A stretch of 64,000 bases of DNA from Algiphilus aromaticivorans DG1253 (GTDB lineage: Bacteria; Pseudomonadota; Gammaproteobacteria; Nevskiales; Nevskiaceae): assembly GCF_000733765.1 (NCBI RefSeq), contig NZ_JPOG01000001.1, positions 1,426,001 to 1,490,000 on the forward strand. The letters run 5' to 3'. Positions 1-64,000 of the stretch are shown here, in pieces. Below the pieces are notes generated by a model. The model worked only from the letters and a program-made list of their open reading frames with translations, searched no databases and had not been told where the DNA came from. Each line of letters opens with the position of its first letter. Position 1 is the stretch's first letter. The translations under genes and the position numbers were made by a program.

Positions 1-1575
1 GGGGTCATCAACGTCATCACGCGCCGCATCGCGCCGGGCCTGTCCGGCGAGCTGCGCGGCGATCTCGGCAGCTTCGGCGACCAGAACCCCTCCGGCGAAG
101 CCGCCGACGCCGGCGACCGCCACGCCGCGCTGCGCCTGGAAGGCGGCAGCGAGCGCTGGCGCCTGCGTCTGACCGGCGACCGCCGCGAGCGCGACGGCAT
201 CGACCCGCAGCCGGAGAGCTGGCCGCAGCCGGGCGACGCCGTCGACCGCCAGCAGCTCGACCTGCGCGGCGAATGGCATCCGTCACCGGCCGGCGCCTTC
301 CGCCTGCAGGCCGGCCGCTTCACCGAAGACGCCGAAAGCCGCTACGAGCTAGCGTTGCCTGGCCGCAACGCGCCGCAATCCAAGTACGAGGACGTCACTC
401 GCGACCGCATCCAAGGCGGCGGGCGCTGGCAGTGGTACAACGGCATCGGCGTGGAGGGGCGCTTCCTCGAGGAGCGCCTGGCCATCGACAGCATCAAGCG
501 CGCCGAGGCCCAGCGCTTCGACGACCGCGACGCCGACATCGGCCTCGGCCAGTACAGCCTGCAGACCAACTTGCCGCTGCCGGCCGGCCAGCGCCTGCAG
601 CTGGGCGCCGACCTGCGCCGCGAAAGCCTGCAACAGACCAAGGACGGCGCCACCGAGCTGGACGGTGCACGCGTGCGCCGCGACAGCCGCGAGCTGTGGA
701 CGCAGCTGACGCTGACGCCGCCACCGGGGTGGGGCGACCAGCTTCTCGGCGGCGACGCCGTGGAGCTGCTGCTCGGCGTGCGAGCGCAGGAGGATTCCGA
801 CTTCGGCGGCCACACGGTCGGCAGCGCCAATCTGCGCCTGCGCCTGTGGCAGGGCGACGCCTCCACCGGCAGCCTGCGTCTCGGCTGGGGGCAGGGCTAC
901 CGCGTGCCCAATCTGAAGGAGCGCCACTACCGCTTCGACCACAGCCAGCTCGGTTACGTCGTCATCGGCAACCCGGATCTTCAGCCGGAGGAATCCAACA
1001 GCTTCCAGATCGGCTGGACGCAGAGCTGGGGACGCGCCTTCTGGCTGGAGCTGGGCGCCTTCGACAACCAGCTGCGCAATCTCATCCAGGTCGACGCCGA
1101 CAACGCCGAGGTCGAGGACGGAATTCAGCAGTTCCGCTACGACAACGTCGAGCGCGCCCGCACGCGCGGCATTGAGCTCGGCGCCCAGGCTCGGCTGGCC
1201 AGCTGGCTACGCCTGAGCGGCGGCTATACCTATATGCAGACCCGCGACCGCACCAGCGGCGACGAGCTGACGCGCCGACCGCGCCATCAGGGGCGCCTCG
1301 GCCTGGACTGGACGCTGTTGAGAGCCACCGAGATCGGCCTGCGCGGCCGTTACCAGAGCGACGAGCTGGTCGACAGCGCCACCGGCGCGCGTTCGCCGGC
1401 CTGGACTGTGCTCGATCTGCGCCTGAATCACGACCTCACTTCCGCCGTCGCCGTCTACGGCGGCATCGACAACCTCTTCGATCGCCAGCGCGACTTCGCC
1501 GACCCGGATGACTTCGGGCCGGTGAGCGGGCGTTTCGTCTACCTCGGCGCCCGTTACCGCTTCGGCAGCCGATGA
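1..1575 (+). CDS. TonB-dependent outer-membrane receptor, 5' truncated (probable haem receptor)
   Basis: The frame is open from the first base and ends at TGA 1573-1575. The first residues read GVINVITRR, the end of a TonB receptor plug domain, so the signal peptide, TonB box and most of the plug lie outside the window. The rest is a beta-barrel with alternating aromatic and polar strands, a conserved NPDLQPEESN segment, and a terminal DNLFDRQ...YRFGSR strand ending in an aromatic residue motif usual for outer-membrane insertion. Such receptors move iron chelates or haem across the outer membrane using TonB energy. The genes downstream (HmuY-like, HmuS, HmuTUV) make haem the likely ligand, which is inference from context. 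No Fur site can be judged because the promoter is not in view. Confidence 0.9.
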   Translation, partial: GVINVITRRIAPGLSGELRGDLGSFGDQNPSGEAADAGDRHAALRLEGGSERWRLRLTGDRRERDGIDPQPESWPQPGDAVDRQQLDLRGEWHPSPAGAFRLQAGRFTEDAESRYELALPGRNAPQSKYEDVTRDRIQGGGRWQWYNGIGVEGRFLEERLAIDSIKRAEAQRFDDRDADIGLGQYSLQTNLPLPAGQRLQLGADLRRESLQQTKDGATELDGARVRRDSRELWTQLTLTPPPGWGDQLLGGDAVELLLGVRAQEDSDFGGHTVGSANLRLRLWQGDASTGSLRLGWGQGYRVPNLKERHYRFDHSQLGYVVIGNPDLQPEESNSFQIGWTQSWGRAFWLELGAFDNQLRNLIQVDADNAEVEDGIQQFRYDNVERARTRGIELGAQARLASWLRLSGGYTYMQTRDRTSGDELTRRPRHQGRLGLDWTLLRATEIGLRGRYQSDELVDSATGARSPAWTVLDLRLNHDLTSAVAVYGGIDNLFDRQRDFADPDDFGPVSGRFVYLGARYRFGSR

Positions 1576-1601
1576 CCCTTTCCACGATGGAGCCAAGCAA
1601 C

Positions 1602-2780
1602 ATGAATGACGCAACGATTTTCCGATTCTCCCGCCTGGGCCTGACGGCGCTGACGCTGCTGACCGTCGCCGCCTGCAGCAGTGGCGGCGGCGGTGACGGT
1701 GGCGACAACGGCGGCAGCGACGATCCGCCCGATCCCGACCTGCCGGAAGGCGTCGAGCAGCGCCGCGTCGACGCCAGCGACAGCGAGGCCTGGGTCTACA
1801 TCGACCTCGCCACCGGCGACGTCCTGGACATGGACGCCGCCGACGCGGCCGAATCCACGGCCTGGCATGTCGCCCTGCGCCGTTTCAACATCGCCGTCAA
1901 CGGCGGGACTTCCGGCCCCGGCAGCGCCGCCGGCGGCCTCATCGCGCCGCAGGAGGACTTCTACGACGACGAAGGCGAGCCCAACGCCAGCGTCTTTCTC
2001 AACGCCACGGCCGAGGACTACCTCGATATGCTGATGAACGACGACTTCGAGGAGCCGGAGTTCGTCACCGACAGCATCACCACCGTCTTCGGCGAAGACT
2101 GGTACCGCTACAACTTCGCCACCGGCAACATCACGGCCGAACCCGACAACGGCTGGCTGCTGCGCAGCGGCGAGGGCGACAGCTACGCCCGCATGCGCGT
2201 CACCGAGATCGACTTCCCGACGCGCGCCGGCCAGGGCGTGCAGGGTTTCGAGATCGCCTTCGACGTGCAGCCGGCGGGTGTTGATCAGTTCACGGGCTCG
2301 GCAAGCTTCAGCGGCTCGATCCCCTCGGAAGGTGGCTCGCGCTGCTTCGATTTCGACACAGACGCCACGGTCGCCTGCGAAGGTACGGCCTGGGACCTGC
2401 AGATCGGCTTCGAGGGCCGCGACTTCTTCCTGCGCAGCAACGGCGGCCCGAGCGGCGCCGGCGACGCAGCCGGCTTCGGGCCCTTCGCGTGGGAGGAGCT
2501 GGCGGACTACGCCTCGGCCACCACCGATCCGTCCGGGGAAAACATTGCCGGCCTCTACCAGCCCGATACCAGCACTGGCATCTTCGCCAGCGAATCCTGG
2601 TACGCCTACAACCTGCAGGGCCAGCACCGCCTGTGGCCGAACTACCGCGTCTACCTGGTCGACAGCGATCCGGAGGACGACAGCGCCGCCCGCTTCGCCG
2701 TGCAGGTCATCGACTACTACGACGGCACCGGCGCCAGCGGCCAGCCGACCATTCGCTGGCGTCAGCTGGAGGCGGAGTGA
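1602..2780 (+). CDS. HmuY-like haem-binding lipoprotein
   Basis: This is a 392-residue lipoprotein. The N-terminus has a hydrophobic segment followed by a lipobox (LTVAAC), then a Gly/Asp-rich linker. Two segments match the HmuY family pattern: WHVALRRFNIAVNGGTSG near residue 85 and YRYNFATGNI near residue 170. HmuY proteins capture haem outside the cell and hand it to a TonB receptor. I chose the ATG at 1602 because GGAG at 1589-1592 sits 9 bases upstream. In-frame ATGs at 1572 (overlapping the receptor stop) and 1587 are alternatives. It lies between the receptor and hmuS, so it is probably cotranscribed with them. At 392 residues it is longer than the classical HmuY of about 210 residues, so it may hold two repeats or extra domains. 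Confidence 0.8.
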   Translation: MNDATIFRFSRLGLTALTLLTVAACSSGGGGDGGDNGGSDDPPDPDLPEGVEQRRVDASDSEAWVYIDLATGDVLDMDAADAAESTAWHVALRRFNIAVNGGTSGPGSAAGGLIAPQEDFYDDEGEPNASVFLNATAEDYLDMLMNDDFEEPEFVTDSITTVFGEDWYRYNFATGNITAEPDNGWLLRSGEGDSYARMRVTEIDFPTRAGQGVQGFEIAFDVQPAGVDQFTGSASFSGSIPSEGGSRCFDFDTDATVACEGTAWDLQIGFEGRDFFLRSNGGPSGAGDAAGFGPFAWEELADYASATTDPSGENIAGLYQPDTSTGIFASESWYAYNLQGQHRLWPNYRVYLVDSDPEDDSAARFAVQVIDYYDGTGASGQPTIRWRQLEAE

Positions 2781-2782
2781 TC

Positions 2783-3817
2783 ATGGGCGCCCCGATGCAG
2801 GAAAGCACCCCGCTGAGCGAGCGCTGGCAGCAGCTGCGCGAAGCGGACCCGAAGCTGCGCATCCGCAACGCCGCCGAGCAGCTCGGCGTCAGCGAGCTGG
2901 CGCTGCTGCGTACCGATCCGGAGCGCGTGCGCGCGCTGCGGCCGGATTTCCCGGCCATCTTCGAGGCCCTGCGCGGCGTCGGCCCGGTCATGACGCTGGC
3001 GCGCAACAACGAGGTGGTGCACGAAACCACCGGCGAGCTGGAGAACTTCCACCACAACCCGCGTACCGGCATGGCGCTGTCCACCGGCGCGCTGGACCTG
3101 CGGCTGTTCTTCAATCGCTGGCGCCATGCCTGCGCGGTGGAGGAGGGCGAGCGCGCCAGCCTGCAGTGCTTCGACGCCGCCGGCAACGCGCTGCACAAGA
3201 TCTACCGCACCGAAGCCACCAACGACGACGCCTGGCACCGCCTGATCGCCTGTCTCGCCGACCCGATCTCGGCTGACGTGCCGCTGGAAGCCGTGGAGCC
3301 GCCCGAACCGCGCCGGCTGTGCACGGACCCGGTAGCGCTACGCCACGACTGGTCGCGCTTGAGGGATCTGCACCACTTCCACAGCCTGCTGCGCCGGCAC
3401 GAAACCGACCGCCTCAGCGCGCTGGAGGCCGTCGGCGAGGACTGGGCGCGGCCGTTGCCGGTGGATGCCCTGGAGCGCCTGCTGCAGGCAGTCGCCGACG
3501 ACACGCCGATCATGGCCTTCGTCTACAACCCCGGCACGGTGCAGATCTTCAGCGGCGAAGTGCACAAGCTGGCGCGTACCGGCCCCTGGTACAACGTGCT
3601 GGACCCGGCCTTCAACCTGCACGTGCGCACCGAGGCGCTGGCGCAGTGCTGGCGCGTGCGCCGGCCGTCGGCGGACGGCGACGTCAACGCGCTGGACTGC
3701 TTCAACCACGAGGGCCGGCTGGTGCTCAGCCTCTTCGGCGCGCGCAAGCCCGGCAAGCCGGAGCTGACCGCCTGGCGCGCGCATCTCGACGCGCTGGAGG
3801 CCGCATGCGCCGCCTGA
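2783..3817 (+). CDS. hmuS: HmuS/HemS-type haem-degrading or haem-carrier protein
   Basis: This 344-residue cytoplasmic protein has the internal two-domain duplication of the HemS/ChuS/HmuS family. The N-half (LRIRNAAEQLGVSELALL...) and the C-half (FVYNPGTVQIFSGEVHKL) match its characteristic blocks. Family members bind incoming haem and either degrade it oxidatively or pass it on. The ATG at 2783 follows the HmuY stop by 2 bases, with GGAG about 5 bases upstream. Its 3' end overlaps hmuT by 13 bases, which suggests translational coupling. It is the standard partner of HmuTUV. Whether this copy degrades haem or only shuttles it cannot be told from sequence alone. Confidence 0.92.
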   Translation: MGAPMQESTPLSERWQQLREADPKLRIRNAAEQLGVSELALLRTDPERVRALRPDFPAIFEALRGVGPVMTLARNNEVVHETTGELENFHHNPRTGMALSTGALDLRLFFNRWRHACAVEEGERASLQCFDAAGNALHKIYRTEATNDDAWHRLIACLADPISADVPLEAVEPPEPRRLCTDPVALRHDWSRLRDLHHFHSLLRRHETDRLSALEAVGEDWARPLPVDALERLLQAVADDTPIMAFVYNPGTVQIFSGEVHKLARTGPWYNVLDPAFNLHVRTEALAQCWRVRRPSADGDVNALDCFNHEGRLVLSLFGARKPGKPELTAWRAHLDALEAACAA

Positions 3818-4662
3818 TCGCCCGTGCCGCAAGCGGCCTGCTGGCGCTGGGTGCGCTGGCCGCCGCGCCGACGGCCAGCGCCGAAGAGCGCCTGGCGGTC
3901 GCCGGCGGCTGCGCCACCGAGATCGTCTTCGCCCTCGGCGCCGGCGACCGCATCGTCGGCGTCGACACCACCAGCAACTGGCCGCCCGAGGCGCGCGAGC
4001 TGCCGCGCTTCGGCTATCTGCGCACGCTGCCCGTCGAGGGCATCCTGGCGCTGAAGCCGGATCGCCTGCTGACCACGGCCGAGGCCGGCCCGCCGAGCAG
4101 CATCGAGCGCCTGAGCAAGGCGATGCCGGTGGACGTGCTTCCCGCCATGCGCAACCCGCGCGAGCTGCCCGAGCAGGTGCGCCGTGTAGCCCGACAGCTG
4201 AGCCTGGAAGAGCGCGGCGAAACCCTGGCCGCCGAGCTGGAAGGCCGCCTCGCCAGCATCCCGACCGAGTTTTCCGACGAGCCGGCACCGGAGGTGCTCC
4301 TGCTGCTGGCGCCGGGCGGCGAGCGGCTGATGGCCGGCGGGGCGGACAGCTCAGCGGATGCGCTGCTGCAGTCCCTCGGCCTGCGCAACGCCGCGCGCGG
4401 AATGGACAGCTTCAAGCCCCTGAGCCGCGAGGCCCTGCTGCAGAGCGAGGCGGACCTCATCGTCGTCGCCGAAACCGCGCCCGGCGCCTTCCGCGCCGAG
4501 GACTGGCCGGCGCTGGCGCGCACACCGGCCGGCCGCGCCGGCCGCGTGCTGGTGCGCGACAGCATGTATCTGCTGGGCTTCGGCCCGCGCGTGGTCGACG
4601 CCATGGCCGAGCTCCGCGCCGCAGCAACGAACCCCGAGTTCGCGGCATGGAAGCGGGACTGA
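3805..4662 (+). CDS. hmuT: HmuT periplasmic haem-binding protein of ABC importer
   Basis: This 285-residue protein has a cleavable signal peptide (MRRLIARAASGLLALGAL...ASA) and a class III periplasmic binding fold. The segment CATEIVFALGAGDRIVGVDTTSNWPPEA is typical of HmuT/ShuT, where an early Tyr or His ligates haem. The segment GYLRTLPVEGILALKPD is the usual family block. It delivers haem to the HmuU permease. The ATG at 3805 lies inside the end of hmuS and is preceded by GGAGG at 3796-3800. It overlaps hmuU by 16 bases. Confidence 0.93.
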   Translation: MRRLIARAASGLLALGALAAAPTASAEERLAVAGGCATEIVFALGAGDRIVGVDTTSNWPPEARELPRFGYLRTLPVEGILALKPDRLLTTAEAGPPSSIERLSKAMPVDVLPAMRNPRELPEQVRRVARQLSLEERGETLAAELEGRLASIPTEFSDEPAPEVLLLLAPGGERLMAGGADSSADALLQSLGLRNAARGMDSFKPLSREALLQSEADLIVVAETAPGAFRAEDWPALARTPAGRAGRVLVRDSMYLLGFGPRVVDAMAELRAAATNPEFAAWKRD

Positions 4663-5674
4663 GGCGCCTGCCCGCCGGCGCCGGGCTGGGCGCCCTCGGC
4701 CTGGCGCTGGTGGTCGTCGCGGCAGCGGGGCTCGCCATCGGCCCCGTCGCCGTCGGCCTGAGCGAGCTGCTGCCGGCGCTATTCGGCAGCGGCGAGGGCC
4801 AGGCCGGCTTCGTCGTGCAGGAGCTGCGCCTGCCGCGCATCGCCCTGGGCGCGCTCGTGGGCGCGGCGCTGGCCGTATCCGGTGCCATCCTGCAGGGCCT
4901 GTTCCGCAATCCGCTGGCCGACCCGGCGCTGATCGGCATCTCGGCCGGCGCGGCGCTGGGTGCGGTCACCGTCATCGTGCTCGGCGAGCGCGTCATGGCC
5001 AGCTTCGGCCTGGGCGTGTCGCCGTTGCTGATGCCGGCCGCGGCCTTCATCGGCGCGCTGGTGGCCACGCTGGCCGTCTGGCGCATCGCCACGCGCGGCG
5101 GCAACACCTCCGTGGCGAAGCTGCTGCTGGCCGGCATCGCCATCAACGCCATCGCCAGCGCCGGCACCGGCATTCTCACCTTCCTGGCTGATGACACCCA
5201 GCTGCGCACGCTCACCTTCTGGACCATGGGCAGCCTGGCGCATGCGGGCTGGGCGGAAATCCGCCTGCTGGCGCCCTGGATGCTGGCGCTGGCCTGCGCT
5301 GCGCCCTGGCTGGCGCGGCCGCTCAACGCCATGCTGCTGGGCGAGGCCGTAGCCGGGCATCTGGGCTACCCCGCGCACCGCATGAAGCAGGCCGCCGTGC
5401 TGGTCTGCGCGCTGGCGGTGGGGGCCTCGGTGGCCATGACCGGGCTGATCGGCTTCGTGGGCCTGGTCGCCCCGCACATCGTGCGCCTGATGGGCGGCGT
5501 CGATCACCGCTGGCTACTGCCGGCCTCGGCGCTGCTGGGCGCAACGCTGCTCATCGCTGCCGACGCCCTGGCGCGCGTCATCGTCGCCCCGGCTGAGCTG
5601 CCCATCGGCCTCGTCACCTCACTGATCGGCGGGCCCTTCTTCCTGATGCTGCTGATGCGTCAGCAATTCGCCGA

Positions 5675-5678
<4 letters not shown>
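4647..5678 (+). CDS. hmuU: HmuU haem ABC transporter permease (FecCD family)
   Basis: This 343-residue integral membrane protein has about 10 hydrophobic helices and FecCD/BtuC signatures: LRLPRIALGALVGAALAVSGAILQGLFRNPLADP near residues 55-95 (shown in part: the key GAxLAxSGxxxQxxxRNPLAxP pattern), and GFVGLVAPHIVRL near residue 270, which contacts the ATPase. It forms the transmembrane dimer that imports haem from HmuT. It overlaps hmuT at its start, and its TGA overlaps the ATG of hmuV (ATGA), so the three genes look translationally coupled. Confidence 0.94.
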
Positions 5679-6553
<875 letters not shown>

Positions 6554-6563
6554 ACAAACAATT

Positions 6564-6590
6564 CCCCTCGCCCCCGAAGGGGGAGAGGGG
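6564..6590 (+). terminator. GC-rich hairpin after hmuV
   Basis: Twelve-base arms (6564-6575 and 6579-6590) pair with one mismatch around a GAA loop, 10 bases after the hmuV stop. No T-run follows, so it would be a weak intrinsic terminator or an mRNA-stabilising stem. Stems of C-rich/G-rich type around GAA are common intergenic palindromes in high-GC genomes, so it could also be a dispersed repeat. Confidence 0.5.
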
Positions 6591-6692
6591 CCAGGGGAGA
6601 GGGGGAGCCGAGCAGCCACAACCTCTCACCCTCGCAAAACGCAGCAATTTCACTACGTGACCGCAGCATTCCCCACAGGTAAGCTGCGACCA

Positions 6693-7469
6693 ATGGACTC
6701 GGGGGACTCCACGCTAAAAGCCGCCATCGCGGATCTACGCGAGGCCAAACGCGTGCTGGTCATCACCGGCGCCGGCATCTCCGCAGACTCCGGCCTGCCC
6801 ACCTACCGCGGTGTCGGCGGCCTCTACGACCGCGACCTCACCGAAGAAGGCATCCCCATCGAGGAAGCCCTGTCCGGCGGCATGTTCCAACGGCGCCCGG
6901 ACATCACCTGGAAGTACATCCACCAGATCGAATCCACCGCCCGCGGCGCCGGCTACAACGCAGGCCACAAGGCACTGGCGGAAATGGAGCGCCACTTCGA
7001 GCGCTTCACCATCCTCACCCAGAACGTCGACGGCTTCCACCGCGACGCCGGCAGCACCGACGTTATCGAAATCCACGGCAACGTCCACGAGCTGTACTGC
7101 ACCAGCTGCGGCGAAAAGGAATGGGTGGATGACTTCTCCCAGCTCAACGGCATCCCGCCCAGCTGCCCGGCTTGCGGCAGCCTCGTCCGTCCCCGCGTCG
7201 TGCTATTCGACGAGTTGCTGCCACAGGACGCCGTCGCCCGCCTGGAAGAGGCTGTGGACAGCGAGCCCGACGTCGTCATCAGCATCGGTACCACCGCCGG
7301 CTTCCCGTACATCGCCGCGCCGGTACTGCACGCCGCCCGACGCGCAACGCCAACAATCGAGATCAACCCGGGGAACAGCGAGATATCGGCCTTCGTGCAG
7401 CACCGCTTTCAGGCTAGGGGCATTGAGCTGCTGCCCTACATGGCAGGCCAGTTGGGGGAAGGGGAGTAA
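6693..7469 (+). CDS. SIR2-family NAD-dependent protein deacylase
   Basis: This 258-residue sirtuin removes acyl groups from lysines using NAD+. The NAD-binding motif GAGISADSGLPTYRG lies at about residues 26-40, and TQNVDGFH at 109-116. The catalytic His is H128 in IHGNVHE. The zinc ligands are C136/C139 (CTSC) and C158/C161 (CPAC). I chose the ATG at 6693, which has an AGGTAAG-type ribosome site at 6677-6683. An in-frame GTG at 6657 would add 12 residues. It stands alone between the haem operon and an AT-richer island. Confidence 0.93.
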   Translation: MDSGDSTLKAAIADLREAKRVLVITGAGISADSGLPTYRGVGGLYDRDLTEEGIPIEEALSGGMFQRRPDITWKYIHQIESTARGAGYNAGHKALAEMERHFERFTILTQNVDGFHRDAGSTDVIEIHGNVHELYCTSCGEKEWVDDFSQLNGIPPSCPACGSLVRPRVVLFDELLPQDAVARLEEAVDSEPDVVISIGTTAGFPYIAAPVLHAARRATPTIEINPGNSEISAFVQHRFQARGIELLPYMAGQLGEGE

Positions 7470-7608
7470 TCCCTCGTGCCGTGCGACCCGCAACGAACTC
7501 GTGTAAATGTCGGCTTCCAGCCCATTGCGGGCATGTAGAAATCGTAGCCCGTCCATTTTTTGCTCGCAGTACCACTACTTTTCAACGTCAAAAATCATAG
7601 GGGGAGGT

Positions 7609-8064
7609 ATGTTTAATAACTTTGAAACCACTAAGCAGCAGCTTTCTGAACTCGCGGAGGTGGTAAACAAGTTCAAGTCTGAAGCGGTTCAACTGAAGCT
7701 TCTGGAGCTATTATTCGATGCGAGCCCCAATAACGATGACGACCAGGGAGCCGCTCAATCTGCGCCCAAGCCCAAGAAAAGAGCCAGAAAGAAGCCTGCG
7801 TCCACTAAGAGCGCTGCGAAGCCAGATAAGGGCGCTAAGAGGTCATCCTCATACGGTCCAGCCACAATCCTGACAAAACTCTATAATGAGGGGTTCTTTT
7901 CAAAACCTAAGACAATCACTGAAATTTGTGAACACTCAGGAACGAAGCTAGCGAGAAATATTAAACCAAATGAAATATCCGGGAAGCTTGGCCGGATGGT
8001 GCGTAGCGGGGAGTTGTCGAGAGAAAAGAACTCCGACAACCAGTATGAATACACGAAACCATGA
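7609..8064 (+). CDS. Uncharacterised protein: basic linker plus winged-helix-like C-domain
   Basis: This protein of 151 residues is of no family I can name. The N-terminal 45 residues look helical and partly coiled (FETTKQQLSELAEVVNKFKSEA). A Lys/Ala/Ser-rich basic linker follows (about 55-85), then a compact domain (TILTKLYNEGFFSKPKTITEICEH...NEISGKLGRMVRSGELSREKN) with the spacing of a winged helix-turn-helix. A purine-rich GGGGGAGG at 7600-7607 is only one base from this ATG, which is unusually close. An upstream ATG at 7507 is possible but gives a low-quality N-terminus. It overlaps the next gene by 4 bases (ATGA), so the two are coupled. Its codon use is AT-richer than that of its neighbours, which suggests transfer. 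A defence or regulatory role is only a guess. Confidence 0.7.
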   Translation: MFNNFETTKQQLSELAEVVNKFKSEAVQLKLLELLFDASPNNDDDQGAAQSAPKPKKRARKKPASTKSAAKPDKGAKRSSSYGPATILTKLYNEGFFSKPKTITEICEHSGTKLARNIKPNEISGKLGRMVRSGELSREKNSDNQYEYTKP

Positions 8065-8855
8065 GTGATCTACTTATTTCCGCCCTGAGCGGTATAGATC
8101 AAAACGTCCGCAAGAAGATTGTAGGTTCTTACATCGATCTAAAGCGTAACTTGGCGGAATCGCGGCTCGATGCAGCGGGGCTCAACGCCGGGAAACTTTG
8201 CGAGGCGGTCATCCGACACCTGCAAATTACGGCTTTCGGTTCAAACACGCCATTTGGTAGGAAAATCCCGAATTTCGCAGACGAGTGCCGTAAGATAATA
8301 TGCGCGCCAAGTGGCGCAAACATTACTGAATCCGAAAAGGCAATATTGCCCCGTGCCTTGGTTTTTCTCTACACTATGCGTAACAAACGAGGTATCGGTC
8401 ATATTGGCGGTGATGTAGATCCAAATGCAATTGATGGGGCGCTGATTGGGCGAGTGTCAGATTGGATCGTTTGCGAACTTATTCGCGTTAATCACAACCT
8501 TTCGCTTGAAGAAGCTCAGGACCTAGTTGACGGATTGGCAATCAGACAGTTGCCCGATGTCTGGGAGGTGGCCGGGAAGAAAAGGGTGCTTCGCGATGGC
8601 ATGTCAGCCAAGGACCAGCTGCTGTTGCTTCTCTATTCTTGTCAGGATCAAACCGTGTTGGTCGAAGACTTGGTGAGCTGGGTGGAATATTCGAATCCGG
8701 CTGTTCTGCGTTCTCGAATTATCGGTAATCTTCATAAGGGTCGTTTTGTCGAGTGGGACCGCGACTCCGAATTCATAGTGCTATCGCCCAAGGGGGCGAA
8801 GTACGTGGAAGAAAATTTGTTGGGTGCTGAACAAGTCGCTTCACGGGGCGTTTGA
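8061..8855 (+). CDS. Uncharacterised HEPN-like protein with C-terminal winged-helix-like region
   Basis: This 264-residue protein has an all-helical N-half. It contains R107-N-K-R-G-I-G-H114, an R-polar-x-H spacing (R then six residues then H) like the active site of HEPN ribonucleases. The block TPFGRKIPNFADECRKI precedes it and EEAQDLVDGLAIRQLPDVWEVAGKKRVL follows. The last 80 residues (KDQLLLLLYSC...VLSPKGAKYVEE) look like a DNA-binding winged helix. The start codon overlaps the stop of the upstream gene. HEPN proteins often act in toxin-antitoxin or phage-defence systems. The match here rests on the motif and helical pattern only, not on a search. The low GC and nearby insertion sequences fit acquired DNA. 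Confidence 0.75.
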   Translation: MSDLLISALSGIDQNVRKKIVGSYIDLKRNLAESRLDAAGLNAGKLCEAVIRHLQITAFGSNTPFGRKIPNFADECRKIICAPSGANITESEKAILPRALVFLYTMRNKRGIGHIGGDVDPNAIDGALIGRVSDWIVCELIRVNHNLSLEEAQDLVDGLAIRQLPDVWEVAGKKRVLRDGMSAKDQLLLLLYSCQDQTVLVEDLVSWVEYSNPAVLRSRIIGNLHKGRFVEWDRDSEFIVLSPKGAKYVEENLLGAEQVASRGV

Positions 8856-9126
8856 TCCGCCAAGGGCGGTAGAGCAGTAAAAGGCTCAGAGCCCGATTTC
8901 CCTCGAGTTACCCCTATGCGGCAATGGCGAATAAGTGTTCTGCAGGTTATTGATAATAGGTCTCTGGTTATAGCGCCGTTTACAGTAATGACCAATGTTG
9001 TTTACCGTGCATCGTTGACGATAATATGCTATTAATTGACGAAGGCCAGCGTGATTGAATTGTGTCGCATGGCGCGGAGTCGCTAATAAGGTTCGTAAAG
9101 ACAGCCAACGTGAAAGGAGAAATCTG

Positions 9127-9330
9127 ATGGGCGTAAAATTTGGGGAAATTGACTCTAGCCAAATACTTGATAATGAGTTCCGCATATTAGTTCTCGAGCG
9201 GGTTGTTGATCACTTACTCACATCTAACCCTACTGGCGCATTAGGGTTGGACATTCAAAATATAAGAAAAGATGTGCTGGAGGTTATGAAGAAGAAATAC
9301 CCCAACTCGGGAATTGAGTTGAAGGGGTGA
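9127..9330 (+). CDS. Small hypothetical protein (67 aa)
   Basis: I do not recognise this small soluble protein, whose sequence looks helical (DNEFRILVLERVVDHLLTSN...IRKDVLEVMKKKYPN). The ATG at 9127 has a strong AAAGGAGA ribosome site at 9113-9120, which supports a real gene. An upstream in-frame ATG at 9055 would give a poor N-terminus. The 271 bases between the HEPN-like gene and this one show no other coding signal and are AT-rich, so they may hold its promoter. The stop lies 17 bases before an IS30-family element, so the gene seems intact rather than broken by the insertion. Confidence 0.6.
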   Translation: MGVKFGEIDSSQILDNEFRILVLERVVDHLLTSNPTGALGLDIQNIRKDVLEVMKKKYPNSGIELKG

Positions 9331-9347
9331 AGTCATGTCAGGCTGGT

Positions 9348-10429
9348 CTCAAGAATCAAGTGCAACGTTATCGTGAAAGTTAGCCATTTCCTGGGCCATG
9401 ACTTCCTCCGGCGTTTGCCAGTCCAGGGTTTTGCGTGGTCGCCCGTTGAGCAGGCGCGCGACGTCGTTGAGCTGGGTCTGGCTGACCGTCGACAGGTCCG
9501 TGCCCTTAGGCAGGAATTGGCGCAGCAACCCGTTGGTGTTCTCGTTGCTGCCGCGCTGCCACGGGGCATACGGGTCGGCGAACCAGATATCGAGCTTCAA
9601 GCGCTGGGCGAGCTCCTCATGACGCGCCATCTCGCTGCCCCGGTCGTAAGTGAAGCTCTCGCGCATGAAGGCAGGCACCTTCTTCATCTGGCGCGTGAAG
9701 CTTTCGAGCGCCGCGTCGGCGCTGCAGTCCGCCATCTTGCAGAGAATGACGAAGCGCGTTTTGCGCTCAACGACGGTGCCCACGGCCGAGCGGTTGTAGG
9801 CGCCCTTTATAAAGTCGCCTTCCCAGTGACCCGGCAGCTTGCGCTGCGTCACATCTTCGGGACGATGAATGATCCTCAGATCCTCGGGCACCACCATGCC
9901 ACCCTTGCCGGCGGCGGTACGCCGTTTCTGGCCGCGCTGCGGCTTGTGCTGGCGCAGGGCTTCCACCATGGCTTTCTTCAGCGCTCCCTTGGGGTGCGCG
10001 TAGATCGCCGCGTAGATGGTCTCGTGGCTGATCTTCCAATCCGGATCGTCGGGAAACATGCGTTCCAGTCTGCAGGCGATCTGCTCTGGCGACCAGGCAA
10101 AGTAGATCAGGCGGTCGTGCACGTATTGCCAGAGCATCGAGCCGGACTGAAGCTTGCAACGCCGTCCGCACCGTTGTCGTCGCTGCCGGTAGGCCGCACT
10201 CGCTGCCGTAGCGTTGTAGACCTTGCCAGCCATCGCATTACGCCGACGTTCCCGCGAGATCGTCGACGGCGAGCGCCCAAGTCGTCGGCTGATGTCCCTG
10301 GTCGTCACGCCTTCATCAGCCAACAACATGATCGCCGCGCGTTCCTCCGCCGAGAGATGGCGGTAGCTTCTTGTCGTCATCGCAACACCGTATCTGCATC
10401 AGAATGGGGTGTTGCACTTGGTTCTTGAG
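9348..10429 (-). mobile_element. IS30-family insertion sequence, 1082 bp
   Basis: The ends are 19-bp inverted repeats at 9348-9366 and 10411-10429 with one mismatch (CTCAAGAATCAAGTGCAAC versus CTCAAGAACCAAGTGCAAC read inward). A single IS30-type transposase on the minus strand fills the element, and its stop codon lies inside the left repeat. The bases just outside (GGT on the left, TCT on the right) do not match, so I see no target duplication. The length is normal for IS30 elements. It is only a few bases from an IS5-family element on its right. Confidence 0.9.
9349..10380 (-). CDS. IS30-family transposase
   Basis: This 343-residue DDE transposase has an N-terminal helix-turn-helix (LSAEERAAIMLLADEGVTTRDISRRLGRSPSTISRE, key residues within 10-45). 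Its catalytic core has the first Asp in HWEGDFIKG, the second in TYDRGSEMARH, and the Glu in NENTNGLLRQFLPKG. This is the standard IS30 layout. Length and motifs look complete, so it is probably active. Confidence 0.95.
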   Translation of the reverse strand: MTTRSYRHLSAEERAAIMLLADEGVTTRDISRRLGRSPSTISRERRRNAMAGKVYNATAASAAYRQRRQRCGRRCKLQSGSMLWQYVHDRLIYFAWSPEQIACRLERMFPDDPDWKISHETIYAAIYAHPKGALKKAMVEALRQHKPQRGQKRRTAAGKGGMVVPEDLRIIHRPEDVTQRKLPGHWEGDFIKGAYNRSAVGTVVERKTRFVILCKMADCSADAALESFTRQMKKVPAFMRESFTYDRGSEMARHEELAQRLKLDIWFADPYAPWQRGSNENTNGLLRQFLPKGTDLSTVSQTQLNDVARLLNGRPRKTLDWQTPEEVMAQEMANFHDNVALDS

Positions 10430-10434
10430 TCTAA

Positions 10435-11596
10435 GGAATGTCTGATCAAAGTCGGATGAGTGACCGCGAAGACATTGCAGGCTGCACACCGGGTGAAATG
10501 AAGGCTGTTTCGGGGGCTTCAGCCTCTGCAGAAGCCCGATTTCGTTGTCATTGGACGCACCTATCCTGCCGCCAGCAGCTGTCTTCGGGCCGCCACGAGG
10601 TTGGCCATGGCAAACAGGCTGTGCAGGTGCGCGGTGTTCTTGGTCAGGCCGCGATAGCGGACCTTGGTGTAGCCGAACTGGCATTTGACAATCCGAAACG
10701 GATGCTCGACCCGGGCTCTCAGAGACGCCAGACGTCGGTTGGCGGCGCGCTGCCATTCCAGCAGCGCCTTGCCGGCACTGCGCACGTAAGGCGTGACGAT
10801 GCGCGGTCCACTATCGGGCGCCGGGGCATCCAGGCTGCGGCCCGTGCGTCGATAGCCGGCATCGCCCAGCACGATGCGTTCTTCGCCGTGCAGCAGGGCT
10901 TCGGTCTGGGTGATGTCGGCGACTTTGGCCGTTGTGCCGATAACGGTGTGCACGAGGCCACTGTGGGCATCGGCGCCGATATGCGCCTTGCAGCCGAAGT
11001 ACCACTGGTTGCCCTTGCGCGTCTGACTCATGTCGGGATCCCGCGTACCGCTCTGGTTCTTCGTCGAGCTGGGCGCGTGGATCAGCGTGGCGTCCACCAG
11101 CGTGCCTTCGCGCAGCATCAGGCCCCGCTCGCGCAGGTGGGCATTGACCTCGGCAAAGATCTGCTCGGCCAGCCCGTGCCGCTCCAACAGCCGCCGGAAC
11201 TGCAGGATCGTGCTCTCGTCAGGCACCGCCTCATCCGTCAGCGTGATGCCGGCAAAGCGGCGCATGGCATCGGAGTCGTAAAGCGCCTCTTCGGCGCCTG
11301 GATCCGACAGCCCGTAGAACTGCTGCAGGCAGTAGATGCGCAGCTTGGTGGCCAGCGACAGCGGCCGGCGCCCCGGCTTGCCCGCCTTGGGCTTCGGGTA
11401 GTGCGGCGCAATCAACGCCTCCAGGCGCGACCACGGAATAACCGCATCCATCTCCGCCAGAAACTTCTCGCGGCGCGTCACCTTCTTCTTGTGCGCCTGC
11501 TCAAGATCCGCGAACGTCCGCTGCTTCATCGACTGGCTCACCATCGTCTCCGTGCCCCGGCATCATCCCAGATCGGGGCGATTGATCAGAGTTTCC
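10435..11596 (-). mobile_element. IS5-family insertion sequence, 1162 bp, with CTAA target duplication
   Basis: Terminal inverted repeats are GGAATGTCTGATCAA (10435-10449) and, read inward from the right, GGAAACTCTGATCAA (11582-11596), with two mismatches. The 4-bp direct repeat CTAA flanks the element at 10431-10434 and 11597-11600, which fits the YTAR target preference of IS5-like elements. One transposase gene on the minus strand fills it. It landed one base from the right end of the IS30 element (10429), so it probably arrived after, or next to, that insertion. Confidence 0.93.
10561..11544 (-). CDS. IS5-family transposase
   Basis: This 327-residue DDE transposase has the IS5 N-terminal domain (TFADLEQAHKKKVTRREKFLAEMD; RRPLSLATKLRIYCLQQFYGLSDPGAEEALYDS in part). 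Asp occurs in GTLVDATLIHAP and in VLGDAGYRRT, and Glu in RARVEHPFRIVKCQFG. Length and motifs are complete. An alternative start is the internal Met six codons in (MKQRTF). Confidence 0.95.
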   Translation of the reverse strand: MVSQSMKQRTFADLEQAHKKKVTRREKFLAEMDAVIPWSRLEALIAPHYPKPKAGKPGRRPLSLATKLRIYCLQQFYGLSDPGAEEALYDSDAMRRFAGITLTDEAVPDESTILQFRRLLERHGLAEQIFAEVNAHLRERGLMLREGTLVDATLIHAPSSTKNQSGTRDPDMSQTRKGNQWYFGCKAHIGADAHSGLVHTVIGTTAKVADITQTEALLHGEERIVLGDAGYRRTGRSLDAPAPDSGPRIVTPYVRSAGKALLEWQRAANRRLASLRARVEHPFRIVKCQFGYTKVRYRGLTKNTAHLHSLFAMANLVAARRQLLAAG

Positions 11597-11669
11597 CTAA
11601 GCAGGACCGCTTAGCTCAGCCAGAGATTTCATTACAACAAGCGTAGTTCCAAAGACACAGGTATATCAC

Positions 11670-11966
11670 TTGGTCACGGAGGAAACATTAAGCGCCATTA
11701 AAGAAAAAAGTTTGGTGGCAGACTTCTTTATGCTCTTGGCGAGCCTGCTATTCGGCGCATTCTTTTCAGCTTTAATATCGCTTCGGGCGTCGACAGGTCT
11801 GCCTCAACAGACGATTGCCGCTCTTGAAATTTACAAGTGGGTATTCTTAGGTTTTGGCGTGATTTTCCTTGTTCTCACGCTCATCGCCATCGGAAAGGGG
11901 AATGGGATTATAAAGAAAATACAACGATCAGAGGCGATGTTCAGTGAAAGTTCGAGCGAGGGTTAG
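11670..11966 (+). CDS. Small two-TM hypothetical membrane protein
   Basis: I do not recognise this 98-residue protein. It has two hydrophobic helices: FFMLLASLLFGAFFSALISL at about residues 19-38, and VFLGFGVIFLVLTLIAIG at about 57-74. A charged C-terminus follows. The start is doubtful. The frame opens at 11601 just right of the IS5 element, and the best available start is TTG at 11670 with no clear ribosome site. The stop before it (TAA at 11598) lies in the target duplication, so it existed before the insertion and the gene was not cut. Codon use is AT-rich like the rest of the island. Confidence 0.45.
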   Translation: MVTEETLSAIKEKSLVADFFMLLASLLFGAFFSALISLRASTGLPQQTIAALEIYKWVFLGFGVIFLVLTLIAIGKGNGIIKKIQRSEAMFSESSSEG

Positions 11967-12015
11967 TAGGTTGTTTTCATCGTGCCTCTGAAAATATCAG
12001 TGATCCTGGTACTGA

Positions 12016-12035
12016 ATGACCGCTTCTGGCACATA
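12016..12035 (+). repeat. Dispersed 20-bp repeat, copy 1
   Basis: ATGACCGCTTCTGGCACATA at this site matches 12593-12612 at 18 of 20 positions. It lies in the 245-base gap between the two small membrane-protein genes, where I see no other coding signal. Its function is unknown. The core resembles remnants of short palindromic repeats seen between genes in many gammaproteobacteria, but I cannot confirm that here. Confidence 0.5.
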
Positions 12036-12211
12036 GCGAAGCCAATACGGTGGTTTGTGCGCTACTATAGAAAGAGGTGCGCTGCGTAAACTTGGGTAAT
12101 GGGCTTAGGGAGGGTCGAGAGAATAAATGCTGAGGTCACATACTCGTTCCGCGTGTTGCGCGATTTTAGGCTTCTCACTTACTGTAGTTGAACTAGTGTC
12201 GAGAGGTGAAT

Positions 12212-12544
12212 GTGGCCAACGTTATTGGTTTTATGTTTGAGCAAGTGGTGTCGAGTCTAGGTGCTTCCGCGATACCGCTTGCGATATACTACGCGTTCGT
12301 TAGGCGGAAGAGGTCAATATGGCGGAGCGCTTGGGTGAGGTATGGGGGCGCGGCGTCAATAATTTTCATAGGTAGTATATATTCCTATTCAAGTCACTCA
12401 AGCCCCCATTCTGTGGCATACGTTTTATTGTTCGCTGGCTCATGCATACTCACGTCAATAATATATGTGTTATCCACAGCATATTATAAAGTATTACGCA
12501 AAGACAGATACAAAATAGCTGGTCCCCCAGTGAATAAAAGCTGA
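12212..12544 (+). CDS. Small multi-TM hypothetical membrane protein
   Basis: I do not recognise this protein of about 110 residues. It has hydrophobic segments near residues 10-28 (SSLGASAIPLAIYYAFV), 47-58 (AASIIFIGSIYSY) and 68-92 (VAYVLLFAGSCILTSIIYVLST), separated by Arg/Lys-rich loops. I chose GTG 12212 because GAGAGG at 12201-12206 lies 5 bases upstream. A GTG at 12206 is also in frame. Codon use is AT-rich, and the gene seems to belong to the acquired island. Confidence 0.5.
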   Translation: MANVIGFMFEQVVSSLGASAIPLAIYYAFVRRKRSIWRSAWVRYGGAASIIFIGSIYSYSSHSSPHSVAYVLLFAGSCILTSIIYVLSTAYYKVLRKDRYKIAGPPVNKS

Positions 12545-12592
12545 TCGTAGCGGTAGTGAGTAATAAGAGGGGGCAAATTACGATTTGATGAG

Positions 12593-12612
12593 ATGACGGC
12601 TTCTGGCACGTA
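12593..12612 (+). repeat. Dispersed 20-bp repeat, copy 2
   Basis: ATGACGGCTTCTGGCACGTA is the partner of 12016-12035 (18 of 20 identical). It lies in the gap before the acyl-CoA dehydrogenase gene, at the right edge of the AT-richer island. Both copies sit just after a small membrane-protein gene, in the same orientation. Confidence 0.5.
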
Positions 12613-12734
12613 TCCGCCGCCTAGCGTGCAGGCCGAGCGTCTAACGGCGCTCCATCACGGGGCTGTGCTGGCTGGGTGTTGACCGCGCGGTAAGGCATAA
12701 TCGCGCCCCTCCCAAGGTCAAGCGAGAACCCACC

Positions 12735-14552
<1,818 letters not shown>

Positions 14553-14641
14553 TCGCGCGGCGGGCGCCCCGGTGAGATCGGTCTTGCTGGGGCGCGCCGC
14601 TATGCACGGTACAAGGCGGCAAGCGCCTGCCATGTCGCTGA

Positions 14642-14661
14642 AGCCCCGCTGGTGCGGGGCT
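14642..14661 (+). terminator. Hairpin between convergent genes
   Basis: AGCCCCGC and GCGGGGCT form a perfect 8-bp stem around a TGGT loop. It lies in the 210-base gap between the converging acyl-CoA dehydrogenase and wax ester synthase genes, where it could end transcription from both sides. No T-run follows on either strand, so its strength is uncertain. Confidence 0.45.
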
Positions 14662-14762
14662 CTGCGCGTGCTTCCAGGCCGTGTCGCTTGTTCGGCTCGC
14701 CGTGCGGCGAACAGCGGCTCACCGCTGGAAGCTGCTACAGCCGGTTCGTCGCCGGCGCGCTT

Positions 14763-16160
14763 CTAACTGCCTGTGTCGTAGACCGCTTTCTCCAGCTCTT
14801 CCAGCGCTTCGCCGGTGTAGACGGCGATGCGCTGCATGCTCGGCACGGTGTCGCGGCAGGCGATGAAGCCGAAGCTCAGGGTATCCGAGTAGCCGTGGCA
14901 GGTGATGTTCAGCCCCTGGCCGTGCGTGACCAGTGAGACCGGGTAGTTCGCCACCATCTTCGCGCCGCGGAAGTACAGCGTTTCCTGCGGCCCCGGAACA
15001 TTCGAGATGGTGATGTTGAAGACCGGGCGCGTGCGTCCGCCGAGGCCGCTGAGGAGCTGCGCGATGTAGGGCCCCATCAGCATCATCGTGTAGCTGGTGA
15101 TGGAGCTGCGTGGCAGGCCTTGGAGGTGCTCTTTCGCGCGCTTGGTGGAGCCGCAGATGCTGTTCAGGCGCTTGATCGGGTCGGCGACATCGGTGCCGAG
15201 CGTTGCGATCATGAAGCTGATGGCATTGCCCTGCTCGTCGTCGTCGGCCGGTCGGACGGACACTGGGATTCCAGCTGTCAGTGAGCGTCGCGGCAGCTGA
15301 TTGTCCTCCTTCAGGAAGCGGCGGAGCGCACCGCCGCAGATGGCGAGCACGATGTCGTTGAGCGTGCAGTCCGCCGCATTGGCGAGCTTCTTGAGCCGGG
15401 TGATCGAGTAGAGCTGGGTGGCAAATCGCCGCGAGCCGTGGATGCGCTTGTTGAGAATCGACACCGGCGCCTTGAAGGGGGCGCCGAGGGGGTCGTCGCG
15501 GTCCGTGGCGGCGCGCACCAGCGTGCTCGCGGCGCGCGTCAGCTCGGGTACCGAACGGAACTGACGCTTCAGATCCGCGACCAGCCCGGTGACAGCGTCG
15601 TTGGTGGTCGGCAGCAGTTTGCTGGGATCGCGCCGCGACGGAGAGATTGCCCAGAACGGCGGGCGGTTGACGTCCTCCGGATCCTTAGCCATGGCCTTGC
15701 CGAGAATGCGCATGGCGCTGACGCCGTCGATCAGCGAGTGGTGCATCTTGATGTAGATGGCGAAGCGGTTGTTCTCCAGCCCCTCGATGACGTGGCATTC
15801 CCACGGTGGCCGGGAGAAATCCAGCGGATGGCTGTGCAGGCGGGCGATCAGCACGCCCAGCTCGCGCTCGCCGCCGGGCCAGGGCAGGGCGGACAGACGG
15901 AAGTGGAAATCGATGTCGATATCCTGGTCGTCGTCCCAGAAATGCGTCAGGCGCTTGAGTCGCGTCGAGCGCAAGCGCCGGTTCCACGGCGGATAGAAGC
16001 ATTGCTCGGCGCGGAAGTCCGACATCATCTTCTGGAAGAAGTCCGGTGGGGCGCCTTCCGGCAGTTCGAAAATCATCAGACCGCCGACGTGCATCGGGGT
16101 GTCTTGCGACTCCACGTAGAGCCACGATGCGTCGAGTGGGCTGAGCTGCTTACTGGTCAT
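14763..16160 (-). CDS. Wax ester synthase / acyl-CoA:diacylglycerol acyltransferase (WS/DGAT)
   Basis: This 465-residue enzyme esterifies acyl-CoA with fatty alcohol or diacylglycerol to make storage lipid. It starts MTSKQLSPLDASWLYVESQDTPMHVG. It has the PLDFSRPPWE block at about residues 112-121, the catalytic HHSLIDG (H140, H141, D145, G146), and NVPGPQETLYFRGA near residue 385. I chose ATG 16160 because GGAGGAG lies just upstream and the family N-terminus begins there. An ATG at 16244 would add 28 poor residues. It is alone, convergent with the acyl-CoA dehydrogenase gene, which suggests neutral-lipid storage and turnover. Confidence 0.94.
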   Translation of the reverse strand: MTSKQLSPLDASWLYVESQDTPMHVGGLMIFELPEGAPPDFFQKMMSDFRAEQCFYPPWNRRLRSTRLKRLTHFWDDDQDIDIDFHFRLSALPWPGGERELGVLIARLHSHPLDFSRPPWECHVIEGLENNRFAIYIKMHHSLIDGVSAMRILGKAMAKDPEDVNRPPFWAISPSRRDPSKLLPTTNDAVTGLVADLKRQFRSVPELTRAASTLVRAATDRDDPLGAPFKAPVSILNKRIHGSRRFATQLYSITRLKKLANAADCTLNDIVLAICGGALRRFLKEDNQLPRRSLTAGIPVSVRPADDDEQGNAISFMIATLGTDVADPIKRLNSICGSTKRAKEHLQGLPRSSITSYTMMLMGPYIAQLLSGLGGRTRPVFNITISNVPGPQETLYFRGAKMVANYPVSLVTHGQGLNITCHGYSDTLSFGFIACRDTVPSMQRIAVYTGEALEELEKAVYDTGS

Positions 16161-16392
16161 GCCGGTCTCCTCCACCGCTATTTTGTAGACCAGCATACTC
16201 GCGGAGCCGGCGAGGGCACGGCGAGCACTGGGTGCGGGAGCCAAGAAGCGGAGTGCTCAAGTCACTGTCTGCAACAACGCCCGGCATGCGCCAGCGCGAT
16301 TTGCTTCGCTTGCATCAAACCTGATCGTCCGGAGCGGCCTCGCAACCGGGTGTGAGGGCACCCAGGCGCGCGGCATCATGAGGGCTGCGGTT

Positions 16393-17265
16393 TCAACTCA
16401 GCCGACGCAACAGGGCCTCGGCGAAGGCTTCCGGTTGCTCCTCCTGCACGAAGTGGCCGGCATCCAGGTCGATGCGTTCGATCTGCCCAAAGCAATCGTG
16501 GAGGCCCTCGTAGTAGGCAGGGGTGATGACCTTGTCGTGCTGCCCGTAAATCAGCGTTGCGGGCATTTCGAAGCGGTGCTCGGTCAGTCTCGCCCAGCGG
16601 CTGGCGTCGTCGGCCAGGGCACGGTAGAGGTTGGCGGCGCTGCCAGGGGTGCCGGCGATGGCGTGGCAGCGGACGTATTCGTCGACGGCGTCTGCCGGTA
16701 GCAGCTCACCGCGGCGATCGCGCAGAAAGACGTTCAGCCACTCGCGCTCGCGGCCCGGCACCAGGGCTTCGGGCAGCGGCGTCATCAGGAAGTACTGGTA
16801 CCACTGGTGGCGGCTCATGCCGCCGGCCGCCAGCCGCTGGTTGGTGGCGACGTTGTTGATGACGAAGATGTTGGCCAGCGCCAGGTGTGAGACAGCCTCC
16901 GGTCGCGCCAGCGCCATCTCCTGCGCGACGATGCCGCCCCAGTCGTGGCCGATCAGTTCACATTGCTCTACGCCCAGTTCGTCGAGGATCGACCAGATGT
17001 CTTGGGCCAGCGCGTCCTTGGTATAGGCGGCGCGCTCGGGCGTGCGCTCGCTGTCGCCCAGGCCGCGCAGGTCCGGCGCGATGAGGCGCCAGTCCTCGGG
17101 CAGGTATGGCGCCAGCGGCTGCCAGCAGTAGGAGGATTCCGGCCAGCCGTGCAGCAGCACGACGGGCCGGCCCGTCTCCGGGCCGCGGCTGCGCCAGGCG
17201 AAGTGCCCGCGCGGCGTGCTGAGTGGTTGGCTCGAAGACAGCTTGGGGTTGCGGTGTGGGTGCAT
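16393..17265 (-). CDS. Alpha/beta hydrolase, epoxide hydrolase/haloalkane dehalogenase-like
   Basis: This 290-residue alpha/beta hydrolase has the oxyanion motif HGWP (39-42), a nucleophile Asp108 in GHDWGG, an acid candidate D244 (YGQHDKV), and His271 in DAGHFVQEE. An Asp nucleophile in GHDWGG marks the epoxide hydrolase/dehalogenase/fluoroacetate dehalogenase group rather than Ser esterases. The substrate is not predictable. It reads the same way as the WS/DGAT gene but is separated from it by 232 bases with no clear feature. It is divergent from the CobW-type gene. Confidence 0.88.
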   Translation of the reverse strand: MHPHRNPKLSSSQPLSTPRGHFAWRSRGPETGRPVVLLHGWPESSYCWQPLAPYLPEDWRLIAPDLRGLGDSERTPERAAYTKDALAQDIWSILDELGVEQCELIGHDWGGIVAQEMALARPEAVSHLALANIFVINNVATNQRLAAGGMSRHQWYQYFLMTPLPEALVPGREREWLNVFLRDRRGELLPADAVDEYVRCHAIAGTPGSAANLYRALADDASRWARLTEHRFEMPATLIYGQHDKVITPAYYEGLHDCFGQIERIDLDAGHFVQEEQPEAFAEALLRRLS

Positions 17266-17345
17266 GCGGGCGGCAGGCCAGGGCGTGGCGCGAGCATAGC
17301 GTTGCGCTCGCCGCTAAGGTATTCCAAAGCACAGGAAACGAGGGC

Positions 17346-18281
17346 ATGAACGAAGCGCTGAAGGATATCCCCGTCACTTTGGTGACCGGGCTGCTGGGGG
17401 CCGGCAAGACCACCCTCATTGATCATCTGCTGGAGCAGCGGCCCGCCGGGCAACGCTGGGCGGTGCTGGTGAATGAGTTCAGCAAGACCGGCGTCGACGG
17501 CGCGCGGTTGGCGCGGGAGGGCGTCTATGTACGCGAGCTGGCCGGCGGCTGCATGGGCTGCACGGCCGCCGTGGCGCTGGGCGTGGAGCTCAACCGGCTG
17601 CTGCGCGAGGCACGGCCGCATCGCCTGCTGGTCGAGCCCACCGGGCTGGGGCACCCAATGGAGCTGCTGGAGCAGTTCCGGGGCGAGAACTATCGCGAAG
17701 TGCTGGCGCCGCGGGCCACGATCTGCCTCGTGGATGCCCGGCGCCTGGCCGAGCCGAAGTTCCGCGATTCGCCGCTGTGGCATCAGCAATGGCAGAGCGC
17801 CGACGTGCTGCTCGGCAGCAAGGCGGACCTGTGGTCACCGGACGATCAGGCGGCCTTCGACGCGTTGTGCGCGTCGCGCCCCTTTCTGGCGTGCGGCACG
17901 GCGCCGGCTTCCGGCGGCCGCTTCGATCCGGCGTGGCTCGACGCACCGGCGGGCAGAGAGCGAGAGAGCGATAGCGATCACGCTCATCATCACCATCATG
18001 ATCACGACGGGCAGCTGCAGGTCCACGACCTGGTCTTTGCGGCCGACGCCATCTTCGATGCCGAGGCCTTGCCGGGCGTGCTCCGGGAACTGGGATGCGA
18101 GCGCATCAAGGGCAGCCTACAGACGGCCGAAGGCGCGATGCGGATCGATGCCACAGGCAATGAGGTCAACATCGCGCCTGAGCAGGGCGCTGTCGCCAAT
18201 CGCCTGCAGGTGATCACTCATGCCCAGGCCGAAAAGCAAGACCTGGAAGCGCGCATTCTGGCTGTGGCCGGTCGGACATAA
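17346..18281 (+). CDS. CobW/COG0523-family metallochaperone GTPase
   Basis: This 311-residue G3E GTPase has a P-loop GLLGAGKT (15-22), the metal-site motif CMGC (69-72) where CxCC is usual, EPTGLGHP (97-104), and SKAD as the base-recognition motif. A His/Asp-rich stretch (HAHHHHHDHDG, about residues 213-223) lies between the GTPase and the C-terminal CobW_C-like domain. Such proteins insert or traffic metals (zinc, cobalt). The client metal is unknown. The ATG at 17346 has AGGA about 9 bases upstream. No zinc- or cobalt-pathway gene is adjacent. Confidence 0.9.
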   Translation: MNEALKDIPVTLVTGLLGAGKTTLIDHLLEQRPAGQRWAVLVNEFSKTGVDGARLAREGVYVRELAGGCMGCTAAVALGVELNRLLREARPHRLLVEPTGLGHPMELLEQFRGENYREVLAPRATICLVDARRLAEPKFRDSPLWHQQWQSADVLLGSKADLWSPDDQAAFDALCASRPFLACGTAPASGGRFDPAWLDAPAGRERESDSDHAHHHHHDHDGQLQVHDLVFAADAIFDAEALPGVLRELGCERIKGSLQTAEGAMRIDATGNEVNIAPEQGAVANRLQVITHAQAEKQDLEARILAVAGRT

Positions 18282-18434
18282 TCCGCCGCGCGATCGGCTC
18301 GTGCCGTGTTCCGGGCACCGCTCACCGTGAACCCTGAAAGCGCGGGCTTTCCATCCGGCTGACCCAAGCCTGCTGCGTGCAGGCCGTAAACGGCCTCGCC
18401 ACAATAAGGGTCTTCCGACTTGCTGGTGCGCCCG

Positions 18435-19192
18435 GTGAATACACTGCGATTTCTGCCCCGCGATCCGTCCGAGGCACACCGCGGCGTCACGCCGCTGGAG
18501 CTGTTGTTCGACCTTGCGGCAGTGGTTGCGATCGGTGCGGCCGCTTAGGGACTGGCCGTTTTCATTGTCGACGGGCGCCCGGTGGCCGGCCTTGCCGCCT
18601 TCGTTCCCAGCTTTTTCATGGTGTGGTGGGCGTGGATGAATTTCACCTGGTTCGCCTCCGCCTACGACGACGGGTCCAGCGCGTTTCGCGCCCTGAGCAT
18701 GACGGTCATGTTCGGTGCGTTGATGATGGCCGCCGGGGTGGGGGCGGTATTCGCCGGCGAAGCGATCTGGATGGCGCTGCTGGGCTTCATCGTGATGCGC
18801 CTTGGCATGGTGGGGCTGTGGCTGGGCGCCTGGCCAGCGGCGCACTGCGCCATTCCCTGATGTGGGGCTACGGACATGTGGTGGTCTTTGCCACCGGGGC
18901 GGCGGTAGGTGCCGGCATGCAGGCCGTTCTGCAACTACAAGGCGGCGGAATGGCTGGCGGGCAATGGTCCGTGGCCGCGCCCGCGGCACTGTACTGCGCC
19001 ACACTGTGGCTGATTCGCGACCGCTATGTCCTTGTGGGGCCGAGACGCTGGAGTCTGCTGGTGGCCGCCTTGCTGGTGGCGACATTGGGGGCGGCTCCGG
19101 AACTCGGCCTGACATGGACGGCGCTCGTGCTGGCCGGCGCCGCGCTGGTACGGCGCATGCCGCTGCAGGCGGGTGTGGATAACCCCGCATAA
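18435..19192 (+). pseudogene. LtrA-family membrane protein, broken by a stop and a frameshift
   Basis: From GTG 18435 the frame reads HRGVTPLELLFDLAAVVAIGAAA, then an in-frame TAG at 18546-18548, then GLAVFIVDGRP...FFMVWWAWMNFTWFASAYDDG. This is a clear low-temperature-requirement A (LtrA) sequence. The frame ends near 18860, while homology-like sequence continues in another frame as ALRHSLMWGYGHVVVFATG...LTWTALVLAGAAL to 19192, so a frameshift lies near 18830. A CAG-to-TAG change is a simple cause of the stop. The intact LtrA gene begins 82 bases downstream, so this is a decayed neighbour in a tandem pair. A sequencing error could explain one lesion but not easily two. Confidence 0.75.
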
Positions 19193-19274
19193 TGCGCGGC
19201 GGCTGACCATGCGGTCGGCCCGGGACATGGAGGCGGGGGGCCGCAACGTGAGCAAGGACGACAAGGGGTAGCAC

Positions 19275-20489
19275 ATGGCGATGGACGACTTTCCGATCTG
19301 GCAGCGGCCACGCCATTACATGGATGTACCGGACGCCCACGACCACGTTCACTGGGTGGAGCTGTTCTTCGATCTGATCCACGTGGTGACGATCTTCGTG
19401 CTCGGCAACTACCTGTCCCATCACCTGGACTGGCCCGGCTTTCTCGTTTTCACCGGCCTGTACCTGGCGATCTTCTACGCCTGGGCGGACAACGCGGTCT
19501 ACAACTCACTGTACATCTCCACGGATATGGCGCACCGCGCCACGATGGCGGTGCAGATCGTGACCATGATCGTCATCGCTGCATCGATCCCGGACGTGAC
19601 CGGCAAGGGATGGGTGTACTTCGCACTGGGCTACGCCCTCAACCGCGCGCTGACGGCCCATATGTACTGGCGGGCGCGCGCCCGTGGCGGGGAGACCTGT
19701 GGCATGGCACGCGAGCAGGGGCGCAATTTCTTCGTGCTCGCCGCGGTCTTCGCGCTCTCCGCCTTCTTGCCGAAGCCGCTGGCCTTTTGGGTATTCGGGG
19801 CGGGCGTGGCGCTCATCCAGTTGCAATACATGCTGCCGCGTGTGGGCACGCTGCGCTATGAACGATTTGTTCCCCGCCTCGGCCATATTTCGGAACGCTT
19901 TGGCCTGCTCATGCTGATCATGCTGGGCGAGGGCTTCTTCAAGCTGGTGATCACGCTTGCCGACAAGGGCGTCTACAAGGTCGGTGCCGGCACGCTCTTC
20001 AATGTGGTGATGGGCGGGCTGTCGCTGTTCGCGCTGGCCTGGATCTACTTCGACAGCGCCGGCAACGCCAGGCCGAAGAGCCGGGACAACGGCGTGATGA
20101 TCGCGTACTGGCTGGCGCATATCGCGATCCTGTGGAGCGCGGTGATGGTGGGCGTGGCACTGGGCGGTGAGGTCTACGTCGGCCTGTGGGAACCGTACCC
20201 AACCGGGTACGGCGCGGTGGGCACGGTCGGTCTGGCCGTATTTCTGGCTTCGCTATGGGTCCTGCAGCGCTTGGTGGCCGAGCGCGACACGAGCTGCCAC
20301 TACCACAGCAGTGGCGTGCTGCTCTTCGGTATTGCGCTGGCGCTGCTGGTACTGGTCATCCACCCATTTGTGCCGTCCATCGTCGGCAACGGATTGTGGG
20401 GGCTGGCGCTGTTCTCGCAGCTCGCCGTGCCGCTGTACCGCGGCCTGCGGGACATGCGCGGGGCTGATGCATCGGAAGCCGGGTCCTGA
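19275..20489 (+). CDS. LtrA-family membrane protein
   Basis: This 404-residue membrane protein has about 10 hydrophobic helices. LtrA family signatures are HVHWVELFFDLIHVVTIFVLG near residues 24-44 and ISERFGLLMLIMLGEGFFKL near 207-226. LtrA was named for a low-temperature growth phenotype in Listeria, and its molecular role is not established. The ATG at 19275 has AAGGGG at 19263-19268. It follows the broken LtrA copy and converges on the StyC-like operon with only 12 bases between the stops. Confidence 0.88.
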   Translation: MAMDDFPIWQRPRHYMDVPDAHDHVHWVELFFDLIHVVTIFVLGNYLSHHLDWPGFLVFTGLYLAIFYAWADNAVYNSLYISTDMAHRATMAVQIVTMIVIAASIPDVTGKGWVYFALGYALNRALTAHMYWRARARGGETCGMAREQGRNFFVLAAVFALSAFLPKPLAFWVFGAGVALIQLQYMLPRVGTLRYERFVPRLGHISERFGLLMLIMLGEGFFKLVITLADKGVYKVGAGTLFNVVMGGLSLFALAWIYFDSAGNARPKSRDNGVMIAYWLAHIAILWSAVMVGVALGGEVYVGLWEPYPTGYGAVGTVGLAVFLASLWVLQRLVAERDTSCHYHSSGVLLFGIALALLVLVIHPFVPSIVGNGLWGLALFSQLAVPLYRGLRDMRGADASEAGS

Positions 20490-20501
20490 GCGCGCCGCCG
20501 G

Positions 20502-21011
20502 TCACCGGCGCAACGCGCGTGTGGCCGCAACGCCCATCAGGCTCACGGCGATGATCGTGAAGGGAATCGTGCTCCCACCGATGATGTAACCGATGGCGCC
20601 GAGCACGTCGGGCTCCCCGAGCCTGGTGGCGCCTGCGGAGAGTCCGCGGTTGCTGGACAGGTTGGCGCAGTGGAAGAAGATCGTGTTGCCCCAGCCGGTA
20701 TAGACCATCCCCCAGACGATCCAGGCTTGTGCGCGGGGTGTGGGCACCGTGCTGGTCAGGGCGAGGCCGATAAGAATCATCAGCATGCCGTTCATGACAC
20801 CGGCGACATGGGCCACGCGCCAGCCGCGCTCGCTGCCGGGAATGTCGCCGTCAAAGGGAATGGTCACGGGCCAGACGTGAATGGCATCGAGGATGGCGAA
20901 CACCATGCCGAAGCCGGACAGCAGTCCGATCACGGCAATGATCGCGCCCTGCTGGATGAGCCGCAGGCGGCCGCGTTGTGCGGCCAGGCCCTGTTCGCTT
21001 GTGGCGGCCAT
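20502..21011 (-). CDS. Styrene oxide isomerase (StyC)-like four-helix membrane protein, copy 2
   Basis: This 169-residue protein has four hydrophobic helices. Segments align by eye to StyC of styrene-degrading pseudomonads: PGSERGWRVAHVAGVMNGM resembles PGSPEGWARAHSGPALNGM, and WGNTIFFHCANLSSNRGL resembles WANVGFYLFSNFSPNRGL. H68 would match the haem-b ligand His58 and N74 would match Asn64, with the same spacing. F113 sits where StyC has Tyr103. StyC turns styrene oxide into phenylacetaldehyde in the membrane. The substrate here is unknown, and the alignment is from memory. It is the last gene of a four-gene operon, 5 bases after the other StyC-like gene. Confidence 0.7.
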   Translation of the reverse strand: MAATSEQGLAAQRGRLRLIQQGAIIAVIGLLSGFGMVFAILDAIHVWPVTIPFDGDIPGSERGWRVAHVAGVMNGMLMILIGLALTSTVPTPRAQAWIVWGMVYTGWGNTIFFHCANLSSNRGLSAGATRLGEPDVLGAIGYIIGGSTIPFTIIAVSLMGVAATRALRR

Positions 21012-21016
21012 GGGTG

Positions 21017-21517
21017 CTACTCGGACGAGGCCTCGTCGTCGTGCTTGCCCAGCAGCGCCTTGTAGGCGATGGCCGCCATCAGAACCATGACGGCCACCAC
21101 GCCGATGTAGAACAGACCGAAGGCGATGTTGTTGGTCAGGGAGTCACTGACGGCGAGGCCACGGCTGTCCGGGAACAGCGGGTCCAGCGCGGAGGCGATG
21201 ACGATGGTCCAGGCGATGACCAGCATGGTGTACACCGTGCGCCGCACGCCGACGGTAGTGAACGGTAGGTGCTGCAGTACCGCCGCGCCGATCCACAGGA
21301 TGGCACCGTTGACGATGGCCTCCATGTGCGCCATGCGCCAAGCGTCGTAGGTACCAGGGAGCTGGTAGTCGATCCTGCCGGGAATCGGCCAGAGGCGGAT
21401 ATCGCCGATCAGGAAGAACAGGAAGCCGAAGCCAATGACGCCACCAACAAAGATCATCAGAGCGCCATGACCGATCAGCAGCCTGCGTAAGGGCTTGAGT
21501 GTATCGACCGTCTTCAT
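21017..21517 (-). CDS. Styrene oxide isomerase (StyC)-like four-helix membrane protein, copy 1
   Basis: This 166-residue protein has four hydrophobic helices and an acidic tail (KHDDEASSE). It shares the StyC-type segment LPGTYDAWRMAHMEAIVNGAI, in which H64 and N70 have the His-x5-Asn spacing of the StyC haem ligand and active-site Asn. It also has an early GHGALMIF, resembling GHGILMIF in StyC. The later StyC Trp-x-Asn-x3-Tyr segment is not kept (WTIVIAS here). It is clearly related to but diverged from copy 2, which suggests a heterodimer or distinct roles. Its start overlaps the COG3687 gene by 4 bases. Confidence 0.65.
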   Translation of the reverse strand: MKTVDTLKPLRRLLIGHGALMIFVGGVIGFGFLFFLIGDIRLWPIPGRIDYQLPGTYDAWRMAHMEAIVNGAILWIGAAVLQHLPFTTVGVRRTVYTMLVIAWTIVIASALDPLFPDSRGLAVSDSLTNNIAFGLFYIGVVAVMVLMAAIAYKALLGKHDDEASSE

Positions 21518-22425
21518 GCGCTTGCTCCGGTGGTGTGTGCGGTGTGCTCAAAGGGCACCGGCATCGTGGCGCTGCTCGTGTCGAGCAGCGGGATATAGCC
21601 TTCGGGTGCGTGCTGGTATTGCTCGATCCAGTCTTGCGCCCATTGCGGTTCCTGCTCTCGGCGCGGGGTGTGGCCGGGCAGGGCGGCGCGCAGCAGGTAG
21701 GGCGCAACGGTCCCGACGAAGCTGCCCAGCCGTCGTGCCAGCCGCAGCCGCGAACGCAACTGCCACCACCGGCCGTCCTTCTTCAGGATGATCCTGTAGC
21801 CGCGCATGGAATTGAACATGACATCCAGCGCGCCATGGAATACGCCGACCGCGCGTGCGAAGTACCCACCGAGGGTGCCGCCGAATGCGGCCTGGTAGAC
21901 ATCGAAGGCGACGCACTTGTGCTCGGCTTCCTCGACGAAATGCCAGAGGATGAATGAGGCGACGCGCGTATCGCTGCCGCCGAACAGTTCCACACGGTTG
22001 TTGATCAGCCAGCGAGTCACGCCCATGGTCATCGCCTCGAAGCCGGCGGTGTAGGCCATGCGCTTGCGCAGCGATTTCGTGCCGAGCCTGGCGTAGGCGG
22101 CTTCCATGCGGTCTTCCAGACCGGCGAGCTCGGGGTAGCCCTTGGCCTTGACCAGCTCGTTGAAGCGGCGATGCGCGCGGTAATGGAACTGCTCCTGCGT
22201 ATTGAAGGCCTTGGCTTCTTCGCGCACGCGCGGGTCGTCAATATGCTGAACCGTCTCGCGCACGGTCTTGACGAGAAAGGGTTCCAGGTAGGGCATGGTC
22301 AGCGAGGCACCGTTGACCATGGCGCAGAACTCGGGGTCGTCGGCCTTCCAGTTCGGATCGAGGTCGTCGGGGAAGGCGAAGTCGATGCGCCGCGGAATGG
22401 GCAGGGGCTCGGTGTGCTCAGCCAT
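21514..22425 (-). CDS. COG3687/PF10118 metal-dependent hydrolase
   Basis: This 303-residue protein begins IPRRIDFAFPDDLDPNWKADDPEF, a pattern of the Metal_hydrol family (PF10118). Metal-ligand candidates lie on two helices: ExxH in EQFHYRAH near residue 80, and EExxH in WHFVEEAEHKCVAFD near residue 170. This is a ferritin-like di-metal arrangement. The family reaction is not established, and members often sit with lipid or aromatic-degradation genes. It is second in the operon. Its first bases overlap the tetR stop by 8, and its end overlaps a StyC-like gene by 4. Confidence 0.85.
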   Translation of the reverse strand: MAEHTEPLPIPRRIDFAFPDDLDPNWKADDPEFCAMVNGASLTMPYLEPFLVKTVRETVQHIDDPRVREEAKAFNTQEQFHYRAHRRFNELVKAKGYPELAGLEDRMEAAYARLGTKSLRKRMAYTAGFEAMTMGVTRWLINNRVELFGGSDTRVASFILWHFVEEAEHKCVAFDVYQAAFGGTLGGYFARAVGVFHGALDVMFNSMRGYRIILKKDGRWWQLRSRLRLARRLGSFVGTVAPYLLRAALPGHTPRREQEPQWAQDWIEQYQHAPEGYIPLLDTSSATMPVPFEHTAHTTGASA

Positions 22426-23089
22426 GGTGGGTCGCCTCTCTGTCGTTCCGGGGGCTTTGCCCGGCAGCGTTGTCGTAATGCTCCATGCCCATGCGCAGGG
22501 TGTGGATCAAGGTCGGGGTCAGCGCATTCACGCTGCGGCCCATCTCGAACTGACCGGCAACCTGCAGCGACACCAGCCCGTGCGCGGCCGTCCAGAACAG
22601 ATGGCTGGCCGTCAGCGGATCCATCGTGGTGGGCATTTCGCCGCGCGCCTGAGCGGCGGCGATGGTGCGCGTGCAGACGTCCAGAGCATCGTGCTTGGCG
22701 CCGCGAAGCTCGAGGGAGCGTTGCGTGCCATTGGGGTCATCCACATTGAAGAACATCAGGGCGTAACGTTCAGGGCGTTCGATGCCCGCACGGATGTAGG
22801 CGGCGGCCAAGGTCTCGAGCTGCCTTTCGGGACTTTCGATACCTTCGATGGCGCCAAGCATGACCTCTTCAATCCAGCGGTAGGCGCGTGCACGCAGTGC
22901 GTTGACCAGCTCTTCCTTGCTGGCGAAATAGCGATAGGGCGCGGAGTAGCTGAGCGACAGCTCGGCGGCGAGCTTGCGCAAGCTCAGCGCTTCCAGCCCG
23001 CCTTCCTTCTCGAACACCGTCATCGCGGCGTCGAGGATTTCATCGCGCTTGCGCCGACGGACGCTCTCGGTGTCTTTCTTGCGTGCCAT
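22418..23089 (-). CDS. TetR-family transcriptional regulator
   Basis: This 223-residue regulator has an N-terminal helix-turn-helix (KRDEILDAAMTVFEKEGGLEALSLRKLAAELSLSYSAPYRYFASKEELVNALR, key YRYFASKEEL near residue 50) and a TetR_C-type ligand domain. I chose ATG 23089 because it precedes the usual TetR N-terminus (MARKKDTESVRRRKRDEIL). Longer frames upstream read as non-coding. It leads an operon with the COG3687 hydrolase and two StyC-like genes, and overlaps the hydrolase by 8 bases. An inverted repeat just upstream of the start suggests self-repression that a ligand would relieve. Confidence 0.92.
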   Translation of the reverse strand: MARKKDTESVRRRKRDEILDAAMTVFEKEGGLEALSLRKLAAELSLSYSAPYRYFASKEELVNALRARAYRWIEEVMLGAIEGIESPERQLETLAAAYIRAGIERPERYALMFFNVDDPNGTQRSLELRGAKHDALDVCTRTIAAAQARGEMPTTMDPLTASHLFWTAAHGLVSLQVAGQFEMGRSVNALTPTLIHTLRMGMEHYDNAAGQSPRNDREATHHG

Positions 23090-23095
23090 GAATTT

Positions 23096-23126
23096 AGTTG
23101 ACACTATTAACTTGACGATGTCAACT
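23096..23126 (-). promoter_or_regulatory. Inverted repeat, candidate TetR operator
   Basis: AGTTGACA (23096-23103) and TGTCAACT (23119-23126) are perfect 8-base arms separated by 15 bases, ending 7 bases upstream of the tetR start. Read on the minus strand, the distal arm contains TTGACA, a consensus -35 hexamer. A bound repressor would therefore cover the promoter. The match to TetR operators is inferred from symmetry and position only. Confidence 0.5.
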
Positions 23127-23476
23127 GAATGGCGCGGAGCCTTTAGTGCGGGCTTAGGGGGATTTGATGCGCCGGTAACGGATGCCTTAACCCTGCCCAT
23201 CGTCGAGCACTTCAAAGCGCAGAACCCCTGCAAGGAACTGGACACCAGCCAGGGCCGCGAGAGCGTGTATGCGCAGCTGCGCGAGCAGCTCGGTGCACGG
23301 ACGCCGCCTTGCTGGAGCACCCGCTGACCGAGCAGGCGGAGATCCTTCTGGGGCTGCGGCCTTATTCGCAGGAGAGCTGAGGGACCGATGCGGAATCGGG
23401 CCCGGCGCCAAGAGTAGTTGGGGCTGACCGCGTCTTCCTTGCGTGGCTCGGCACCGGTCGAGCGTTCCGGGCGCGC
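23127..23476. other. Gap with possible gene remnant
   Basis: No intact gene is seen. On the plus strand two frames give protein-like pieces: IVEHFKAQNPCKELDTSQGRESVYAQLREQLGA (about 23200-23300), and after a frame change ALLEHPLTEQAEILLGLRPYSQES (about 23306-23380). Together they could be the 3' end of a decayed gene. I do not recognise the family. The rest may hold the promoter for tetR. Confidence 0.3.
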
Positions 23477-24166
23477 CTAGTCGCCGGATGGCGGCTGGGT
23501 AGCGTCGCGCAGGAAGGATCGATGCACCCAGCCTTCCGAATCGAAGTGCTGGACGCGCATCCATTCGCCCTTGGCTGGTGCGAGCACCGGCACCACGCGG
23601 CCACGGTCCAGGATGGTGATCGACTTGTGCTGTGAGCCGGGCCCCTTGCGCAAATGCACGCGGTCCGTCGTTTCCACGTACTCGACGGATGCTTCGTCAC
23701 CAGCGGGCTCCGCCATCTCGGTGGGTGTCGGGGCCATTTCGTCATCGCTTGATGCAAGCGGTGCGCTCTGCGCCATCTGGCGTGGTGTGGGCGTGGAAGT
23801 ATGTGCGTCGCGCGGTTGCAGGCCAGTGCCGGTGTCACCCGAGCGCCCCGGTGGGGCGATGCGCTTCTTCGTATCGGTGTCCGCGGAAGATGGCGCGTCG
23901 GCGCCAGGTGCGTTCGCAACCATGTCGTCATCAGTAGACGGCGAGGGGAGCAGAACACCCACGAGCAACGCCGCGAGTACCGCCACAAGCACGCTCGAGC
24001 TCGCATAGGGCCAGGGCTCCTGCGACCAGCGGATGAAGTGCCAGGAGCGCTTCTCGCAGGCCTTGCAACGGTAGGGGCGCAGCGGGCAGATGTAGGCAAG
24101 CGCCTTCTGCAGCGATGTGCGTTGCGAGCGCGACAGCTCGCGCGATCTACAGTGCGGGCAATTCAT
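23477..24166 (-). CDS. Zinc-ribbon / single-TM / bacterial SH3 domain protein
   Basis: This 229-residue protein has an N-terminal Cys cluster (C3/C6, then C27 and C34/C37) that suggests a zinc ribbon. One membrane helix follows (about residues 54-73, SSSVLVAVLAALLVGVLL). A long Pro/Ser/Thr-rich low-complexity stretch leads to a C-terminal SH3b domain (VHLRKGPGSQHKSITILDRGRVVPVLAPAKGEWMRV, beginning near residue 168). The SH3b domain would sit in the periplasm and may bind peptidoglycan, while the zinc ribbon stays in the cytoplasm. The role is unknown. The gene is alone, with a 270-base gap to the CHAD gene in which I see nothing. Confidence 0.72.
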   Translation of the reverse strand: MNCPHCRSRELSRSQRTSLQKALAYICPLRPYRCKACEKRSWHFIRWSQEPWPYASSSVLVAVLAALLVGVLLPSPSTDDDMVANAPGADAPSSADTDTKKRIAPPGRSGDTGTGLQPRDAHTSTPTPRQMAQSAPLASSDDEMAPTPTEMAEPAGDEASVEYVETTDRVHLRKGPGSQHKSITILDRGRVVPVLAPAKGEWMRVQHFDSEGWVHRSFLRDATQPPSGD

Positions 24167-24439
24167 GCGTATCGGTCAGCTCGTCGAGTAGGTGCGCATG
24201 GCGCGAGGGTGGTTCACCCTGGGCCAGAATCTTAGGGGCCCTGGCGGCACAAGTGAAAGGGGCCAAGTTCCAAGGGTCCGGGCTCGGGGGCCGGCGCCCA
24301 GGGCCGGGGCAGGGGGTGAACCAATCGCCCACGCGCGCATCAAGCGGCGGTGAAAAGAACGCAACTGACGTCGCCCACTGGGGATGCGATGATGCCGGAG
24401 CGCGGCCTGGAGCGAAGCTGCCGCCAGGGGACAGTCGCT

Positions 24440-25282
24440 ATGCCGAAACGAGGAAGCAAGCGGGTAATTGATCGTGCGGGCGCGCTGCACGCAACATGCG
24501 CGCCGGACCTTGTCGAGCAGACGCGGCTCGCGCCCGTCGATGTGCATCGCTTGCGGGTTTCGGTCAAGGAGCTGCGCGCGCTCTGGCAGGTGTTGAAGCC
24601 TTTTCTTCCTGGCGGGCAGGCCGACGCAGCGAGTCGCGATATCGCTCGCGCGGCGAAGCTGCTGGCGGGGGCTCGGGATCAGTTTGTTCGGGTCAAGACT
24701 CTGGACAAGCTGATGCGCAAGGCCGGGGAGGCAGACCGGCAGAGCCTGGGTCACGCGCGTAAGCAGTTGGTCGCGCTGCAGCCGGAGTCAGCGGAAGAGG
24801 CGCTGGTGACGGCGGAAATCGTGTCGCTGTTCGCGCAGGACCGGGAACGCTGGCGGCGGCTGGACGTGGCCTGCGGCCGGCGCGAGCTGATCGATTACGG
24901 CTACGGGCGGCTCTATCGCAGGGGACGCAAGCGCTTCCAGCGAGCCGTCGAGAGCGGCGAGGACGAGGATTGGCATCGCCTGCGGCGCTGGACGAAATAT
25001 CTCGCCTTGGCACTGCCGCTGGTCGCCGACAAGGGCGGCACTCAGAAGGCAGCGAAGCGATTCGCCAGGCTGGCCGAGAAGCTGGGCGATCTGCATGATC
25101 TGGATGAGCTGAGATACAGCCTGCAGGCCTTGCCCGAGCCGGAGGCGGCTTCGAACCGTCCGGCCATAGCGATAGTGACGGAGCGGGCGGATGCGCTGCG
25201 GGGCGAGTGCCACAAGCGGTCGAAACGCTTGTTCCGTGCGCGCCCCAAGGATGCGGCCAAGCGTGAGTTCGCCGGCGTCTGA
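24440..25282 (+). CDS. CHAD domain protein
   Basis: This 280-residue helical protein has the conserved His-Arg motifs of the CHAD domain: VHRLRVSVKELRALWQVLKPFL near residue 36-57, DQFVRVKTLDKL, WHRLRRWTKYLALAL near 178, and LGDLHDLDEL. CHAD proteins bind polyphosphate through these basic residues. I chose ATG 24440 because AGGGGA at 24426-24431 lies 8 bases upstream. In-frame GTG 24350 and ATG 24389 give longer but less natural starts. No CYTH or polyphosphate kinase gene is adjacent. Confidence 0.82.
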   Translation: MPKRGSKRVIDRAGALHATCAPDLVEQTRLAPVDVHRLRVSVKELRALWQVLKPFLPGGQADAASRDIARAAKLLAGARDQFVRVKTLDKLMRKAGEADRQSLGHARKQLVALQPESAEEALVTAEIVSLFAQDRERWRRLDVACGRRELIDYGYGRLYRRGRKRFQRAVESGEDEDWHRLRRWTKYLALALPLVADKGGTQKAAKRFARLAEKLGDLHDLDELRYSLQALPEPEAASNRPAIAIVTERADALRGECHKRSKRLFRARPKDAAKREFAGV

Positions 25283-25315
25283 CGCTCTGAATGCCGCAGG
25301 GCGGCGGAAGAGCTG

Positions 25316-25531
25316 TCAGGAATACGGATTGATCGCCTTGCCTTCCCGGTGGCGAAGCGACCCCTGCCATCGGAAGCGCAGGCTTGCGGCAAGCATGGCG
25401 ATTCCGATTCCGTGTATGACCAGATCGGCCGCCACTGGATAGGCGGCGATCGCGTACAGGCCGAAGAGCGGATGGTCGAGCGTCGTCGCGAGTAGCATTG
25501 AGACACTGACGCGCATCTGCTGGCGAGCCAT
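25316..25531 (-). CDS. Possible small membrane protein
   Basis: This 71-residue frame has two moderately hydrophobic stretches (SVSMLLATTLDHPLFGLYAIAAYPVAADLVIHGIGIAML in part) and a basic end. I do not recognise it. The ATG at 25531 has no good ribosome site, and the frame can extend upstream to 25648. Without this gene the gap 25283-25735 would be 453 bases with nothing else visible, so it is reported with low confidence. Confidence 0.3.
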   Translation of the reverse strand: MARQQMRVSVSMLLATTLDHPLFGLYAIAAYPVAADLVIHGIGIAMLAASLRFRWQGSLRHREGKAINPYS

Positions 25532-25735
25532 CTTCGCGGACAGCGCCGTCGGCGAAGCACAGGGATAGGATTGGCCTGGGCATAACGCCGGCCTCGCGGC
25601 GGCAGCGCTTCCTGTCCACGCCGCCGCCGCGATGTTCCCGTCCAGCATCGCTTAGGCGGTGACAGCACCCGAGAGACTCGGGTGCTCGAATGGCGCAGCG
25701 CGCCCCGCCTCCATAGTTCTTGCTGTTCGGCCGTA

Positions 25736-26779
25736 CTACTCCGCGATCATCGAGCGCAGCGAGGGGCGGTCCACGCCATCCGGCGCCATGCCGCCGGCGT
25801 AGTCGGCCAGGGCGTTGCCAGGTGTGGCGGTGATGCCCTGATACAGGAAGTCCGAGTACACCCGCGATGCGAAGCCGGCTTCGTCATTGCGGAAGATGCC
25901 GCGAAGAAGGTCGAAGACCGGTGCGAGTAGCGCGTTCAGCGTGTTGGAGAGTGCGTCCTGCACGCTGGTCAGTAGCTGCACGAGCGCGCCTTCGCCACCT
26001 TCAGGAAGCTTGACGAGCTGCAGCACACCGAGCAGATCCGTCAGCGTGGTAGCCACGGCGTCGCTGGTTGCCTGGCCGTCGAGCTGGCCGGTGGAGCGCA
26101 ACACGTCGCCGAGATTGCCGAGGAGATGCGCAGGTGCCTTGGTGAGCGCCGAAAGCGTTATCACGCCGTCCAGGACCGCAAGATCCTGTGGCAGGACGTT
26201 GGCCAGATCCGACAGCGCATCGGCGACGCCAGCCAGGCGGCCAGTCACCCGCTCCAGCCCTGCAGAGGGGTCGAGCGAACCGTCGAGCACGGCGAGCAGC
26301 CCCACCAGTTCGGCGACCAGGGACTCGACTTCCTTCGGCGCGAGCGTCGCGATCGGGCTGAGCGCGTAGGCCTCGTAGAGCGCCTTGGCGCCACACTGCA
26401 GAGCTTCAGCGGCGCCTTCCAGACGCAACTGACCTGCTTCCGGGTCGCCTTCGGCTTCGAGAGCCTCGGCCGAGCGCACCAGGGAATCCACCACGTCCAG
26501 CAGCGTTGCCACAGCCCCCACGACGGATTCGGCTGAAGCGCCAAGGCCCGGAATATCACCCAGGGCGCCGCCGAGGTTGTCGACCAGCGCGGTTTGCAAG
26601 GGGTCCAGCGCACCCTCTACGGGGCCACTCAGATCACATTTCACAGCCGCGAACATTTCGGTGGCGGGCAGCTGAGGGTCCGTGCTGATGCCCGACCCCG
26701 AGGATCCGTCCGAGCCGCAGCCGGCCAGTATCGGAACCAGAGCGCTCATCCCCACCAATGCGATCTTCTTGATCTTCAA
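25736..26779 (-). CDS. Hypothetical lipoprotein (347 aa)
   Basis: This protein begins at TTG 26779 (LKIKKIALVGMSALVPILAGCGSDG). AAGGAGAG at 26785-26792 sits 5 bases upstream, which makes this start more likely than the ATG at 26830. The lipobox ends at LAGC, and a Gly/Ser linker follows. The body is rich in Leu, Ala, Val and Gly with amphipathic helices (VVGAVATLLDVVDSLVRSAEALEAEG). Two Cys (KCDLSG, LQCGAK) remain in the mature part. I do not recognise the family. It is likely anchored to a membrane facing the periplasm. Confidence 0.7.
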   Translation of the reverse strand: MKIKKIALVGMSALVPILAGCGSDGSSGSGISTDPQLPATEMFAAVKCDLSGPVEGALDPLQTALVDNLGGALGDIPGLGASAESVVGAVATLLDVVDSLVRSAEALEAEGDPEAGQLRLEGAAEALQCGAKALYEAYALSPIATLAPKEVESLVAELVGLLAVLDGSLDPSAGLERVTGRLAGVADALSDLANVLPQDLAVLDGVITLSALTKAPAHLLGNLGDVLRSTGQLDGQATSDAVATTLTDLLGVLQLVKLPEGGEGALVQLLTSVQDALSNTLNALLAPVFDLLRGIFRNDEAGFASRVYSDFLYQGITATPGNALADYAGGMAPDGVDRPSLRSMIAE

Positions 26780-27137
26780 AGTCTCTCTCCTTATGCGTGT
26801 TAGGGGTAGAGCGCACGGTAGGGGTTTCACCGCTTCGGCACGATCGCCCGACAGCTCAATGTTGCGTAGGCGTGACTAGCGGCGCATGTAGTCTTTTTGC
26901 CATTACCCGTGATTCGAGAACAGGAGCCTGCCGTGGGGCGTTGCATCACGGCGCACCCGCTCGCGACGCGGTCTCGGAACTGTCGCGTTGCCGTACTCGG
27001 GCCACGGTGCGGGGTAGGGTGGGCCGGCCCCCTACGCCATCAAGAGGGACGACAACAGCAAGCGCGGTAGCCGGAACGTCCAGTCCCTAGCACGCCTACT
27101 GCTTAGCGGCGAACAGGGCCCGGCGTGCCGCCGGACA
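26780..27137. other. 358-base gap, no gene seen
   Basis: Apart from the ribosome site of the lipoprotein gene near 26785-26792, I see no coding signal, repeat or clear hairpin. It probably holds the lipoprotein promoter and the 3' region of the desaturase gene. Confidence 0.5.
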
Positions 27138-28031
27138 TCAGGCCTCTGGAGCCACCGGCCGGCGGCTGAAGATGCTGACGATGGGCGTGCCGTGGGCGCG
27201 CATGACGGGCTCGATCTCGCGGTGCAGAGCGTGGTAGCGGTAGAAGGGTACGCGCGGGAAGAGGTGGTGGATGGAGTGCAGGTTCTGCCCTAGCCAGAAC
27301 CATTCCACCGGCTTCATCCAGGTCGGCATGATCAGGCTGTTGGTGTTGCGGTAGCGCGCCGGATCCTTGTAGGGGATATGCGGGCGGTAGGCGAACCAGT
27401 AGGCGGTGAAGAAGCCGCCCAGCAGGTAGCCGCCGGCAACCACGATGAAGGCGGCGAGTGTCGGCTCCACCGTCAGCACGAAGGCGACGCGCCAGCCCAC
27501 CGATACCAGCAGCTCGGCACTATAGACAGCGCGCTCCTTGAAGCTCGCGCTACCCCAGTGATCCTTCACGAAGAAGGTGTTCTGCACCCAGAAGAAGCGG
27601 AAGGTCGTCGCGATGGCGCTGAAGAAGCCGTTACCCATGCCGCTGACCATGTAGTCCGGATCCTTGTCCGGCTCGTTGGTGTAGCGGTGATGGGTGAAGT
27701 GCTCCAGCCGATGCGAGGCATAGGGCACCATGATGAAGGGCGCCACCAGATAGCCACACAAGTCGTTGAGCCACTGCAGCCGATCATTGCGGCCGTTGAT
27801 GTTGCCGTGCACCGCCTCGTGCAGCGGCGTGTAGGCGAAGTACGTGAGCCCGGCGAGGATGAGCATGGCCGCCCAGGTCGGCAGTACGCCGGCTGCGAAT
27901 AGAGTCAGATCAGCACCGACGCCGGCCAGCACAACGGCGACCAACGCGACGGTCGGCCAGGCGACGCCGCCCATGTGCTTCTGTGCGGCGGCAATGGCCT
28001 GCTTGTTCTGTGCGGCGAGGTCTGTGGTCAT
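27138..28031 (-). CDS. Membrane fatty acid desaturase-like di-iron enzyme
   Basis: This 297-residue integral membrane protein has the three His boxes of the desaturase/hydroxylase superfamily: HEAVH (71-75), HRLEHFTHH (107-115) and HSIHH (252-256). These bind two irons for O2-dependent C-H oxidation of lipid chains. Four or more hydrophobic helices surround them. It could also be a ring hydroxylase of the carotenoid type, because the third box (NLHSIHHLFPRVPFYRY) fits both groups. The ATG at 28031 has GGAG about 8 bases upstream. It is divergent from an AraC regulator that probably controls it. Confidence 0.85.
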   Translation of the reverse strand: MTTDLAAQNKQAIAAAQKHMGGVAWPTVALVAVVLAGVGADLTLFAAGVLPTWAAMLILAGLTYFAYTPLHEAVHGNINGRNDRLQWLNDLCGYLVAPFIMVPYASHRLEHFTHHRYTNEPDKDPDYMVSGMGNGFFSAIATTFRFFWVQNTFFVKDHWGSASFKERAVYSAELLVSVGWRVAFVLTVEPTLAAFIVVAGGYLLGGFFTAYWFAYRPHIPYKDPARYRNTNSLIMPTWMKPVEWFWLGQNLHSIHHLFPRVPFYRYHALHREIEPVMRAHGTPIVSIFSRRPVAPEA

Positions 28032-28103
28032 GGTGCGTCTCCGATATAGCTCTTGGTATGGCGAGCACTGTATGACCTGCCCGAAGCGATGCACAGGGCA
28101 GCA

Positions 28104-28135
28104 GTGACCATTCGCCATGCACTTTTGACCAATCG
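28104..28135 (+). promoter_or_regulatory. Direct repeats, candidate AraC-type operator
   Basis: GTGACCATTCG (28104-28114) and TTGACCAATCG (28125-28135) share TGACCA-TCG in the same orientation, with a 21-base offset, about two helical turns. They lie between the divergent desaturase and AraC genes. AraC-family proteins commonly bind tandem half-sites with this spacing. The assignment is inference from spacing and location. Confidence 0.5.
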
Positions 28136-28167
28136 TTCACGCCTTTGCGCTGAACTACACTCGCAGC

Positions 28168-29190
28168 ATGGCGCAATCCGGAAGCACCCTGCATCCCGTG
28201 GCGATCAGTCAGGTGATGATCAACTTCGCCGCGCGGCACGGCGTGGACAAGGAAACCTGTCTGCTCGGCACCGGCATTGCCGAGGCTGAACTCTACGACG
28301 GCGATGCGCTGATCACGCGCGGGCAGGAAATGCGCCTGATCGAGAATCTGATGCTGGCGTTGCCCGATGTGCCGGCGCTGGGCTTCGAGTTGGGCCTGCA
28401 GTACAGCATGTCCACCTTCGGCATCTGGGGCTTCGCGCTGCGCACCAGCCGCAGCCTGCGCGAAGCCGTTGCGCTGGCCATGCGCTATCTGCCGCTCAGC
28501 ACGGCCTATTGCCGCATCTACCAGTTCGACGAAGCCGGACATTTCGGCATCGGCCTGGACCCGGAGCCGATTCCGCGTCATCTGCGGCCTTTCCTTCTGG
28601 AGCGCGATATGGCGACGGCCTTCAACCTGCTGAAGGAGATCGGGCTCGCCGGCATGACGGTGGCGGGCATGGAATGGCAGGACAGCGCCCCGGAACACGC
28701 GGAGCGGATCAAAAGCCTGTGCGGACTGCAACCGCGTTATGGCAGCGCCCGCAATACCCTGATGGTGCGGACCGAGGATGCCGATCGACCGCTGCCGATG
28801 TTCGACGCGCACTTGGTGCGCATGCTCGATGACCAGTGTCGGGCGCAGCTAGAGCGCCGGCAGATGGGCGGACTCGCCGGCCGGGTGCGCCAGGAACTGC
28901 TCGGGCCGCTGGGGCTGATCGCCTCACTGGAGGACGTGGCGCACGCGCTCTCGATGTCGCCGCGCAGCCTGCGCCGCAAGCTGGAGGGCGAGGGCACCAG
29001 CTTCCGCGCGCTGATCGAGGAAGAGCGCCGCCAGCTCGCTCTGCAGCTGCTGGAGGGCAGCACGATGAAGCTGGATGAGCTGGCGCTGCACCTTGGCTAC
29101 ACCGATACAGCCAGTTTTACGCGCGCGGTGCGGCGCTGGACTGGGCAGTCGCCGGGCCAGTACAGACGGGCGCGACAGCCTTTGCATTAG
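28168..29190 (+). CDS. AraC-family regulator with arabinose-binding-like N-domain
   Basis: This 340-residue regulator has an N-terminal effector domain of the PF12625 type (SQVMINFAARHGVDKETCLLGTGI..., DDALITRGQE-like pattern) and a C-terminal HTH_18 domain from about residue 240. Its two helix-turn-helix units are ASLEDVAHALSMSPRSLRRKLEGEGTSF and KLDELALHLGYTDTASFTRAVRRWTG in part. This layout is shared with OruR/ArgR-like and lipid-responsive AraC proteins. It is divergent from the desaturase gene across 136 bases holding direct repeats, so lipid-responsive control of desaturation is a reasonable inference. Confidence 0.9.
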   Translation: MAQSGSTLHPVAISQVMINFAARHGVDKETCLLGTGIAEAELYDGDALITRGQEMRLIENLMLALPDVPALGFELGLQYSMSTFGIWGFALRTSRSLREAVALAMRYLPLSTAYCRIYQFDEAGHFGIGLDPEPIPRHLRPFLLERDMATAFNLLKEIGLAGMTVAGMEWQDSAPEHAERIKSLCGLQPRYGSARNTLMVRTEDADRPLPMFDAHLVRMLDDQCRAQLERRQMGGLAGRVRQELLGPLGLIASLEDVAHALSMSPRSLRRKLEGEGTSFRALIEEERRQLALQLLEGSTMKLDELALHLGYTDTASFTRAVRRWTGQSPGQYRRARQPLH

Positions 29191-29366
29191 AGCCGGCTAC
29201 AGGCTGGTTTCCGGGTCGAGTGGTATCGGCTTTGCGCGCATTCACGGCGCATTCCGGGGGCCGAGAAGAGGGCAACCTCGGGACTTGGAAGGCGTGCAGC
29301 ACGACCTAGATCTCGGCTCTCACACCAAGAATTAGCTTCACGAATAATCGCCAAGCTATTGATTAC

Positions 29367-29442
29367 TGGTGGGTCGTGTTGGATTCGAACCAACGACCTA
29401 CTGGTTAAAAGCCAGCTGCTCTGCCAACTGAGCTAACGACCC
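29367..29442 (-). tRNA. tRNA-Lys (anticodon TTT)
   Basis: Read on the minus strand, a 76-base tRNA runs from the acceptor GGGTCGT at 29442 to an encoded CCA at 29367-29369. The acceptor stem GGGTCGT/ACGACCC pairs fully, and the D-arm AGCTCAGTTGG and T-arm GGTTCGAATCC are canonical. The anticodon loop CTTTTAA gives anticodon TTT, decoding AAA/AAG lysine. Confidence 0.97.
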
Positions 29443-29452
29443 CTGCGTGGGT

Positions 29453-29459
29453 ATTTTAA
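29453..29459 (-). promoter_or_regulatory. Possible -10 box for tRNA-Lys
   Basis: Read on the minus strand, TTAAAAT lies 10 bases upstream of the tRNA 5' end, in an otherwise GC-rich stretch. It resembles a sigma-70 -10 element. I do not see a convincing -35. Confidence 0.35.
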
Positions 29460-29487
29460 GCCTTGCGCGGGCGTGCATGCCCACGCG

Positions 29488-29518
29488 GTACCGCGACGCG
29501 TCTCAGCGGTCGCGGTAC
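29488..29518 (-). terminator. Hairpin at the end of dksA
   Basis: GTACCGCGAC (29488-29497) and GTCGCGGTAC (29509-29518) form a perfect 10-bp stem with an 11-base loop. The loop contains the dksA stop region (TCA at 29503-29505 on the plus strand). A T-run is lacking, so it may stabilise the mRNA end or serve as a processing site between dksA and tRNA-Lys. Confidence 0.45.
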
Positions 29519-29988
29519 TGCGCTTCGATTTGCTCGTTGTGGCCCTTGATGTCCACACAGACGGTGGCGGTCGGACGGGCGAGAAGACGCGGAATGCCGA
29601 TGGGCTCTCCGGTTTCCTCGCAGTAGCCGTACTCACCATCAACGATGCGACGCAAAGCCTCATCCACCTTGCGCAGCAGCAGCGACTCGCGCTCGCGCAG
29701 GCGCAGGTCGAGCCAGTGCTCTTCCTCGGCGCTGGCGCGATCGGCCGGGTCGGCGTAGCTCTCGCGCGCATTCAGACGCGCCTTGACGTCCATTTCGCGG
29801 GCGAGAACTTCCTCGCGCATTTTCAGCAGACGCGTGCGAAAGAACTCGAGCTGCTCGGAGTTCATGTAGTCGTCTTCCGACATGGCGCGGACATCTTCCT
29901 CGGTCATCTGCGCGGCCGGCTTCTTCTTGGCCGTCTTACTCGCAGCGGAACTCTTGCCCGTCGTCTTCTTTGCAGCTGTCTTTGTCAT
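29503..29988 (-). CDS. dksA: DksA RNA polymerase-binding transcription factor
   Basis: This 161-residue protein binds the RNA polymerase secondary channel and, with ppGpp, resets promoter activity in starvation. A Lys/Ala-rich N-tail precedes the coiled-coil (FRTRLLKMREEVLAREMDVKARLNARESYADPADRASAEEE, tip near DPADRAS) and the C-terminal finger YCEETGEPIGIPRLLARPTATVCVDIK. Only the first Cys of each zinc pair remains (CEET, CVDI), so zinc binding is probably lost or weakened, as in several other proteobacterial DksA proteins. I chose ATG 29988 with AGGA a few bases upstream. ATG 30000 is also possible. Confidence 0.93.
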   Translation of the reverse strand: MTKTAAKKTTGKSSAASKTAKKKPAAQMTEEDVRAMSEDDYMNSEQLEFFRTRLLKMREEVLAREMDVKARLNARESYADPADRASAEEEHWLDLRLRERESLLLRKVDEALRRIVDGEYGYCEETGEPIGIPRLLARPTATVCVDIKGHNEQIEAQYRDR

Positions 29989-30217
29989 CGTTTCCTGCAT
30001 AGAGGTGGCGGGAGAAGTTCGGCCTCCCGAAACCGATCGCGCGTTATACACCGGCGTCAGGGGAGGGTCAATGCGTTCGCTGATGGCAGCAGCGCGTTAC
30101 GACCACGAACGGTCGTTGTTCCGCGCACACCATGCCGATCCATCCATTACTTTACATAATATATATTATGCGCACTCGGCGTAGCGGACCGAAGAAGCTG
30201 ATAGTTAAGCTGCGCGC

Positions 30218-30511
30218 ATGGATGATCGCCCTGGGTTTATTGAATGGTTCGTCGCCGGACTTGGGTTCGGCATCGGCGTGAGTGTTGCTGGTGCTGCGCT
30301 GAGCGCTGCCGCTTGGTTGCTGTTCATGCAGCAGGCCGAAGAGTTGATAGAGGAAATGCAGCCTACGCAGTACCGAACGATCCAGCGCGAGATTGCGCCG
30401 ATGAGCAAAGAGAAATGCTTAGAGCGTTCGCGTTCGGGAGGCGTCGCGAACGAGCGCTACAAGCGCTGTCGGACGGGCTACAGCTACAGGGAACGCATCC
30501 CGGTGAATTGA
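30218..30511 (+). CDS. Small single-TM hypothetical protein
   Basis: This 97-residue protein has one hydrophobic helix (about residues 9-36, WFVAGLGFGIGVSVAGAALSAAAWLLF in part), then an acidic/amphipathic stretch (QQAEELIEEMQP) and a basic tail. I do not recognise it. The ATG at 30218 lacks a strong ribosome site, but the codon pattern is consistent and no better frame overlaps it. Confidence 0.5.
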   Translation: MDDRPGFIEWFVAGLGFGIGVSVAGAALSAAAWLLFMQQAEELIEEMQPTQYRTIQREIAPMSKEKCLERSRSGGVANERYKRCRTGYSYRERIPVN

Positions 30512-30646
30512 CCGCCGAACTCCCCTAGAAAGGCCGAGTAACGCGTGCCGCACGGACGTGAGCGAGTCAACCGCCGTCCGTCACCGCTGGAAAGCGCGCT
30601 GACGGTCTCCGCTTCGCTACGACCCTTCGGGACTGCAGTTGACTAG

Positions 30647-30748
30647 CTCCCGACCGCGCTGCGTTTGTGTCTCCGACAGGAAGGCGGCCCCACCTTGGCC
30701 GCTGTTGCGGCCCAGGCGGGCCACCTACCTGACGGAGATAGCGCGATG
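30647..30748 (+). pseudogene. c-type cytochrome gene, left fragment, cut by transposon
   Basis: In the frame that continues in phase at 48192, this stretch reads GGPTLAAVAAQAGHLPDGDSAM. This resembles the GP...HLxDxDxxAMATYL block near the end of a cytochrome c domain. Joined to the right fragment it gives HLPDGDSAMATYLRYLP without a frame change. The frame has a TAG at 30644-30646 and no CxxCH motif upstream, so the 5' part is missing or further damaged. The match is by pattern only. Confidence 0.5.
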
Positions 30749-30751
30749 CTT

Positions 30752-30787
30752 GAGGGTCGGCAGGGATTCGTGTAAAAACGGGCCGAA
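30752..30787 (+). repeat. Left terminal inverted repeat of the Tn3 transposon
   Basis: The repeat begins GAGGGTCGGCAGGGATTCGT and continues for 36 bases, identical to the complement of 48155-48190. The merR stop codon lies 6 bases inside it. Confidence 0.95.
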
Positions 30788-30793
30788 AGTGAG

Positions 30794-31219
30794 CTAACTG
30801 CCTGTCGCAGCTGGCTTTCTTGGCCGCTCCAGAAAATCGAGGGTTGGGCAGCACTCTCCCGCCGGCACTTGGGCGCACCGCGCTATTTTCTGTTCGAGAT
30901 CCCTCTCCAGCTGTCGCAGCTCGCGGATTCGTAGACGGACATCGACGAGCTTTCGCTCGGTCAGCTGACGGGTCTGCTCGCAAGAACGTTCGCCTGTGAT
31001 CTCTAGCAGGCCAGCGATCTCGTCGAGGCTGAATCCCATCATCTGAGCGCGCCGGATGAACTGAAGCCGATTGACATCGTTTTCGTCGTAACGACGCACG
31101 CCTCCTATGGGTCGCTCGGGTTGACGCAGCAGCCTACGTCGCTGGTAGTAGCGCACGGTTTCGACGTGCACATCGGCAGCCGCTGCCAGCCGGCTGATCG
31201 TAAACGTGTTCGGACGCAC
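30794..31219 (-). CDS. merR: MerR, mercury-responsive regulator
   Basis: This 141-residue regulator has an N-terminal winged helix (FTISRLAAAADVHVETVRYYQRRRLL) and a coiled-coil dimer helix. Three Hg(II) ligands lie at C80, C115 and C123/C124, matching the C82/C117/C126 layout of Tn501 MerR. This separates it from CueR (two Cys in a CxxC-like loop). It starts at GTG 31219 with GGAG 7 bases upstream. It is divergent from merT across an overlapping operator, which is the usual mer arrangement. Confidence 0.92.
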   Translation of the reverse strand: MRPNTFTISRLAAAADVHVETVRYYQRRRLLRQPERPIGGVRRYDENDVNRLQFIRRAQMMGFSLDEIAGLLEITGERSCEQTRQLTERKLVDVRLRIRELRQLERDLEQKIARCAQVPAGECCPTLDFLERPRKPAATGS

Positions 31220-31222
31220 GGC

Positions 31223-31254
31223 TTGACTCCGTACCTAGGTACAGAGGCTAGTAT
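31223..31254 (+). promoter_or_regulatory. mer operator-promoter for merT
   Basis: TTGACT at 31223-31228 is the -35 and TAGTAT at 31249-31254 the likely -10, separated by 20 bases, the over-long spacer typical of MerR-controlled promoters. Between them is the palindrome GTACCTAGGTAC (31231-31242) within a 20-base near-dyad (31227-31246). The start site would fall close to 31261, the first base of merT. Confidence 0.85.
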
Positions 31255-31260
31255 GCTCTG

Positions 31261-31617
31261 ATGCAAACAACCCCGACCAAATCGTCTGTTCCAGCCATCG
31301 TTGGCGCGAGCATCGCCGCCATTGGCGCATCGGTCTGCTGCGTCGTGCCGCTGGTGCTGGTACTGCTGGGCATCAGTGGCGCCTGGATCAGCACCCTGAC
31401 AGCTCTCGATCCCTTGAGGCCCTGGTTCAGCGCCGCCGCCCTACTGTTCTTGGCCGTGGCGTTTTGGATGCTGTATCGACCGGCGGCACGGTGCGGTGTG
31501 GATGGCAGTTGCATCGCCCCGGACGCTCTGCGACGCAGGCGACGTTGGCTCTGGTTGGCGACAGGCCTCATCGTCCTGTTGCTGCTGTTTCCCTATTACA
31601 TCATCTGGATTTTGTAG
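31261..31617 (+). CDS. merT: MerT mercuric ion transporter
   Basis: This 118-residue inner-membrane protein has three hydrophobic helices. C26-C27 in the first helix (GASVCCVVPL) and C78/C84 in the cytoplasmic loop (RCGVDGSC) are the Hg(II) relay Cys pairs of MerT. It takes Hg(II) from MerP and passes it to the cytoplasm. The ATG at 31261 lies about where the predicted transcript begins, so no leader or ribosome site can be seen. It is followed by merP 8 bases later. Confidence 0.94.
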   Translation: MQTTPTKSSVPAIVGASIAAIGASVCCVVPLVLVLLGISGAWISTLTALDPLRPWFSAAALLFLAVAFWMLYRPAARCGVDGSCIAPDALRRRRRWLWLATGLIVLLLLFPYYIIWIL

Positions 31618-31625
31618 GAGGCACG

Positions 31626-31913
31626 ATGCACAAGTGGATACTGGCCCTGGTGGCTGCTCTGTCGGTCGGTGCCGCTCTTGCGACGCCCGCAACCGTAGTA
31701 ATGCTCGATGCTGAGAACATGACCTGTCCCGCCTGCGGCATCACCATCAGGAAGGCGCTGGAGAAGGTGCCGGGCGTGGCCGATGTGAAGGTGGACACCC
31801 GGGCTGAAACAGTCACGGTGACGTTCGAATCGAGTCAGACGGATGCAGCCGGAATCGCGCGTGCAGTCACGGAGGCAGGCTTCCCGGCCAAGGTGCGGAC
31901 TGGCGGTGAGTGA
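31626..31913 (+). CDS. merP: MerP periplasmic mercury-binding protein
   Basis: This 95-residue protein has a signal peptide (MHKWILALVAALSVGAALA) and a heavy-metal-associated fold with the MTCPAC motif (C34, C37), the Hg(II) site of MerP. It scavenges Hg(II) in the periplasm for MerT. The ATG at 31626 has AGGAGG at 31616-31621. Its end overlaps the next small gene by 8 bases. Confidence 0.94.
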   Translation: MHKWILALVAALSVGAALATPATVVMLDAENMTCPACGITIRKALEKVPGVADVKVDTRAETVTVTFESSQTDAAGIARAVTEAGFPAKVRTGGE

Positions 31914-32118
31914 CATCAAGCTGGAAAGCATCTTGACCTGCCCGGAGTGCGGCCATCGGGCGACCGAGACAATGCCCATCACAGCGTGTCAATTCTTCTA
32001 TGAGTGCACGGGCTGTGGAGCGGTTTTGCGTCCGCATCAAGGCGACTGCTGTGTGTTCTGCTCGTTCGGAACAGTGCCATGTCCACCGATCCAACAGAAC
32101 AATCCCTGTTGTGGTTGA
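31906..32118 (+). CDS. Small Cys-rich GDCCVFCS protein of mer clusters
   Basis: This 70-residue protein starts at GTG 31906 inside the end of merP. It has CPECG near the N-terminus, ECTGCG in the middle, then GDCCVFCSFGTVPCPPIQ and a final CCG. Proteins ending in this GDCC-CPPIQ pattern are often found next to merT and merP, and their exact role is unknown. The many Cys suggest a metal-binding or metal-handoff function. Translation is probably coupled to merP. Confidence 0.75.
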   Translation: MSDIKLESILTCPECGHRATETMPITACQFFYECTGCGAVLRPHQGDCCVFCSFGTVPCPPIQQNNPCCG

Positions 32119-32307
32119 ACCGCGGACTCCGGTAATAGTTGGACAGACAGGCTGCGAGATCGACTGTGCCACCCTGGAAAGCGCGCCGCTCAACCAGCGG
32201 TGTGCATGCGAAGTGATCGACATCCTCCGTCTGCACGAGTCGATCCGGGGGTGCCTTTCCGGAGTTCGCGACTGATCCCGCCGTGCACGCGCACCTCTTT
32301 TCACCCT

Positions 32308-32745
32308 ATGCCCGTTTGTTGACCGGGCTGCGTTGGACGCCATGGGGCGTGTCGCAGCGGCGGGCGGTCTTCGTAGTTTGCAGGAAACCCGCGATATCGC
32401 CATTACATCCTGTAATGGGCTCTCGACATCGCAACCCATGATCCGGGCTCGACGGGCGGCGTCCTGGGTTAGGACTTTCACTTGACCGTCGACGGCCCGC
32501 GGTTGATCGAGGTCAACATCAATCCCGGCGGGCTGCTCCTCAATGCCGTGATGCTCGATGCCGTGCGCTCCTGCGCGCCGGCTGCGTGGAGCAGCTGGAC
32601 CACGGCGGCGAAGGCCCGCAACGCGGCTGTCGCCGCCTGGCTCGACGATGCCCGGCAGCAGTCCGGCCGCACGCCTGCGAGTCTGGCCATCGTGGACAGC
32701 GTCCCGCGGGAGCAGTTCCTTTATCCAGAGTTCGAGCTGTACGCG
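32308..32745 (+). pseudogene. ATP-grasp family gene remnant
   Basis: Two frames give related pieces: FVDRAALDAMGRVAAA near 32313, and after frame changes FHLTVDGPRLIEVNINPGGLLLNAVMLDAVRSC from about 32470, continuing to [16 protein letters not shown] near 32745. The DFHLTxDGPRLIEINxNxGG pattern is a known ATP-grasp motif and EQFLYPEF its downstream block. There is no single open frame, and the 3' end is fused to the converging Cu-ATPase gene. It sits where merA would be expected. Confidence 0.6.
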
Positions 32746-35132
32746 GCCGTCGTCGGTCCCGCCGGGACCGACGCGGACTTCGCCAGGCGAAGGGCATTGG
32801 CCACCACCGATACCGAGCTCAGGCTCATGGCGAGCGCCGCAACCATCGGGCTCAGCAGAATCCCGAACGCGGGGTAGAGCACCCCGGCCGCGATTGGAAC
32901 CCCCAGCGCGTTGTAGACGAAGGCGAAGGTGAGGTTCTGCTTCATGTTGGCCACGGTGGCCTGAGAGATCTTCCGGGCGCGCAGGATGCCGCGCAGGTCG
33001 CCCTTGACCAGGGTGATCTGCGCGCTCGACATCGCGACGTCGGTGCCCGTGCCCATGGCAATGCCGACGTCGGCCGCGGCCAGCGCGGGCGCATCGTTGA
33101 TGCCGTCGCCCGCCATCGCCACCCGCCGGCCCTCGCGCTTGAGGCGCTGCACCAGCTCGGCCTTGTCCTCGGGGCGGACCTCGCCATGCACTTCGTCCAG
33201 GCCCAGTTCGGTGGCCACGGCCCGTGCGGTGGTGAGCCCGTCGCCGGTGGCCATGATGATGCGCAGCCCGGCGGCGTGCAGCTCATTGATGGCGGTCGCG
33301 GCCGACGCCTTGATCGGGTCTGCGACCGCGATCAGACCCGCCAAGCGACCGTCCACGGCGAGGAACATGGCGCTAGCACCCTCGCGGCGCAGACGCTCGG
33401 CGACGTCGAGATGCGCACCGGGATCGGCGCCCATATCATCCATGAGTGCGGTATTGCCCAACGCAAGCGCGTGACCCGCTACGGTTCCGCGCACACCCAT
33501 GCCGGTCACCGAGTCGAAGTCCTCCACGCGGTCGAACTCGAAGTTCCGGCGTCGGGCCTCGGCCACGATGGCATCGGCCAGCGGATGCTCGCTGCCCTGG
33601 TCCAGGCTGGCCGCCAGGTGCAGCACCTGGTCGGCGTCGAAGCCCTCGAAGGCCACGACTTCCTTGAAGGCCGGGCGCCCTTCGGTGAGCGTGCCGGTCT
33701 TGTCGACGATCAGGGTGTCGATGCGGCGCATATGCTCGATGGCTTCGGCATCGCGGAACAGCACGCCCACCTGTGCCGCCTTGCCCGTGGCAACCATGAT
33801 CGACATCGGCGTCGCCAGGCCCAGTGCGCAGGGGCAGGCGATGATCAGCACCGAAACCGCGTTCAGCACGGCGTAGGTCCAAGCGGGCTCCGGGCCGAAG
33901 ATGCCCCAGATGAAGAAGGTGGCCACCGCGATCGCCAGCACCGCGAGCACGAACCAGTAGGCGACGGTGTCGGCCATACGCTGCATCGGCGCGCGGGAAC
34001 GCTGCGCCTGCGCGACCAGCTGCACGATCTGCGAGAGCACGGTGTCGGAACCCACCTTGGCGGCGCGGATCACCAGCGCACCGGTGCCGTTCTGGGTCGC
34101 GCCGATGACCTGGTCGCCGGCGGTCTTCTCGACCGGAATCGGTTCGCCCGTGAGCATCGACTCGTCGACGCTGGAGCGGCCTTCCACCACTTCGCCATCC
34201 ACCGGCACCTTTTCGCCGGGTCGCACGCGCAGGTGGTCGCCGACATGCACGTGGGTCAGCGGGATGTCTTCCTCGGTGCCGTCGGCATTGACCCGCCGGG
34301 CTTCCTTGGGCGCCAGACCAAGCAGGCCCTTGATCGCCGCGGACGTTTTCGAACGCGCCCGCAGTTCCAGCATCTGGCCGAGCAGCGTCAGCGACACAAT
34401 CACTGCAGCCGCCTCGTAATACACGCCGACGCGCCCATGCTCGGTAAACGACGGCGGGAACAAGCCGGGTGCCAGCGTGGCGACCAGGCTGTAGCCAAAG
34501 GCGGCCGCAACGCCAATCCCGATGAGGGTGAACATGTTCGGGCTGCGGTTGCGGATCGACTGCACGCAGCGCTCGAAGAACGGCCAGCCGGCCCACAGCA
34601 CGACCGGTGTGGTCAGGACCAGCTCGACCCAGGTTTGCAGGTCGATCGACAGCGGCAGGATCTGCACGCCGCCCAGCACGATACGCGGGAGGTACTGGCC
34701 GAACATGGCCAGCACGAGCGTCACCACCGTCAGCGGAAGCGTCCACCAGAACCGGCGCGAGAAGTCGCGAAGTTCCGGATTGTCGTCGTCCTCCAGGCTG
34801 GGCATTTCCGGCTCCAGCGCCATGCCGCAGAAGGGACAGTTGCCTGGACCCTGTTGCCGAACTTCCGGGTGCATCGGGCAGGTGTAGATGGCGCCGGGCC
34901 GTGCCACCTCGGGTTCGTCCCGGGACGTCAGGAAGCGCTCGGGATCAGCCACGAACTTCGCGCGGCATCGCTCCGAGCAGAAGTGAAAATGGGCGCCGGC
35001 GTGGTCCGCATGATGCGGCGTGGTGGCGGGATCTACCTGCATGCCACAGACCGGGTCGGTTACCCGTCCATCTGCAGTCTCGACAGGGACAGCGCCTGCG
35101 GAGTGATGGTCATGGGACGACGGTGAGTTCAT
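32721..35132 (-). CDS. Cu+-exporting P-type ATPase with YHS and heavy-metal-binding domains
   Basis: This 803-residue P1B-ATPase exports Cu(I). The N-terminus has a YHS domain ([11 protein letters not shown]...FCSERC) and a CPMHP...CPFCGMAL heavy-metal-binding domain in place of CxxC HMA domains. The core has CPC (IIACPCALG), the phosphorylated D477 in DKTGT, HP (SEHPLADAI) and [11 protein letters not shown] chose ATG 35132, just before a His-rich start. The C-terminus runs past the usual NALRL end into 15 or more residues encoded in the adjoining ATP-grasp remnant, so the gene end was altered by recombination. It is the last gene of the cop operon. Confidence 0.94.
32752..32772 (-). terminator. 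Hairpin inside the end of the Cu-ATPase gene
   Basis: GTCGGTCCC and GGGACCGAC form a perfect 9-bp stem around GCC. It lies at the seam between the Cu-ATPase gene and the ATP-grasp remnant, inside the added C-terminal codons. It could slow transcription at the end of the cop operon or mark a recombination point. Confidence 0.35.
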
Positions 35133-35193
35133 GCCGATGCTCGCTTTTGTGGGGATGGACTGCCAAGGCAGTGTGCCATTGGGGGTTACACAG

Positions 35194-36123
35194 CTATTCG
35201 GGGCTGAGCGTCCCGAGCACTGAAACAACAACCAGGATCAAGATGGCCAGCGCGGCCTCAGCCGTAACACTCTGCCGCAAAGCCCGCACCTCCTGCGCGG
35301 GATCTCCGCTGGTCAGCGCCCGTCCCAGGCGCGGCACCAGCGTCCATCGGTGCAGCGCTCCCAAACCCAGCATTCCAGCGAACAGGGCCAGTTTGAACAG
35401 CAGCAACTTCCCGTAGGTGCTCTGAAACAGGGCCGACAACGACCACGCAGTGAGATCCCCGTAGTGCGCGATGCCGGACACGACGAGCGCAGCAACGAAA
35501 ATCGTTCCCAGCGTCGAAAATCCATGCAGAAAGTCATGCGTTGATCGCAGACGCCCGCTGCCGGAGGCCTCCTTGCCGCGCAGGAGCATCCCCAGGAACA
35601 TCAGGACCGCTGCGATCCAGCCGCCTGCCGCAAGAAGATGGACAAGGCCCGCAGCAAGCCGGACCGCGCCTGCCACGCCCTCACCAGCGGCCGCGTGGCC
35701 GTTCCATGCCAGAGAAGCGAGTGCGCCGCCCGCCAGCGTCGCCGCCAGCGGGAAGGCGGTCTCCACCTTCCCGCGGCGACGATGCCATCCGAGCACGAAC
35801 ATCAGGGCGACCAGCAGCGCGCCTCTCGCCATGGCTGCCCGGCCCGCGGACGTCTCGAGCAGATACCAGCCAAGCGATGCGCGATCAACGTCGGCAACCG
35901 GCATTCCCATGATGCCCGCGGTTTTGAAAACGATATCGGCCCCGGTGAGCACAGTACCGACGGCGGCACTCACCAATAGAACGCCCATGAGTGGCCACCC
36001 GGCCAAGGCGTCGGCGAGTGTCGATCGACGCGAACCGTACCAACCGAACAGTGGAACCCCGAAAAGCACCATGAGAACAAGGTATTCCAGGAATCTCAGT
36101 GCATAAGCCGACAGGTCGAACAT
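35194..36123 (-). CDS. copD: CopD copper resistance membrane protein
   Basis: This 309-residue inner-membrane protein has about eight hydrophobic helices and the CopD pattern ([51 protein letters not shown]). CopD works with CopC in copper uptake or supply. It follows copC by 10 bases and precedes the Cu-ATPase gene by 61 bases in the same direction. Confidence 0.92.
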
Positions 36124-36133
36124 TTGTGGCTCC

Positions 36134-36517
36134 TCAGCGCACCGTGAAGCTGAAATTGCCCGTCATGGGGTGGTTGTCGCCTCCCACGGCGCGGTATTCC
36201 ACGGTATAGACGCCCGGAGCCAGCGGCCGGGGCAACTTGGCACGCAGGGTCTTGCCGTTGTTGACGATCTCGGTCGTGAAATTCTCGATCGGCATGGTGG
36301 AACTGCCGTGCTTCATGAGCAACTCGAGACGCGACGCCCGCGGCAGCAAGGTTTCGTTGAAGACGAGATCGATCTGGGCTGGCGAGGCCACCACCGCATT
36401 TGCCGCCGGTGTGGACTGCTGCAGCGCGGCGTGGGCGTGCGCGATCTGCAGCGAAAACTGCCCCGCCGCAATGGCGAGGACGAGCGCGAAGGAGCGAATG
36501 ACGTTTGACGATTTCAT
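36134..36517 (-). CDS. copC: CopC periplasmic copper-binding protein
   Basis: This 127-residue protein has a signal peptide ending near AHAHA, which leaves His at or near the mature N-terminus for Cu(II). The beta-sandwich segments LVFNETLLPRASRLELL and GGDNHPMTGNFSFTV contain the Asp and His ligands of CopC. I chose ATG 36517 because GAGGAA lies a few bases upstream; ATG 36532 would place that site inside the gene. It partners CopD. Confidence 0.92.
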   Translation of the reverse strand: MKSSNVIRSFALVLAIAAGQFSLQIAHAHAALQQSTPAANAVVASPAQIDLVFNETLLPRASRLELLMKHGSSTMPIENFTTEIVNNGKTLRAKLPRPLAPGVYTVEYRAVGGDNHPMTGNFSFTVR

Positions 36518-36577
36518 ACGGATGTTCCTCATTGCAAATGTGATGCAACGCCCCGTTTGTGGGCGTTGCCGTGACAG

Positions 36578-37102
36578 TCAGTGCTGCGCGAACGGTTCGG
36601 TGGTTCCGTCGTGATGGACCAACTCGACGGTGTACGGCGGCTGGCGTCCATCCGGGACCTCCATGCCCGGCGAACCAAGCGGCATTCCCGGCAGGACCAG
36701 GCCGCGTGCGTCCGGCTTTTTTTCGAGGAGGCGCTTGACGTCCGCGGCCGGCACATGGCCTTCGATGAGGTATCCGCCGACCTCGGCCGTGTGGCAGGAG
36801 CCCTTTGCGTACGGAACACCCAAGCGCTCCTTGACCGGACCCAGGTCATCCATGTCGTGCACATCCACCGCGAACCCGACGTCGCGCACGTGGTCAATCC
36901 ACGCACTGCAGCACCCGCAGGTCGGGGTCTTGTGGACGGTCATGCGGGGTAGGGCTGCTGGAGTCGCGTCGGCGGTTCCCGGGGCGACCTGTGCGGCGGG
37001 CGCTATGGTGGGTTGCGCGGGTGTAGCGGCCTGGGTGCAAGCACCCAGACCGGCCACGGCAAGAGCCACCCACGTCAGCCGGTTCAATCTGTAAGTGGTC
37101 AT
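36578..37102 (-). CDS. DUF411 metal-binding lipoprotein
   Basis: This 174-residue protein has a lipobox (VAGLGAC) and a DUF411 domain starting MTVHKTPTCGCCSAWIDHVRDVGF. The Cys of TPTCGCC, together with SCHTAEVGGYLIEGHVP, form the expected metal site. DUF411 proteins are frequent in copper and silver resistance clusters, where they probably bind Cu(I) in the periplasm. It lies 14 bases from the NTF2-like gene. Confidence 0.88.
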   Translation of the reverse strand: MTTYRLNRLTWVALAVAGLGACTQAATPAQPTIAPAAQVAPGTADATPAALPRMTVHKTPTCGCCSAWIDHVRDVGFAVDVHDMDDLGPVKERLGVPYAKGSCHTAEVGGYLIEGHVPAADVKRLLEKKPDARGLVLPGMPLGSPGMEVPDGRQPPYTVELVHHDGTTEPFAQH

Positions 37103-37116
37103 TTCGAGTTCTCCGC

Positions 37117-37623
37117 TCAGCGCTTGGTCCGCGAGGACCAGTGGATGTGGACGATCCGCCAGCCGTCCGTGGTCTGCTTCAGCACCATCGTCTCGGTGCT
37201 CTGGACGGTCAGTGGCTTGCCGTCCTTCTGGGTGTGCAGCTCGCTTTCGGTTCCGACCCATGCGAACTCGCCAGCGGCTCGTGCGCGCTGACGTAGCAGC
37301 TGGCGATGGGCGCCCTTGAGGAACGCCGCATCGCTGACTGCGTGATGGCCCAGATATTCCTCGCGGCTGCGTTCGGCGCCTCCGGACTCCAGAATGAGGA
37401 CGTCGGCAGCGAGCAGAGCTTCGACCTTGGACAGGTCGCCGCTGGACAGGGCGCTGTTAAAGCGCTCCGCTACGGCGACCGCGGCCTCTGCGGCGGCTGG
37501 GACGTCCACGTCCGCGGATGCCGCGGTGGCGTGATGTGCATGCGACTGTGTTGCCTGTGCCATCGCGGGCGACGCGACGGCCAGTGCAAAGGCGAGGGTG
37601 AAGGAGGTTGCTGTTGCTTTCAT
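37117..37623 (-). CDS. Secreted NTF2-like (SnoaL/DUF4440-type) protein
   Basis: This 168-residue protein has a signal peptide (MKATATSFTLAFALAVASPAMA), a short His-rich mature start (QSHAHHATAA), and an NTF2-like fold (VAERFNSALSSGDLSKVEALLAADVLILE...GWRIVHIHWSSR). The role in copper resistance is unknown, and the His cluster could bind metal. The ATG at 37623 has GGAG about 8 bases upstream. It lies between copB and the DUF411 gene in the operon. Confidence 0.8.
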   Translation of the reverse strand: MKATATSFTLAFALAVASPAMAQATQSHAHHATAASADVDVPAAAEAAVAVAERFNSALSSGDLSKVEALLAADVLILESGGAERSREEYLGHHAVSDAAFLKGAHRQLLRQRARAAGEFAWVGTESELHTQKDGKPLTVQSTETMVLKQTTDGWRIVHIHWSSRTKR

Positions 37624-37724
37624 GCATGGACTCCAGGAAATCAGTGATGGTGTGCTTGATCCGCGGAAGCGCCGATCAGTCAGGCGCGCTTCGGGTGTGT
37701 CGGGTTTCAATGTCATGGTGGCTG

Positions 37725-38897
37725 TCAGAACCAGATTCGAACGCCGGCGACGATCCGGGTGTCGTCGATGTCACCGGACTGCGCGCGACGTTGGTCCGCC
37801 GTGCCCCCGTAGGCACGCTCCCACACCACCCCGACATAGGGAGCGAATTGACGATGGAACTCGTAGCGCAGGCGGAACCCGGCCTCGACCGTGCTCAGCC
37901 CACTGCCAATTCCGACCTCGGGATCGTCCTTGCTCCAGGCATCACCTTCGACCAGCCACTGGCCGATCAGTCGATTGGTGAACAACATTTCGTACTCGGC
38001 TTCCGCCCCGATCCCGACCTGACCGGACTCGCCCAGGTACGCCGTGGCTGAGACTTCGAACATGTACGGTGCCAGACCGATCACGCCGAGCGCCGCATAG
38101 GTGCGGGACGGGCCGCCACCAAAGCCAAAGTCATGGCGGACACCGGCGACCGCATCCCACCAGCGGGCGATGGCGCGGCCGTACAGGACCTCCACGTCGG
38201 CGGACTCGGTGGATCCACCAACGCGCTCGCCCTCGCTGCGCAGCCAGAGCCGGTTCAAGTCGGAGCCGACCCAGCCCATCGCTTCCCAAGCCACACCGGT
38301 GCCGTCTTCATCCGCGTCCCACACCTCAAGCCGATCAAGCGCCCAATAGGAGTGGATCGACTCGCCGTGCATCAGGTGCTCGTCGAGGTCCTGGAACGCC
38401 GCGACGCGATCAGCCGGCGTGACGACAGGAATAGGCTCGTGTGGTTCTGCCGTGGCCGGGAGATCCTGGCTGGCACCTGCCTGGTGGCCCATGGAAGCGT
38501 GGTCCATGCCCGAGTGGTCCATGTTCGATCCATCCATTCCGGAGTGGTCCATTCCGGAATGGTCCATCGTGGAGTGATCGCTGCCGGCAGGCTCCGCCGC
38601 CCCCTGTTTCATGGCGCCGTGGTCCATGTTTCCGTGGTCCATGGATCCGTGATCCTGCGTTCCATGTTCCATCGGTGCCACCGGCGGCTGTGACGGGGTT
38701 GCGTGATGCGCATGGTCGCTGGGGCGTGGGTCAATCGGCTTGGCCGGCGACTGTGCGGCAGTCGGCTTCGCTGCCGGATGGTGCGAGGCGTGATCTGTCT
38801 CCTGGCCCCGCGCCGGCGCGAGACCAGCAGTGAGGAGTAGTGCGGTGGCCAAGCCGAGGGTGAGCGGGTGGCGGCGGGATAGGGTCATGGCGTTCAT
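37725..38897 (-). CDS. copB: CopB outer-membrane copper resistance protein
   Basis: This 390-residue protein has a signal peptide, a Met/His-rich repeat region (MDHGNMDHGAMKQG, DHSGMDHSGMDGSNMDHSGMD in part, residues about 75-140) and a C-terminal outer-membrane beta-barrel (YEMLFTNRLIGQWLVEGDAW...VAGVRIWF). The repeats bind copper in the periplasm. Its ATG at 38897 overlaps the copA stop (ATGA), so translation is coupled. ATG 38888 has better ribosome-site spacing and is an alternative. Confidence 0.93.
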   Translation of the reverse strand: MNAMTLSRRHPLTLGLATALLLTAGLAPARGQETDHASHHPAAKPTAAQSPAKPIDPRPSDHAHHATPSQPPVAPMEHGTQDHGSMDHGNMDHGAMKQGAAEPAGSDHSTMDHSGMDHSGMDGSNMDHSGMDHASMGHQAGASQDLPATAEPHEPIPVVTPADRVAAFQDLDEHLMHGESIHSYWALDRLEVWDADEDGTGVAWEAMGWVGSDLNRLWLRSEGERVGGSTESADVEVLYGRAIARWWDAVAGVRHDFGFGGGPSRTYAALGVIGLAPYMFEVSATAYLGESGQVGIGAEAEYEMLFTNRLIGQWLVEGDAWSKDDPEVGIGSGLSTVEAGFRLRYEFHRQFAPYVGVVWERAYGGTADQRRAQSGDIDDTRIVAGVRIWF

Positions 38898-40732
38898 TCC
38901 TCCACCCGCACTTCGCGGAACATGCCGGCTTCCATGTGGTAGAGCAGGTGGCAGTGGTAGGCCCAGCGGCCGAGCGCATCGGCGCGCACCCGGTAGCTGC
39001 GCTTGGTGCCTGGCGGCATGTCGATGGTGTGCTTGCGCACCATGAAGTTGCCGGACTCGTCCTCGAGGTCGCTCCACAGGCCGTGGAGGTGGATCGGGTG
39101 CGACATCATCGTGTCATTGACCAGCACGATCCGCATGCGCTCCCCATAGTTCAGCCGCAGGGGCTCTGCGTCGGCGAACTTCAGTCCGTCGAACGACCAG
39201 GCGAAGCGCTCCATGTGGCCGGTCAGGTGCAGCTCGACCGTGCGGCCGGGTTCGCGGCCGTCCGGGTCGCGGAACGTGCTGCGCAGATCGGCGTAGGTCA
39301 GCACGCGTCGGCCGTTGTCGCGCAGGCCAATGCCCGGATCGTCCAGCTTGGGCGCGGGTGTCATCGTCTGCATGTCGACGAGGGGGTTGCCGGTTTCGGT
39401 GGCCGGGTGCTGCTGCATTCCGCCGGCGCCGTGATCCATGCCCGCCATGCTTCCGCCGGCCATTGCGCTTCCGGCCATCGACGACATGTCGTGGCCGCTA
39501 TGGTCCATCCCAGCCATTGAGCTAGACATCGAGGACATGTCGTGACCGCCGCCGCCCATTCCGCCGTGGCCCATGTCGTCCATGGTAAGGAGCGGCTTGG
39601 GACCGACGTCGGGCACAGGCGCACGCAAACCGTCTCGGACAGCGAGGGTGCCGCTGATGTAGCCGGTGCGCCCCAGGTCCTGCGCGAAGATGGTGAACGC
39701 ATCCTGCCCGGTGGGTTCGACGATGACGTCGAACGTCTCGGCCGTGGCGATGCGGAACTCATCGACCGTGACCGGATGCACGTACTGGCCGTCGGCCGCG
39801 ACCACCGTCATCTTCAGACCCGGGATGCGCACGTCGAAGTGCGTCATCGCGGAGCCGTTGATGAAGCGAAGGCGGACCTTCTCACCAGACCGGAAGAGGC
39901 CGGTCCAGTTGCCGAGCGAGGTCGTGCCGTTCATGAGGAAGGTGTAGGTGTTGCCATTGACGTCCGACAGGTCGGTCGGCGTCATCCGCATCGCGCCCGC
40001 CCACATCTTGCGGTCTTCGACCGTGGGGGTCCAGCCGCGCTGCTTCACGTCGTCGAAGAAGTCGCCGACCGTCTGCTTGGCGTAGTTGTCGAAATCCGAC
40101 CGCTTCTTGAGCCTGGCGAACAGGTGGCGCGGATCGAGATCGGTCCAGTCCGACAGCATGACCACGTAGTCGCGGTCATAGGCGAAGGGTTCGGGCTCGA
40201 GCGGCTCGATCACCAGCGGCCCATACAGGCCGGCCTGCTCCTGGAATCCGGAGTGGCTGTGGTACCAGTAGGTTCCGCCCTGCACGACGTTGAAGCGGTA
40301 CTGGTAGGTGTCGCCGCGGTTGATGCCGTCGAAGCTCAGCCCGGGCACGCCGTCCATGTTGGCCGGCAGCAGGATGCCGTGCCAGTGGATCGATGTCTGG
40401 TTGCCATGGATCGAGCCGGGGGGCAGGGCATTGCGGACCCGCAGGTTGACGGTGGTGCCTTCGCGCCAGCGCAGCAGCGGCGCCGGAATCGAGCCGTTGA
40501 CCGTGATCGCCGGGCGCGTGGCACCGGTGAAGTTCATCGGGGTCTCGCCGATGGTCAGGTCGAAGTCGGTGCCCGAGAGCACGTTGGGTACGCCTTCGGC
40601 CTTGACGGCCCAGCTGGAGCGGGGCCATAGGCCGAGGGCTGCAACGGCGCCTCCGGCGGCAAGGCCTTGGACAAAGTGGCGGCGCGACGGGGCGGACAGC
40701 CCCTCGGCGCGGCCGAAAAGATCGGATGACAT
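38894..40732 (-). CDS. copA: CopA-type periplasmic multicopper oxidase
   Basis: This 612-residue Tat-exported protein (RRHFVQG at 17-23) has all four copper motifs: HWHG (H116, H118), WYHSH (H158, H160), HPIHLHG (from H545) and HCHLLYHMEAGM (from H593). A Met/His-rich insert (DMSSMSSSMAGMDHSGHDM in part, about residues 400-445) is the extra copper-binding region of CopA/PcoA. It oxidises Cu(I) in the periplasm. GGAG lies just upstream of ATG 40732. It follows copL by 103 bases. Confidence 0.95.
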   Translation of the reverse strand: MSSDLFGRAEGLSAPSRRHFVQGLAAGGAVAALGLWPRSSWAVKAEGVPNVLSGTDFDLTIGETPMNFTGATRPAITVNGSIPAPLLRWREGTTVNLRVRNALPPGSIHGNQTSIHWHGILLPANMDGVPGLSFDGINRGDTYQYRFNVVQGGTYWYHSHSGFQEQAGLYGPLVIEPLEPEPFAYDRDYVVMLSDWTDLDPRHLFARLKKRSDFDNYAKQTVGDFFDDVKQRGWTPTVEDRKMWAGAMRMTPTDLSDVNGNTYTFLMNGTTSLGNWTGLFRSGEKVRLRFINGSAMTHFDVRIPGLKMTVVAADGQYVHPVTVDEFRIATAETFDVIVEPTGQDAFTIFAQDLGRTGYISGTLAVRDGLRAPVPDVGPKPLLTMDDMGHGGMGGGGHDMSSMSSSMAGMDHSGHDMSSMAGSAMAGGSMAGMDHGAGGMQQHPATETGNPLVDMQTMTPAPKLDDPGIGLRDNGRRVLTYADLRSTFRDPDGREPGRTVELHLTGHMERFAWSFDGLKFADAEPLRLNYGERMRIVLVNDTMMSHPIHLHGLWSDLEDESGNFMVRKHTIDMPPGTKRSYRVRADALGRWAYHCHLLYHMEAGMFREVRVEE

Positions 40733-40835
40733 GGGAACTCCGGGAAAGGTCGAGGGCTCGCAAGGCGAGCGTTACCCCGTCTGTGCGGAGCTGCAGACAG
40801 GGTCCATCAGCGCCTTAGAAGGCGCATAGCGACAC

Positions 40836-41258
40836 TTAGCCGATCGGAGGTCGGAAGAGGTTGGTCAGGACCGTGGAGGCGCGCACCGACAGGAACGGTT
40901 CGGCAGTTTGCCGGTATCGGACGGTGAAGTCGGCGAGTGTCGACCCGGCGATGGCTGCGGAACAATGGTGCATGCACGCACAGCAGTTGCCGGTCTCACA
41001 ACAATCGTCCAATGGCGGTGCTGTCCCGGTCTGGTCAGCAGCCTGTGGGTGATGATGGTCGGCGGTCACCGGAGCGATTACTGCGACACCATGGCAGGCG
41101 GCCATAGCCTCCTCCACTGTCTGCGACGCCGTCACATGGGCGGCGTCCGCCGCGCCGCGCAGGTGCTCCATGTGCATGGATGCACCAGCGATTCCCGGAC
41201 CGTTGGCCAACAAGGCAACGATCAGGAACAACCGCATGAGGAGTGCGCGGAAAGACAT
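40836..41258 (-). CDS. copL: CopL-family copper-binding regulatory protein
   Basis: This 140-residue protein has a signal-like N-terminus (MSFRALLMRLFLIVALLANG), a Met/His segment (SMHMEH), HHHP, a Cys/His cluster (CCETGNCCACMHHC) and a conserved end (TNLFRPPIG). It matches the CopL proteins encoded before copAB in xanthomonads, which are needed for copper-induced expression. No copRS two-component genes are in the element, so copL may be the main control point. Confidence 0.85.
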   Translation of the reverse strand: MSFRALLMRLFLIVALLANGPGIAGASMHMEHLRGAADAAHVTASQTVEEAMAACHGVAVIAPVTADHHHPQAADQTGTAPPLDDCCETGNCCACMHHCSAAIAGSTLADFTVRYRQTAEPFLSVRASTVLTNLFRPPIG

Positions 41259-41265
41259 AGGCCCA

Positions 41266-41295
41266 ATTATATATACAGGCACATGCAAACGGCAA
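41266..41295 (-). promoter_or_regulatory. Promoter of the cop operon
   Basis: Read on the minus strand, TTGCCG (41290-41295) and TATAAT (41266-41271) are spaced by 18 bases, and the copL start is 8 bases beyond the -10. The -10 is a perfect consensus. The short distance to the ATG (41258) implies a very short or absent leader, or that transcription begins elsewhere. Confidence 0.5.
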
Positions 41296-41387
41296 ATGAA
41301 TACACACGGCAACGCGTGGGTATAGATAGCGGGTCGGCAGTATTCGTGGGATGCCGCGTTCGATAACTAAACCGCTGGCGACGACAT

Positions 41388-42428
41388 TTATTTCGCCGTC
41401 GTGCGCGGCGGCTTGCGGCGCTGGGGCTCGGCCGCCGGGCTGAAGCGCTCGAGCAACTCTTGCGTGGCTTCCAAGTGGGCGCTGACTCGCGCGGCCTCGG
41501 CCTGGGCCTGCTGCCGATGGGTGCGTTCCTGCTCCAATGCGTCGTGTGCAACGGTTAATTCGTCCCGCAGCGTGTCCAGACGCTGCGTGTCATCGGCCCA
41601 GCGGGTCTGCAGCCCGGTGTGTTCGGCGGCCAGCAGCTTCAGGCCGTCCAGCGCTTGCTGCTGCCCTGCGGCGTCTTCGCGGGCTTGGCGCAGGTCCTGT
41701 TCCAGCCGTCCATTGAGCTCGAGCAGGCGCCCGGCGTCGCGGTTGAGCTGCAGCAGTTCGTGGTTCTTGGCGGTCAGCGTCTCGTTGGCCTGGCGCAGCG
41801 CGACCTGCAACTCCTGCACCTGCTGCTCGTGCCGACGCTGCTCCTGCTCGCGCTGCTCCCGCACCGAGGTGCGGTAGTGCTCCAGCGCCTCACGTGCGTG
41901 CTGGTGCTTCTCCTCCAGCGAGCGGGCGTGCGCCTCGTGCTCGGCCACCCGGGTGGTCAGCCCGGCGACGCGTTCCTCCAACTGCCGCACCGTGGTGTTC
42001 GCCTCGGCGAGGGTCTCCCGTGCCTGCGCGTGCGCCTCGGTCTCGGCCTGCAACGCAGTTTCGGTGCGTTGCAATTGCGTGCTCAACGCGACCGCCTCCT
42101 GCCGCGAGGCTTCCAAGGCGGTCTCGCGCTCCTGTAGCTGCGCCTGGAAGCGTTCCTGGGCGGCGGCGATGGCGGCTTCGGCCTCCTCGTGCAGGCGCGC
42201 CGCAAGCCGGCCGACCAGATCCTGCAGCGCCTCGCTGACCGCGACCTTGGCGCCCACGCCTTGGCCGTCCTCTTCCTCTAGCTCCTTGAGGTATCGGTGA
42301 ATCGTGGTCTTGGAGCCGGTGTTGCCCAGCGCCACCCGCACTGCATCGACGGAGGGGTGCTTGCCCTGCGCAACCAAGGCATCACGGGCCCGCTGCACAT
42401 CGGATTTGTAGAGCCCACTTCGCGCCAT
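41388..42428 (-). CDS. TnpT/KfrA-like coiled-coil DNA-binding protein
   Basis: This 346-residue protein has an N-terminal KfrA_N-type DNA-binding domain (SDVQRARDALVAQGKHPSVDAVRVALGNTGSKTTIHRYL in part, about residues 8-50) and then a very long Gln/Glu/Arg-rich coiled coil to about residue 320. In Tn4651-type transposons, TnpT of this kind works with the TnpS recombinase at the res site. It is divergent from the recombinase gene across palindromes. I chose ATG 42428, the start of the conserved domain. Confidence 0.8.
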   Translation of the reverse strand: MARSGLYKSDVQRARDALVAQGKHPSVDAVRVALGNTGSKTTIHRYLKELEEEDGQGVGAKVAVSEALQDLVGRLAARLHEEAEAAIAAAQERFQAQLQERETALEASRQEAVALSTQLQRTETALQAETEAHAQARETLAEANTTVRQLEERVAGLTTRVAEHEAHARSLEEKHQHAREALEHYRTSVREQREQEQRRHEQQVQELQVALRQANETLTAKNHELLQLNRDAGRLLELNGRLEQDLRQAREDAAGQQQALDGLKLLAAEHTGLQTRWADDTQRLDTLRDELTVAHDALEQERTHRQQAQAEAARVSAHLEATQELLERFSPAAEPQRRKPPRTTAK

Positions 42429-42448
42429 GATCGTCTCCCGGTTATTTC

Positions 42449-42477
42449 GTAATGTATTACATACCATGTAATTACAT
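42449..42477. promoter_or_regulatory. TGTAAT palindromes upstream of the TnpT-like gene
   Basis: GTAATGTATTAC (42449-42460) and the perfect palindrome ATGTAATTACAT (42466-42477) lie 20-50 bases upstream of the TnpT-like start. They look like tandem operator sites for the KfrA-type domain. The assignment is inferred from symmetry and position. Confidence 0.5.
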
Positions 42478-42518
42478 ACTATTTTGTACTCGGCGACAAG
42501 GGTCAACAAGCGCGCTTC

Positions 42519-42551
42519 TAAGGCGGGATAATGTGGAATTATCCCGCCTTA
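42519..42551. promoter_or_regulatory. Core resolution (res) site of the transposon
   Basis: TAAGGCGGGATAAT (42519-42532) and ATTATCCCGCCTTA (42538-42551) are perfect 14-base inverted arms around GTGGA. The site lies between the divergent TnpT-like gene and the tyrosine recombinase gene. Arms and a short spacer of this kind are the core crossover site of tyrosine recombinases that resolve Tn3-type cointegrates. Confidence 0.65.
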
Positions 42552-42666
42552 GCCCCGAAACTGGGGTACAGTCGGGAGCAGGCGGTACGAAATGGCGCTT
42601 TCGAGCGATTTCAAACGACAGCGCCAAGCAAGCTGTCAGCGCGAATCCGACTGGGGAACCCATGCG

Positions 42667-43941
42667 ATGAGCACGGTCGAGCAGTACCTGGACGCGGCCA
42701 CCCGCGCCAACACCGAGCGCGCGTACGCCGGCGCGACCCGTCACTTCGAGGTCGACTGGGGCGGTCATCTGCCCGCGACCGCCGATCAGGTGGCCCGCTA
42801 CTTGGCCGCCTACGCCGGGCAACTCGCACTCAACACGCTCAAGCACCGGCTCGCAGCCTTGGCCCAGTGGCACCACGCAAACGGCTTTGCCGACCCGACG
42901 CGGGCCCCGGTCGTGCGCAAGGTGCTCAAGGGCATCCAGACCTTGCACCCGAGCCAGGAGAAGCGCGCCACACCGCTGCAGCTCACGCAACTGGGTCAGG
43001 CGGTGGATTGGCTCGACGGCGCCGCGGCCGCGGCCGGCACGCGCGGCGATCCGGCCGGCCGGCTCCGGCACCTGCGCGATCGCGCCCTGGTGCTGCTGGG
43101 CTTCTGGCGCGGCTTCCGCGGCGACGAACTGGTTCGCCTGCAGGTGCAGGACCTGCGCCTGGTACCCGGCGAAGGCATGACCTGCTTCCTGCCGCACAGC
43201 AAGGGCGACCGCCAGCACACCGGGCGCACCTACAAGGTGCCGGCGCTGTCGCGCTGGTGCCCGGTGGCGGCGACCTCGGCGTGGGTGGACGCGGCCGACC
43301 TGCACGAAGGGCCGCTGTTCCGCGCGGTCGACCAGTGGGCCGGAATCGCCACCACGCCGCTGCACCCCAACAGCCTGGTACGCCTGCTGCGGCGGATCTT
43401 CCGCGAGGCCGGCCTGGCCTCGCCGGACGACTACAGCAGCCACTCGCTGCGCCGGGGTTTCGCCGGCTGGGCCAACGCCAACGGCTGGGACGTGAAGGCG
43501 CTGATGGAGTACGTCGGCTGGCGCGACGTCAATTCGGTGATGCGCTACCTCGACGGCGCCGATCCGTTCGCCCGTCAGCGCATCGAAGCCAGTCTGCCGC
43601 CGATCGCGCCCCTGCGCCTGGCGCTGCCGGCGCCGACAGTCGCGCCGGTGCCGACCACGACGGTGGAGGCGACCATTACGCTGACCCGCTTCACGCCGCG
43701 CGTGCGCGGCCTGACCAAGGCCCATCGGTTGATCGAGCAGATTTGCCTGCACGCCCACCAGGCGCAGCGGCTCGACGCCGATGGCACCCGCTACCACCTG
43801 GCGATCGCCGCACCTGACGACGCGGCGCTGAACGAAACCATCGCGATGCTGCTCGACGAGATGCACCGGATCGCCGACAACCACCAGTGCTTCCTCGCCG
43901 TCGCCTTGCGCGACGAAGCGGGCGGCCGCCATTGGGACTGA
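42667..43941 (+). CDS. Tyrosine recombinase, TnpS-like cointegrate resolvase
   Basis: This 424-residue recombinase has an N-terminal core-binding domain (ATRANTERAYAGATRHFEVDW...) and a catalytic domain with Arg in FWRGFRGDEL, HSLRRGF and the nucleophile Tyr in VMRYLDG. About 100 residues (residue 320 onward, PAPTVAPVPTTTVEATITLTRFTPRVRG...) extend past the usual end. I chose ATG 42667; an in-frame ATG at 42592 is possible. It resolves Tn3 cointegrates with the TnpT-like protein at the palindrome upstream. tnpA starts 7 bases after it. Confidence 0.85.
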   Translation: MSTVEQYLDAATRANTERAYAGATRHFEVDWGGHLPATADQVARYLAAYAGQLALNTLKHRLAALAQWHHANGFADPTRAPVVRKVLKGIQTLHPSQEKRATPLQLTQLGQAVDWLDGAAAAAGTRGDPAGRLRHLRDRALVLLGFWRGFRGDELVRLQVQDLRLVPGEGMTCFLPHSKGDRQHTGRTYKVPALSRWCPVAATSAWVDAADLHEGPLFRAVDQWAGIATTPLHPNSLVRLLRRIFREAGLASPDDYSSHSLRRGFAGWANANGWDVKALMEYVGWRDVNSVMRYLDGADPFARQRIEASLPPIAPLRLALPAPTVAPVPTTTVEATITLTRFTPRVRGLTKAHRLIEQICLHAHQAQRLDADGTRYHLAIAAPDDAALNETIAMLLDEMHRIADNHQCFLAVALRDEAGGRHWD

Positions 43942-43948
43942 GCTGCGC

Positions 43949-46942
43949 ATGACGACGCTGCACGAAACCGCCTACCCGCGCCTCAAACCCGATCCCACCG
44001 CCAAAGAACTGCAGGACATCTACACGCCTACCGAGGCGGAGTTGCAGTGCGTCCGGGGCATCACCACCGGCCCGGCCACGCGGTTGGCGCTGCTGCTGCA
44101 CCTGAAGCTGTTCCAGCGCCTGGGGTACTTCACGTCGTTGGCCGAGGTGCCCGAACGCATCGTGCAGCACGTTGCCAAAGCGGTGGGAATGCGCCGCGTG
44201 TCGGCCGACAAGTTGGCGAGCTATGACGACTCCGGTAGCCAGCGCAAGCACTTGGCCCAGCTGCGCACGTTCCTCAATGTCCGGCCGCTTGATGCCGGCG
44301 GGCGCGACTGGCTCACTACCGTGGCCGAAACGGCGGCGCAGACCAAGCACATCGTGCCCGACATCGTGAACGTGATGCTCGAAGAGCTGGTGCACCACCG
44401 CTACGAGTTGCCGGCATTCAGCACGCTCGAACGCCTCGCGATCGCCGCCCGCGAGCAGGTTCACGACACGCACTATCGCCAGATCACGAGCGCGCTGACG
44501 CCGGCGATGCGGGCGCTGATCGACGACCTGCTGCTGACGCCGCCGGGCAGCCACCACAGCGGCTGGCATGCGCTCAAGCGCGAGCCCAAGCGGCCGACCA
44601 ACAAGGAAGTGCGCCATTACCTGCAGCACATCCAGCGGCTGCGCACCTTGGCCGAGCAATTGCCGCCGATCGATGTCTCGGTGCCAAAACTCAAGCAGTT
44701 TCGGGCGATGGCTCGCGCGCTCGATGCCAGCGAATTGGCCGAACTGATCCCGGTCAAGCGCTATGCGCTGGCCGCGATCTTCATCCGTTCGCAGTACCGT
44801 AAGACGCTCGACGATGCCGCCGACCTGTTCATCCGCCTGATCCAGAACCTGGAGAACACCGCGCAGCAGAGGCTGATCGTCTACCAGCTCGAACACAGCA
44901 AGCGGGCCGACGCGCTGATCGGCCAGCTTCGGGAGATCCTGCAGGCCTACCAGGTCGAGGGCACCGACACCCAGCGCGTGGACGCGATCGAGGGCGTGCT
45001 GGTCGCCGACATCGGCTTGCTGATGGCCGAGTGCGATGAACACATGGCTTACGCCGGTCGCAACTACCTGCCGTTCCTGCTGGCACCGTACGGGACATTG
45101 CGCCCGCTGCTGTTCAATTGCCTGGAAATCATGGGCCTGCGGGCCGCCAGCCAGGACCCGAGAATGGAGCGCATGATCGGCGCCGTACTCGCGCTGCGCA
45201 GCCAGCGTCGCGAGGCGGTCGACGCGGCTGGGCTGGGGTTGGACGTGACCACCGACCTGACCTGGCTGTCGGCCGCCTGGCGCAAGCACGTGTTGCCCAA
45301 GGCGTTGGTTGCGGGCAGCCCCGGCTGGATCCACCGCAAGTACTTCGAGCTGGCGGTGCTGGCGCAGGTCAAGGACGAACTCAAATCCGGCGACCTGTAC
45401 ATTCCGCACGGCGAGCGCTACGACGACTACCGCGAGCAGTTGGTCGACGAGGCGACGTTCGCGCAGGAACTGGAAGCCTACGGCGAGATATCGGGCATCG
45501 CCACCGACGCGTCCGACTTTGTGCAGGGTTTGCGCACGGAGCTGACGACATTGGCCGATGCCGTCGATGCCCGGTTCCCGGACAACCTGCACGCCAGCGT
45601 GGTCGACGGGCGGTTGGTGCTCAGGCGCCTGCAGGGCGCCCAGGTGACGCAGGCGATCGCCGCGGTGGACAGCGCGATCACCGAACGGCTGCCGCCGACC
45701 AGCATCGTCGATGTCCTGGTTGACACCACCCGCTGGCTGGACCTGCACGTGCATTTCCGGCCGATCGCCGGCACCGACGCCCGCGTGGATGACCTGCTGC
45801 GGCGGGTGATCACCACGCTGTTTTGCTACGGCTGCAACCTGGGGCCCACCCAGACCGCGCGCTCGGTCAAGGGTTTCAGCCGGCGTCAGATCTCCTGGTT
45901 GAACCTGAAGTACGTCACCGACGAGACGCTCGACAAGGCGATCGTCGAGGTGATCAACCTGTACAACAAGTTCGAGTTGCCCGGCTACTGGGGCAGCGGC
46001 AAGAGCGCCTCGGCCGACGGCACCAAGTGGAGCGTCTACGAACAGAACCTGTTGTCGGAGTACCACATCCGCTACGGCGGCTATGGCGGCATCGGCTACT
46101 ACCACGTGTCGGACAAGTACATCGCGTTGTTCAGCCACTTCATCCCGTGCGGCGTGCACGAGGCGGTCTACATCCTCGACGGGCTGCTGGCCAACCGGTC
46201 CGACATCCAGCCCGATACCGTGCACGGCGACACCCAGGCGCAGAGCTTCCCGGTGTTCGGTCTGGCGCACCTGCTGGGCATCAACCTCATGCCGCGCATC
46301 CGCAACATCAAGGACCTGGTGTTCTCCCGGCCCGAGCCGGGGCGGACGTACGAGAACATCCAGGCGCTGTTCGGCGACAGCATCGACTGGAAGCTGATCG
46401 AGACCCACCTGCACGACATGCTGCGGGTCGCGATTTCCATCAAAGTGGGCAAAATCACCGCCTCGACGATCCTGCGCCGGCTCGGCACCTACAGCCGCAA
46501 GAACAAGCTGTACTGGGCATTCCGCGAGCTGGGCAAGGCCGTGCGCACGTTGTTCCTGCTGCGCTACATCGACGATGTCGAAGTGCGCAAAACCATCCAC
46601 GCCGCCACCAACAAGAGCGAGGAGTTCAACGGCTTCGTCAAGTGGGCGTTCTTCGGCGGCGAAGGCATCATCGCCGAGAATGTCCAGCACGAGCAGCGCA
46701 AGATCGTGCGTTACAACCAACTGGTGGCCAACCTGGTCATCTTGCACAACGTGGAGCAGATGACCCGGGTGCTGGCGGAGCTGCGGCAAGATGGCGCCAA
46801 CATCAGCCCGGAAGTGCTGGCCGGGTTGTCGCCGTACCGGACCAGCCACATCAACCGGTTCGGCGACTACACGCTGGACCTCAAGCGCGAGGTCGCGCCG
46901 ATCGACTTCTCTCGGCGGATTCTGGAGCGCTTGGCCAGTTAG
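43949..46942 (+). CDS. tnpA: Tn3-family transposase TnpA
   Basis: This 997-residue transposase has the usual Tn3 length and blocks: N-terminal DNA-binding segments (LQDIYTPTEAELQCVRGITTGPATRLALLLHLK in part), and a DDE core with SADGTKWSVYEQNL and GVHEAVYILDGLLANRSDIQPDTVHGDTQAQSFPVFGLAHLLGINLMPRIRN in part. The C-terminal Glu is in KSEEFNGFVKWAFFGG. It acts on the 36-bp terminal repeats. It appears complete. Confidence 0.96.
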   Translation: MTTLHETAYPRLKPDPTAKELQDIYTPTEAELQCVRGITTGPATRLALLLHLKLFQRLGYFTSLAEVPERIVQHVAKAVGMRRVSADKLASYDDSGSQRKHLAQLRTFLNVRPLDAGGRDWLTTVAETAAQTKHIVPDIVNVMLEELVHHRYELPAFSTLERLAIAAREQVHDTHYRQITSALTPAMRALIDDLLLTPPGSHHSGWHALKREPKRPTNKEVRHYLQHIQRLRTLAEQLPPIDVSVPKLKQFRAMARALDASELAELIPVKRYALAAIFIRSQYRKTLDDAADLFIRLIQNLENTAQQRLIVYQLEHSKRADALIGQLREILQAYQVEGTDTQRVDAIEGVLVADIGLLMAECDEHMAYAGRNYLPFLLAPYGTLRPLLFNCLEIMGLRAASQDPRMERMIGAVLALRSQRREAVDAAGLGLDVTTDLTWLSAAWRKHVLPKALVAGSPGWIHRKYFELAVLAQVKDELKSGDLYIPHGERYDDYREQLVDEATFAQELEAYGEISGIATDASDFVQGLRTELTTLADAVDARFPDNLHASVVDGRLVLRRLQGAQVTQAIAAVDSAITERLPPTSIVDVLVDTTRWLDLHVHFRPIAGTDARVDDLLRRVITTLFCYGCNLGPTQTARSVKGFSRRQISWLNLKYVTDETLDKAIVEVINLYNKFELPGYWGSGKSASADGTKWSVYEQNLLSEYHIRYGGYGGIGYYHVSDKYIALFSHFIPCGVHEAVYILDGLLANRSDIQPDTVHGDTQAQSFPVFGLAHLLGINLMPRIRNIKDLVFSRPEPGRTYENIQALFGDSIDWKLIETHLHDMLRVAISIKVGKITASTILRRLGTYSRKNKLYWAFRELGKAVRTLFLLRYIDDVEVRKTIHAATNKSEEFNGFVKWAFFGGEGIIAENVQHEQRKIVRYNQLVANLVILHNVEQMTRVLAELRQDGANISPEVLAGLSPYRTSHINRFGDYTLDLKREVAPIDFSRRILERLAS

Positions 46943-46954
46943 GAGAGTCAACAG

Positions 46955-47299
46955 ATGGAAGAGTCGCGCTGTGTGAACTGCGATGCGGCCTTATACGAGC
47001 CGATAGGCGAGCCGCGTAAGGGCACGCGCCGGCGCTTTGATGTCGTCCTGCGGGACACCATCGCGTTCCATGAGCACAGTGGCCGAGCCGCTGACCGATC
47101 ACGTCGGGCATGGCAGCGACCGTCACCGGGAGCCCAAGCCCGCGGTCGGCACCACCGAAGACTGACTGCATCCGATTCCATCCGCCCGAGGGGAGGCGCA
47201 CCATGCCAATGCATTCCAAGCACACCATCCAGAAGCTGCAAAACACCCTGCAGACACGGCTCGACCGTCTGCTGGAGGCTATCCAGGGCACCGACGTAA
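46955..47299 (+). CDS. Possible small zinc-ribbon-like protein after tnpA
   Basis: The frame starts 12 bases after tnpA with a good AGGAGAG ribosome site (46941-46947), which supports real translation. The N-terminus MEESRCVNCDAALYEPIGEPRKGTRRRFDV looks genuine, with one CxxC pair. After about residue 40 the Arg/Ser-rich sequence looks non-coding. The frame at 47070-47165 (MSTVAEPLTDHVGHGSDRH...GTTED) reads better. A frameshift or two short genes could explain this. I do not recognise it. Confidence 0.35.
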   Translation: MEESRCVNCDAALYEPIGEPRKGTRRRFDVVLRDTIAFHEHSGRAADRSRRAWQRPSPGAQARGRHHRRLTASDSIRPRGGAPCQCIPSTPSRSCKTPCRHGSTVCWRLSRAPT

Positions 47300-47430
47300 C
47301 CAGTGAGGAAGAGCGCATGCATGGGTTGCATGGACCGCACGCCAGGGTCCGCTCCGACGACGTGCGGATCGCGGTCGATGACTTCCAGACCATCCTCAAA
47401 GAGATCAAGGCGACGCTGGGCAAACGCTGA
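47203..47430 (+). CDS. Small helical hypothetical protein in the transposon
   Basis: This 75-residue protein is mostly helical (HTIQKLQNTLQTRLDRLLEAIQGTD...VRIAVDDFQTILKEIKATLGK). ATG 47203 has GGGGAGG about 7 bases upstream. I do not recognise it. It lies between tnpA and a 214-residue gene in the same direction and ends 24 bases before it, so the two are probably cotranscribed. Confidence 0.6.
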   Translation: MPMHSKHTIQKLQNTLQTRLDRLLEAIQGTDVTSEEERMHGLHGPHARVRSDDVRIAVDDFQTILKEIKATLGKR

Positions 47431-47454
47431 GCCAGCGCACATTCAAGGACTCCC

Positions 47455-48099
47455 ATGCTCTCGTATCAACTGCTCAAGAACCACGCCGGCCTGCTGCTGG
47501 TGGGGGATTACACGTCGCTGAGGTGGCTCCATGAGGTTGTCCACGATGTCAATGAACGTTCGCCGCTGATCAAGGACGACGAAAGTCCATTTCTGGGCTT
47601 GGCTTACGACGCGCGTAAGGCCTACCAGTCGGAGCGGGAAATCCTGCCTGCACCTCAAGGCTACGAGGAGATGGGGACGCGATACGGCGTGCAGATCCTG
47701 TGGCCGGTGCTGCTGGTACAGCACCGCATGCTGCGAGTGTCGCTTGGATACCTCGACCACGCCAAGCGGCACCAGGCGATCACCTATGCGCTGGAGGCCG
47801 TCATCGAGGAGGGATTACGGGAGGACTTCGGCTCCCAAGGGCAGTCCGTAATCGAACTGTGGCAGCGGTTGGATCCCGTCGATCCGGCAACGTTCGACCG
47901 GCTGGACAGTCGCACGGCGATCTTCTGCTCGTGGAGCAAGGCTGAGCGCCGGCGCCGGTTCGCGCCATTGCTGGCCAGCTTCGATCGCATGTACGAGTCC
48001 ATCTATGCATTCCGAGCCGGCCGCGGGGAGCACGGGCTGCTCAGCCCAGAGGAACTGGCGCAGTGGGAGAACAAGGAGTGGCCGGATCCCCGCTGGTAG
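47455..48099 (+). CDS. Hypothetical protein in the transposon (DUF6904-like)
   Basis: This 214-residue soluble protein starts MLSYQLLKNHAGLLLVGDYTSLRWLHEVVHDVNERSPLI. From memory this start resembles the DUF6904 family, but I cannot confirm it. The rest is helical, with conserved-looking IFCSWSKAERRRRFAPLLASF. No catalytic motif is evident. It is the last gene before the right inverted repeat and may be a passenger or a transposition accessory gene. Confidence 0.65.
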   Translation: MLSYQLLKNHAGLLLVGDYTSLRWLHEVVHDVNERSPLIKDDESPFLGLAYDARKAYQSEREILPAPQGYEEMGTRYGVQILWPVLLVQHRMLRVSLGYLDHAKRHQAITYALEAVIEEGLREDFGSQGQSVIELWQRLDPVDPATFDRLDSRTAIFCSWSKAERRRRFAPLLASFDRMYESIYAFRAGRGEHGLLSPEELAQWENKEWPDPRW

Positions 48100-48154
48100 C
48101 CTCGACGTCCAGCCCAGTCCCGCATCTCGTTTTAAAACATCAACTTAGGTAGGA

Positions 48155-48190
48155 TTCGGCCCGTTTTTACACGAATCCCTGCCGACCCTC
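48155..48190 (-). repeat. Right terminal inverted repeat of the Tn3 transposon
   Basis: The 36 bases are the exact complement of 30752-30787. The GATG that follows at 48191-48194 matches GATG at 30745-30748 on the other flank. Confidence 0.95.
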
Positions 48191-48191
48191 G

Positions 48192-48584
48192 ATGGCGACC
48201 TATCTGCGCTACCTGCCCGACCGCCAAGTCGAATCACCCGTCCATCTAATCCGGCTGCCAGAGAGGAGCGTGCAGACGGCCATGGAAACCGGAAAGCCGA
48301 TTTACCAGGCGCGTTGTAGTGACTGTCACGGCGATGCCGGTGAGGGTTCCGTGGCAGCGCCCGCGCTGGCCGGCAATCGCACGGTTACGGCCTCGAACCC
48401 GACAAATCTGGCGAAGATCATTCGGCAGGGGGGCTTTCCGCCAAGCACGCACGACAACCCCAGGCCTTTCGGCATGCCCCCGTTTCAGAACCTCACGGAC
48501 CGAGAGGTTGCCGCGCTGATCACCTACATCCGCGCCAGCTGGGGCAATGAGGCGGCGCCGGTCTCCGCGGCCAATCTCCGATAA
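48192..48584 (+). pseudogene. c-type cytochrome gene, right fragment, cut by transposon
   Basis: This open frame (130 residues from ATG 48192) reads MATYLRYLPDRQ, which fits the last helix of one cytochrome c domain. A second domain follows with GKPIYQARCSDCHGDAGEG (haem-binding CxxCH near residue 42) and an axial Met candidate in FGMPPFQNLTDREVAALITYIRASWG. The 5' half lies left of the transposon at 30647-30748 in matching phase. The intact gene was probably a multi-haem cytochrome subunit of a membrane dehydrogenase. It has no signal peptide now, so no holocytochrome is expected. Confidence 0.8.
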
Positions 48585-48602
48585 TGCCTTGCCCCGATTT
48601 GG

Positions 48603-48956
48603 CTACATCGTCTCGGTCGGCCGTTCGGTGCCCATCATGCCGGCCAGCGCGGCGTCGAATTGACGCTGGACTTCGGCCGCCTCGGCGCTGAACTGCACCC
48701 CCACACCTTGTCGCCGGCGGTTCTGCGCGCCCTTGGGGTTGATCCACGCGACCTTACCGCTGATCGAATAGCGCTGCTTCTCGAAAGTCAGCAGCAGCAG
48801 GACTTCGTCGCCGAGCGCGAATTCCGCCGTCGTCGGCACGAAGAGGCCGCCGTGGCGTATGAATGGCATATAGGCCGCGTAGAGAGCCTCGCGATCCGGG
48901 ATATTGAGGGTCAGCAGTCCCGGCTGACTGGGGGTCTGGCCTTTCTTATCACTCAT
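48603..48956 (-). CDS. pilZ: PilZ domain protein of the type IV pilus cluster
   Basis: This 117-residue protein matches the short PilZ form (LLTLNIPDREALYAAYMPFIRHGGLFVPTTAEFALGDEVLLLLTF in part; KVAWINPKGAQNRRRQGVGVQF). The c-di-GMP-binding RxxxR motif is absent, as in PilZ proteins that act in pilus assembly through PilB. I chose ATG 48956. It overlaps holB by 8 bases, in the standard tmk-holB-pilZ order. It converges on the cytochrome fragment. Confidence 0.88.
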   Translation of the reverse strand: MSDKKGQTPSQPGLLTLNIPDREALYAAYMPFIRHGGLFVPTTAEFALGDEVLLLLTFEKQRYSISGKVAWINPKGAQNRRRQGVGVQFSAEAAEVQRQFDAALAGMMGTERPTETM

Positions 48957-49977
48957 GCGTGCTCGCCTGCTTGAATGTGGCTGCTCGTGACTGTACATGC
49001 AGACCGCGCCAGGACACGAGCAACGACTCGATGGCCAGCTGCGGCTGGGTGTAGCTCTTGATCGCCGCACGCGCGTCCAGTGCCAGGCGATAACCCGCTA
49101 CGGCGCTGTCCGCGCTGCCGGCCACGGTGTCGCCCCCCGCCGCTGACGCTGGCTGGATGCTTTCGCGCGCGCGCTGCCATTGTCGCGTTGCGAGCCAGTT
49201 GAGGAAAGCCAGCGCCGCGTCGCGGTTTTCTGAAACTTTCTTCGCATAATCCGTTAGTTGAGACGGATTCTTCACGGCATCATTGATGACTTGCTCATAG
49301 AGCTTGCCGTTGTCGCTGTTCTGTTGTGCCAGGGCATTGAGCGGCTGGCCGGGAAACTGCAGGAGCGCGGTCTCGGTGTCTGCGCACCCCTGTTCTTGCA
49401 GCCACTGCCGGGCACTGGCTTCGTCCGGCATGGGCAACTGGCGGATCTGGGCGCGGCTGCGTACGGTTGGTGGCAAGCTCCTCGGCTGCTCGCTGAGCAG
49501 CAGGAAGATCGTCCCCACGGCGGGCTCTTCCAGCGTCTTGAGCAGGGCATTGGCGGCGTTGCGGTTGAGCGTTTCGGCCGGATGCAGACGCACGACGCGA
49601 TGACCGGCGTAATGCCGGGCCAGCGACAGGCTATCGATGACTTCGCGCACGGCGTCCACCGTGATTTCCTGGCCGGCCCCCTGTGCGAGCAGCGCCATGG
49701 CATCCGGATGCCCTCGGCTGAGCCATTGCCGGCAGCCGCGGCAGTGGCCGCAGGCGCGTGCTTCTTCCGTCTTCCGGTCGCAGAGAAGCCAGGCCGTGAA
49801 GACATCAGCGAAATGCGTCAGACCGGTGCCGGTGGGCGCGCAGAGCAGCATCGTCTGCGGCAGACGATCAGCGCGTACTTCGGCCTGCATGCTGCTCAGC
49901 GCCTCCGCGTGCCACGGCAAGGGCTCGAGTGGCGGTGGTGGTAGCTCCATGGCCTTCTTGCTGTCTTCTTCAGCCAT
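48949..49977 (-). CDS. holB: DNA polymerase III delta' subunit
   Basis: This 342-residue clamp-loader subunit has a degenerate P-loop (APTGTGLTHFA, no Lys) as expected for delta', and a zinc module with C66, C76, C79 and C82 (CGHCRGC). The SRC-like region reads LLKTLEEPAVGTIFLLLSEQPRSLPPTVRSR. It loads the sliding clamp. ATG 49977 overlaps the end of tmk by 8 bases. Longer upstream frames are out of context. Confidence 0.93.
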   Translation of the reverse strand: MAEEDSKKAMELPPPPLEPLPWHAEALSSMQAEVRADRLPQTMLLCAPTGTGLTHFADVFTAWLLCDRKTEEARACGHCRGCRQWLSRGHPDAMALLAQGAGQEITVDAVREVIDSLSLARHYAGHRVVRLHPAETLNRNAANALLKTLEEPAVGTIFLLLSEQPRSLPPTVRSRAQIRQLPMPDEASARQWLQEQGCADTETALLQFPGQPLNALAQQNSDNGKLYEQVINDAVKNPSQLTDYAKKVSENRDAALAFLNWLATRQWQRARESIQPASAAGGDTVAGSADSAVAGYRLALDARAAIKSYTQPQLAIESLLVSWRGLHVQSRAATFKQASTHE

Positions 49978-50602
49978 CCAGGCGCTCCTCCAGAATCCGC
50001 ACGATCTGCGCCCACAATGCGTCGGGATCGCGGGCCGCGTCGAGCACGGCGTAGCGTGCGGGTTCCTGTTGCGCGCGTTCCAGATAGCGCTGTCGCACGC
50101 GCGTGGCGAAGGCCAGGTCTTCCTGTTCGAAGCGGTCGGCTTCCGAGCGCGCCGCCGCGCGTGCTCGCCCTGCCCCAGGATCAATGTCGAAGATGAGCAC
50201 CAGGTCGGGTCTCAGATCAGCGCAGACCCAATCCTCCAGCGCCGTCAGTCGGTCATTCGTCACGCCGCGCCCACCGCCCTGGTAGGCATAGCTGGCGTCG
50301 ACGAAGCGGTCGCTGACGACATCAATGCCGTCTTGCAGCGCCGGCAGGACGCGCTGGTTCAGATGCAGGCTTCGAGCGGCGAAGACGAGCAGTGCTTCCG
50401 CCATTGGATCGATGCTGCCGGCGGGCGAATCCAGCAGCAGCTCGCGGACGCGCTCGGCCTCGGGAGGGCCGCCGGGCTCGCGCGTACTCAGCACGCGACG
50501 GCCACGCTGCTCCAACCATTGCGTGATTCGAGGAAGCTGGGTGGATTTGCCCGCCCCCTCCCCGCCTTCGAGCACGATGAAACGACCGCGTGGGGTGCTC
50601 AT
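49970..50602 (-). CDS. tmk: Thymidylate kinase
   Basis: This 210-residue enzyme phosphorylates dTMP to dTDP. It has the P-loop GGEGAGKST (13-21), TREPGG, the DR motif (VVSDRFVDASYAYQGGGRG in part) and a LID region (AAARSEADRFEQED). It overlaps mltG by 4 bases and holB by 8, in a translation-coupled row. Confidence 0.95.
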   Translation of the reverse strand: MSTPRGRFIVLEGGEGAGKSTQLPRITQWLEQRGRRVLSTREPGGPPEAERVRELLLDSPAGSIDPMAEALLVFAARSLHLNQRVLPALQDGIDVVSDRFVDASYAYQGGGRGVTNDRLTALEDWVCADLRPDLVLIFDIDPGAGRARAAARSEADRFEQEDLAFATRVRQRYLERAQQEPARYAVLDAARDPDALWAQIVRILEERLDG

Positions 50603-51615
50603 TGGCCGCCCCCGCGCTGATAGCGGTCGACCGCGCGGTTGTGCTCGATCAGCGTGTCGGAGAAGACGTGGGTGCCGTCGTTGCGCGAGACGAAGTACAA
50701 GGCGGTGCCTTCGGCCGGCTGGGCCGTGGCATTGAGCGCCGCGCGCCCCGGCAGGCAGATGGGCGTTGGCGGCAGGCCACCACGCGTGTAGGTGTTGTAA
50801 GGCGTATCGGTGACGAGATCAACACGACGCAGACGACCGCTGCGCTCGGGGTCACGGCCGTACAGGACAGTGGGATCGGTTTGCAGCCGCATGCCGCGGT
50901 CCAGGCGGCGCTTAAAGACACCCGCCACGCGCGCGCGCTCAGCGACGGCGCCGGTCTCCTTTTCGACGATGGAGGCCAGTGTCAGCAGTTCGGCGGGCGA
51001 ATCGATGGGCAGGTCGTCGCGACGCGCATCCCAGGCATCGGACAGAGCGCGCTGCATGGCCGCGTGGGCGCGCTTCAGGATCGACAGATCCGCAGTGCCG
51101 CGCGGGAAACGATAGGTCTCCGGCAGGAACCAGCCCTCCGCTGACTCCGCGTCGATTTCGAGGGCATCGCGTAGTGCGGCGTCGGCCTCGCCAGCCGACT
51201 CCGGCAACGTGTGGCGCACGGCTTCGTGGCGGCGCAGCGCTTCCAGGGCTTCGCTGAGACGCCAGCCTTCGATGAAAGTGATGTCGTACTGTACGACGCG
51301 GCCCGCGACGAGCATGTCCATGAGCTCGGAGAGCGTCACTGCTTCATCGAGGCGATATTCGCCGGAGTGGATTCGGCGTGCCTGACCGTCGAGGCGTCCC
51401 CACGCGCGCAGATAAAACGCGTCGCGCGAGTGCTCCAGCCAGCCTTGATCCCGCATGCGCCGCACGAAGGCTTGCCAGCTCTGCCCGCGCTCCAGCTCGA
51501 AGGTCGCTGGCAGCTGCGGCGGCGTGATCGACTGGTTCAGGGCGCGCCAGCCATCCGTGGCAATCGCGCCAACGCACAGCAGGGCTAGGACGAACAGCAA
51601 CTTCAGGGCGCGCAT
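50599..51615 (-). CDS. mltG: Endolytic murein transglycosylase MltG
   Basis: This 338-residue inner-membrane protein has one N-terminal helix (LLFVLALLCVGAIAT) and a YceG-like domain. It contains EGWRLSEAL, the catalytic E218 in ASIVEKETG, and DPTVLYG...YNTYTRGGLPPTPICLPGRAAL in part. It cuts nascent glycan strands and so sets their length. The gene lies between pabC and tmk, the usual gammaproteobacterial order, and overlaps pabC by 13 bases. Confidence 0.95.
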   Translation of the reverse strand: MRALKLLFVLALLCVGAIATDGWRALNQSITPPQLPATFELERGQSWQAFVRRMRDQGWLEHSRDAFYLRAWGRLDGQARRIHSGEYRLDEAVTLSELMDMLVAGRVVQYDITFIEGWRLSEALEALRRHEAVRHTLPESAGEADAALRDALEIDAESAEGWFLPETYRFPRGTADLSILKRAHAAMQRALSDAWDARRDDLPIDSPAELLTLASIVEKETGAVAERARVAGVFKRRLDRGMRLQTDPTVLYGRDPERSGRLRRVDLVTDTPYNTYTRGGLPPTPICLPGRAALNATAQPAEGTALYFVSRNDGTHVFSDTLIEHNRAVDRYQRGGGQ

Positions 51616-52451
51616 GCCGGTTCAATCTCCTGGGAAAACGGGGGGCCGAGCGCTCGCAGAAGCGCAGCGGCAAGCCTAGCGCTGCCAGGTAGTGTCGTGC
51701 CATCGAGTCGCGCCACCGGCCAGATACCGATCAGGCTGTTGCTCAGCAGCAAAGCATCTGCGCGGGTCAGCAAGTTCTCGCCGAGGGCGGATTCCCGAAG
51801 GACGATCCCCTGCCCTTCGGCCAGCTCGCAGAGCCGCTCGCGCATCACACCCCGAACGCCGCAATCGACGATCGGCGGCGTGTGCAGCACACCGTCGACG
51901 TGCGCGAAGACATTGCTGCGCGTGCCGCAGACGAAGTGGCCGTCACCATCGCCGCACAGCCCTTCATCGGCGCCTGTGGCCGCCAGCTCCTCGGCAGCCA
52001 GAACCTGATCCAGACGATTGCAGTGCTTGATTCCGGCCATACGGGGATTGCGCGAAAGCGTGGCGGCCAGCCGCACGACGTCGACGCCCCGCTTCCAGTG
52101 CTCCGCCGGATAGTCGGGCAGCGCGTGCGCGTAGACAGCCAGATGCGGTGTGGTTTCCGGTTCCGGCCGATAACCGCGACCGACGCCGCCACGCCACGCG
52201 CAGATCTTGAGTGCGGCATCGGCTGGCAGTGCGGGCTCGGCCAGCGCCTGCTCGACGGCTTCCTTGCGCAGCGGAATGCCGATGGCCGCGGCGTCGGCGC
52301 ATAGCCGCGCGATATGCTGCTCGCGCAGCGCGACTTGGCCGCCGTCCCGGCGCAGGGTCCGGAAGACGCCGTCGCCGTACTGCGCGGCGCGCAGCGTCAG
52401 TGGCAACGACGTAGCCGGCGCGCCGTCCAACCAGGCGCCGAGCAGGCTCAT
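51603..52451 (-). CDS. pabC: 4-amino-4-deoxychorismate lyase
   Basis: This 282-residue class IV aminotransferase fold enzyme releases pyruvate from aminodeoxychorismate to make p-aminobenzoate for folate. It has YGDGVFRTLR near residue 25, the PLP Lys142 in AGIKHCNRLDQV, and GTRSNVFAHVDG with the family block. It overlaps pabB by 4 bases (ATGA), so the two folate genes are translated together. Confidence 0.93.
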   Translation of the reverse strand: MSLLGAWLDGAPATSLPLTLRAAQYGDGVFRTLRRDGGQVALREQHIARLCADAAAIGIPLRKEAVEQALAEPALPADAALKICAWRGGVGRGYRPEPETTPHLAVYAHALPDYPAEHWKRGVDVVRLAATLSRNPRMAGIKHCNRLDQVLAAEELAATGADEGLCGDGDGHFVCGTRSNVFAHVDGVLHTPPIVDCGVRGVMRERLCELAEGQGIVLRESALGENLLTRADALLLSNSLIGIWPVARLDGTTLPGSARLAAALLRALGPPFSQEIEPACAP

Positions 52452-53803
52452 GCGCCCAGCCCGGCGAGCAGGCCACGCGCCTTGGCTTCGGTCTCGGCCA
52501 GCTCGGCATCGGGATCGGAGTCGGCGACGATGCCCGCGCCGGCGCGGAAGACCAGCTCATCGTCGCGAGCGAGCAGCGAGCGGATCAGGATGCTGCTGTC
52601 CATGCGCCCATTGCGTGAGACGTAGCCCAGGCTGCCCGTGTAGCTGCCCCGCCCCACAGTCTCGAGCTCGGCGATGATCTCCATGACGCGCACCTTTGGA
52701 CAGCCCGTAATCGTGCCGCCCGGGAAGACCGCGCGCAGCACGCGCGCAGCGCCGACATCCGGGCTCAGCTCGCCGCGGATATTGGAGACCAGATGATGCA
52801 CGCTGGCGTAATGCTCGAGTGCCAGCAACTCGTCCACGCACACGCTTCCGGGCCGGCAGATGCGACCGAGATCGTTGCGCTCCAGATCGATGAGCATGAC
52901 GTGCTCGGCGCGTTCCTTGGGGTTGCGGCTGAGTTCGCCGCAGAGCGCGGCGTCTTCGTCCGCGTCGCGGCCGCGACGGCGGGTACCGGCTATGGGGCGC
53001 GTCTCGACCACCCCGTCGACAACGCGCACCAACCGCTCGGGCGAGGCACTGACGAGGCTGGCGCCATCCTGATGCAGCAATGCCGAGAAAGGCGCGGCGT
53101 TGTGCAGACGCATGGCCGCATGCAGTGCTGCGCCGCTGGCCGACTCGGCCAGGCGCAGTCGCCAACCACGCGACAGATTGACCTGGAAAGCGTCACCGGC
53201 GTGCAGATAGTCGAGCACCGCGGCCACGCCGTCTCGGTAATGCTGGGGTGCTTCAGCCTCGCTGCTGGCTAGCCCTTCCGCGTAGGGATGCACCGCTGCG
53301 CGCGGCTGACCGGTCTCGCGCGCTAGCGCCGCGGCCGTTGCCTGATCGGGCGCCACGCACCAGGCTTGTCCCGTGACCGCATCGACGACAATGGCCTGAT
53401 CGACGGCCCACACCGTGATGTCCGGAAGCGCTTCCGGACCCGGCCGCGGCAGGCGCAGCTTGGGCTCGAAGCAGGCGGCGGCCTCGTAGCCGATATGAAA
53501 AACGTAACCGCCGACGAAGGGCAGCTCCGACGGCATGCCCGGTGCAGCGTGCAGGCTGTAAGCGTCGAGGCGAGCCAGCAACGCATCGGCCTCGGGTGTA
53601 CCGGCCGCCGCGCTCCCGAGGCGACGCGGCTCTGCGAAGAGGATGTCGTAGCGGCCGGTGCGCTCGGCATGGGCGCCGCTGTTGAGCAGACAGAAGAAGC
53701 GCTGCGGATCCGCGGCGTGCAATGCCAGCAGATCGGGGGCGGCAGCGAGCGGCTGGATGACTGGAGCGGCCGGCGCCACAGGCGCCGTCTGCGCGTCAGT
53801 CAA
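52448..53803 (-). CDS. pabB: Aminodeoxychorismate synthase component I
   Basis: This chorismate-binding enzyme is about 451 residues long. It has RPIAGTRRRG, LIDLERNDLGRICRPGSV, SNIRGEL and FPGGTITGCPKVRVMEII. The motif is PIAGT where E. coli PabB has PIKGT, as in TrpE-like and some other PabB proteins. Adjacent pabC supports the p-aminobenzoate role. The start is doubtful. TTG 53803 overlaps the fabF stop (TTGACTGA), while ATG 53863 and 53920 would lie deeper inside fabF. Confidence 0.88.
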   Translation of the reverse strand: MTDAQTAPVAPAAPVIQPLAAAPDLLALHAADPQRFFCLLNSGAHAERTGRYDILFAEPRRLGSAAAGTPEADALLARLDAYSLHAAPGMPSELPFVGGYVFHIGYEAAACFEPKLRLPRPGPEALPDITVWAVDQAIVVDAVTGQAWCVAPDQATAAALARETGQPRAAVHPYAEGLASSEAEAPQHYRDGVAAVLDYLHAGDAFQVNLSRGWRLRLAESASGAALHAAMRLHNAAPFSALLHQDGASLVSASPERLVRVVDGVVETRPIAGTRRRGRDADEDAALCGELSRNPKERAEHVMLIDLERNDLGRICRPGSVCVDELLALEHYASVHHLVSNIRGELSPDVGAARVLRAVFPGGTITGCPKVRVMEIIAELETVGRGSYTGSLGYVSRNGRMDSSILIRSLLARDDELVFRAGAGIVADSDPDAELAETEAKARGLLAGLGA

Positions 53804-55040
53804 ACTGCTTGAAGAGCAGCGATCCGTTGGTGCCACCGAAGCCGAAGGAGTTGGAAAGCGCATGAGTGATTCGCGCCTGTCGCGCCTCATTCGGCACATA
53901 GTCGAGGTCGCAGTGCTCACCGGCCTCGTGGAAGTTGATCGTCGGCGGCATCACACCGTGCTTGATGGCCAGCACAGTGAAGATCGCCTCGATACCGCCG
54001 GCGGCGCCGAGCAGGTGCCCGGTCATGGATTTGGTGGAGCTCACCGCAAGCTTGCGCGCGTGCTCGCCGAAGGCGCCGTGCAGAGCGGCTGTTTCGGCGA
54101 TATCGCCGGCATGCGTCGAAGTGCCATGGGCGTTGATGTATTCCACAGACTCTGCGTTGGTCGACGCGTCGCGCAACGTATTCTCCATCGCGCGTCGGGC
54201 GCCCTCCCCGCTCTCGGGTGGCAGCGTGATGTGATAGGCGTCCGATGACATGCCGAAGCCGGCCAGCTCGGCGTAGATGGGCGCGCCACGCGCCTGTGCC
54301 GATTCCAGTGATTCAATGACGATGACGCCGGCGCCGTCACCCAGCACGAAACCGTCGCGGTCCTTGTCCCACGGGCGCGAAGCCTCGATCGGGGCGTCGT
54401 TGCGCGTAGAAAGCGCCCGCGCCTGACAGAAGCCCGCCAGCCCCGCCGGCGAGGAACCTGCCTCGGCGCCACCGGCAATGAAGATGTCGGCATCGCCGTA
54501 CTGAATCATGCGCATGCCGATACCGATGGCGTGCGCGGCCGTCGTGCAGGCGGACACCGCCGCCAGACTCGGACCGGTGATACCAAGATCGATGGAGATC
54601 TGCCCGCTCACCATATTGATGATGCTGCTGGGCACGAAGAAAGGCGACATGCGCCGGGGCCCCTTCTCGTGCAGCACGGCGCATTCGCGCTCGATGGTGC
54701 CGATGCCCCCGATGCCGGAGCCGACACAGATACCAATGCGCTCGCGATTCGCGTCGGTGATCTCCAAGCCACTGTCGGCCACGGCCTGCTTGGCCGCGGC
54801 CACCCCGTAATGGATGAAGGGATCCGTCTTGCGCAGCTCCTTCGGAGACATCCAGTCCTCGGCCACGAAATCGTCGGACACCAGCCCGGCGAATTGCGTG
54901 GTGTAGGCGGAGACATCGTACTTGTCGACCATACGGATGCCGCTGCGGCCAGCGCAGACGGCATCCCAGGCGGTTGGCACGCTGCTTCCGACCGGCGACA
55001 CGATGCCGAGGCCGGAAACGACGACGCGAGACTTGGTCAT
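53796..55040 (-). CDS. fabF: Beta-ketoacyl-ACP synthase II
   Basis: This 414-residue thiolase-fold condensing enzyme elongates acyl-ACP with malonyl-ACP. The nucleophile is C165 (SACTTAAH), with His in NAHGTSTHAGD and in MTGHLLGAAGG. It begins at ATG 55040, 36 bases after acpP. It is the last fab gene of the cluster and overlaps pabB. Confidence 0.96.
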   Translation of the reverse strand: MTKSRVVVSGLGIVSPVGSSVPTAWDAVCAGRSGIRMVDKYDVSAYTTQFAGLVSDDFVAEDWMSPKELRKTDPFIHYGVAAAKQAVADSGLEITDANRERIGICVGSGIGGIGTIERECAVLHEKGPRRMSPFFVPSSIINMVSGQISIDLGITGPSLAAVSACTTAAHAIGIGMRMIQYGDADIFIAGGAEAGSSPAGLAGFCQARALSTRNDAPIEASRPWDKDRDGFVLGDGAGVIVIESLESAQARGAPIYAELAGFGMSSDAYHITLPPESGEGARRAMENTLRDASTNAESVEYINAHGTSTHAGDIAETAALHGAFGEHARKLAVSSTKSMTGHLLGAAGGIEAIFTVLAIKHGVMPPTINFHEAGEHCDLDYVPNEARQARITHALSNSFGFGGTNGSLLFKQFD

Positions 55041-55076
55041 GGCCTTACCTGCGGGGAGCGGAGCCGTCGAAACGGC

Positions 55077-55322
55077 TCAGGAAGCCTGGTTGGCGTTGCT
55101 CTTGATGTAGTTGATGACATCCTGGAAGGTCACGATCTTCTCGGCCTCTTCATCCGGGATGTCGATCTCGAACTCTTCTTCCAGCGCCATGACGAGTTCT
55201 ACGGTGTCCAGCGAATCAGCGCCCAGGTCCTCGACGAAGGACGCGTCCGGGGTGATCTGGTCCTCGCTGACCGAGAGCTGTTCAGCGATGATTTTCTTGA
55301 CCTTCTCTTCCAGGTTACTCAT
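55077..55322 (-). CDS. acpP: Acyl carrier protein
   Basis: This 81-residue acidic protein carries acyl chains on phosphopantetheine at S37 in [18 protein letters not shown]. Its length and sequence are typical ([21 protein letters not shown]). It lies between fabG and fabF, with a longer 160-base gap before it that contains a hairpin. Confidence 0.97.
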
Positions 55323-55465
55323 TGAGCCACTCCTCTGTGTTCGATTTGATGCGGTACGCGGTTGGGAAGCCGCTTACCGCGCGCTCCCGCTGAGGCCACC
55401 GGTGAATGCGGCGAACCGGCGGCAATTGTAGAAGATTGCCGCGCGTGGCATCCACCGCGCGGATC

Positions 55466-55481
55466 GCCCGTCGTGACGGGC
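55466..55481 (-). terminator. Hairpin between fabG and acpP
   Basis: GCCCGTC and GACGGGC form a perfect 7-bp stem immediately after the fabG stop. The 160-base fabG-acpP gap is the longest in the fab cluster. It may hold a separate acpP promoter, with this stem limiting read-through or protecting mRNA ends. There is no T-run. Confidence 0.35.
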
Positions 55482-55482
55482 T

Positions 55483-56211
55483 CTATGCCATGTGCATGCC
55501 ACCGTTGACGTGCAGCGTTTCGCCGTTGATGAATGAAGCCTCCGGTCCGGCGAGAAAAGCCACCGCTGCGGCGATGTCTTCCACGGCCCCGAGACGGCCG
55601 GTCGGGATCTGCGCGAGCAGCGCCTCGCGCTGCGATTCATCGAGGGCGCGCGTCATGTCGGTCTCGATGAAGCCGGGGGCTACGACGTTGACGGTAATGC
55701 CACGGCCGCCCACTTCGCGCGCCAGCGATTTGCTCATGCCGATCAGACCGGCCTTGGCCGCGCAATAGTTGGCCTGGCCGGGGTTGCCCGCCGCGCCAAC
55801 CACCGAGCCGACTGAGATAATGCGCCCGCCCTTGGCCTTCATCATGCCGCGCAGCACCGCACGCGCGCAGCCGAAAGCGGCGCTGAGGTTGGTATCGACC
55901 ACCGCGTCCCAGTCATCGTCCTTCATGCGCATGGCCAGGCCGTCGCGCGTAATGCCGGCGTTGTTGACGAGAATGTCCACCGGCGGCAGCTCGCCAACGA
56001 GCTTGCGCACGGCCTCGCGATCGGTGACATCGAGCACACGGCCTTCGCCGCTGCTGCCCAGCGCTTCGCCGATGCCCGCCGCGCCCTTCTCGCTGGTGGC
56101 GGTGCCGACGACATAGGCGCCGTCGGCAGCCAGTCGCGCGCATATCGCCGCGCCGATGCCGCGGCTACCGCCCGTGACCAGGGCCGTGCGCCCTTCGAGT
56201 GCCTTCTGCAT
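55483..56211 (-). CDS. fabG: 3-oxoacyl-ACP reductase
   Basis: This 242-residue short-chain dehydrogenase reduces ketoacyl-ACP with NADPH. It has the TGGSRGIG nucleotide motif near residue 13, NNAG, and the Ser-Tyr-Lys triad in SVGSVVGAAGNPGQANYCAAKAG in part. It ends with the usual NGGMHMA. ATG 56211 is 11 bases after fabD. Confidence 0.95.
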   Translation of the reverse strand: MQKALEGRTALVTGGSRGIGAAICARLAADGAYVVGTATSEKGAAGIGEALGSSGEGRVLDVTDREAVRKLVGELPPVDILVNNAGITRDGLAMRMKDDDWDAVVDTNLSAAFGCARAVLRGMMKAKGGRIISVGSVVGAAGNPGQANYCAAKAGLIGMSKSLAREVGGRGITVNVVAPGFIETDMTRALDESQREALLAQIPTGRLGAVEDIAAAVAFLAGPEASFINGETLHVNGGMHMA

Positions 56212-56222
56212 ATTCGTCTCCT

Positions 56223-57152
56223 TCAGGATGCGTCCGCCGAGTCGGCGGAAAGCGTTGCCAAAGTTTGCGCGTCGCCCAGCGGCACGGCTGTGACACCCTT
56301 CATGCCGCGCTTGGCCAGCCCGCACAGAACCTTGCCGGGGCCGCACTCCACCAGCTGTGTCACGCCTTCATCAAGTAGTGCCTGCTGCGTCTGGGTCCAG
56401 CGCACTGCCTCGCAGAGCTGGCGCCGCAGCGCTTCGCGCACGCCCTCGACGTCGCTGCGCGGCTTGGCGTCGACGTTGTGCAGTACCGGCACGCGCGGCG
56501 CGCTCAGCACCGCGGCGTCGAGCTCGGCGCCGAAGGCCTCGGCGGCATCGCGCAGCAAGGGGCAGTGGGACGGTACCGACATCGCCAGGCGCTGCAACTT
56601 CTTCGCGCCGGCGGCCTTGCCTTCGGCTTCCAGCCAGTCCAGCGCCTCGGCGCGACCTGCCACCACCACTTGTCCCGGCGCGTTGAAGTTGACCGGGAAG
56701 AGATCGCCTTCATCGCGCTGCGCGCAGAGCGCACTCACTGCCTCGTCGTCGAGGCCGAGCACGGCGACCATGCCCGCTCCCGAAGGTGCGTGCTGCTGCA
56801 TGGCCCGACCACGCGCAGCGACCAGACGCAGCGCATCGGCGAACTCCAGCGCCCCGGCGGCGACCAGGGCGCTGTACTCACCCAGCGAATGGCCAGCCAT
56901 CAGCGCGGGCTCGAGCACGCCCTTCTCCTGGCCCAGCCGCCACAGCGCAATGGAGGCTGCGAGAATGGCGGGCTGCGTGTGCTCGGTACGCTCCAGCTGC
57001 TCAGCCGGGCCCTGCGCTATGAGCGCGCGCATATTCCAGCCCAGCGCGTCGCCGGCCTCTTCCAGCGTGCGTGCCACGATCGGCTGCGTGAAACCGTCGA
57101 GCATACCGACGCTCTGCGAACCCTGCCCCGGAAAAACCACTGCCTGCGCCAC
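56223..57152 (-). CDS. fabD: Malonyl-CoA:ACP transacylase
   Basis: This 309-residue enzyme loads malonyl groups on ACP. It has VVFPGQGSQSVGM at the start, the nucleophile S89 in GHSLGEYSALV and a later QLVECGPGKVLCGL. I chose GTG 57152 because GGGGAG lies 8 bases upstream and FabD proteins begin here. An ATG at 57194 would add 14 residues. fabH and plsX, often upstream, are not here; rhombosortase is. Confidence 0.93.
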   Translation of the reverse strand: MAQAVVFPGQGSQSVGMLDGFTQPIVARTLEEAGDALGWNMRALIAQGPAEQLERTEHTQPAILAASIALWRLGQEKGVLEPALMAGHSLGEYSALVAAGALEFADALRLVAARGRAMQQHAPSGAGMVAVLGLDDEAVSALCAQRDEGDLFPVNFNAPGQVVVAGRAEALDWLEAEGKAAGAKKLQRLAMSVPSHCPLLRDAAEAFGAELDAAVLSAPRVPVLHNVDAKPRSDVEGVREALRRQLCEAVRWTQTQQALLDEGVTQLVECGPGKVLCGLAKRGMKGVTAVPLGDAQTLATLSADSADAS

Positions 57153-57181
57153 GTTGTCTTCTCCCCTCGTTGGCTGAATCT

Positions 57182-57787
57182 TCAGCTGCGCCACAGATGC
57201 CGCCGCAGCGCCTCTATCCCCAGCAGACCGGAGGCCCCCAACACACCCGCCAGATGCGCCTGATGCGCGATGGCCGCACCAACGCGCTCGGGGTCCGCAA
57301 ACAACGGTCCGCTGAAGCTTTCGACCAGAATTTTGCCGACAAGATACAGCAGGCAGGCGGCGGCAATCCCGTCACCCGCTCTCGCCTGCGGCAACAGCCC
57401 GAGCAGGAAGAGCCCGTGCAGGACGCCGGAAAAGCCGGCGTAGCGGTTGATCTCCGGGGCCAGCGCGACCATGCCCGCAGACACGCTGAGACTTAGCACG
57501 AGCAGGACGAGCAACCAGCGCAGCGGCGACCAGCGCGCGTCGCAAAGCAGCGGCCAGATCGCCAGGCCGGCCACGTTCATGAGCAGGTGCCAGTCGCTCC
57601 AGTGGACGAAATGCGCCCCGACGAGCCGCCACGGCTGCGCGCTGAAGATTTTGTCGCTTTCCAACAGCAAGGCGTCCCGCAGGCCGGCAAGATGCAGCCC
57701 GATCATGAGCAGGGCGAGCCATAGCACCGGCGAGAGAAAAAAGCCGGTGTCGCCGGCACTCTTTGCTATTCTGCGCGTCCAATGCAT
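57182..57787 (-). CDS. rrtA: Rhombosortase (rhomboid-family intramembrane protease)
   Basis: This 201-residue membrane protease has about six hydrophobic helices. It carries the rhomboid dyad: Ser120 in GFSGVLHG and His178 in HQAHLAGVLG. WRLVGAHFVHWSDWHLLMNVAG near residues 53-74 is the conserved L1-TM block. The short form with these spacings matches rhombosortase, which cuts proteins with a C-terminal GlyGly-CTERM tail, many of them type II secreted. It is 30 bases upstream of fabD in the same direction and divergent from gspG across only 25 bases. Confidence 0.82.
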   Translation of the reverse strand: MHWTRRIAKSAGDTGFFLSPVLWLALLMIGLHLAGLRDALLLESDKIFSAQPWRLVGAHFVHWSDWHLLMNVAGLAIWPLLCDARWSPLRWLLVLLVLSLSVSAGMVALAPEINRYAGFSGVLHGLFLLGLLPQARAGDGIAAACLLYLVGKILVESFSGPLFADPERVGAAIAHQAHLAGVLGASGLLGIEALRRHLWRS

Positions 57788-57812
57788 TACCTATTACCCG
57801 GAGATTTCCAAG

Positions 57813-58268
57813 GTGTCTAGCCTCTCCCACCGTCTGCAGCAGCGCCGAAGGTCCGGCGGTTTCACGCTTATCGAGATCATGGTTGTGGTGGTCATTCTGG
57901 GCATCCTTGCGGCGGTCGTCGTCCCGCGCATCATGGATCGGCCGGACGACGCGCGGGTCGCCAAGGCGCGGCAGGACATTCGTGCACTGCAAAGCGCGCT
58001 GGAACTGTACCGCCTCGATAATTATCAATACCCGAGCACACAGCAGGGGCTCGAGGCGCTGGTGCGCGAACCGAGCGGCGACCCGCCGGCGCGCAACTGG
58101 AAACCCGGCGGCTACATCAACTCGCTGCCGAAGGACCCATGGGGTAACGAATACCTGTACGTGCAGCCGGGTGAACACGGCGATTACGACGTCTTGAGCT
58201 ACGGCGCTGACGGGCGCGAAGGCGGTGAAGGCGTGAATGCCGATATCGGCAACTGGAACATCGAGTAG
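57813..58268 (+). CDS. gspG: GspG, major pseudopilin of type II secretion
   Basis: This 151-residue pseudopilin has a prepilin cleavage site G/FTLIEIMVVVVILGILA, with Glu at +5. The globular domain has the GspG calcium-site pattern (PRDNYQYP-like YRLDNYQYPSTQQGLEALV, and GYINSLPKDPWGNEYLYVQPG) and ends at NWNIE. It starts at GTG 57813 with GGAGA about 9 bases upstream. It leads a tight gspG-N operon. The other type II genes (gspC, D, E, F) are not in view. Confidence 0.95.
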   Translation: MSSLSHRLQQRRRSGGFTLIEIMVVVVILGILAAVVVPRIMDRPDDARVAKARQDIRALQSALELYRLDNYQYPSTQQGLEALVREPSGDPPARNWKPGGYINSLPKDPWGNEYLYVQPGEHGDYDVLSYGADGREGGEGVNADIGNWNIE

Positions 58269-58271
58269 TTC

Positions 58272-58787
58272 ATGTCCGCGCGCAACCGCGCGGCGGGTTT
58301 TACGCTGCTGGAGTTGATGGTCGTCCTGCTGATCATCGGCGTCATGACCAGTTTTGCGGTGCTATCCATCGGCGGGCGCACGCTTTCCGATCGTCTCGAC
58401 AACGAGTCGGCCCGGCTGCAGCAGCTCTTCGTGCTGGCGCAGGACCAGGCGTTATTCAACCGCACCGAGCTGGGTTTCTTCACCGACGAAGAGCGTTACG
58501 GCTTTCTGGTGCCCGATGGCGAAGGCGGCTGGCAACCGCATTCCCGCAGCGGCCCACTGCGGGTGCGCAGCTTCAGCGAGCCCTTTCGCGGCGTTCTCTT
58601 CGTGGAAGGCCAGGCTGTAGCGCCACCGGATGGCGATGAGCTGGAGCCGAGCGTGTTGATCCTGTCCAGCGGCGACATGACCCCCTTCCGGCTGGAGATC
58701 CGCGCACCGGATGACGTCGGGCCGGCGATCATCCGCGGCGATGCCCTCGGTCGCATCGCCCGCGGCGAGCCGGAGACGCGGCAATGA
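58272..58787 (+). CDS. gspH: GspH, minor pseudopilin
   Basis: This 171-residue protein has a prepilin N-terminus G/FTLLELMVVLLIIGVMTS with Glu +5. Its beta-rich globular part begins near residue 40 (DRLDNESARLQQLFVLAQDQAL). It starts 3 bases after gspG and overlaps gspI by 4. Its position in the row fixes it as GspH, a bridge between the pseudopilus tip and shaft. Confidence 0.93.
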   Translation: MSARNRAAGFTLLELMVVLLIIGVMTSFAVLSIGGRTLSDRLDNESARLQQLFVLAQDQALFNRTELGFFTDEERYGFLVPDGEGGWQPHSRSGPLRVRSFSEPFRGVLFVEGQAVAPPDGDELEPSVLILSSGDMTPFRLEIRAPDDVGPAIIRGDALGRIARGEPETRQ

Positions 58788-59164
58788 ACCGGCGCCCGGC
58801 ACAACAGGGCTTCACATTGATCGAGGTAATGGCCGCAGTGGTCATCCTGGCCATGGCGCTGGCTGCCATCATCGCCGGCTTCTCGCGTCAGGCCCATCTG
58901 TCCTCCGAGTTGCGCGATCGCACGCTGGCGATGCTGGTCGCACGCAATCGCATGGCCGAGTACACGCTGGCGGCCGAGTTTCCGGATACCGGCGAGAGCG
59001 ACGGCGAGCGCCGCTTCGCGGACAACGACTGGATATGGTTCGCCGAGGTCAGTGAGACCGAGGATCCGGCACTGCGGCGCATCGATGTGCGCATACGTCG
59101 CGAGGATGACGAGCGCGATCTGGCGACGTTGTCCGGCTTCGTTTCCGAGACCGGCCGCCGATGA
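58784..59164 (+). CDS. gspI: GspI, minor pseudopilin
   Basis: This 126-residue protein has the prepilin motif G/FTLIEVMAAVVILAMAL and the GspI pattern MLVARNRMAEYTLAAEFP. It is part of the pseudopilus tip with GspJ and GspK. It overlaps the genes on both sides by 4 bases. Confidence 0.94.
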   Translation: MNRRPAQQGFTLIEVMAAVVILAMALAAIIAGFSRQAHLSSELRDRTLAMLVARNRMAEYTLAAEFPDTGESDGERRFADNDWIWFAEVSETEDPALRRIDVRIRREDDERDLATLSGFVSETGRR

Positions 59165-59901
59165 GAGGGAACGACACGGCGCGAAACGGCGGCTTCACGC
59201 TGCTCGAGCTGGTCGTCGTGCTGGCGATTTTCGGCATCGTCGCCGTCATGGCCTACGGCGGGCTCAACAATGTGCTCAAGGCTCGGGTCGCTATTGAGGA
59301 CAATCTGCAGCGCGTCTCGGAGCTGCAGCGCGCCTATCTGCGCATGCGCGAGGACTTCCAGCAATTGCAGCCGCGCGCTGTGCGCGACGAGTTCGGCGAG
59401 CCGCAGTCGGCCGTGCTCGGCCGCCGCGAAGAGGGCGTCGAGATCATCCATGGCGGCTGGCGCAACCCGGCCGGTCATCCGCGCAGCCAGCTGCAGCGCG
59501 TACGCTGGTTCGTCGAGGACGATCAGCTCATCCGCGGCCACTTTCGCTATCTGGACCGTGCGCCCCGCGCCGAGCCACAGCGGCTGCAAGTCCTCGACGA
59601 TGTCGAGCGCATGACGCTGCGCTACCTGGACGGCAACCGCGAATGGCAGCCTGAATGGCCCCCGAATCTCCGGAGCAATCCGGATGCGCAGGGCGATCCG
59701 ATGCCGCCGCTGGCGATTGAGGTAACGCTCGAAACCGGTCAATGGGGTGAGCTGACGCTGCTCTTTCCCAGCGGATCGACAGCGGCCGTGCAGGACGCGG
59801 CGGGCTCTTCGGGGGGGCTGGGCAACGGCGGACCCGGCGTGGGTCCCGGCACAGGGGTGGGGCCGGGACCCGGTCCCGGCGGCCTGGGCACCGGACCATG
59901 A
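59161..59901 (+). CDS. gspJ: GspJ, minor pseudopilin with Gly/Pro-rich tail
   Basis: This 246-residue protein has the prepilin motif G/FTLLELVVVLAIFGIVA and GspJ blocks (RDEFGEPQSAVLGRREEG, YLDGNREWQPEWP). The last 40 residues or so are low complexity (GLGNGGPGVGPGTGVGPG in part), encoded by a G-rich stretch at about 59800-59895. The tail is not needed for the fold and may have grown by repeat slippage. It overlaps gspK by 4 bases. Confidence 0.93.
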   Translation: MRGNDTARNGGFTLLELVVVLAIFGIVAVMAYGGLNNVLKARVAIEDNLQRVSELQRAYLRMREDFQQLQPRAVRDEFGEPQSAVLGRREEGVEIIHGGWRNPAGHPRSQLQRVRWFVEDDQLIRGHFRYLDRAPRAEPQRLQVLDDVERMTLRYLDGNREWQPEWPPNLRSNPDAQGDPMPPLAIEVTLETGQWGELTLLFPSGSTAAVQDAAGSSGGLGNGGPGVGPGTGVGPGPGPGGLGTGP

Positions 59902-60863
59902 AGGCGCCACATCGTCAACGCGGGGTAGCGCTCATCACCGCTCTGCTGGTGGTTTCTCTGGCGAGTATTGCGGCTGTGGCGGTAGCCACCGCCGGCTTCC
60001 AGGCGCTGTCGCGCACGCAGCTTCTGCTCGATAGCGAACGCGCCTGGTGGTACGCGCAGGGCATGGAGGCATGGGCGGTCAGCATTCTGCAACGCGAAGG
60101 CGCCCAAACCGAAATCGATCACCTGGGCGAGGTCTGGGCACGGCAGGTGCCTCCGCTGCCGGTCGAGGGCGGCGCCCTGCAGGGGCGGATCGAGGACGCG
60201 CAGGGCCGCTTCAATCTCAACAACTTCGCAGCCGCAGCCGGCGACGACGAGGAACTGCAACTGTTGACCGAGCGCTTTATTCGGTTGATGGCGTGTACGG
60301 GCGCCGGCGATGACTTCAGAGGGCGCGACATCGTCAACGCCCTCGTCGACTGGATGGACCCTGATGATCAGCAACGTTTCCCGGGCGGCGGCGAGGATCT
60401 GCTCTATTTAGGCAAGACTCCGCCCTACCGAACCGGTGCGCAGCCGCTGGCGGCGGCGAGCGAGTTGGCCGCCATCGAGGGTTTCGATAGCGACATGCTG
60501 CGTGCACTGCGAGATCACATCATTGCACTGCCCGAGGCCACGCCAATCAACGTCAACACCGCGACGCCGGAGGTGCTCTGCGCGCTTTCCGACAATTCGG
60601 ACTACCGCAGCCGCATCGACGGCTTCGTCGCGCGCCGGGCCGAGGAACCCCTCGAAAGCGTCGGTGCGGCCTTCGCCGAGACCGGGCTGGTGCCGGGCGG
60701 CGTTCCGGAAATCCGCCAATCCGACCTGAGTGTGTCGAGCAGCTATTTCCTCACCGAAGCTGACGCCTTCATTGGCAATGGCACGGCGGTTCTTTATAGT
60801 CTCGTCGCGCGCCCGGCCCGCGGCGTGCCCTTCGTGCTGAGACGCAGCACGGCAAGACCCTAG
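59898..60863 (+). CDS. gspK: GspK, pseudopilus tip protein
   Basis: This 321-residue protein has a prepilin-like helix (QRGVALITALLVVSLASIAAVAVA) without Glu at +5, as usual for GspK, and the larger globular domain expected (RIEDAQGRFNLNNFAA; DIVNALVDWMDPDDQQRFPGG in part; INVNTATPEVLCAL). GspK caps the pseudopilus and contacts substrate. It overlaps gspJ. Confidence 0.94.
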   Translation: MKAPHRQRGVALITALLVVSLASIAAVAVATAGFQALSRTQLLLDSERAWWYAQGMEAWAVSILQREGAQTEIDHLGEVWARQVPPLPVEGGALQGRIEDAQGRFNLNNFAAAAGDDEELQLLTERFIRLMACTGAGDDFRGRDIVNALVDWMDPDDQQRFPGGGEDLLYLGKTPPYRTGAQPLAAASELAAIEGFDSDMLRALRDHIIALPEATPINVNTATPEVLCALSDNSDYRSRIDGFVARRAEEPLESVGAAFAETGLVPGGVPEIRQSDLSVSSSYFLTEADAFIGNGTAVLYSLVARPARGVPFVLRRSTARP

Positions 60864-60869
60864 TCCGCC

Positions 60870-62087
60870 TTGCGCCCAACCCTCTACATCCATCTTCGCG
60901 ACGCGGAAGCGAATCCGGAATTCGCCTATCGCATCGATGCCGCCGCAACCGGCAGCGTGCAGCACGCGTCGCTCGAGACAATCGCGGCGCGGGCGCCCGG
61001 TGCGCGAGTAATCGCGATCGTTCCCGCACACACCCTGCATTTCCTGGAGGTAGACCTCCCGGTACGCAGCCGGGCGCGCGCTTTGGCCGCGGCTCCTTTC
61101 GCCTGCGAGGATCGGTTGGCTGAGGACATTGAGCGGCTGCATTTCGCGCATCTCGGTCGCGGCGAGGACACTCGCCACTGTTTCGCAGTGGTCTCGCATC
61201 AGCGCATGCGCGCCTGGATGGCACGGCTGCGGGACGCCGGCATCAGTCCCGACGCACTCATCCCCGAAGTGCTCTGCCTGCCGGTTCCGGACGAGGGCGA
61301 ATGGTGCGCGCTGGCAGAATCGGAAGGCGATCGCCTGCTCATTCGTCAGGCCACCCACGCCGGTATCGTCGCCAGCCCGTCGAATCTGCCCACCATACTC
61401 GCGCTTTCCGGTGCCACAGCGCCCCAGCGCATTCGCCTGTTGCAGCTGGACAGTAGTCCCGAGATCGGTGTCGACGCGGAAGTGGAGTTGCTGCGCCAGC
61501 CCGAGTTCGGCGCAACGCTGGACGTCATGGTCCGGAACCTGCCGGATCCCGATGCAAGCTCACTGCTGCAGGGGATCTATGCGCCGCAGAGCGGCGTCGC
61601 GCGCTATTTCCGCCCTTGGCGACGCGTCGCGGCAGTAGCTGCGCTAGCGCTCCTTCTCGCCCTGGCGCTGCGCATCACCGATACCGTCCGAATGAACGCG
61701 ATGGCCGAAGCACAGAAGGCCGAGAACATAGAGGCCTTCCAACGTCAGTTCCCCGGCTACAGCGATCCGCAGCACGAGCAGCTCGCCCGCTTTCTGGGTG
61801 CCGAAGCGCGCGCGGCCGAGGGCGGCGACAGTCAGCCCCGCATGCTGCCCCTGCTCGAATCCTATGCGCGCGCTGTCTCGGCGGTGGAGGGTCTGCAACT
61901 GATGGGCATGCAGTGGCGCGATGATGCGTTGACGCTGAATCTGCGCGGCGAGTCGCTCGAGAATCTCGAGTCGTTGCGTGCCTGGTACCGGGAAGACAAC
62001 CGCGTTGCCATGGAAGTGCAGAACGCCGACGCGGGTAGCGAGGGGGTGCGTATCCGCATTCGTCTGACCCGGAGCACCGCATCGTGA
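60870..62087 (+). CDS. gspL: GspL, inner-membrane platform protein
   Basis: This 405-residue protein has an N-terminal actin-like cytoplasmic domain that binds the GspE ATPase, one membrane helix near residues 250-267 (VAAVAALALLLALALRIT), and a periplasmic ferredoxin-like domain. It starts at TTG 60870, 6 bases after gspK, because MRPTLYIHLRD is the usual family beginning and no ATG lies nearby. It overlaps gspM by 4 bases. Confidence 0.88.
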   Translation: MRPTLYIHLRDAEANPEFAYRIDAAATGSVQHASLETIAARAPGARVIAIVPAHTLHFLEVDLPVRSRARALAAAPFACEDRLAEDIERLHFAHLGRGEDTRHCFAVVSHQRMRAWMARLRDAGISPDALIPEVLCLPVPDEGEWCALAESEGDRLLIRQATHAGIVASPSNLPTILALSGATAPQRIRLLQLDSSPEIGVDAEVELLRQPEFGATLDVMVRNLPDPDASSLLQGIYAPQSGVARYFRPWRRVAAVAALALLLALALRITDTVRMNAMAEAQKAENIEAFQRQFPGYSDPQHEQLARFLGAEARAAEGGDSQPRMLPLLESYARAVSAVEGLQLMGMQWRDDALTLNLRGESLENLESLRAWYREDNRVAMEVQNADAGSEGVRIRIRLTRSTAS

Positions 62088-62617
62088 CGCTAAGCGACTT
62101 CCCCGGCATCGACGCCCTGGGCGAGCGCTGGAACGCGCTCCGTCAGGCGTTCGATCAGCGCGAAGTGCGTGAGCAACGCATCTTGCTGATAGGCGCGATT
62201 GCGCTGACCGTGACCATCTTCTATCTGGCGGTGTGGGAACCGATCAGCATGGCGCGCGCCGAAGCGGCTCGCGAGCTGGCCGATGCGCGCGACATCGCTC
62301 AAAGAATCGAGGACATCGCTGCCGTGCGCCCGCAGCAGGGTTCTTCTCAAGGGCGTGGTGGCGCCAGCAACCGCTCCCTGCTTGCGCGTGTCGACCAGCT
62401 CGTACGCAGCAGCGCGCTGGACCAGACACCGGAACGCATGACACCGGATGGCGACGATGCCGTGCGCATATGGTTCGAGGAAACCCCTTTCGAAGGCCTG
62501 CTGCGCTGGCTCGCAGATCTTGAGCAGCGCAGCGACATGCGGCTGGATAGTGCCGATATCGAGCGCGATGGTGAAGGCACGGCGAGCGCGCGGCTTCAGG
62601 TGGAGCGCAGCTCATGA
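62084..62617 (+). CDS. gspM: GspM, inner-membrane platform protein
   Basis: This 177-residue bitopic protein has a short cytoplasmic N-terminus, a helix near residues 27-44 (RILLIGAIALTVTIFYLAVW) and a periplasmic domain (WFEETPFEGLLRWLADLEQRS). GspM binds GspL. It starts at GTG 62084 in a GTGA overlap with the gspL stop. Confidence 0.9.
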   Translation: MTLSDFPGIDALGERWNALRQAFDQREVREQRILLIGAIALTVTIFYLAVWEPISMARAEAARELADARDIAQRIEDIAAVRPQQGSSQGRGGASNRSLLARVDQLVRSSALDQTPERMTPDGDDAVRIWFEETPFEGLLRWLADLEQRSDMRLDSADIERDGEGTASARLQVERSS

Positions 62618-63371
62618 TCCGACGCCGCTGGCTCATCATCGCCGGGCTTCTGGCCGCGCTGGTCACCGCGGTGCTGGGCGCGCCGGCACCCTATCTTTTC
62701 GCCTGGTTCGCGCCGACGGATCTTCCCGTGACCGTCTCGGGAATGGATGGCACGCTGCGCCAGGGCAGCATTCGCGCGGTCTCCCACCAAGGACGCGTGG
62801 TGGCGCGCGATGTCGAATGGGGCTGGCGCCCGAGTTCGCTGCTGCGCCTGGGAACGGGCTGGAATCTCCGCTTCGCCGGTCCCGTGACCGGTGAAGCGGC
62901 TCTCGACGTATCGGTGACCGGGCGCCTTTCGCTTTCCAAGCTCCGCGCGGCTGGTGATCTTCCCGGCCTGATGGCGGCAGGCGGCTTCGGTGGCTTGCCT
63001 CTGCAAGGACAGATGGCCGCGCGCATCGACACCTTCGCGATCGACGGTGAAGGCCGGCCCAGCAGCCTGCAGGGCCACAGCGAATTGCTGGGACTGAGCT
63101 GGGCTGTAGGCAGGGAGCCGCTGGTCATTGGCGATTTCCGTGCCGAGCTCGCAACCTCCGAAGACGGCACCCTCGTCGCCACGATCAGTGCACCGGAGAG
63201 GAGCCCCGTGGAAGCCATCGGCGAAGCGCGCCTGCAGCCCGATGGGGTGTATCAGGCGGACGTCCGCGTACGTGCCCGCGACAACGCCAGCGAGCAGGTC
63301 CGGAGCATTCTCGGCATCATCGGTCGGCCCGATGCGCAGGGCTATTACCGCCTGCGCCAGCGCGGACGGCT

Positions 63372-63375
<4 letters not shown>
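62614..63375 (+). CDS. gspN: GspN, type II secretion protein N
   Basis: This 253-residue protein has one N-terminal membrane helix (WLIIAGLLAALVTAVLGAPAPYLF) and a periplasmic beta-rich domain typical of GspN (VSGMDGTLRQGSIRAV; LPLQGQMAARIDTF). GspN is found only in some type II systems. It overlaps gspM and nudJ by 4 bases each. Confidence 0.88.

Positions 63376-64000
<625 letters not shown>

Follow-up and report, generated by a model that had tools for sequence, protein, structure and literature searches.

What kind of protein pair is encoded by two small overlapping genes of low GC content, here called A and B, which lie between positions 7609 and 8855 of a 64,000-nucleotide stretch of the Algiphilus aromaticivorans DG1253 genome (the window in the following)? 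A sequence-only reading of this DNA had noticed a HEPN-like motif in the second gene and proposed an acquired defence or toxin-antitoxin unit. Below, we treat in turn the genomic setting, the identity of B, the nature of its partner, the distribution of the pair and the function it may have.

Genomic setting of the gene pair

Gene A (7609..8064, forward strand) is an open reading frame encoding 151 amino acids. Gene B (8061..8855, forward strand) is open from the ATG at 8061 and encodes 264 amino acids. The stop codon of A and the start codon of B share the four bases ATGA (8061..8064, forward strand), just as had been read from the sequence, and translation of the two genes may be coupled through this overlap. 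The window (8045-8068) also has an ATG at the position used by several relatives as the start of B, but it is out of frame, and its reading stops after seven codons. The low GC content of the pair is confirmed: it is 0.472 in A and 0.501 in B (47% and 50%), versus 0.653 (65%) in the window. GC3 values are 0.54 for A and 0.52 for B, versus 0.84 for the upstream sirtuin gene (PF02146) and 0.91 for a downstream gene, which we take to encode an acyl-CoA dehydrogenase.

Between B and the dehydrogenase gene follow, in this order, a 67-codon orphan, a transposase gene with Pfam matches to rve and HTH_38 (9349-10380), a transposase gene with matches to DDE_Tnp_1 and DUF772 (10561-11544), and two small orphans. 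The transposases are presumably IS30-like and IS5-like. For the three small neighbour genes tested, no above-cut-off Pfam match was obtained; nearby insertion sequences and orphan neighbours, as previously claimed, are thus present. The two small orphans at 11670-12544, which lie within the variable stretch described next, appear hydrophobic by eye.

In a genome of the same genus (G398), DNA similarity stops at window position 7395, inside the sirtuin gene, and restarts at 12723, before the dehydrogenase gene. Because similarity breaks off between both genes, the stretch of about 5.2 kb from sirtuin to dehydrogenase looks variable within the genus. The search for a clean empty site found none: the two flanks lie in G398 on separate contigs and have other genes next to them, which makes the site variable, not demonstrably empty. 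In four further relatives the dehydrogenase gene is present and the preceding stretch contains no sirtuin gene. On the other side (5675-7469), the sirtuin gene of the window directly follows a gene which we assume to encode an ABC-transporter ATPase; in G398, the two are separated by about 2.8 kb of different sequence. Acquisition of A and B, as proposed in the sequence-only reading, is probable, given their low GC content and the lack, in this one genome of the genus, of a matching stretch next to either flank.

Gene B encodes a divergent HEPN protein

Judged by its sequence, B is a divergent HEPN protein. Rx4-6H and Ex3[KR] are motifs of the HEPN superfamily; the former sits in the active site, the latter occurs in many HEPN families (PMC3710099). 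In B, the string RNKRGIGH (residues 107-114; 8379..8402, forward strand) corresponds to an Rx6H motif and forms the predicted RNase site, and E48-x3-R52 (8202..8216, forward strand) corresponds to the second motif. Among 17 B sequences, R110 and H114 are kept in all and R107 in 15, which argues against a chance string and for the HEPN site suspected earlier. E48 is likewise kept in 17 of 17, and position 52 is occupied by R or K in 15 sequences. The column after the motif arginine, which in HEPN proteins is polar and mostly N, D or H, contains N in 11, S in 5 and G in 1 of the 17 proteins, and N in the window's B. The residues H114, R110, E48, Y104, D125, W135, E139 and R142 are invariant in these 17 members among the 25 alignment columns shown. 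R107 is missing in the B proteins of loci L020 and L063, which have ASNRG-x-RH instead of RNKRGIGH.

A comparison of profiles with hhalign led to the same family. The HEPN domains of the 17 B proteins were aligned with 20 segments of Abi_C (PF14355, abortive infection C-terminus), one of which (L080) is under the Pfam cut-off and several of which are partial; the match had a probability of 81%, an E-value of 1.2e-5 and a score of 36.9 over 110 columns. The motifs are in register, R107, H114 and E48 of B falling on matching Abi_C residues. None of 100 column shuffles, a lenient control, scored as high (mean 11.1, maximum 18.7), and the reversed profile gave 15.8. A five-member Abi_C profile performed much less well, with E-values of 0.0074 for 14 B sequences and 0.018 for the nine core ones (controls 0.4 and 0.36, respectively).

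B of the window had no match up to E 10 in Pfam, PADLOC, NCBIfam or PHROGs, and the nine core B proteins gave single weak Pfam matches, none of them to a HEPN model. Distant members produced sub-cut-off Pfam matches to Abi_C (E 0.04), HEPN (0.22), MarR (0.009) and also HTH_27, with unrelated matches at similar E-values. The Abi_C cut-off of 24 bits was reached neither by the window's B, which had no match, nor by the best relative, P0020, with 14.5 bits. A PDB sequence search with the B profile had a best E-value of 1.3 and returned unrelated molecules.

The AlphaFold model of B, computed from nine sequences (mean pLDDT 78), consists of a helical part (residues 1 to about 160), a beta-hairpin (167-176) and a MarR-like winged helix (183-253); the loop of the motif (111-117) has pLDDT values under 50. 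With Foldseek, the HEPN structures 2hsb, 3o10 and 4nqf were found with probabilities of 0.98, 0.95 and 0.60; the E-values for these and for TT1696 (1ufb), presumably a HEPN protein as well, were between 0.26 and 1.2, with the HEPN rows at 0.40-1.2. The top row was a COP9 signalosome subunit with E 0.17, and nothing scored below 0.17. VIA superimposed 2hsb with Z 10.5 (4.0 Å, 122 residues) and, as high, the non-HEPN helical bundle of GIT1 with Z 10.8; for the C-terminus of B it gave MarR proteins with Z 10-11. The helical domain and the following winged-helix-like region that had been read from the sequence are both present in the AlphaFold model. Note that the fold alone does not decide the HEPN identity, because the GIT1 bundle scores Z 10.8; it is the sequence that does. 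The identity is supported by the conservation of Rx6H and Ex3[KR], the Abi_C profile match and the presence of HEPN structures among the fold matches. Two observations had been named beforehand as speaking against it, namely a structure prediction lacking a HEPN fold and loss of the Arg and His residues in homologues; HEPN structures are among the best matches, next to unrelated bundles of comparable score, the residues are kept (R107 in 15 and H114 in 17 of 17), and the HEPN reading is not refuted.

Gene A encodes a predicted winged-helix protein

The AlphaFold model of A comprises a long helix (residues 3-37, which include FKSEAVQL), a disordered linker rich in Lys and Arg (about 38-82) and a C-terminal winged helix (84-149; pLDDT 84-96 by blocks of ten), and it matches the earlier proposal of a helical start and basic linker joined to a winged-helix-like domain. 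The closest structural neighbours are the DNA-binding domains of Fur, Zur, PadR and MarR, with Foldseek E-values of 0.007 and above. A is therefore predicted to be a winged-helix protein of the DNA-binding type, and the combination of basic linker and winged helix suggests that it binds DNA, whether at the operator of the module itself or in an invader. Searches of Pfam, PADLOC, NCBIfam and PHROGs gave weak scattered matches only, with no PADLOC model matching A up to E 10. The nine core A proteins had single weak Pfam matches, none to HEPN, and a PDB sequence search with the A profile returned unrelated molecules (best E 0.17).

Distribution of B and pairing with A

One pattern-seeded scan of a genome collection, which finds close relatives only, detected eight relatives of B with 49-62% identity. 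They come from a Desulfobacteraceae bacterium, two Acidobacteria, an Actinomycetota, an Alphaproteobacteria, a Nitrospinota, a Lacunisphaera and a Zixibacteria record; by title, these records are assigned to seven bacterial phyla, and since most of them (seven of the eight) derive from metagenome assemblies, individual records may be assigned to the wrong phylum. Distant relatives were found in the genomes G419, G194, G631, G701, G753, G790 and G1058, and one more on plasmid PL131 of Natronomonas pharaonis (31% identity over 54% of the query P0020). This was the one, distant plasmid match; the plasmid search with P0002 gave nothing. No relatives were found in the viral contigs, by protein or profile searches, or in the phage records searched. 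B occurs in 2 of 398 genomes of the phylum, 2 of 100 relatives, 3 of 274 genomes of the class and 4 of 385 genomes of another class, each count including G000, the window's own genome, or G194. The distribution of the pair is thus patchy, with several bacterial phyla and one archaeon. A housekeeping regulator was considered and rejected, as B is present in only 2 of the 100 relatives, one being the window's own genome.

A relative of A is located directly upstream of B in all eight named loci, which bears out the conserved two-gene unit. The identity matrices of nine A-B pairs correlate with r 0.84, a value matched or exceeded in 6 of 5000 permutations. Where B has an upstream partner (16 loci, window included; start codons as chosen), the two genes overlap in 14; in L063, for example, the ATG of B at 6257 gives an overlap of 4 with the upstream gene. 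The exceptions are L064 with a gap of 9 bases and L065 with a gap of 248 bases.

Small upstream genes also precede B in seven of eight distant relatives: there are three in L020 and L063, two in L064 and L065, and one in L013, L014 and L019. In L015, the candidate partner, judged by eye, is a short ORF downstream of B. The partners in L013, L014, L019, L063 and L065 were assigned by position and size and by an N-terminal or winged-helix-like look by eye. The A profile detects 13 of the 24 A-type or candidate partners (the nine core proteins, L062, L064b, L020a and L020b) and, among 117 control neighbours, nothing; the 11 that escape it are L013, L014, L015, L019, L020c, L063a-c, L064a, L065a and L065b. 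Some of these resemble other partners outside the A-type domain or without having one: L065b is like L064b, L065a like L064a, and L063c like L020c. L063a has a weak match to MarR_2 (E 0.005). The third of the three small genes before B is common to L020 (554-2469) and L063 (4979-7039), with a phmmer E-value of 5e-24. The A-type winged helix follows varying N-termini: a long helix in the core proteins, a strand-strand-helix arrangement, as judged by eye, in L020, and a second domain in L064.

Of 258 genomes, 3 yielded an A-type gene: G000, G701, where it is beside B, and G706. The A-type gene of G706 (locus L062) has a partner other than B: it shares 20 bases with a DUF4145 gene (26.2 bits, cut-off 23.1), whose product has no winged-helix match. 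DUF4145 is listed as a HEPN family (PMC3710099), and because of this overlap, A-type partners pair with two different HEPN families. Next to the DUF4145 gene of L062 is a gene for an 8xMP membrane protein (E 1.2e-24), so that A-type, DUF4145 and 8xMP genes stand in a row (5928-8570); upstream, there is a weak sub-cut-off match to a Tse2-like ADP-ribosyltransferase. By its appearance, this could be a related module or else a small defence island.

Defence context

The proposed co-occurrence with defence islands was seen in one clear case, L001, and in no further clear case among the loci examined. There (6509-13510), PDC-S19, a type I methyltransferase and a specificity subunit come after the relatives of A and B, and the protein before the pair has a weak match to HEPN_Swt1 (E 0.081). 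The neighbour scan comprised 117 of 160 ORFs, without the A and B genes themselves, ORFs longer than 1200 amino acids and certain others. Among the best 25 of 126 PADLOC families for these neighbours, the best E-values trace to L001 genes. No family among the best 25 of 141 Pfam families matches more than two of the 117 neighbours, and in this sense no shared target gene was seen. One gene of L064 has a weak match to a desaturase model (E 1.4e-6). With no PADLOC match, no relative in the viral contigs and phage records searched and a single clear defence island, the role as a defence or toxin-antitoxin unit was not established by these data.

Possible function of the pair

On balance, the analysis leans slightly towards B being a HEPN RNase effector that is held by A, a winged-helix regulator, within an abortive-infection or toxin-antitoxin module. 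HEPN domains are typically dimeric ribonucleases (PMC13092281), and as these have the Rx4-6H motif in the active site, B would be expected to cut RNA once freed from A. While the genes, their overlap, the HEPN homology, the predicted winged-helix folds, the conserved pairing and the patchy occurrence follow from the results above, dimerisation, RNase activity and toxicity of B, inhibition by A, DNA binding, the trigger and a role in defence are inferred. On this view, the pair would be a mobile unit of two genes serving in stress or defence, in which A, the regulatory subunit, would be made first and translated in step with B. Two HEPN domains of B would pair, R107 and H114 forming the RNA-cutting site, and the N-terminal helix of A would keep B inactive. 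The winged helix of A might bind DNA, be it the module's own operator or invading DNA, whereas B's own winged helix might dock B on DNA or on A. Once A was displaced or degraded, or an invader engaged it, B would cut cellular RNA, growth would stop and the invader would be blocked.

A less likely alternative makes A an activating sensor instead of an antitoxin: its winged helix would recognise invader DNA or a damage structure and switch on B, which alone would be non-toxic. The recurrence of the A-type winged helix behind different N-terminal parts is what one would expect of an adaptor, and the two or three small upstream genes of L020, L063, L064 and L065 suggest a sensor array; type II toxin-antitoxin pairs, however, are described with this very order, partner first (PMC3710099).

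We regard it as rather improbable that B is a transcriptional co-regulator and not an RNase, its HEPN-like domain pairing only with itself or binding a ligand, as may hold for certain HEPN proteins like part of the MtlR family, while both winged helices regulate a host gene. Winged helices do occur in the predicted folds of both proteins, R107 is missing in 2 of 17 sequences, and some HEPN families, including a subset of MtlR, have lost the motif (PMC3710099). Such a role, however, is difficult to combine with H114, R110 and E48 being kept in 17 of 17 proteins, with the lack of a shared target gene among the best 25 of 141 Pfam families for the 117 neighbours, and with an A-type partner being joined to another HEPN family, DUF4145, in L062.

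That the HEPN likeness is a mere coincidence of helical bundles, the genes having an unrelated mobile-element function, is very improbable, because the middling structural scores and the equally good match of a non-HEPN bundle are outweighed by a 110-column profile match, reached by 0 of 100 shuffles, and by the agreement of motif register and Ex3[KR].

Relation to known systems

Abi_C is the closest profile found and shares with B the Rx6H motif of the pattern RN..G..H as well as Ex3[KR] over 110 columns; what distinguishes B is that its HEPN domain is N-terminal, that a winged helix follows and that there is a separate partner gene. The HEPN-MNT pairs (HepT/MntA) resemble A and B in having two genes, with the partner first and HEPN second (PMC3710099). 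The partner in our case, in contrast, is a predicted winged-helix protein: A has no Pfam match to a nucleotidyltransferase, its predicted fold being a helix plus a winged helix, and this assignment was therefore rejected. CnuE of the CoCoNuT systems, which belongs to McrBC-type operons, also combines a winged helix and HEPN in one protein, but there the winged helix comes before HEPN, whereas in B it comes after (PMC11090510). Due to this opposite domain order, and with no McrB-type GTPase gene beside the pair of the window, a CoCoNuT part was rejected too. With type II toxin-antitoxin systems, the pair shares the layout of a small two-gene operon with the partner upstream; DNA binding by A is a prediction from its modelled fold. 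In L062, an A-type gene likewise overlaps a HEPN gene (DUF4145), although that HEPN family is a different one.

No earlier description of the A-B pair was found in full-text searches of open-licence papers or in passages of PMC3710099, PMC13092281, PMC10853773, PMC12839542, PMC11090510 and PMC10799925, where CnuE and the HEPN-MNT pairs come nearest; a report elsewhere is possible. A and B probably constitute an undescribed self-defence or toxin-antitoxin module. As a tentative generalisation, which we rate as somewhat short of probable, HEPN RNase effectors belonging to more than one family may be under the control of small, modular winged-helix adaptors, which are encoded by one to three genes and have exchangeable N-terminal parts; immune modules of this class would occur in many bacterial phyla and in haloarchaea and be missing from the family libraries searched.

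Across contigs assigned to seven phyla, B retains 49-62% identity, yet it is unnamed in Pfam, NCBIfam, PADLOC and PHROGs. Should B prove to be an RNase restrained by A, it would add to the HEPN families one whose partner is of a new kind, and the upstream genes, being modular, would then provide a natural series for studying how a HEPN enzyme is told of an invader.
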